Numbered from the stretch's first letter, positions 1 through 22,488 are shown. The stretch: 22,488 bases of DNA from a virus (IMGVR_UViG_3300044638_001106:1-22488), one strand, 5' to 3'. Program-made: numbers and translations. The notes: a model not told the origin generated them from the letters alone.

Positions 1-287
1 CCAGTTCCCGTTACTTGTGGAACACCGGGTGCGCCCATATTAGTAAATGACTGGCCAAGGTTTGAAGGGAAGTTTAAACCACCAATACCGTTAAACACTT
101 GATTTTGAATATCAGATGGGCCAGCAGTTAGTTGCCCGCCATAGATGGTGTTCTCTAACGGTTCTGTACCCGCAGCTTCACCAAGTGCCAAAGTGTTAGT
201 TACATACGGTGCAGCCCAAGGCGCTAAACCTTGGGTTGAGGTACCAACATTACCTGTGGTGCCGGGAGATAGGGTTGTGTCAGCCAT
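1..287 (-). CDS. Virion-type protein, N-terminal 95 residues only
   Basis: The gene starts with ATG at 287 and runs off the left edge of the window, so only the first 95 residues are visible. The upstream stop codon is part of its Shine-Dalgarno sequence (TAAGGAAAAGAC-ATG), which fixes the start. The protein opens MADTTLSPGT, then has an APWAAPYVTN stretch and a GGQLTAGPSDIQNQVFNGIG stretch. I recall this pattern (APWA-PYV, then LTAGPS--Q--AF-GI) from large structural or internal virion proteins of environmental podovirus-like phages that sit next to the 735-residue type of gene. The function is not known to me. The call as a virion protein is inferred from that resemblance and from its place at the end of the structural block. 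Confidence 0.75.
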   Translation of the reverse strand, partial: MADTTLSPGTTGNVGTSTQGLAPWAAPYVTNTLALGEAAGTEPLENTIYGGQLTAGPSDIQNQVFNGIGGLNFPSNLGQSFTNMGAPGVPQVTGT

Positions 288-296
288 GTCTTTTCC

Positions 297-2504
297 TTAT
301 TTGGGAAGGTATTTGTCGGCGCGAGAGTTATGGGCAACTTTACCCTTACCCACAGTTTTGCCTCTTGCTTCTTGGACTCTTTCCATCATTGAGTAGAGTT
401 TACGGGCACCAGCTTCTGTTGAGCCGTTACCTAGCTCAGACACAATGCGTGCCGGTACAACAAATTCACCGTCGGCTAAACGTGCCGGTTGTTTATTGCC
501 TATTGTCGCAGGGATAGAATCAGACACCCCATCACCGGGGCCACGAAGCAATCGGCCACCATCAGAGTACCCGCCGAGCGGACTTGTTGGCAACGCTGTA
601 ATGCCACCTTCAGCTTTTTTTACAATACCGGGGCCAGTGTAATATCTTTCGGCTTCTGAACCTGCGCGGCGACTTTTATCTAATCCGGCTTTTGTTCGAT
701 CAACACCGTAAGCGGGCATAACGGCACCGCCACCGCTATCTTCCCCCCTTGCCGCAAGTGCAGCCAACAGACCCAGCAGTGCTGGGTTCATACCACTACC
801 ACTACCACTACCCTTCTGTTGACCGCCACCACCGCCACCGCCGCCGCTAACGCCGCTGCCGCCACTAGCTTTAATATTACCAAGAGCTTTGTCTAGTAGA
901 CTTCTTAACCCAGAAGATTTAGGAGGGGGAGAACCACCGGGTCTGTCGCCAGTACCACCAGTAGCCGCTACATAGCCAGACTCCTTAGTGTTCAATTGTT
1001 TGTTGTCAATCATTTGACCAACTTGGCGTGGAGTAAGCGCGTAGGTTTCTCCGGTTTCGGTGTTGATACCGATTGCGGTGCCGTCGTCGTTGATCATGAT
1101 GCGGTCGGAACCAGAAGTCTGCCACTGACTTGAGAAACCACCCCGTTTTTCCATAATGTCCTTCATAGCTTTATCGTAGCTAAGCTGGTCTTCGGGTGTA
1201 ACAGAGTAGCTTTGATTGTCGGCAGAGTACGCTTCTAGGCGATCTGCTAGCGTTTCAGGGGTAACACCTGCGCGTGCGCGTGCCATTTCCGCTGCGCTAC
1301 GGGCTTCGTACTGCTCACGGGTACCCTCCATAGTTGCTGGATTGAACGCGGGCCTTTTAGGTTCCGGTGAGTCCAAACTCAGGTCTTCTTTGGAAATTAA
1401 AGTTTTTGCTCCAAACTTTTCAGTAGTGCTGTCGTCATCAGCTTGTGCTAACAGCACGCTATTGTCGCCGCTAAGAAGTCTGTTGGTCTGCTCGCTGTCC
1501 AACGTAACAGTGCTGCCATCGGCCCTAGTAACAACTGCCGACCCATCCGCCAACGGAAGAATACTAGCCCCTTTGGATGCACCGCTTTCAGTACTTGTTT
1601 TTGCTGATGTAGGTGTAGCGTCAGCTAAGTACTCAGGGGTTTGATAGGGGTCGCTTACAAAATCAGGGAATCCGGGATTAGCAAAGCTGGGGTTAGCAAA
1701 ACTGGGGTCCAAGTTTGCTACTTGTACGCCCCTAGTAGTAGCGCTTTCAGGGCTACCGTAATTTGATTCGGGGCTACCGTAGTTTATTTCAGGGATGTTG
1801 TAACTTGAGCCGTAATCAACATTGGAACCAAAATCATATGCGCTAGGGTCAGGAGTGTTGTAGCTTGAGCCGCTCAAATCACCGTACATATCAGCGTAGG
1901 AACCACCGTAGTTAGTATCACTACCGCTACCGCTACCAACATCAACACCGTAACCTGATAGAGCAGCATAGCTTTTACCAAGTCTATCGTACACATCAGG
2001 AACAGCATCGGTATACGAACCCATCATAGTGTTGTACGCATCTGTATTACCGGAAATCAAGCCGTACGGATCGCCAAAGTCTACCTTACTAGAGTCAAGT
2101 AAATACTGATTTACAGGGCTGTTCTGACTCCACGACTCGTATGCTGGTGGTGGAAAATAGGTAGAGGTATATGAATAGGGCGAAGTTGTACCGCTAGGGC
2201 TCGAATAGTCGTACACGGGCGACGACGGCGTATTGTAAAAATTATCATACACGGGCGGCGTGTAGAAGTCGTACGAAGGCGGTGTGTACACGGGAGGTGC
2301 GTAGTACGGGGGTGGCTCGTAAACGTACGCGGGAGGTGCGTAGTACGGGGGTGGCTCGTAAACGTACGCGGGAGGTGTGTAGAAGTCGTACGAAGGTGGT
2401 GTGTAAAAGTCGTACGAAGGTGGTGTGTAAAAGTCGTACACAGGTGGTGTGTAAGAATAAGAAGGCGAAGACCCAAAACCACCGTAGCCGTATAGCCATG
2501 TCAT
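297..2504 (-). CDS. 735-residue protein with Tyr/Pro-rich repetitive N-terminus and conserved C-terminal module
   Basis: The start ATG at 2504 follows an AAAGGAG Shine-Dalgarno sequence lying inside the last codons of the cupin gene. Residues about 13-130 are low-complexity and rich in Tyr and Pro: YDFYTPPS-type 8-residue units surround two identical 13-residue units, AYVYEPPPYYAPP. Residues about 170-270 are Gly/Ser/Tyr-rich. A glycine linker with a run of eight Gly lies near residues 548-571. The last 80 or so residues hold a module (GPGDGVSDSIPATI, DGEFVVPARIVSELGNGS, YSMMERVQEARG) that I remember at the C-terminus of otherwise variable proteins in environmental phages. No enzyme motif is visible. 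It may be an internal virion or tail-associated protein; only the structural context supports that. The repeats look disordered and recently expanded. Confidence 0.85.
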   Translation of the reverse strand: MTWLYGYGGFGSSPSYSYTPPVYDFYTPPSYDFYTPPSYDFYTPPAYVYEPPPYYAPPAYVYEPPPYYAPPVYTPPSYDFYTPPVYDNFYNTPSSPVYDYSSPSGTTSPYSYTSTYFPPPAYESWSQNSPVNQYLLDSSKVDFGDPYGLISGNTDAYNTMMGSYTDAVPDVYDRLGKSYAALSGYGVDVGSGSGSDTNYGGSYADMYGDLSGSSYNTPDPSAYDFGSNVDYGSSYNIPEINYGSPESNYGSPESATTRGVQVANLDPSFANPSFANPGFPDFVSDPYQTPEYLADATPTSAKTSTESGASKGASILPLADGSAVVTRADGSTVTLDSEQTNRLLSGDNSVLLAQADDDSTTEKFGAKTLISKEDLSLDSPEPKRPAFNPATMEGTREQYEARSAAEMARARAGVTPETLADRLEAYSADNQSYSVTPEDQLSYDKAMKDIMEKRGGFSSQWQTSGSDRIMINDDGTAIGINTETGETYALTPRQVGQMIDNKQLNTKESGYVAATGGTGDRPGGSPPPKSSGLRSLLDKALGNIKASGGSGVSGGGGGGGGQQKGSGSGSGMNPALLGLLAALAARGEDSGGGAVMPAYGVDRTKAGLDKSRRAGSEAERYYTGPGIVKKAEGGITALPTSPLGGYSDGGRLLRGPGDGVSDSIPATIGNKQPARLADGEFVVPARIVSELGNGSTEAGARKLYSMMERVQEARGKTVGKGKVAHNSRADKYLPK
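2250..2455 (-). repeat. Coding tandem repeats (24-bp and 39-bp units)
   Basis: The repeats lie within the N-terminal part of the 735-residue gene. Positions 2292-2330 and 2331-2369 are identical 39-bp units in tandem, each coding 13 residues (AYVYEPPPYYAPP on the minus strand), followed by a partial third copy. They are flanked on both sides by imperfect 24-bp units coding YDFYTPP plus Ser, Val or Ala. All units are multiples of three, so copy number can change without breaking the frame. The perfect identity of the 39-bp copies points to a recent duplication. Confidence 0.95.
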
Positions 2505-2508
2505 AGCG

Positions 2509-2856
2509 TTACTCCTTTACGATGGTTTCTGCGCGTACTTCATCAACCGTGGTGGCTTCAGTAGCGTGGATACAAAACCATACTGTTTCTTGAATTGCAA
2601 AAACTTTGTGCTCGGCACCAGCAGCAATGATGATTGCTGTGGGGGCAACGTACTCGGTTGTTTTACCTTCAACCGTAACGAGGCAACGGCCTTGAGCCAA
2701 AATGCTCATGTGTTCGTAGTTATGTTTGTGCTGAACAAGCCACTGGCCGGGTTTAATTCGAGCTTTTTTGGCGTACAGGCCGTCCGAAAAGTAGTGCTCC
2801 ATGTCAAACACTCTTGCCAATTCGTCTTTGTCTCTGATGATCAGATTGTCTTCCAT
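2509..2856 (-). CDS. Small single-domain cupin protein
   Basis: This 115-residue protein is close to the size of a single cupin barrel. The first cupin motif is PGQWLVQHKHNYEH (residues 36-49), giving likely metal ligands H43, H45 and E48 or H49. The second is AAGAEHKVFA, with H83. The end of the barrel carries VWFCIHATEAT. The H-x-H to Glu spacing is one or two residues shorter than the textbook cupin pattern. Cupins of this kind (MSILA-G, then APT, then VWFCIHAT) occur, as I remember, in structural operons of environmental phages. The substrate is unknown: it may bind a metal or small ligand, or be a virion component. The start follows TAAAGGAAACTC-ATG, which includes the stop of the preceding gene. 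Confidence 0.85.
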   Translation of the reverse strand: MEDNLIIRDKDELARVFDMEHYFSDGLYAKKARIKPGQWLVQHKHNYEHMSILAQGRCLVTVEGKTTEYVAPTAIIIAAGAEHKVFAIQETVWFCIHATEATTVDEVRAETIVKE

Positions 2857-2865
2857 GAGTTTCCT

Positions 2866-3204
2866 TTAAACTGCCTCGCCACCACTTGCTGTGATGGTGC
2901 AACCAACGGCAGAAGCCCTTGCTTGAAGGGTGCCTGCCGCGCTTAAAACTTGAGTGCCTGTCCAGCTAAGCGTACTATACCCGCCCAGCGTCGCGTTGTA
3001 AAACAAAGCATTGCCTGTGCCAGCCGTGCCGCTTGATGGGACAAGGGACACGTAGACGTTGATCGGGGATGCCGTAGTGTTACAAATGTCAATCTGTTTT
3101 ACATAGGTACGGGTGCTTGCAGGGGTGGTGTACACCGTTGCGTAGGACGTAGTCAGCGCCGCTTGCCCAAGCTGAAGGGGGGTGATGATCTGGTAGTTTG
3201 CCAT
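2866..3204 (-). CDS. Small beta-rich virion protein
   Basis: This 112-residue protein opens MANYQIITPLQLGQAALT and continues with Thr, Ser, Gly and Val-rich beta-like sequence, including VYTTPASTRTYVKQIDICNT. I recall this pattern in small proteins of environmental phages found next to the nozzle gene. I chose the ATG at 3204 because it overlaps the preceding stop as TAATG; an in-frame TTG at 3219 would add five residues but has no such coupling. The function is unknown. A minor structural or decoration role is inferred from composition and neighbours. Confidence 0.85.
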   Translation of the reverse strand: MANYQIITPLQLGQAALTTSYATVYTTPASTRTYVKQIDICNTTASPINVYVSLVPSSGTAGTGNALFYNATLGGYSTLSWTGTQVLSAAGTLQARASAVGCTITASGGEAV

Positions 3205-3455
3205 TACATATCCAGCCAAATGAGGGTTTGCGAGTTGTTGCCTTGAACCTGCAAATCCGCAACCTCAACTTGAAGAGTCACAATTTCTGTTTGCAAAATA
3301 TTTAGATTGCTAGCTATTGCTTGTAGCGTTGTGTCAAGCTGGTTGAAGTACAGCCGAAAAATGTTATTCAACTGCTCGTTGTATTGCGAAGAGTAGTCTC
3401 TGGGGGCAAACGCTAAGTTTGGTGCTGCCGGGCGAGTAACAGTTATGAGCGCCAT
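3204..3455 (-). CDS. Small coiled-coil protein, virion-associated
   Basis: This 83-residue protein opens MALITVTRPAAPNLAFAPRD. Residues about 25-72 form a likely long helix or coiled coil (NNIFRLYFNQLDTTLQAI, then ILQTEIVTLQVEVADLQVQ with heptad-like spacing). Its start overlaps the stop of the nozzle gene as TAATG, so the two are probably translationally coupled. I recognise the N-terminal pattern (RPAAPNL followed by LYFNQLD) from many environmental phage genomes, always near the nozzle-like gene, but no function is established that I know of. A trimerising or plug-like virion part is possible; that is inference. Confidence 0.85.
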   Translation of the reverse strand: MALITVTRPAAPNLAFAPRDYSSQYNEQLNNIFRLYFNQLDTTLQAIASNLNILQTEIVTLQVEVADLQVQGNNSQTLIWLDM

Positions 3456-5590
3456 TAGCGTCTCCCATCCGCACGGATGTCAATACGGGTTGCACCGCAC
3501 TGCCACGTTGTACCCAATTTGGTAGAAGCCACTTTGAGAATTAACTGTCGGCCACGAATACGGGTGTTTATTTGACCAGTAAATTTTTCAGTGACCACAT
3601 AGGAGTTATCACTTACTACAGCACCAGCAGCCGTATCAGTAACGCCTGAACCTGAATTTTGTAACGCCTGCAAGGTAAGGGTTACTTCAGGCGTCTCAAA
3701 GCCGGTAGACCCAGAAAACGTAACGTCGGGTAGCATGCGCCAGATAAACCCAAAGTGATCACCATCATCAATGTCAAATTCGGCTGAAGCTATGTAAGCT
3801 TCAATTGGCTGCGCAGTGCCAGATTCAACATCATCGTTACCTGTTTCGTGGTACACAGTTATGCCGTTGTAGGTGGTGGCAATTGGGTATGAGTAAATGC
3901 CTGAGTCCAGCCAAGCGGTGCGGCTCATATTGCCGTAGTACCAAACCTTTTCAACGTAGTTGTACACCACATAGCGGTTTACTTCAGTGCTGTTGGCTGA
4001 GCAGTAGAACCACCAGACTTCGTTAAAGCCTTCATTTGTGGTACCAAATACCTGTTCGTTCTGGTCTAAGTTAATGTCTTGAAAAACGTAACGGCGCAAG
4101 TCGCAGTTGAGCGTTTGCACACGACCGTCGTAAGTGTAGAACTTATCACGCCCCATCCAATAGGTCACACCTGAAGCCAGAGCAACAGCATTTGGCCCCA
4201 TGATAGAGATGTTGTCACCCAGCAATTGGGAACCCCAGTAAGCAGGAGCACCCACAAATTGCAAAGAGTACAGCGATACATCAGTGAAAACCACTATCTC
4301 TTGGCGAGTTTGGATTGCTGCGATGATGCCCGAGCCATGAGAAAGCAAAATGCTACCCGCTCGACTTGTATCGTCAGGGTTCCAAGAATAAGGGTTTTCC
4401 TGATCCGACCAACGAATCAGCATTGGGTTCTGGATGGCGCTCCCGTAATCATTGGCCCCAAACGCAAAAACAAAGCGTGAAGCGTCGGATACCAAAATAG
4501 AGTTTTGTGCGGTCGGCACGCCTACCAGCAAAGAAATGGACATCTGCCCTGTGTAGGTGCTGGTTGTGTTGATTACGTTGCCGTTCAGATCAACCAATTC
4601 AGCGGTCAACCCATTCACGTTGTTGAGTATATAAGTTGTGTTTGCAACGATGCCAGTCGGCAAAGTGCCAGTACTAGCAAATTGCACCTCAGTGCCGTTA
4701 GTAAAAGTTTTAGTTAGGGTTACTACTGCTGGGCTGGCCAAGTTAACGGATACGTTACCACCAAGGCTGTTAAGGGCTACGCCCCTACTGTTTACCGTGC
4801 CAGTTGCATCCCAATAGTAGATGCCCCCACGCACAGGGCCAAAGATTAAATCTTCACCAAAGTTATCTTGCGACCAAATTCGGAGGTTCACAAGGGTGAC
4901 GATACCAACCCCCCAATTGCCCTCACCCCAAGGACCTGCGCCCCAACCGGTACTTGGCAGTTGAATAGCTGGCCCAACGGGTATTTGGTATTTTGCTAGT
5001 ACGCTAGTACCACCGTTCCCAGTGTTACCCGCCCCAGCAACTGCTCCACAATCAAAGGTGTAGTTGTTCGTGTCAACCACAACTATTGGGAACCCAAGGA
5101 AATTGGCAGTCAATGTTTGGTTGAGCACGTTGGCGTCAATGTTGCCGCCCAGACCCAAAGCATTGTTATAAATGACATAGTCCCCAGTTGCACGCCCGTG
5201 CGCCACAGAACTCACTGCAATTACGGAAGAACCCAGAGTGGCAGTAAAAGGCCCGTTTAAGGTGACTTCATAAGCTATGGGGGTAATGTCGTAGTAAAAG
5301 CCGCCACGGTTAATGTAGAACTTAACATTTGTGCCCAAGCTCAACAGGATGGTGCCTTCTAAATCTACCCAAGTCCAAAGAGATCGGCAGACCCCCAGAA
5401 ATTGCTGGGCGCTGTATTGAGTCCAACCACCGATTTTTTCAGGCATGCCCGAACGAAACCGTACTTTGTCGGACTCGTACCACCCCGCAACAACCGCAGC
5501 GCCGGTATCAACTGAGCCAAGAGTTTCGGCGGCATACCGAGTGTTCTCTCGATTTACTCCGGGTCGCAGTAGAAGTTTTTTTAGTGGCAT
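3455..5590 (-). CDS. Tail nozzle / P22 gp10-like DNA stabilisation protein
   Basis: This 711-residue protein has an N-terminus typical of podovirus nozzle or packaged-DNA stabilisation proteins: LLRPGVNRENTRY, then GWYESDKVRFRSGMPEKIGG, then a CRSLWTWVDLEG stretch and repeated beta-propeller-like units such as NPMLIRWSDQENPYSWNP and ASGVTYWMGRDKFYTYDGR. P22 gp10 has 472 residues. The extra length here includes two insert-like beta modules, one at about residues 117-190 (VAHGRATGDYVIY to NNYTFDCG) and one at about 285-350 (LPTGIVANTTYILNNVNG). Such proteins close the tail tube below the adaptor ring. The gene directly follows the endolysin gene with an 18-base gap. The start ATG at 5590 follows GGGAAAATAAATA, a weak ribosome site. 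The class call is from motif recognition. Confidence 0.85.
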   Translation of the reverse strand: MPLKKLLLRPGVNRENTRYAAETLGSVDTGAAVVAGWYESDKVRFRSGMPEKIGGWTQYSAQQFLGVCRSLWTWVDLEGTILLSLGTNVKFYINRGGFYYDITPIAYEVTLNGPFTATLGSSVIAVSSVAHGRATGDYVIYNNALGLGGNIDANVLNQTLTANFLGFPIVVVDTNNYTFDCGAVAGAGNTGNGGTSVLAKYQIPVGPAIQLPSTGWGAGPWGEGNWGVGIVTLVNLRIWSQDNFGEDLIFGPVRGGIYYWDATGTVNSRGVALNSLGGNVSVNLASPAVVTLTKTFTNGTEVQFASTGTLPTGIVANTTYILNNVNGLTAELVDLNGNVINTTSTYTGQMSISLLVGVPTAQNSILVSDASRFVFAFGANDYGSAIQNPMLIRWSDQENPYSWNPDDTSRAGSILLSHGSGIIAAIQTRQEIVVFTDVSLYSLQFVGAPAYWGSQLLGDNISIMGPNAVALASGVTYWMGRDKFYTYDGRVQTLNCDLRRYVFQDINLDQNEQVFGTTNEGFNEVWWFYCSANSTEVNRYVVYNYVEKVWYYGNMSRTAWLDSGIYSYPIATTYNGITVYHETGNDDVESGTAQPIEAYIASAEFDIDDGDHFGFIWRMLPDVTFSGSTGFETPEVTLTLQALQNSGSGVTDTAAGAVVSDNSYVVTEKFTGQINTRIRGRQLILKVASTKLGTTWQCGATRIDIRADGRR

Positions 5591-5608
5591 TATTTATTTT
5601 CCCACGTA

Positions 5609-6040
5609 TCAGGCAAAAGGTCGAGTACCTGATTTGTCAATGATAAGCGCAACCCCTCTTGGTTCTACGTCTTCAGTGTTTGGAATGCTGATGTGCGTCC
5701 AGCGGTCAAACTCACGGATGATCTGGTCATAGGGTAAACCCGCAGCAATGACCGCACGGACTACCTCATCAGGGGTCACTCCCGGCACTCGGAGGTCAGC
5801 CGCGCACCCTTTACGGTGCTGAGACTTGTCAGAACTTCCAACTGCATCATTGACCTGTTTACTGCGGAAGGCAGAGTTAATCATCACAGGCTTGCCGCCA
5901 AGGGTTTCTTTGACCTGCTCAAGCAATTGCGCCAAGCGTTGCAGGTTGCTGATTTCCTCTTGGGTCGGTGAGTTGTCAAACTCACGGTGGTCTGTGACGG
6001 TCAGTTCCGCAAGGGTGAAGTGTTTACTTAGGTGTGTCAT
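5609..6040 (-). CDS. Endolysin, M15-type zinc D-Ala-D-Ala peptidase
   Basis: This 143-residue protein has the M15 peptidase pattern across its length. It opens with KHFTLAELTVTDH, typical of the small M15_3-type domains. The core is NSAFRSKQVNDAVG (residues 55-68), followed by SQHRKGCAADL, giving zinc ligands H75 and D82, and RWTHIS, giving H116. These enzymes cut peptide bonds in peptidoglycan stem peptides. There is no signal peptide or membrane segment, so release to the wall would need the holins encoded just upstream. The start overlaps the preceding holin stop (ATGA), and an AAAGGTAAAAA ribosome site precedes it. The C-terminal 20 or so residues after the last zinc ligand are not recognisable. 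Confidence 0.93.
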   Translation of the reverse strand: MTHLSKHFTLAELTVTDHREFDNSPTQEEISNLQRLAQLLEQVKETLGGKPVMINSAFRSKQVNDAVGSSDKSQHRKGCAADLRVPGVTPDEVVRAVIAAGLPYDQIIREFDRWTHISIPNTEDVEPRGVALIIDKSGTRPFA

Positions 6041-6453
6041 TTTTTACCTTTCATGTCGGCTAGTTTTTCAAGCGTTCTGCCGCCAAAATACGCACCCATC
6101 ACAAGCATTCCCCACTGCCCAAGCAGCGTGACGTAGGACTCGGAAATCTTAAAGCCGAAGCCGTCCAGAATAGCCAGCGTAAGGTAAGCGGTCAGGATAT
6201 ATACCAAGGTCATTGGGCGCACATTTTTAGACAGCCACGAATCTGAGGCCATGTCAGCAGTCCAGCGGTCTGTGGTGTTTTGCTGCTCGGCTTTAAACAT
6301 CTCAGTCTCGTTTGCCATCTTCGCCAGTTCACCGTTTTGCTGCATCTGAAACAGTTCAGCTTTGGCCTTTTCAGCAGCAATCGGGTCAGGCAAAAAACGG
6401 TCAATGAGTTTGCCCCCAATAGCGGCAAGTGGGTTTAGGTCACTCAAGGTCAT
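6037..6453 (-). CDS. Holin, 3TM/GTA-type family
   Basis: This 138-residue protein starts with NPLAAIGGKLIDRFLPDPIAAEKAKAE-type sequence and continues as a charged, Gln-rich helical region, then SDSWLSKNVRPMTLVYI. Two clear hydrophobic segments follow at residues 81-97 and 107-124, ending in GAYFGGRTLEKLADMKGKK. The arrangement (Pro-Ala-rich start, long helix, W-L--NVRP before the first membrane segment, GGR-LEK at the end) matches what I know of the holin family described for gene transfer agents. It would form membrane lesions that let the endolysin out. ATGA overlaps at both ends couple it to the T-like holin upstream and the endolysin downstream. Its own ribosome site is AGGAG, 8 bases before ATG. 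Confidence 0.85.
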   Translation of the reverse strand: MTLSDLNPLAAIGGKLIDRFLPDPIAAEKAKAELFQMQQNGELAKMANETEMFKAEQQNTTDRWTADMASDSWLSKNVRPMTLVYILTAYLTLAILDGFGFKISESYVTLLGQWGMLVMGAYFGGRTLEKLADMKGKK

Positions 6454-7067
6454 TGTTTACTCCTAGATAACATGGTTGCGGCAATACTCAGCATGGTACG
6501 TGCTGATTCTAAGTTTTCGGGTTCGGTTTCCCATCCCACGGTTATCTGCCCCACAAACCGCCCCGGCTCTGGTGGAACACTGATTCTGCAAGTGAAGGTC
6601 ACGCCCTTGTTGATGTACCAAATTCCCATTTCAGACTGCGCTGTGCGGTACTCCCCGCAAGGAATTTCATTTGCCATCAGCTTTACAACGTCGGCGTTAT
6701 TGGCTGCATTCTGTGTAAACAGTCCAACATCCAGCCCGTCATTGGTTTTGTCTCTGCCGTCCTTGGCGTAGGCTCGATACAGCACACGAGTCCCAAACAT
6801 AGGGTTGACTTTGAACACTGCAACGATAGTGGCGTTGGTGGTCTTGAACAGATGGGCAGAGGCATCCTCAACCCTGTCCTCGGCAATGCTTGGTATCTTC
6901 TTGGATTCTTTGTAAGCGCCAATGAGCAGGTCTTGGTTTGTGTAAACAAAGTAGCCAGCGAAAGCAACTACGCCCATGACAAGGATGGCGGCAAGTTTAA
7001 ATGGCGAATCTACATACCCCAGAACTTTGTCAAGGGTTGAATTGGCGTTTAAAGTTCCTTCGCTCAC
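6450..7067 (-). CDS. T4 T-like holin (single membrane segment, large periplasmic domain)
   Basis: This 205-residue protein has a short cytoplasmic N-terminus, one membrane segment at about residues 24-42 (KLAAILVMGVVAFAGYFVY) and a domain of about 160 residues outside. Length and topology equal those of the T4 lysis timing holin T (218 residues). By eye there are matching stretches: AVFKVNPMFGTRVLYRAYAK, and at the end FTCRISVP, GQITVGWE and ESARTMLSIAATMLSRSK, close to T4 T sequence as I remember it. Cysteines C137 and C160 could form a periplasmic disulfide; T4 T has a functional disulfide too. The start is GTG at 7067, overlapping the upstream TGA as GTGA, with AAAGG 7 bases before. The gene is followed by a second holin and the endolysin, which fits a lysis role. 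Confidence 0.75.
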   Translation of the reverse strand: MSEGTLNANSTLDKVLGYVDSPFKLAAILVMGVVAFAGYFVYTNQDLLIGAYKESKKIPSIAEDRVEDASAHLFKTTNATIVAVFKVNPMFGTRVLYRAYAKDGRDKTNDGLDVGLFTQNAANNADVVKLMANEIPCGEYRTAQSEMGIWYINKGVTFTCRISVPPEPGRFVGQITVGWETEPENLESARTMLSIAATMLSRSKQ

Positions 7068-7537
7068 AGCTTACCTTTCATTGCAATTACACCCCAAGCC
7101 ACCAAGAAAAATATGGCAGCGGCTACCAGTATGCAAAGCCCCATTGTGATGGCTTCGTCAATCTCTTGCTTGCGGTTTTTAGCCGCCCTAGCATCCAGTA
7201 TCTCTTGCGTCCGCCTGCGCTGCACAATCGCGTTACGCTCAAGAAGAATCTGACTCCAAAGCTGGCTGTGGCCTTGATTGATAAAGTGCCACTTAAGTTC
7301 TTCCTCGGCTTTATTCAATTCATGCAACTGCATGACGGTACTCATTGCTTGGCTGGTGTCTGAACTGTATTTCTTCTTTGGGTCCTTTACAGCTTCCTTA
7401 GCTACCTTATCCTTAGCATCAAAAAACTTCATCACATCGCCAGTGATGGACTGCACATCCTTGCCCATTTGGATAGCGGCTTTGATTCCTTTTATAGCAC
7501 CTTGTGCTACTGCGAAGGCTGTAAATGGGTCAATCAT
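7064..7537 (-). CDS. C-terminally anchored membrane protein with helical domain
   Basis: This 157-residue protein opens MIDPFTAFAVAQGAIKGIKA and contains KDVQSITGDVMKFFDAKDKV. Residues about 70-128 are highly charged and helical (LHELNKAEEELKWHF, RNAIVQRRRTQEILDARAAKNRKQE), and the last part is one membrane segment at about 131-151 with a short basic tail. I remember proteins with the MIDP--AFA-AQ start and a KF-DA motif from cyanophages and other marine phages, without an assigned role. Its position immediately upstream of the holins, with a GTGA overlap, suggests it may be part of the lysis module (for example a holin regulator or spanin-like element). That is inference. It lacks a lipobox and a signal peptide. 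Confidence 0.85.
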   Translation of the reverse strand: MIDPFTAFAVAQGAIKGIKAAIQMGKDVQSITGDVMKFFDAKDKVAKEAVKDPKKKYSSDTSQAMSTVMQLHELNKAEEELKWHFINQGHSQLWSQILLERNAIVQRRRTQEILDARAAKNRKQEIDEAITMGLCILVAAAIFFLVAWGVIAMKGKL

Positions 7538-7706
7538 GGCGCTCTTTCTTAATCACCTCCAGTACCCAGCGACAGACTCTACCATCCTTGTCTAAAAATT
7601 CATTGGCTCCGTACTTCTCCTGCGGCAAGACGACACGGCACACCAACACGATTCTTGTCTCGGTGTTGGGCCATTGAGTTTGTGCTGAGGCAAGTGCATC
7701 GAGCAT
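7530..7706 (-). CDS. 58-residue protein of unknown function
   Basis: A short gene fills the slot between the zinc-ribbon gene and the membrane protein gene. ATG at 7706 overlaps the upstream stop as TAATG, and its TGA at 7530-7532 overlaps the next start by eight bases (ATGATTGA), so it is tightly coupled on both sides. The protein opens MLDALASAQTQWPNTETRI and contains VLVCRVVLP, EKYGANEFLDKDGRVCRW and VLEVIKKERHD. There is no membrane segment. It has two cysteines but no paired Cys motif. No strong ribosome site precedes it, so translation probably depends on ribosomes finishing the gene before. I do not recognise the family. The fit of the frame between two coupled genes is the main support. 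Confidence 0.75.
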   Translation of the reverse strand: MLDALASAQTQWPNTETRIVLVCRVVLPQEKYGANEFLDKDGRVCRWVLEVIKKERHD

Positions 7707-7918
7707 TACATTGAAGAAAAGCCAAAACCTGCCACAGACGTTACTTGCACAGACACACTACGCTTGACTTCCAGCGGCGCACCGCAGTCGGCGCATTGCT
7801 CCGCTTTTAGTTCTTCCGCGTTTAAGTCATAGCCGCAAGCCTTGCAAACTTGCACAACCGTATGGGCTGAGATTGTGGTGCCATCAGGCATTTGTTGGGC
7901 TTCAAAATTTTGTTCCAT
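7706..7918 (-). CDS. Small zinc-ribbon protein
   Basis: This 70-residue protein carries two CxxC pairs, C25-K-A-C28 followed by GYDLN, and C42-A-D-C45 followed by GAPL, spaced 13 residues apart as in zinc ribbons. The C-terminal third (EVKRSVSVQVTSVAGFGFSS) is beta-like. It probably folds around one zinc ion; whether it binds nucleic acid or protein is not visible. The start is firm: the stop of the fibre gene is the first part of its Shine-Dalgarno sequence (TAAGGAGTTTGT-ATG). Similar ribbon proteins occur near the lysis genes of related environmental phages as far as I remember, without a known role. Confidence 0.85.
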   Translation of the reverse strand: MEQNFEAQQMPDGTTISAHTVVQVCKACGYDLNAEELKAEQCADCGAPLEVKRSVSVQVTSVAGFGFSSM

Positions 7919-7927
7919 ACAAACTCC

Positions 7928-10588
7928 TTAAAAGAATAAAAATCCACCGGAAGGCGGTGAGGCGGGGGCTGCGCCAAGCGTCCACCCAGTAGTTGTGCCG
8001 GTCAGTGTAGATGTGCCGGTAGCGAAGAACGTGCTTGCTGGCGATGCAGTAACATTATTTACAAACACATTAGCTATGCTTGCAGTGCCACCATTGGTTT
8101 TAACAAAGCCGCGAACCCCTCCGCCGCCGCTGATGTTCCAACCTAGATTGGTTCCGTTTGTAAGCGACTCTACATAAATATCCGCAGAGGCCAAACTTAC
8201 AGTACAGAACAGAGACCCCACTGTATTTATCAGTGTCAGACTTTTTAAGGGGTTTGTACTTGTAGTCCCAGTAATAGTTGTATTCCCAAGATTATTTACA
8301 AGAAAGGGGTTACGGGTTAGGCTCAAAGAACCGTTTAACGCTGTTGTAGGTGCGGAATTTGTGTAACTTAGTGCACCAGTGAGATCAGTGGTGGCTTCTA
8401 CGATGTAATTAGAAGACGGGAATACTACACCTACTTCAATTGTAAAAGTTTTGCCACTAAAAGTTACTGCTTGCGCGGTGTGTGACCCGCTATAAAAGTA
8501 AACAACAAAACTTGAACCGCCGAACATAGACCCGCTTAAATAATCATTAGTACCAGACATCGCATAAAGACTGCCTCCAAAAGTTCCCGACACGACTGCC
8601 GTAGTTGAGTTTCCTGCGTCAAGCACTAATTGAGGGAAAGAGCTACCCCCGCTCTGTGTAACGTACCTACTTGTTAAGGCACTTTGCGTTAACTGAAGGG
8701 TGCTAGTCCCAGAAATACCACTGGCTGTTCCAATTGCACTTCCGTAGCAATACGTTATTCCAGCAGTTCCAGTACTGCTACCAAGAAAATTTCCAACAAC
8801 TGATTTGTCAAAACTTCCAATGTGTATTTGCCCTGAATAACCTACAAAATTATTGTTGGAACTTACACCATAAATAATTGTGTCTTGCGGAAGCGGGTAG
8901 TTGTCTGCTGACGTAGCCCCACCACTGGTTAACGCCCATATTGCTGTGTCAATATCTGCGGCTACCGCAGTTACAACAAATTTTTGTACGCCCGTTGCAG
9001 GTAAGAATCCATTGCTTAGGCCGTCAGTTCCCAGTCGGGTTCCAGTGTAGTTGGTAGCGCCTGCATTAATGGATGTTCCCAAAAACGTAACGTTGGTAAA
9101 CGTAGGGGTGCTACCTGAAATTGTCAGAGTGTCATTAACTGTCTTTGTAGAACTTCTAGGCTGTCCATAAACTACTCGGCGCACATTGGTTCCAACAAAC
9201 GACGTAGTTGGTGTTGTGATTGACGCCGTTGTCGCAGAGATGCAGGGGTATTCATAAGTCCCATATACAGTGTAATACAGGACTGTGGCCTGTCGAATGA
9301 CACGTACTGGGATTGCACTGGCGTTAACCGTATAGCTGAAAGCTTTCCCGACACCGCCGTTGACGGTCAGTGAGGTAGTTGCATTTATGAACGTATTTGT
9401 AGCAGTAATTGCGTCCGCAGAAATTATGTTAGCCAGCAGATAACTAGAATTTGTTCCTGTAGGCGTTAACGTAACGCCGTTTGAAAACACAAACGTGCCA
9501 AGTGCCGTTGTTGTATTTGGTGTATCTGTTATAGGGGGGTTAATGCCCTTATCAGCAATTGTTACAGCCCCCGTAAATGTGGTAGAGGCAGAATTGCTTG
9601 TTGAATAAATTGATGCATTCCCCGTCAAAGTGGTAGTGCCACCAATTGACACGGCAAAGCTTGGGTTATTTAAAACACTCTCCGTGCTTAAAGTAAGTGC
9701 ACCACTTGTAGTCAAAGCAGCGGCAAGTGTGATTGTGCTGCCTGTGCCGCCGCTGCTTGCAAGCGTTAGTGTGCTTGCACGGGCAAACCATGCATTACCA
9801 GAACATTTTGTAAATGTAACTGCCCCCATTGCCGTCGGCTGTGTGGCTGAATCCCGCCCAATTGACAGTATATTTCCTATTGGAAAGTCTATTCTAAAGT
9901 CCGTCATATTAACGGCAAGCGTAGAGATAGCCCACGTTGATGTAGTGCTACCACCTATAGTTAATATTTGTGATGTACTTCCCGTCATATTCAACGTCGT
10001 ACCCGTCATAGTGACAGATGTAGCGCCACCACCAAATGTAAAAGATAATGGCGATAGCATAGTAAACTCGTTTGCTAACACTGCATTAGTGGAGATAAAA
10101 GTTCCGCCAACAGAAATATTTATTTGTGTAAATGTTGCCGTATTGGAATTGCAAAAGTTTAATGTTGTTGACGCACTGGATTGTGTGAATGTATAGGTGA
10201 CAAGCCGAGTGTTAGTTCCGGGGCTGTTGAACGTGGTTGTGTATGTGCCCGCCACTGTTGGGGTATGGCTTATACTGAAAGTGCCAGTATATAAACATGC
10301 AGCATGGATGTTTATATCACCATTAAATACGGTGAAGGCAGGTGTCGCCTGAGGGTTAAATGTAAGCGTACCTACTGCGGGGGCGGTTGTTGTAATGCTT
10401 TTGCAAACAGCACCCGATTCGCAATCTACCACATAAGAAGCCCCTGAAGATGCAGAGTTAAAAATAACGTCATCTGCGCTTGTAGGAGCAGACGCTCCTC
10501 CAGCACCGCCAGAGGTAGCGGACCAATTTGTAGTGGTGACCCCGTTCCATCTATTAGTGAAAGCAGCAACAAAGTATCTTGTAGCCAT
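7928..10588 (-). CDS. Long beta-rich fibre or spike-like protein
   Basis: This 886-residue protein opens MATRYFVAAFTNRWNG, followed by TTTNWSATSGGAGGASAP and TSADDVIFNSASSG. I recall this N-terminal module (MATRYW, W-AT-TTNWSA-SGG, P---D-V-FD) from many environmental phage fibre or structural proteins. The rest is Thr, Ser, Gly, Asn and Val-rich with short repeating strands such as GTTLNMTG, GALTLSTESV and TTLTGNASI, as expected of a beta-helix or stacked-strand spike. It ends GGFLFF. No catalytic motif or chaperone domain is visible. It lies directly after another fibre-like gene and may carry the receptor-binding function; that is inference. The start follows TAAGGAGTAGCGC-ATG. Confidence 0.8.
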   Translation of the reverse strand: MATRYFVAAFTNRWNGVTTTNWSATSGGAGGASAPTSADDVIFNSASSGASYVVDCESGAVCKSITTTAPAVGTLTFNPQATPAFTVFNGDINIHAACLYTGTFSISHTPTVAGTYTTTFNSPGTNTRLVTYTFTQSSASTTLNFCNSNTATFTQINISVGGTFISTNAVLANEFTMLSPLSFTFGGGATSVTMTGTTLNMTGSTSQILTIGGSTTSTWAISTLAVNMTDFRIDFPIGNILSIGRDSATQPTAMGAVTFTKCSGNAWFARASTLTLASSGGTGSTITLAAALTTSGALTLSTESVLNNPSFAVSIGGTTTLTGNASIYSTSNSASTTFTGAVTIADKGINPPITDTPNTTTALGTFVFSNGVTLTPTGTNSSYLLANIISADAITATNTFINATTSLTVNGGVGKAFSYTVNASAIPVRVIRQATVLYYTVYGTYEYPCISATTASITTPTTSFVGTNVRRVVYGQPRSSTKTVNDTLTISGSTPTFTNVTFLGTSINAGATNYTGTRLGTDGLSNGFLPATGVQKFVVTAVAADIDTAIWALTSGGATSADNYPLPQDTIIYGVSSNNNFVGYSGQIHIGSFDKSVVGNFLGSSTGTAGITYCYGSAIGTASGISGTSTLQLTQSALTSRYVTQSGGSSFPQLVLDAGNSTTAVVSGTFGGSLYAMSGTNDYLSGSMFGGSSFVVYFYSGSHTAQAVTFSGKTFTIEVGVVFPSSNYIVEATTDLTGALSYTNSAPTTALNGSLSLTRNPFLVNNLGNTTITGTTSTNPLKSLTLINTVGSLFCTVSLASADIYVESLTNGTNLGWNISGGGGVRGFVKTNGGTASIANVFVNNVTASPASTFFATGTSTLTGTTTGWTLGAAPASPPSGGFLFF
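7931..7959 (-). terminator. Possible weak terminator or attenuator at the end of the long fibre gene
   Basis: On the minus-strand RNA, CACCG (7959-7955) can pair with CGGUG (7949-7945) around the five-base loop CCUUC. The stem is followed by GAUUUUUAUUCUUUU, directly before the UAAGGAG of the next gene. The stem is only five pairs long, or six with a U-G pair, so it is weak. It overlaps the last codons of the 886-residue gene (GGFLFF). It could reduce transcription into the lysis module, or it could be chance from Phe codons. Confidence 0.25.
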
Positions 10589-10598
10589 GCGCTACTCC

Positions 10599-12026
10599 TT
10601 ACGCAAAACCAAAGATTTTAGCGAGCAACTGCCATTTTGATGTGGCGGAGTTGTACACAAACCCAAGGTAGTTACCTGTACCCGCCGTCATCGAGCTTGG
10701 TAGCGCAAGGTCGGTAGACCCTTGATAGATTGCGTTGAACGCAAAGGTCTGGCTGTTTGTTGTGGTGATACGGAAAATAATCTTCTGCCCGTTCACAGGA
10801 GTTCCTGTTGGCGCATTAACTGTCAATGTACCTGCGGCGACGCTGTTGGCCTGAATCAGGATGTCAGTGGTATCTGCGTTAGGTGTGATTGATGAGGCAC
10901 TTGATACAGATACAACCCGAGGATCAGCAAAACCTTTTGTCGTCCCTGTGCCGCCGTAACCAATAGCAAGAGGAGCTACAGGCGTTAAAGAACTTGAAGT
11001 AAACGGCCCAGCAATAGTCATAGCCCCGGTGTTGGGCACAAACGTCCACTTTGTAGTTGACCCTTTAAATGCTTGTTGCCCAGTCGCGGCAGCAGCAAAC
11101 ATGGGGTAGAAACTTGTGTTTGAAGTGGTATCGTCAGTAACTGTAAGCGTATCTGCAAACCCAGAACGGGCTACGTTCAAGTTGCTCACCCGAGTTGTAG
11201 ACGTAATGTTCATTGGCGTACTGCCATCAGACACCGTGTTGGTGTAAATACTGCTTGAAGATAGCGTGGTAAAAAGACCAGTATTTGCAGTTGTTACCCC
11301 CACCGTGCCGTTAAACGAGCCCGATGTAGAAGACAATATCGTAAACGCACCTGTTGAAGGCACACCCGCGCCTATGGTTGTACCATTTATGGTACCCCCG
11401 TTGATTGTTATGGTTGCGTAAGTGCCCGAAGTAAATGACCCAGTAGCATTGGTCAACGACACACCATTGAGCGTACCGCCCGTGGTGATGTTCCAAGTTT
11501 GCGCAGAACCGTTTGTAAAAATACCAGACGACGGTGTTATTGCGCCAATCGTGGTGTTGTTAATTGAGCCGCCGGTGATTGCGGCGTTGACAATAGTCGG
11601 GAAATACGTGGATGTACTTACTACATTGGTACCGTCGGCATACACCAATGCTGTAGCGCCGTTCGGGATGGTTATACCTACGCTACCAACAGCAGTGGTA
11701 ATAAAAGAAATTGACTGCGCACCTGTTGTGGCGTTCTCCACAATGTACAAATGTTTGTATGTGGGCGTCCTGACAGTGCGTGTAGCAGTCAAAGCCCCGG
11801 TCAATTTAATGTACAAACTACGTGCTGTGTCCCCTGTAGCGGAACCATTTACAGAAGTTAAATCTGTAGGGGTGCCTGAATCCAATACTGGCACCGCTGA
11901 TTGAAACGTCAATGCTTGTTCAAGAAGCTGACCTAAATTTACGTTAGTGACATTGCCCCATTGACCGGTATTAAAACCAGTCTCCATGAGTTCTAGTCGT
12001 AAATTAGTTGAATACTGGGATGGCAT
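10599..12026 (-). CDS. Tail fibre-like protein with widespread N-terminal module
   Basis: This 475-residue protein opens MPSQYSTNLRLELMETGFNT, then GQWGNVTNVNLGQLLEQAL. I know this N-terminal module (S-YS--LRLELM-TG---G-WG--TN-NLG-L-E-A) from very many phage fibre proteins; it is thought to attach the fibre to the virion. Residues about 70-140 are a beta domain (RSLYIKLTG to GATALVYADGTNVV). After that come collagen-like spaced repeats with the theme GG-IN-T-IG---PS-G-F (for example GGTINGTTIGAGVPSTGAFT), and a C-terminal domain (TPVNGQKIIFRITTTNSQTF to NSATSKWQLLAKIFGFA). Receptor recognition would be expected in the C-terminal half. The start follows TAAGGACAAATC-ATG, including the upstream stop. 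Confidence 0.85.
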   Translation of the reverse strand: MPSQYSTNLRLELMETGFNTGQWGNVTNVNLGQLLEQALTFQSAVPVLDSGTPTDLTSVNGSATGDTARSLYIKLTGALTATRTVRTPTYKHLYIVENATTGAQSISFITTAVGSVGITIPNGATALVYADGTNVVSTSTYFPTIVNAAITGGSINNTTIGAITPSSGIFTNGSAQTWNITTGGTLNGVSLTNATGSFTSGTYATITINGGTINGTTIGAGVPSTGAFTILSSTSGSFNGTVGVTTANTGLFTTLSSSSIYTNTVSDGSTPMNITSTTRVSNLNVARSGFADTLTVTDDTTSNTSFYPMFAAAATGQQAFKGSTTKWTFVPNTGAMTIAGPFTSSSLTPVAPLAIGYGGTGTTKGFADPRVVSVSSASSITPNADTTDILIQANSVAAGTLTVNAPTGTPVNGQKIIFRITTTNSQTFAFNAIYQGSTDLALPSSMTAGTGNYLGFVYNSATSKWQLLAKIFGFA

Positions 12027-12035
12027 GATTTGTCC

Positions 12036-12308
12036 TTAACAAACGACGGTGTCAACTTCGTTCCATGTTCGCAAGCACACATGGTCAATCGTACCTGTAC
12101 CCCGCACACCGGTAACTGTAATCGTTGCACCTTGCCCAGCGCCCACAACTCCTATAACACCCGTGCCTCGCACACCGGTGACCGTTATAGCTTTACCTAC
12201 AGTGGTTGTAACAGAGCCAATGGCACCAGTGGCAAAAATACCAGAAGTATTGGAATAGTAGGGAAATGCCGAAATCGGCAGCGATGAAATCGGAGCGAAG
12301 CCAAGCAT
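12036..12308 (-). CDS. Small Gly/Thr/Val repeat protein
   Basis: This 90-residue protein opens MLGFAPISSLPISAFPYYSN, followed by two copies of an ITVTGVRGTG repeat separated by VIGVVGAGQGAT, then a tail IDHVCLRTWNEVDTVVC ending in cysteine. Proteins with the MLGFAPIS start and short Gly/Val repeats are common in environmental phages as I remember, usually among the fibre and decoration genes; no function is known to me. The start ATG at 12308 has a good ribosome site (AAAGGAGTAGGGAA-ATG), but the start codon lies inside a perfect 13-bp inverted repeat, described separately. The 23-base gap in front of it is the longest in the window. Confidence 0.82.
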   Translation of the reverse strand: MLGFAPISSLPISAFPYYSNTSGIFATGAIGSVTTTVGKAITVTGVRGTGVIGVVGAGQGATITVTGVRGTGTIDHVCLRTWNEVDTVVC

Positions 12309-12317
12309 TTCCCTACT
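12257..12317 (-). promoter_or_regulatory. mRNA hairpin that buries the start codon of the 90-residue gene
   Basis: On the transcript, AGUAGGGAAAUGC (from 12317 to 12305) contains the end of the Shine-Dalgarno sequence and the whole AUG start codon. It is perfectly complementary to GCAUUUCCCUACU (from 12269 to 12257) in codons 13-17 of the same gene. The loop is 35 bases and includes two near-copies of GCUSCCGAUUUC. There is no U-run after the stem, so it does not look like a terminator. The stop of the upstream gene (12332-12334) lies 15 bases before the stem, so a terminating ribosome might partly open it. Confidence 0.6.
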
Positions 12318-12331
12318 CCTTTAGCTTTGGA

Positions 12332-13024
12332 TTAGAACGAGGTTGAAGCAGCAGTTGCGGATTCAGTCCACTCAACGTTGATGGCAATAGTTATCACACC
12401 CGCTGCGCCAAGAGCCACAATGTTGTTGATAACCAAGCCTTCATTGCTTTGCAGAACTACAGGGGTGTCCCCTGTAAAGCACTCATACAAAGTAACTTGT
12501 TGCGGTACTTGTACGCCGGTAGTTTGCAAAGTTGTACCAGACCAAGAGTTAGCTACACCCAAAGCCTGTGAGTCCAACGTACGAGTACCAGCAGTCAGCG
12601 CCGCAGTGGACGAAATACGCATGTCGCCACTACTTGCAATTTGCGAAGTCTGATTGGATGTGCGAGCTTTTTGGTTGTTGCCGGACACAACAATTTGTGT
12701 ACCGCCAGAATCCGAACCCGAGAAGCTACGAGCAACGTACGCACCAAAAGCAATTTGTTGGCCAGCGGTAAAGCCCGTGTTCAACACATAGTTAATAGTG
12801 ACGCGCTGGATGAGTGCTATTTGTGCTTGTCCGGCTGAACCAGCTACAAAACGCATAGAGAAGATAGGCGTGTTAGCCCCAGCGCCTGTATACAAGCCTG
12901 TAAAGCCACCATAAAAATATGTGCCTAGTTGTTCAATGGGGCGCTGAGACGTACGCGCTGCCGCGAACGTTGGATCAACTGTCATGAGGGTGGAGCCAGA
13001 GACTCCAGATTGGATAATAGCCAT
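12332..13024 (-). CDS. Beta-rich structural protein (decoration or fibre-associated)
   Basis: This 230-residue protein opens MAIIQSGVSGSTLMTVDPTF, then AARTSQRPIEQLGTYFYGG. The middle carries SFSGSDSGGTQIVVSGNNQKARTS (in two stretches) and ISSTAALTAGTRTLDSQAL. This combination (LMTVDPTF-AAR-S-RP, then ARSF--SDSGG, then ALTAGTRTLD) is familiar from environmental phage structural proteins that occur in the fibre and decoration region. It has no signal peptide, membrane segment or enzyme motif. The start is set by TAAGGAGTCCATAAA-ATG, where the upstream stop begins the ribosome site. An exact role (decoration, baseplate-like ring or fibre) cannot be decided from the sequence. Confidence 0.85.
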   Translation of the reverse strand: MAIIQSGVSGSTLMTVDPTFAAARTSQRPIEQLGTYFYGGFTGLYTGAGANTPIFSMRFVAGSAGQAQIALIQRVTINYVLNTGFTAGQQIAFGAYVARSFSGSDSGGTQIVVSGNNQKARTSNQTSQIASSGDMRISSTAALTAGTRTLDSQALGVANSWSGTTLQTTGVQVPQQVTLYECFTGDTPVVLQSNEGLVINNIVALGAAGVITIAINVEWTESATAASTSF

Positions 13025-13036
13025 TTTATGGACTCC

Positions 13037-13981
13037 TTAGAAAAGTTTAAGAGCGATTTGACGAGGCCCGACAACAGGACCACCATTAACTGTAGAAACG
13101 TACACGTTGACGTTAGGCGTGGAGCCAAGTGATGCGGACACCACTAAACCATCCATTTCTAACTCATCTCCAAGTGCGTTAATAGCAGCACCAGCGTTGC
13201 CGGGGAACACAATAGGTTGTGATGCACCGTACGCAGTTCCAGTCACCACAGACGCCGCACTCCACAGTGTTGACGAAATAGCTACCGAAAAGGATTGACT
13301 ATACACAGGTACCCAGTCCCCTGTCTGGATAACTCCAACAACAGTTTGAACGCCCGTAGTCGCATTTGTAAAAGAAACAGACGTAGTTGTTGACGCCGTA
13401 ACTGTGTAGGTACCGTTGTAACCTGTGGGGGTTACACCTGTAATGAGGACTTGCGAACCGATTGGCGGCGCATAAGCAAGTGCTGTAGCCCAACTAACTG
13501 TAGCTACGCTGCCAGTACCAGAAGTTGATCCAGTTGCAAGGGAAGTAGTAAAACTTTGCTCGCCAAGGTCCACCGTAACCACTTGCGCAGACAATGAACT
13601 ACCTGCTGCCGCTGAAGGCGTGCCGCTTATAGTCCCAGAAAATACTGGGCTTTCAATAGAGCCGTCAGCAGCTTCCATAACAAGGCGGTCAGCAAGCGCA
13701 TCAATGTAGACGTACTTCGTACCAGCGGCAAAATCAACTAAAGCACCAGCACTACTTGACGCATACACAGTTGTGCGAGCAAGTGAATTTGTTCCAGAGT
13801 TGTAAGTACCTAGCCCAACTTCCCATTGTGTAGCACCGATGATGGCGTAATACGTGGTGTCCGCATTTACCATTACAGCACTGAACGCAACGTAGTTAGA
13901 GGAAGCACCCCCCAACACCATTGAGATAGTCCCAACGGTAGTGGAAGATTCCTGTACCCTATCCTTAATAATGAGTGCCAT
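13037..13981 (-). CDS. Virion protein with widespread fibre-type N-terminal module
   Basis: This 314-residue protein opens MALIIKDRVQESSTTVGT, followed by FSAVMVNADTTYYAIIG, EVGLGTYNSGTNSLARTTV and VDFAAGTKYVYIDA. I know this module of about 100 residues (KDRV-E---T-GTG, then YYAI-----WEVG-GTY-----LAR-TV, then V-F-AGTK-V) as the N-terminus of many phage fibre or baseplate-associated proteins. Residues about 154-217 form an insert-like beta module (GSQVLITGVTPTGYNGTYTV) that also appears in other virion proteins of this window. The C-terminal part is a beta-rich domain with VYVSTVNGGPVVGPRQIALK. The start follows TAAGGAGAGCTAA-ATG. Confidence 0.83.
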   Translation of the reverse strand: MALIIKDRVQESSTTVGTISMVLGGASSNYVAFSAVMVNADTTYYAIIGATQWEVGLGTYNSGTNSLARTTVYASSSAGALVDFAAGTKYVYIDALADRLVMEAADGSIESPVFSGTISGTPSAAAGSSLSAQVVTVDLGEQSFTTSLATGSTSGTGSVATVSWATALAYAPPIGSQVLITGVTPTGYNGTYTVTASTTTSVSFTNATTGVQTVVGVIQTGDWVPVYSQSFSVAISSTLWSAASVVTGTAYGASQPIVFPGNAGAAINALGDELEMDGLVVSASLGSTPNVNVYVSTVNGGPVVGPRQIALKLF

Positions 13982-13991
13982 TTAGCTCTCC

Positions 13992-14426
13992 TTATTCAAC
14001 GCGCAAGATTGCAGTAGCTGCCGCCGCTGCTGGGAAGATGATGTTGAAATCACCGCCAGACACGATTTGATCCGTACCAAAGCTCAACACAGCCACAGCT
14101 TTATTACCCTGTGTTGAGTTGTAAATCAATGCGCCACGAGTCGTAAACGTCACACCTGACCAAGTTACGGGCGACGTAAACGAAATAAACGCTGTAGTGC
14201 CACCGGAAGTTGGTGTTGTTGAAATAGCCAGTGCTAGGCCACCAGCAACGTAGTTTGTGCTAACAACTTCGTTTGTAGCACTATAAACTGTGGTTGTTGC
14301 ATCCAAAGTGGCAGAGTTGGTGTACAACGCTATTTTGAATGTGTTTGCTGATGTTGGGCCAAAGTTATGAACTGCTTGCAGAATCTCAACTTTAAAACTT
14401 GTGGGCATTGCTTGTGTAATAGCCAT
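13992..14426 (-). CDS. Virion-type protein, tandem paralogue B
   Basis: This 144-residue protein is a paralogue of its upstream neighbour. Shared features in the same order are a start ending in TSFKVEILQAVHNF, a KIALYTNSA stretch, VYSATNEV, YVAGG, a WSGVTFTTRGALIYN motif followed by GNKAVAVLSFG, and a C-terminal strand with TAILR. It is beta-rich, without a membrane segment or catalytic motif. I recall the ALIYNS--GN-AVAVL-FG motif in environmental phages next to the adaptor gene. A structural role, such as head decoration or tail ring, is inferred from the position. The ribosome site is TAAAGGAGTACTTTC-ATG, using the stop of the paralogue. Confidence 0.85.
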   Translation of the reverse strand: MAITQAMPTSFKVEILQAVHNFGPTSANTFKIALYTNSATLDATTTVYSATNEVVSTNYVAGGLALAISTTPTSGGTTAFISFTSPVTWSGVTFTTRGALIYNSTQGNKAVAVLSFGTDQIVSGGDFNIIFPAAAAATAILRVE

Positions 14427-14438
14427 GAAAGTACTCCT

Positions 14439-14861
14439 TTAATTGGCGGACCTGATAAGGGCCGTAGTCGGTCCATTAACAGGCATCTGGATGGTGAAGG
14501 TATTGTTGCAGGTTTTGTTTGAACCAAAATCTAACACAGCAATTGACTTGTTGCCCTTACTTGCGTTGTAGATTAGTGCGCATCGCGTGGTGAAGGCGGC
14601 AGGGTTCCATAGCACATTGTCAAAATTAACATATGCCACAAATCCTGATTGCTGTACCGTCACGCCCGTGAGAACTTTACCGCCTTGCACATAGCCGCTT
14701 GCCGTTGGCAACTCGTTTGTATTTGCATACACGGTAGTGCTTTGATTTAAATCTGCAAAACTATCATACAAAGCAATCTTGAGGGTGTCCGTAAGCAAGT
14801 TATGGACGCCCTGATAAAGCTCCGCTTTGAAGCTGGTGGTTTGTGCTTGTAGGATGCTCAT
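14439..14861 (-). CDS. Virion-type protein, tandem paralogue A
   Basis: This 140-residue protein shares with the next gene the signature TSFKAELYQGVHNL, KIALYDSFA, VYANTNELP, YVQGGKVL, FTTRCALIYNASKGNKSIAV and a C-terminal TALIRSA. Overall identity is moderate, so the duplication is not recent. Its ATG overlaps the stop of the adaptor gene (ATGA), which suggests translation coupled to the adaptor. Such proteins may sit on or near the adaptor or decorate the capsid; no function is established that I know of. No motif other than the family signature is visible. Confidence 0.85.
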   Translation of the reverse strand: MSILQAQTTSFKAELYQGVHNLLTDTLKIALYDSFADLNQSTTVYANTNELPTASGYVQGGKVLTGVTVQQSGFVAYVNFDNVLWNPAAFTTRCALIYNASKGNKSIAVLDFGSNKTCNNTFTIQMPVNGPTTALIRSAN

Positions 14862-15508
14862 GCAACAGGTACTCTAGTTTGACCATCACGATAAGCATCG
14901 CCACGTTGTTTGCCATCACCCAAGTTCTTGAGCAGTGCAATAGCTTGCGTAAAACGCTGGGTATACAACGCGACCAAATCGGCTTCACCCTTCATGAATG
15001 TGATGGCTTCCATCAAGGTGCCGTTTAGCAAAGCTATGTCAAAGTGCTCACCAAGCCAAGTTGTGCCCGCTGTCACGATTGACTCAGGGTAGAAGTTGTA
15101 GTGCAGTTCAACGTCGTAGGCAACATCGGGGGTTGGGCCAACAATCAACGTCAAAGTGTCTGGAGTACCAGACTGGGCACCGAAGATTGCGTAATGTCTG
15201 GGCTTACCAACATCGCTTGGGTTTGGATACGCTTCACGAATGAAGTTCACATCTTTGTTTAACAAGTACACAAAGTCACCATCTGCACCGTAAATGGCAA
15301 AGCTGTACATGGAAAGGAAATCAGATGGAGGAGCGATGTACTTGTTGTTTATGATTAAGCTACTTTTAACATTTCTACGAAGGTTAGCAAGCTGCGCCGT
15401 ACTATAGATGCGCTGCTCCGCCTGCCGAATGAACGTATTCATATCAGCAAGGTCGTAGGTGTTTTGCGTGTAGCTCTCTACCTCAGCAACAAGTTCATCG
15501 TACGTCAT
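14858..15508 (-). CDS. Head-to-tail adaptor protein (SU10-type)
   Basis: This 216-residue protein has the pattern of the adaptors found in SU10 and related podoviruses. A helical start MTYDELVAEVESYTQNT leads to FIRQAEQRIYSTAQLANLRR, then a beta region with SLIINNKYIAPPSDFLSMYS, a central VGKPRHYAIFG, and a C-terminal helix pair (LLNGTLMEAITFMKGEADLV, RFTQAIALLKNLGDG). Adaptors of this class form a ring under the portal. The gene is close to the other adaptor-like gene (16355-17287) but too different to be a simple duplicate, as in P22-type tails that need more than one ring. The start ATG at 15508 follows the upstream stop as TAATC-ATG, with only a distant AGAGGG ribosome site. Confidence 0.8.
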   Translation of the reverse strand: MTYDELVAEVESYTQNTYDLADMNTFIRQAEQRIYSTAQLANLRRNVKSSLIINNKYIAPPSDFLSMYSFAIYGADGDFVYLLNKDVNFIREAYPNPSDVGKPRHYAIFGAQSGTPDTLTLIVGPTPDVAYDVELHYNFYPESIVTAGTTWLGEHFDIALLNGTLMEAITFMKGEADLVALYTQRFTQAIALLKNLGDGKQRGDAYRDGQTRVPVA

Positions 15509-15510
15509 GA

Positions 15511-15774
15511 TTAGGCCATTGGCCCTCTTGACATGACACCCTTAGTAGCACAGCCAGTGCCACGGATTTTGATGCCAGATGTTTTGACGGTGTTGTCGGG
15601 GCTATTGTTGTACGAACCAACGCTCATACGCATGGTGTTAGTGCTAGATACATCAGACGGTTTACCGGGATTGGTAGAAGCTCTTACAGCTTTACCCGTC
15701 ATTGTGTGCGGCTCGGCATAGACGCTGGCGTCGCCAACTTCTTTACCGCCTTTTTTCATGCTGTATTTGGCCAT
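15511..15774 (-). CDS. Small basic protein of unknown function
   Basis: This 87-residue protein opens MAKYSMKKGGKEVGDASVYA, then PHTMTGKAVRASTNPGKP, and ends with TVKTSGIKIRGTGCATKGVM plus SRGPMA. I recognise the family by sight (VYAEPH at the front, DNTVKTSGI--RGTGAATKG at the end) from environmental phages, but know no function. It is rich in Lys, Arg, Gly and Thr, and has no membrane segment. It lies between the 59-residue basic protein and the adaptor. The start follows a GTGGGGG ribosome site about 8 bases upstream. Like its neighbours it carries a KKGG motif near the N-terminus. Confidence 0.85.
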   Translation of the reverse strand: MAKYSMKKGGKEVGDASVYAEPHTMTGKAVRASTNPGKPSDVSSTNTMRMSVGSYNNSPDNTVKTSGIKIRGTGCATKGVMSRGPMA

Positions 15775-15776
15775 GA

Positions 15777-15956
15777 TTAACCCCCACGTTGGTTGTTTGC
15801 ACGGGCCATATTACGGCCAACGGCACGCATTGCTTTGCCAGTCACACCGCCCTTTTTAAGCTTGGTTGGTGCCTTGCCGGGGTGCATGTTTTTCTCATGT
15901 TTACCCACAGCAGATTTAATCATTTTCTTGTCTTGGGCTTTGTCCATCTTGTCCAT
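15777..15956 (-). CDS. 59-residue basic protein of unknown function
   Basis: The reading frame from ATG at 15956 to TAA at 15777-15779 gives 59 residues: it opens MDKMDKAQDKKMIKSAVGKH, continues EKNMHPGKAPTKLKKGGVTG and ends KAMRAVGRNMARANNQRGG. The ribosome site is TAAGGAGTCAAA-ATG, where TAA is the stop of the zinc-ribbon gene, so the start is well supported. Very similar small proteins (QDK-M---AV--HE, LKKGG-T, GRNMARA-NQ) are familiar from environmental phages. The first half is helical and the whole protein strongly basic, so contact with DNA or an acidic partner is plausible. The function is not known. Confidence 0.85.
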   Translation of the reverse strand: MDKMDKAQDKKMIKSAVGKHEKNMHPGKAPTKLKKGGVTGKAMRAVGRNMARANNQRGG

Positions 15957-15965
15957 TTTGACTCC

Positions 15966-16355
15966 TTATGTCGTTACTACCGTAACTGTACCAACATATG
16001 CCGTTGCAGCCAAGTAGTTTGGCGTTAAAACGGCATCAAATTGACTGGCCCCGCCTACTGGGTTCCAGCCCCACTGAATGTCCCTCGATCCACCTGCTGG
16101 CGTTCCGTCAGCATTTAAACCGCTGGTTACATAGGTTGTGTCAGGTCTTGGCCCCCGAACCGCCTGTGGGTCTTCTACTGGATACATACCCAATTGAAGC
16201 TGCGGGTGGTCGGGGTCCCAGCACTCTGGGCACACCTTGATCTGAAACAGTTTTGTCTTGACGACTTCGGTCTTCAGGCGTTTGAGCTTGAACTGCTGCC
16301 CACAACGGTCGCAAGAAGCAATGCTGTATTTGCCAGAAGAAAACCGATTGGACAT
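15966..16355 (-). CDS. Zinc-ribbon virion-module protein
   Basis: This 129-residue protein opens MSNRFSSGKYSIASCDRCGQ and has two CxxC pairs, C15/C18 and C42/C45, with a basic strand between them (FKLKRLKTEVVKTKLFQIK). The second half carries DPDHPQLQLGMYPVEDPQAV, RGPRPD, then IQWGWNPVGG and a beta-like tail. The N-terminal half should fold as a zinc ribbon. The family, recognisable by the CDRCG start and QLQLGMYPVDDPQA, is common in environmental phages between the two adaptor-like genes, with no function that I know of. TAATG overlap with the adaptor gene suggests coupled expression; a tail-joining accessory role is inferred. Confidence 0.87.
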   Translation of the reverse strand: MSNRFSSGKYSIASCDRCGQQFKLKRLKTEVVKTKLFQIKVCPECWDPDHPQLQLGMYPVEDPQAVRGPRPDTTYVTSGLNADGTPAGGSRDIQWGWNPVGGASQFDAVLTPNYLAATAYVGTVTVVTT

Positions 16356-17287
16356 TAGGTAGTACCCCCACCAATGTACATTTGACGGGGCACCAACCGC
16401 AGCGCGGCTTTCTCGTGGTCTTCACCAGCGGCCAAGTCAAACTGCTCCATATAGGCGGCTTTGAGCATATCCACACGCTGGGCCAACTCGGGCACCTTCA
16501 TGGCAATGTGGTACGCCAACCCTGCGGCTACGGCGGGTAAGAAGCGGAAATTCATGTCAGAGGTTTGAATACCAGTTCCCGCATCTTGGATACGGCGCAT
16601 ACGCCAGTAAACAAACTGATATGTCTGTGAGTTGTCGGGCGCTGGCCAGACTGTTACGGCTGGTAGCTGAGGTACGTAAACGGCGGTAGCGGTCAAATGC
16701 GAAACCGCAGTCGTGTTGTTCTGCCCACGGAAGCAACTACCCAACGTGTTTCCAGAAATGTAACCGTAGTAGATAACCTCGGAATCAACTTTTATGAACC
16801 CCCCAGCGGCCAGCCCCGCTGTTGTACTTAGAGTTATGGTGGTAGCTGTAGCAGTGAGTGCCCCATTTAGCGTTGCATCCGTGGGGTTTGTTTCACCTGA
16901 CAAGCGCTGAATCCACACTTGAATTGGACGGCCAGTCGTTAACTTGTTGGGGATAGTAGCGTAGGTAGAAACACTAATACGCGTGATGCTAAGGTCAGCC
17001 TGTGTACTTGATTGATTCCCGCCTGTGCGGATCACATGATCCAACAGGTCAATGGTATCCACCGGAAGAGCGTATGTGGGCAAACTCGGGGTCAAAGTGA
17101 AGGAGCCTTCCTCAATTGTCCACATATTCAAGCCACGGTTGGCCCACTCAATGGTCATCAGGTTCATGGAACGACGGGCTGTGCGCAGGTCGTAGCCTGT
17201 TCGCATCTCACGGCCAGCACGCTCCCACGCTTCTTCAGCGAGTTCTGTGAACTCCATATTGAATGCTGAGGTGCCGGAGGTTGTCAT
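16355..17287 (-). CDS. P22 gp4-like head-tail adaptor with inserted beta module
   Basis: This 310-residue protein shows the pattern of P22 gp4-like tail accessory factors: FTELAEEAWERAGREMRTGYD (in two stretches), then LRTARRSMNLMTIEWANRGL, NMWTIEEGSFTL and YALPVDTIDLLDHVIRT. Later come WPAPDNSQTYQFVYWRMRR and FRFLPAVAAGLAYHIAMKVPE with a helical end. Residues about 143-210 (TLNGALTATATTITL to VSHLTATAVYV) interrupt this fold with a beta module of a kind often inserted in phage structural proteins. P22 gp4 has 166 residues, so part of the extra length is this insert. Such adaptors form a ring below the portal and bind the nozzle. The start overlaps the upstream stop as TAATG. Confidence 0.85.
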   Translation of the reverse strand: MTTSGTSAFNMEFTELAEEAWERAGREMRTGYDLRTARRSMNLMTIEWANRGLNMWTIEEGSFTLTPSLPTYALPVDTIDLLDHVIRTGGNQSSTQADLSITRISVSTYATIPNKLTTGRPIQVWIQRLSGETNPTDATLNGALTATATTITLSTTAGLAAGGFIKVDSEVIYYGYISGNTLGSCFRGQNNTTAVSHLTATAVYVPQLPAVTVWPAPDNSQTYQFVYWRMRRIQDAGTGIQTSDMNFRFLPAVAAGLAYHIAMKVPELAQRVDMLKAAYMEQFDLAAGEDHEKAALRLVPRQMYIGGGTT

Positions 17288-17520
17288 TATCTAAATCCCG
17301 CTGTTTTTTTCGCAATTGTTTTTGGTTGCGCTACGAATTGTTTTCCGGCTTTTTTGCCAGCACGCTTCGCACGCGTTGTTGCAGCATACTCACTAGCGCT
17401 GAGATTTTTAATCGCAGCGCTTGGTAGGTATCTTTCACCTGTGTCAGAAGATTTTTTACCACTTTTAGTTCTCCATTTTTGATCACCCCAATCTTTGAGC
17501 GATTTCTGTGGGGCTTTCAT
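17287..17520 (-). CDS. Small basic protein, WRTKSGK family
   Basis: I chose the ATG at 17520, one base after the upstream TAG, giving 77 residues; an in-frame GTG at 17541 would add seven residues but has no better ribosome site. The protein opens MKAPQKSLKDWGDQKWRTKS, continues GERYLPSAAIKNLSASEYAA and TTRAKRAGKKAGKQFVAQP, and ends KTIAKKTAGFR. It is strongly basic. The signature SL--W--Q-WRTKSGK, GERYLP--A and AATTRAKR-GK-AGKQFV-QP is familiar from cyanophages, other environmental phages and some giant viruses, without a known function. The start of the adaptor gene overlaps its stop (TAATG). Confidence 0.82.
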   Translation of the reverse strand: MKAPQKSLKDWGDQKWRTKSGKKSSDTGERYLPSAAIKNLSASEYAATTRAKRAGKKAGKQFVAQPKTIAKKTAGFR

Positions 17521-17521
17521 A

Positions 17522-17797
17522 CTAGTCTCTGTACCTGCCACCTGCGGCTTTGTATTTCTTGGCCACCAACTGCGCTTTACGTGCTGACCACTGCCCTGCG
17601 CCGGTCCCTTGCGTTGCCGCAGATTTAACTTGGCTCACAATCTTCTTGCGAAGGCTAGGTTTGGTGTAGTTACCCGCAGCATTAACCTTACCGCCTTCAG
17701 CGTACTGCGTGAAGTCAGTATTATCCCGACGGGCTTTTTTAGTTCCCTTTGGCATTTTGGAGGGGCTAATGTCGCCCATACCACGGCTTGCCATCAT
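17522..17797 (-). CDS. Small basic protein with AEGGKVNAAGNYTKP motif
   Basis: This 91-residue protein opens MMASRGMGDISPSKMPKGTK, then KARRDNTDFTQYAEGGKVNA and AGNYTKPSLRKKIVSQVKS. It ends with GAGQWSARKAQLVAKKYKAA and GGRYRD. The N-terminus overlaps the stop of the preceding gene (ATGA at 17797-17794); the second Met at 17794 is an equally possible start. The signature GNYTKP--RK, then GQWSARKAQ--AK-YK--GG-Y, is recognisable from many environmental and marine phages. It is basic (high Lys and Arg) with a helical C-terminal half. No function is established that I know of; a DNA- or capsid-interior-binding role is a guess from charge alone. Confidence 0.87.
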   Translation of the reverse strand: MMASRGMGDISPSKMPKGTKKARRDNTDFTQYAEGGKVNAAGNYTKPSLRKKIVSQVKSAATQGTGAGQWSARKAQLVAKKYKAAGGRYRD

Positions 17798-18045
17798 ATG
17801 AACTTACCTTTAGTTTTACCCTTAGCGCAGCAGCCATCAGCACGGCTTGATGCGCTACCACCATTCTTCATGCGAGTAGGCATCGGGCGTGGCATTGGGC
17901 GTGGCATTGGGCGGGGTTGTGGGGCCAAGCCAGCAGCCATTGCTGCTTCTTGCATAGTCAGACCAGCAGGGGGCTTAACACGGGGGCGTCCACGCCCACT
18001 CACGCTCATTCCTTGTTTATCGTCGCTTTTTGAAGGCATCTTCAT
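17794..18045 (-). CDS. Small basic protein with RPMP repeats and shared C-terminal tag
   Basis: ATG at 18045 is preceded by TAAGGAACCAATC, so I start here rather than at an in-frame upstream codon that would overlap the neighbouring gene by more than 100 bases. The 83-residue protein opens MKMPSKSDDKQGMSVSGRGR, has LTMQEAAMAAGLAPQP, then RPMPRPMPRPMP, and ends NGGSASSRADGCCAKGKTKG plus KFI. The last 23 residues are a version of the tag shared with three neighbouring genes; here the usual IA pair is replaced by two cysteines. The RGRPR stretch resembles an AT-hook core, which would suggest DNA minor-groove binding, but it is short. The function is unknown. Confidence 0.82.
   Translation of the reverse strand: MKMPSKSDDKQGMSVSGRGRPRVKPPAGLTMQEAAMAAGLAPQPRPMPRPMPRPMPTRMKNGGSASSRADGCCAKGKTKGKFI
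17885..17914 (-). repeat. Short 12-bp coding tandem repeat
   Basis: Two and a half copies of a 12-bp unit (GGGCGTGGCATT as read on the plus strand) lie inside the 83-residue gene. They code the PRPM repeats. The unit is a multiple of three and its copies are identical, which suggests recent slippage expansion. Confidence 0.85.
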
Positions 18046-18055
18046 GATTGGTTCC

Positions 18056-18322
18056 TTAGCAAATTTTGCCTCGGGTCTTACCTTTTTGGGCAATTCCGTC
18101 GGCACGTTTAGACACAGAACCACCATTTTTATAGTTGGTGGGTGTAGTGCGGGCTGCTTCGTAGGCTTTTTCAATCTTAGGCTGCATTGCTGCATCCTTG
18201 GCCTCTTGGATCATGGCCGCTTGACGAGCGCGGGCTTCAGGGGTCACAACATCATCCGCTGTCATTTCGGGACGGCGAGATTTGTAGTTGCGCATACCTT
18301 TCTCTGTAGTGCTTGTGGCCAT
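18056..18322 (-). CDS. Small protein with shared C-terminal tag
   Basis: This 88-residue protein opens MATSTTEKGMRNYKSRRPEM, followed by an alanine-rich helical middle (ARARQAAMIQEAKDAAMQPK, IEKAYEAAR), and ends with YKNGGSVSKRADGIAQKGKT plus RGKIC. The final 23 residues are the tag shared with three neighbours, ending in a C-terminal cysteine. The N-terminal part has no visible relation to those neighbours. The ribosome site is TAAGGAACAATC-ATG, using the stop of the 121-residue gene. No known function; it does not contain membrane segments or catalytic motifs. Confidence 0.85.
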   Translation of the reverse strand: MATSTTEKGMRNYKSRRPEMTADDVVTPEARARQAAMIQEAKDAAMQPKIEKAYEAARTTPTNYKNGGSVSKRADGIAQKGKTRGKIC

Positions 18323-18331
18323 GATTGTTCC

Positions 18332-18697
18332 TTAGCAGGTTTTGCCGCCTTTAGCGAGCATTTTGCCCTTGGTCTTGCCTTTAGCAGCAATGCCATCAGC
18401 ACGAGCAGAAGCTGAACCACCTTTAGCGTAGGCCATACCTCCCATGTTCATCTTTTTGGCCGTGCTGCCTTTGTTCATAAAAATAGGCACTTTCTTGCCG
18501 TCTTTCATTTTCATGGGCATGCCGCCTTTTTTCATTGCTTCAGATTTCATATCATCACCTTTTAAAAATTTGCGGCTTTTGTCCGCTTGGTTGAATTCTT
18601 TGCCCACAGACTGTGGGACGCCTGCCTTCTTAGCAAACGCTGGATTGTGGGCCACCGCTGCCATGAATTTTGCCTGTTTATTGCTAGTTGAGGGCAC
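18332..18697 (-). CDS. Small basic protein (PSTSNKQAKFM family) with shared C-terminal tag
   Basis: This 121-residue protein starts at GTG 18697, overlapping the upstream gene by 14 bases; a ribosome site GAAGGAACATCGCA-GTG supports this. It opens with PSTSNKQAKFMAAVAHNPAF, then AKKAGVPQSVGKEFNQAD, a family I recognise by sight from cyanophages and other marine and freshwater phages (S--Q--FM-A-AH-P-FAKK-GVPQSVGK-F). The middle is rich in Met, Lys and Gly (MKKGGMPMKMKDGKKVPIF). It ends AKGGSASARADGIAAKGKTK plus a second KGG and a C-terminal cysteine (LAKGGKTC). The function is unknown. It is a Lys-rich small protein and may interact with DNA or the capsid interior. Confidence 0.85.
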   Translation of the reverse strand: MPSTSNKQAKFMAAVAHNPAFAKKAGVPQSVGKEFNQADKSRKFLKGDDMKSEAMKKGGMPMKMKDGKKVPIFMNKGSTAKKMNMGGMAYAKGGSASARADGIAAKGKTKGKMLAKGGKTC

Positions 18698-18932
18698 TGC
18701 GATGTTCCTTCATGAAATCATCAATTTTGCCCTCAAGCCTATCTAACCTTGCCAATACGCGATTTATATCGTTGTGCACATCCACTTTGGTCACGTATTT
18801 CTCGGCGTTCTCTTCCCTTGTTTTACTCAGGAGAATACTAAGGCGTTTCACTTCGTCGTGAGACACCTTCACCCAGAACATCAGCGCTGCTGATGCAAAC
18901 GACAAAAACACATTCCAGATCATCAAGTCCAT
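18684..18932 (-). CDS. Small membrane-anchored coiled-coil protein
   Basis: I start at ATG 18932, one base after the stop of the preceding gene, with GGAAAG 10 bases upstream; an in-frame GTG at 18950 would add six residues but overlaps that gene. The 82-residue protein has one membrane segment at residues 4-21 (MIWNVFLSFASAALMFWV) and a charged coiled-coil helix at 25-78 (VKRLSILLSKTREENAEKYV, INRVLARLDRLEGKIDDFMK). Such small membrane-plus-coiled-coil proteins are common in phages; some act in lysis, others have no known role. Among otherwise soluble basic proteins it stands out. A lysis-regulating or membrane-tethering role is inferred from topology only. Confidence 0.82.
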   Translation of the reverse strand: MDLMIWNVFLSFASAALMFWVKVSHDEVKRLSILLSKTREENAEKYVTKVDVHNDINRVLARLDRLEGKIDDFMKEHRSALN

Positions 18933-18933
18933 A

Positions 18934-19515
18934 TCAACGCATCTTTCCACGAGTTTTGCCGCGTTGGGCTATCCCATCGCCACGACTTGATGCTTTAGAG
19001 GCAACGCTTCCGCCGCGTTTGTAGTTACCAGCGGATTGCCGTGTGTCGTCATCAATTTCCGGGTTGCGGCCAGCGTACATTTTGCCCTCGATGGACATGT
19101 TTTTGCTAGCAGCGGACTTCTTTTTTGACGGAATAACTTCTTCCGTATCCAGATCGCCCCTAGCAATACGTTTTTTAGCACCTTCAGACAGTTCTACTTT
19201 GTCGCGGCTGTTAGCAACGCGCTCGGCTAAATCACCTAGCCCAGATTCATCCACAATCTTTTTGCCTACACCGGTCTTTTCGTCGATTGCTCGGCCTATG
19301 CCGTACCCAGCTTCCAACGCACCTTCCGCTAGTGCACCACGACCAATGTTTCTAGCTAGGCCACGGCCCCCAGCTTCTATTACTGCTCGACGGGCCCCAC
19401 CCTTTAAATCGGATGAATTTATGTTTGCAGCTTTTTTAATCTTGTCCATGTCTTCAAAACTACGTTTTGCGACATCATCTTTAAAACCGGGTACTTTGTC
19501 CCATCTAGTTGCCAT
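18934..19515 (-). CDS. Basic 193-residue protein with shared C-terminal tag
   Basis: This protein opens MATRWDKVPGFKDDVAKRSF, continues with a glycine- and alanine-rich helical stretch at about residues 40-95 (RRAVIEAGGRGLARNIGRGA, then GYGIGRAIDEKTGVGKKIV) and a charged middle (AKKRIARGDLDTEEVIPSKK). It ends KRGGSVASKASSRGDGIAQR plus GKTRGKMR, a longer version of the tag shared with three neighbours. The glycine-rich stretch resembles membrane-active or capsid-interior peptides in composition, but no membrane segment is clear. The start follows TAAGGAGTAAATC-ATG with the stop of the previous gene inside the ribosome site. I do not recognise the N-terminal part. Confidence 0.82.
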   Translation of the reverse strand: MATRWDKVPGFKDDVAKRSFEDMDKIKKAANINSSDLKGGARRAVIEAGGRGLARNIGRGALAEGALEAGYGIGRAIDEKTGVGKKIVDESGLGDLAERVANSRDKVELSEGAKKRIARGDLDTEEVIPSKKKSAASKNMSIEGKMYAGRNPEIDDDTRQSAGNYKRGGSVASKASSRGDGIAQRGKTRGKMR

Positions 19516-19525
19516 GATTTACTCC

Positions 19526-19786
19526 TTAACATTTCCATGCCCGAAGGCTCTTGTTGATACGGCTATTCGGGTCTTTGGCTGTCTTGGGGCTGGTCAGCTT
19601 TTTCTTCATGCCCTCCATACGGGCGCAGAAAGAGTCGCGCCTGCTGCCGCCCTCGGGTTGAGGGGCCTTCAAGCCGGGTTTGCCCGGGTTGGCTTTGTTG
19701 TAGGACGCACGGCCCTTCGCGTTCAAGCCGCCCTTGTCTGACTTGCCTTCTTTGCGTGTCCATGCTGCTGTCTTCTTTGTAGCCAT
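19526..19786 (-). CDS. Small basic protein, KGGLNAKGRASYN family
   Basis: This 86-residue protein opens MATKKTAAWTRKEGKSDKGG, then LNAKGRASYNKANPGKPGLK, PQPEGGSRRDSFCARMEGMK and ends DPNSRINKSLRAWKC. I recognise this family by sight (KGGLNAKGR-SYN, LKAPQPEGG-R--SFC-RM-GMK, DPNSRIN-ALR-W-C); it is widespread in marine and freshwater phages and some other viruses, and listed as a domain of unknown function as far as I remember. It is strongly basic with a C-terminal cysteine. It overlaps the stop of the 850-residue gene as TAATG. The conserved, charged pattern suggests binding to nucleic acid or an acidic virion surface; this is inference. Confidence 0.9.
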   Translation of the reverse strand: MATKKTAAWTRKEGKSDKGGLNAKGRASYNKANPGKPGLKAPQPEGGSRRDSFCARMEGMKKKLTSPKTAKDPNSRINKSLRAWKC

Positions 19787-22338
19787 TATGCTTGTGCCTC
19801 AGTCCAAGTTAGGCGAGCCTGAATTGTCGCTGCCGCTGCGCCAATGTTAGTAGCTACAACAGTCAAAACGTCAGGGCCATCTGGGTATAAATTATCGGTA
19901 GTATTGGGCACAACGTTATTTGTCCCCCCACCTAGAATTGAGTTACCTAAATCACGCACTTGCGTCAGGTCAAGTGTAGTCTGACCGTTTGTGTTTGTAT
20001 AGGCCGCAGCCACAGATTCGCCGCCCGCATATGTTTGCCCCACGGCATGGGTAGCCACTTGAGACAGCGAAGAGCCACCGGCTGAAACAAACGTTCCGCC
20101 ACTGGGTCTGCCATTCAACCGCATTTGAATCAGAAATGGACCGCTAGAGTAAATGCCCAATTCAGAAGGCTTTAACTGCATGCGGTTGATAATTTCCCGA
20201 GCACCCATTACGCCAGTAAAACCGTTGTCTACGCTGGGTGCCAAACGAATACTGAGCAGGGGCTGCACAGCGGCAGGGGCCACGCTCACGTTGGCGATCT
20301 GGCCAAAGTTAAACAGCAGCGATTTATCGTCGTCGAAGCGACCGTCCATGATGACTGAGGAGCCCCAATGGGCCAAAGTAGCCGCCGTATCAGGTGCGGC
20401 AAACGTAACAGTCACCGGTGCGGTGGCAGAGTACGTAAATGTCTGCGCGGTGGCTTGACCACCCGCCTGTGCGCGAGCCCCAATTGTCAGAGTAGTGGCC
20501 GTCTTTGCGGTGTATGTGATGTACTCCACCACCCCAGTGCCGCCCGGTTGCGTGATACGAACAGAACCTGTTGGAGCAAATTGAGAGGCGTCGGCCACTT
20601 GGATTAGAGCCCCTGTTGTGGCGCTGCTATCCAGTGTTGCACTGAGTTTGGTCAATGGGCCAACGGCAGTGGACTCGTAATGCGCGGGCAAGTTACCGCT
20701 TCGCATGTACGCCTCGTACTGAAGGTTGTTATTGACAAAGGTGTAGACGTAGGCAACGGTGCCTTGAGTAGTGCGAAGGCCAAAGCGAATCACACCCGCG
20801 CCATACCATGAGTAGTCGATGAACCACATCTGCATGCGTGTCAAATCAAGGTTGTACCCTGATGGACCAGTTCCGTTGCATGGGTCGTCCCACTGAGATT
20901 GGGGTGTTTTGGCGTCAATAGTTTTAGAAATAATCACACCAGAAGTCAGGGTAACGCCCTTGTACTCGGGAGAAATTAACAGTTGGGTGTCGCTGTTGAT
21001 ACCCAATATGCGATAGGACTGGCCACGGATAACTATGTAGTCGCCTGTGTCCAACTGGGACGAGAACTGCGTTCCCGTACCGTTGACAATCTGGCTACCC
21101 TGCGTAATCGCAGAGACACCGTTGAGTTGCAGCACACTGTTGCGGCGCACGGTGTAGAGCGTCTGACCATCGTATTCAAAGAACATGCCGTTCTGCAAAT
21201 CAAAAATGCCAACACGCACGGCAGAGCCATACCAATTTTTGGCGCTTACGCGCTGCGGAAAGCCCGTTGCAGGGGTCGTAGCGGGGGCGACAGGCACCAC
21301 GTAGGTCAATGTAGTTTGCGTCGGCGTAGAGGCCACCACGTAGGTGCCGTTGTACGTAACAGGCAAACAGCCGGACACGATGATGGTTGTGCCTATAGCC
21401 AAGTTGTGTGGAAAGCGGCAAGTCACCGTGACTGTGGTGCCAGAAGCTGTAATTTGCGTGGTGAACAGGGCTGGCTGGAGCGTAGAGCCGGTAGAAAACT
21501 GAATTCCTTTACCTGATTGATAGCGAAAATACCGGCGTGTCTGGCGCATAGTCTGCGAGTTAGGGCAGATAGCACCTGCCGTAAACGCCACGCCACCATC
21601 AAAAGCTCTTTGTTCCACTACACCATCAGGCCGTGCGTTCAACGTCAGGGCGTTTGCCGTGTTACCAATTGTCCCGGTTGGCGTATTGACCACTTGGAAC
21701 GTAAATGTGTTCTGTGTCGGCGTAGTGGCCACGACCCATGCACCGTTGGGGGCGTTTGTCGTAGCGGTAGTGGTACGCACGTAGATGTTGTTGTTTGGCT
21801 CAAGTCCATGTGCGCCAGTTGTTGTACAGGTAATTGTTGTACCAACGTAAGTAAACGCAGTCACTGAACCCAAAAGAATACCCGCGCCCGAGTAGAACGA
21901 ACCAACCCACATGTACGTGCGATCAGGGTCAAATATAGTTCCGGAAGCAATGACGGCAGCAGCCGTGTAGGTGAAGTTCACACCTGCTGAGATAGTGTCC
22001 ACATAGAACCAACCACAAGCGTTGAAGTCGGTTGCGTTTTGAATGTAAATAACGCTGCCCACCGCTGGAGGGGTAGTCGTTAAAACTGTAACAACCCTCG
22101 TACCTGCTCCCGAAATACCTGTAAAAGTCAGGGGTGCAGCGGGGTCGTAGAAACAAGATGGGCGGTTGTTCTGGAGGGAAACAGTTTCCCACTTTGTGGG
22201 CTGGATGCCGTATTCAAAGTCGGTGTCAATTAACGCCTGAGGTGTCGATACTCGCAGCTTATCAACCGCGTCATAACCTGCCCCACCAAGGTCTGGCGGG
22301 GTTGGAGTAACCACGTTGGGAAACTGCGAGATCGTCAT
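19786..22338 (-). CDS. Large virion structural protein with T4-like cyanophage-type N-terminus and repeated beta modules
   Basis: This 850-residue protein carries near its start VDKLRVSTPQALIDTDFEYG, then IQPTKWE (residues 38-51), a motif I know from virion proteins of T4-like cyanophages. Residues about 156-226 and 291-351 are two copies of one beta module (AHGLEPNNNIYVR and PHNLAIGTTIIVSG, each followed by a NG-(A/T)-(W/Y)-VV--TPTQ signature). Residues about 560-640 are another insert-like module (TLDSSATTGALIQVAD to TYTAKTATTLTIGARAQAGG). Between them a domain with WFIDYSWYGAGVIRFGLRT and WGSSVIMDGRFDDD is the likely conserved core. It has no membrane segment or enzyme motif. Its exact place in the virion is unknown. 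Three bases separate its ATG from the preceding stop. Confidence 0.83.
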   Translation of the reverse strand: MTISQFPNVVTPTPPDLGGAGYDAVDKLRVSTPQALIDTDFEYGIQPTKWETVSLQNNRPSCFYDPAAPLTFTGISGAGTRVVTVLTTTPPAVGSVIYIQNATDFNACGWFYVDTISAGVNFTYTAAAVIASGTIFDPDRTYMWVGSFYSGAGILLGSVTAFTYVGTTITCTTTGAHGLEPNNNIYVRTTTATTNAPNGAWVVATTPTQNTFTFQVVNTPTGTIGNTANALTLNARPDGVVEQRAFDGGVAFTAGAICPNSQTMRQTRRYFRYQSGKGIQFSTGSTLQPALFTTQITASGTTVTVTCRFPHNLAIGTTIIVSGCLPVTYNGTYVVASTPTQTTLTYVVPVAPATTPATGFPQRVSAKNWYGSAVRVGIFDLQNGMFFEYDGQTLYTVRRNSVLQLNGVSAITQGSQIVNGTGTQFSSQLDTGDYIVIRGQSYRILGINSDTQLLISPEYKGVTLTSGVIISKTIDAKTPQSQWDDPCNGTGPSGYNLDLTRMQMWFIDYSWYGAGVIRFGLRTTQGTVAYVYTFVNNNLQYEAYMRSGNLPAHYESTAVGPLTKLSATLDSSATTGALIQVADASQFAPTGSVRITQPGGTGVVEYITYTAKTATTLTIGARAQAGGQATAQTFTYSATAPVTVTFAAPDTAATLAHWGSSVIMDGRFDDDKSLLFNFGQIANVSVAPAAVQPLLSIRLAPSVDNGFTGVMGAREIINRMQLKPSELGIYSSGPFLIQMRLNGRPSGGTFVSAGGSSLSQVATHAVGQTYAGGESVAAAYTNTNGQTTLDLTQVRDLGNSILGGGTNNVVPNTTDNLYPDGPDVLTVVATNIGAAAATIQARLTWTEAQA

Positions 22339-22341
22339 CTC

Positions 22342-22488
22342 TTACCCGTAGAACACCGTGATATGCGTGTTAGTGCCTAAGAAAAGTCGTATGCCGTTAT
22401 GAGCAAGGACGCCTTCTCCGGGAATTGGTACGCTGTACCCAGTTTGATTTGATGCGTCTAGTTGCAGCAGCACATCATTCCACACAGT
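22342..22488 (-). CDS. C-terminal end of an unidentified protein
   Basis: The frame ending at TAA 22342-22344 is open to the right edge of the window, giving 48 C-terminal residues. They read TVWNDVLLQLDASNQTGYSV, then PIPGEGVLAHNGIRLFLGTN and THITVFYG. The spacing to the next gene (three bases) fits the compact layout. The beta-like sequence suggests another virion protein. Too little is visible to name it. Confidence 0.7.
   Translation of the reverse strand, partial: TVWNDVLLQLDASNQTGYSVPIPGEGVLAHNGIRLFLGTNTHITVFYG

Follow-up and report, generated by a model that had tools for sequence, protein, structure and literature searches.

The window, as we call the whole stretch of DNA analysed here, is a linear viral record of 22,488 bases in which four minus-strand genes encode small proteins ending in a common peptide, GG-x(4-8)-R(A/G)DG(I/C)A-x-(K/R)GKT(K/R)GK-hydrophobic-(V/C). 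An earlier note on this DNA had placed the four open reading frames at 18934-19515, 18332-18697, 18056-18322 and 17794-18045, and this is where they lie. Tagged protein 1 (18934-19515, 193 residues) has a basic, Gly/Ala-rich, helix-like stretch in mid-protein and forms a family of four with proteins of three other contigs (L099, L101 and L006); its tag, GGSVASKASSRGDGIAQRGKTRGKMR, counted from the GG through the final codon, occupies 18937-19014. Tagged protein 2 (18332-18697, 121 residues, GTG start codon) consists of an N-terminal SNKQ domain (phrog_16759) and a long tag of class II, GGSASARADGIAAKGKTKGKMLAKGGKTC (18335-18421), with cysteine as its last residue. Tagged proteins 3 (18056-18322, 88 residues) and 4 (17794-18045, 83 residues) end in GGSVSKRADGIAQKGKTRGKIC (18059-18124) and GGSASSRADGCCAKGKTKGKFI (17797-17862), respectively. 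The tag is indeed C-terminal in all four, as the earlier note had it, but the RADGIA given there as common to them is RGDGIA in tagged protein 1 and RADGCC in tagged protein 4.

The neighbouring genes, all on the same strand, are for the most part untagged. Among the tagged genes lies one for a membrane/coiled-coil protein (TMcc family, 18684-18950); the tag is absent from this family in all 36-39 loci that have it, and the protein is probably outside the tag system. In phage CRP-901 a TMcc-like protein adjoins a lysozyme gene. The upstream border of the block is a small basic DUF6321 protein (19526-19786; PF19846, E=7.7e-19) ending in WKC; its relatives are untagged in 85 of 85 loci and have a terminal cysteine in 69 of 81. 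The downstream border is a conserved small basic protein ending in KYKAAGGRYRD (17522-17797; phrog_17747, present in 118 of 125 loci), followed by another ending in KTAGFR (17287-17541; phrog_14910, 91 of 125 loci), a homologue (9e-55) of the DSL-LC04 neck adaptor (16355-17287), which itself matches Pfam SU10_adaptor, and a protein of the hyp50 family with two CxxC pairs (15966-16355). Beyond these lie a small basic protein with a KHE..MH..TKL.KGG module (15777-15956) and, in the slot between neck and tail genes, a small protein (15511-15774) whose homologues, present in 74 of 125 loci, lie on the downstream side of the tagged block every time. This last protein ends in a fifth, related tag, RGTGCATKGVMSRGPMA (15514-15564), which the earlier note had overlooked.

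Relatives of the tag were sought in viral contigs with a degenerate DNA pattern that fixed part of the core and did not require a stop codon, giving at least 120 matches. The same pattern found four stretches in 257 Gb of DNA from approximately 85,000 bacterial and archaeal genomes, a disparity that excludes chance. Of the four, L162 is clearly a cluster of phage structural genes, and the tags in these stretches are C-terminal too, except for one extended copy. The few matches to metagenome-assembled genomes were rejected as evidence of a host, as they have the appearance of phage contigs sorted into bacterial bins. Because the search pattern itself dictated certain residues (R, D, G, G, K, T and others), these are unusable as evidence of conservation; the GG hinge, the SAS, the final residues, the cysteines and the C-terminal position were free of it.

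The consensus of the tags is GGxVSSASKRADGCAxKGKTRGxMV. Among the matches listed, at least 225 tagged open reading frames on viral contigs (duplicates left out), the stop codon falls exactly three residues past the core in 163, as (K/R)-(M/F/I)-(V/C/I/L) (class I); in a further 51 the tail extends to 9-15 residues and mostly ends in cysteine (class II), and 10 end at GKTRA. The last two residues are nearly always hydrophobic or cysteine, and in most tags a GG lies 4-8 residues ahead of the core. With a slightly narrower regular expression that gave 229 listed matches, including four duplicate loci of the window, only two copies are internal and the remainder C-terminal. A compositional Lys/Gly bias found at random positions, an alternative named in the earlier note, is rejected on both counts.

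The cysteines follow a rule of their own. Among the matches listed, 131 of the 163 class I tags have cysteine, exactly one in 102 of them, as do 49 of the 51 class II tags. In class I the cysteine stands either at motif position 5 (without a terminal cysteine in 77) or at the last residue (without one at position 5 in 44), and at both in two (Fisher p=1e-13). This exclusion persists with one tag per locus (p=4e-11) or one per cluster of N-terminal parts (median p=7e-5), and within haplotypes identical at other positions; both kinds of tag co-occur in eleven loci, the window included. Cysteine is rare in the N-terminal parts, with five in 22,342 residues vs. 0.73% in the larger proteins of six relatives. 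The single cysteine probably makes a contact or a disulfide with a partner, and the two positions may reach one and the same contact, for instance through a hairpin around GKT.

The proteins that carry the tag are otherwise unrelated. Pairwise BLAST detects no similarity between the N-terminal parts of the four window proteins, in agreement with the earlier note, and the possibility raised there of full-length homologues that had simply diverged at the N-terminus is not borne out in the wider sample: BLAST-based single-linkage grouping of 209 N-terminal parts gives 84 clusters, and no relationship (E<1e-3) is seen in any of 127 pairs from one contig. No PHROG family is matched by more than two of 86 tagged representatives, and nearly all tagged proteins are unannotated. 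Over the 16-codon core, the mean proportion of synonymous differences is 0.83 vs. 0.26 for non-synonymous ones across the six window pairs; synonymous sites are thus near saturation while the peptide is conserved, which argues for selection on the peptide, as had been proposed, and against a conserved DNA or RNA element. Within families, N-termini share approximately 35% mean identity vs. 76% for the tag core. One and the same kind of N-terminus can also bear different tag variants. Four contigs (L047, L049, L105 and L043) encode N-termini 80-93% identical pairwise, joined respectively to RADGCC..KMV, RADGIA..TIC, RADGIA..KMV and a long tag. Likewise, the KHE..MH..TKL.KGG module stands ahead of a class II tag in some proteins, while others, including that at 15777-15956, close with an entirely different sequence, ..GRGMAKVANQRGK. 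Tags are more alike within genomes than between them (0.79 vs. 0.72), and their fourfold sites match at 0.48 vs. 0.31 predicted from codon usage. Common descent of the DNA, as opposed to coevolution with a partner, therefore accounts for part of this likeness, and concerted evolution was set aside as proof of a shared partner. Taken together, these data support a real, modular and selected C-terminal peptide on unrelated proteins.

Where do the tagged genes lie in other phages? Using synteny markers drawn from complete relatives, and reading as far as each contig reaches, one order on one strand was found in 125 of 125 loci among the matches listed: TerL, portal, GroES, scaffold, coat, cement, DUF6321, the tagged genes, two conserved small basic genes, adaptor, CxxC protein, RGTG-tag protein and tail genes. 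Capsid markers lie upstream in all loci and adaptor and tail markers downstream in 99-100%; a homologue of the adaptor was found in 116 of the 125. Pfam models matched by the group's coat are Phage_capsid_4 and Mu gpT. A complete interval holds 1.75 tags on average and six at most, and no tag was seen on the conserved neighbours (DUF6321, the coiled-coil membrane protein, the two small basic proteins, the adaptor and the coat). An insertion in the adaptor was rejected as the partner of the tag since the tag-bearing L162 has a short adaptor, so the two do not correlate. In this sample the tag is confined to one supergroup of mostly uncultured short-tailed phages. The constant position between head and neck genes fits the idea, already raised in the earlier note, of docking in the capsid interior or a packaging signal.

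A second pattern, RGxGxAx(K/R)GK... with a terminal stop, was built from RGTGCATKGVMSRGPMA and the end of gp51 of Pelagibacter phage HTVC023P (RGGGAAVRGMGFKGVF), and defines a sister tag, RGxGxAxRGKKFxGVF-stop; some of the residues common to both tag classes were imposed by this pattern. It occurs in at least 120 loci, and 116 of 120 among the matches listed have homologues of the same phage supergroup. Where markers are present on both sides, the listed sister tags lie between portal and GroES (44), neck and tail (11) or capsid and adaptor (6), with a lone exception between TerL and portal; the neck-tail and capsid-adaptor slots are those in which the lineage of the window has its tags. Contig L242 encodes an SNKQ protein with a hybrid tag, RGDGCAQRGNTKGKMC, and carries another gene with the sister tag, and in L219 and L220 the SNKQ domain runs straight into KRKKFSGIY, the final residues of the sister tag. 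The last case hints that the extreme C-terminus may be the key part of the tag. Confinement to one supergroup in the sample, a sister tag in the same slots and the single-cysteine rule are all new relative to the earlier note.

Cultured relatives were found through the adaptor and coat proteins. In Planktothrix phage Pag-Yong1 a single protein is tagged (UMO75986.1, C-terminal end GGMIGRDGCAKRGRTKGRFI; profile E=1.6e-4), its gene flanked by those of the minor capsid protein and of the portal-adaptor, and HTVC023P has sister tags on gp32, between portal and GroES, and gp51, ahead of the adaptor. No tag was found in the regions read of HTVC027P, CRP-901, Caulobacter phage RW and Alcaligenes phage QDWS535, all with homologous coats. 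Tagged proteins thus appear dispensable for building such a virion, and would seem to be accessory cargo, not part of the core structure. A tblastn search of cultured phages with the tag gave no match, a result to be read with the query filter in mind, which possibly masks such peptides. Sequence searches of the PDB returned no relative of the tag or portal, and only weak matches, to unrelated proteins, for the adaptor, RGTG protein and coat. No prior description of the tag was found in the open-access papers searched.

Both parts of the tagged proteins are basic: the N-terminal parts have a median pI of 9.5, with 18% order-promoting residues, and the tags a mean charge of +6. Only 4% of N-terminal parts contain a membrane-like hydrophobic stretch (above KD 1.3), and membrane anchoring by these parts was rejected. 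For the SNKQ family, AlphaFold2 run on 49 sequences places a three-helix domain with confidence at residues 1-40, whereas pLDDT in the tag is approximately 50 or less; the model predicts a folded domain and a disordered tag. The domain is 65% identical over 43 residues to phiKZ PHIKZ165.1 and opens jumbo-phage proteins annotated as virion structural. SNKQ proteins (phrog_16759, phrog_22033 and phrog_25121) share this domain with tagged protein 2, although a few from the present phage group and a short one from jumbo phage SXP01 end after it, untagged. The tag is an addition to the domain.

We tentatively favor, at a little under even confidence, a role for the tag as a C-terminal docking or cargo-loading peptide that would bring basic accessory proteins to the head or neck during assembly. 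This reading best fits a peptide that is under selection, exactly C-terminal and hinged by GG, and that is borne by unrelated accessory proteins encoded in the head and neck slots of one supergroup. From these features we infer a binding partner, a location in the virion, a role for the cysteine and a fate for the cargo. Small, basic, mostly disorder-prone proteins would carry the tag on a flexible GG hinge, and the 16-residue core, with its hydrophobic end pair and free carboxylate, would bind one common component of the head or neck, the candidates being the coat lumen, scaffold, portal or adaptor. The occurrence of one tag on so many proteins suggests such a common partner. Docking would carry these proteins, which change fast, into the virion, a putative location on which gene position and the SNKQ annotation bear, and once loaded they may condense or neutralise DNA or be ejected together with it. 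In favor are the fixed C-terminal distance, modularity, gene slots, the sister class, the cysteine pattern, predicted disorder and the SNKQ annotation, together with the finding of one N-terminal module or near-identical N-terminus joined to different tag variants.

The strongly basic character of the tag counts against docking, as it would also fit non-specific binding of nucleic acid. A Gly/Lys/Arg-rich tail of this kind could bind packaged DNA or mRNA and make the tagged proteins DNA-condensing proteins with no specific protein partner; the charge of the tags, the pI of the N-terminal parts and the small, basic nature of untagged neighbours (DUF6321 and DUF5872-like) all agree with this. 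Charge-based DNA binding would not lead one to expect an exact distance to the C-terminus, a hydrophobic last pair, the single-cysteine rule or the conserved acidic D of RADG (partly imposed by the search), and we consider it unlikely. The gene slots, which adjoin portal, adaptor and neck-tail genes, and the adaptor homologue present in nearly all loci could instead mean that the tag inserts into a groove that recurs around the 12-fold ring of portal or adaptor, with the variable parts decorating the neck or sealing the channel. Several unrelated proteins would then compete for one ring, their variable parts are disorder-prone, and some relatives have adaptor and portal yet no tags; such a role in the neck is, in our judgement, rather unlikely.

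Two further explanations fare less well. The excess of fourfold-site matches over the codon-usage prediction, and the different tags on near-identical N-termini, are what might be seen if the tag were a mobile module, spread by recombination or duplication and tolerated, with a weak, generic role, for example keeping the protein soluble or shielding its C-terminus. This is improbable given a peptide conserved despite near-saturated synonymous sites, the fixed gene slots and two sister classes (some of their shared residues search-imposed) that hold to one C-terminal position and one set of slots throughout a divergent supergroup. The earlier note had also offered a processing signal, and a signal for processing, degradation or membrane sorting (sortase-like, PEP-CTERM-like or a protease degron) would likewise be C-terminal on unrelated proteins; one of 86 members even matches the LPXTG anchor model weakly (E=7e-4). 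Processing is nevertheless made less likely by conservation that reaches the last residue. The tag also lacks LPXTG, PEP and any hydrophobic membrane helix, membrane-like stretches are few in the N-terminal parts, and the conserved gene order shows no evident partner enzyme; signals of this class seem highly improbable.

Returning to docking, a bolder form of it sees the tag as an “address label”, one interchangeable peptide with a single reactive thiol that would latch any protein into the head or neck of an abundant aquatic phage supergroup and so load and deliver a rapidly changing set of accessory proteins to hosts. This is a speculative extension that we think unlikely, but if true the virion cargo of uncultured phages could be listed from sequence. 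More generally, a tag that marks a functional class without homology would help to predict which unknown proteins act together, and if it does load cargo, nature would have supplied a portable peptide for packaging proteins into a genuine virus capsid.

How does the tag compare with known systems? C-terminal signals on many unrelated proteins are familiar from sortase LPXTG substrates, type IX CTD proteins and PEP-CTERM proteins. The tagged proteins differ in being phage late proteins whose tag has neither those motifs nor a membrane helix; the LPXTG anchor, with its motif, membrane helix and basic tail, is not seen beyond the one weak Pfam match in 86 proteins. The internal proteins of phage T4 carry a short shared N-terminal capsid targeting sequence that directs them into the prohead and is removed by the prohead protease. 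The two signals are alike as short common peptides on otherwise different proteins, but the present tag, at the C-terminus in all but the two internal matches and conserved to the last residue, does not share the N-terminal position of the T4 signal. In phage P22, a basic C-terminal helix-turn-helix of the scaffolding protein binds the coat from inside and can carry fused cargo. By this description it is set apart as a folded element of one protein, whereas the tag is a predicted disordered peptide of 16-30 residues on many.

The nearest parallel lies with encapsulins, whose targeting peptides are C-terminal, follow a flexible Gly linker, make hydrophobic and basic contacts and contain motifs of the GSLxIGSLK or TVGSLxx type (PMC10960027). 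An encapsulin system as such was rejected because motif, shell context and cargo differ: the tag consensus lacks the encapsulin motif, the shell gene does not stand alone but belongs to a phage order (TerL, portal, GroES, scaffold, coat, adaptor, tail), and the tagged cargo consists of many unrelated, small, disorder-prone basic proteins and not of enzymes. The cysteine rule is a further peculiarity of the phage tags, whose binding is putative. In both systems, however, a short C-terminal peptide, basic and hydrophobic in character, follows a Gly-rich hinge (GG before the core, in a tag disordered in the AlphaFold2 model) and the cargo gene lies beside the gene of an HK97-fold shell. By analogy, the best explanation of the tag is that it works like an encapsulin targeting peptide.

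The tagged proteins end in a peptide with a GG hinge and a RADGIA..GKT core. In one protein of L005 (viral contig IMGVR_UViG_3300047512_000007) two tags stand consecutively at the end (..RADGMAHKGKTKGKMV..KGADGIASKGKTRGKIV..). Two proteins with the SNKQ domain, the N-terminal domain of the tagged protein at 18332-18697, lack the GG hinge (L219:2463-2618 and L220:7508-7663), and in both the domain runs straight into a terminal KRKKFSGIY, with which the sister tag, a related C-terminal peptide, also closes. Three phage records, OL906435, OQ594354 and PP438419 (L129), state Planktothrix, Synechococcus and Planktothricoides as hosts; they are equal in length (65,014), encode an identical 308-aa protein and look like one phage, and their host assignments therefore merit checking.

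The DUF6321 proteins bordering the tagged block upstream (window copy 19526-19786) have a C-terminal cysteine (..WKC) conserved in 69 of 81 loci and a second that is invariant, a pattern resembling that of their tagged neighbors. Directly after the adaptor and adjoining the neck genes, 15966-16355 encodes a zinc-ribbon-like protein whose two CxxC pairs are kept in all aligned relatives (102/102).

The neighboring tail proteins at 13992-14426 (MAITQAMPTSFK..) and 14439-14861 (MSILQAQTTSFK..) look like tandem paralogs. At 297-2504 lies a probable ejection protein of 735 aa with PPSYDFYTPP repeats; the extreme end of this protein, RGKTVGKGKVAHNSRADKYLPK, bears a faint likeness to the tag. The protein's C-terminal unit, GPGDGVSDSIPA..DGEFVVPA, is related to that terminating a protein annotated as tape-measure in DSL-LC04, a relative with a similar neck adaptor.
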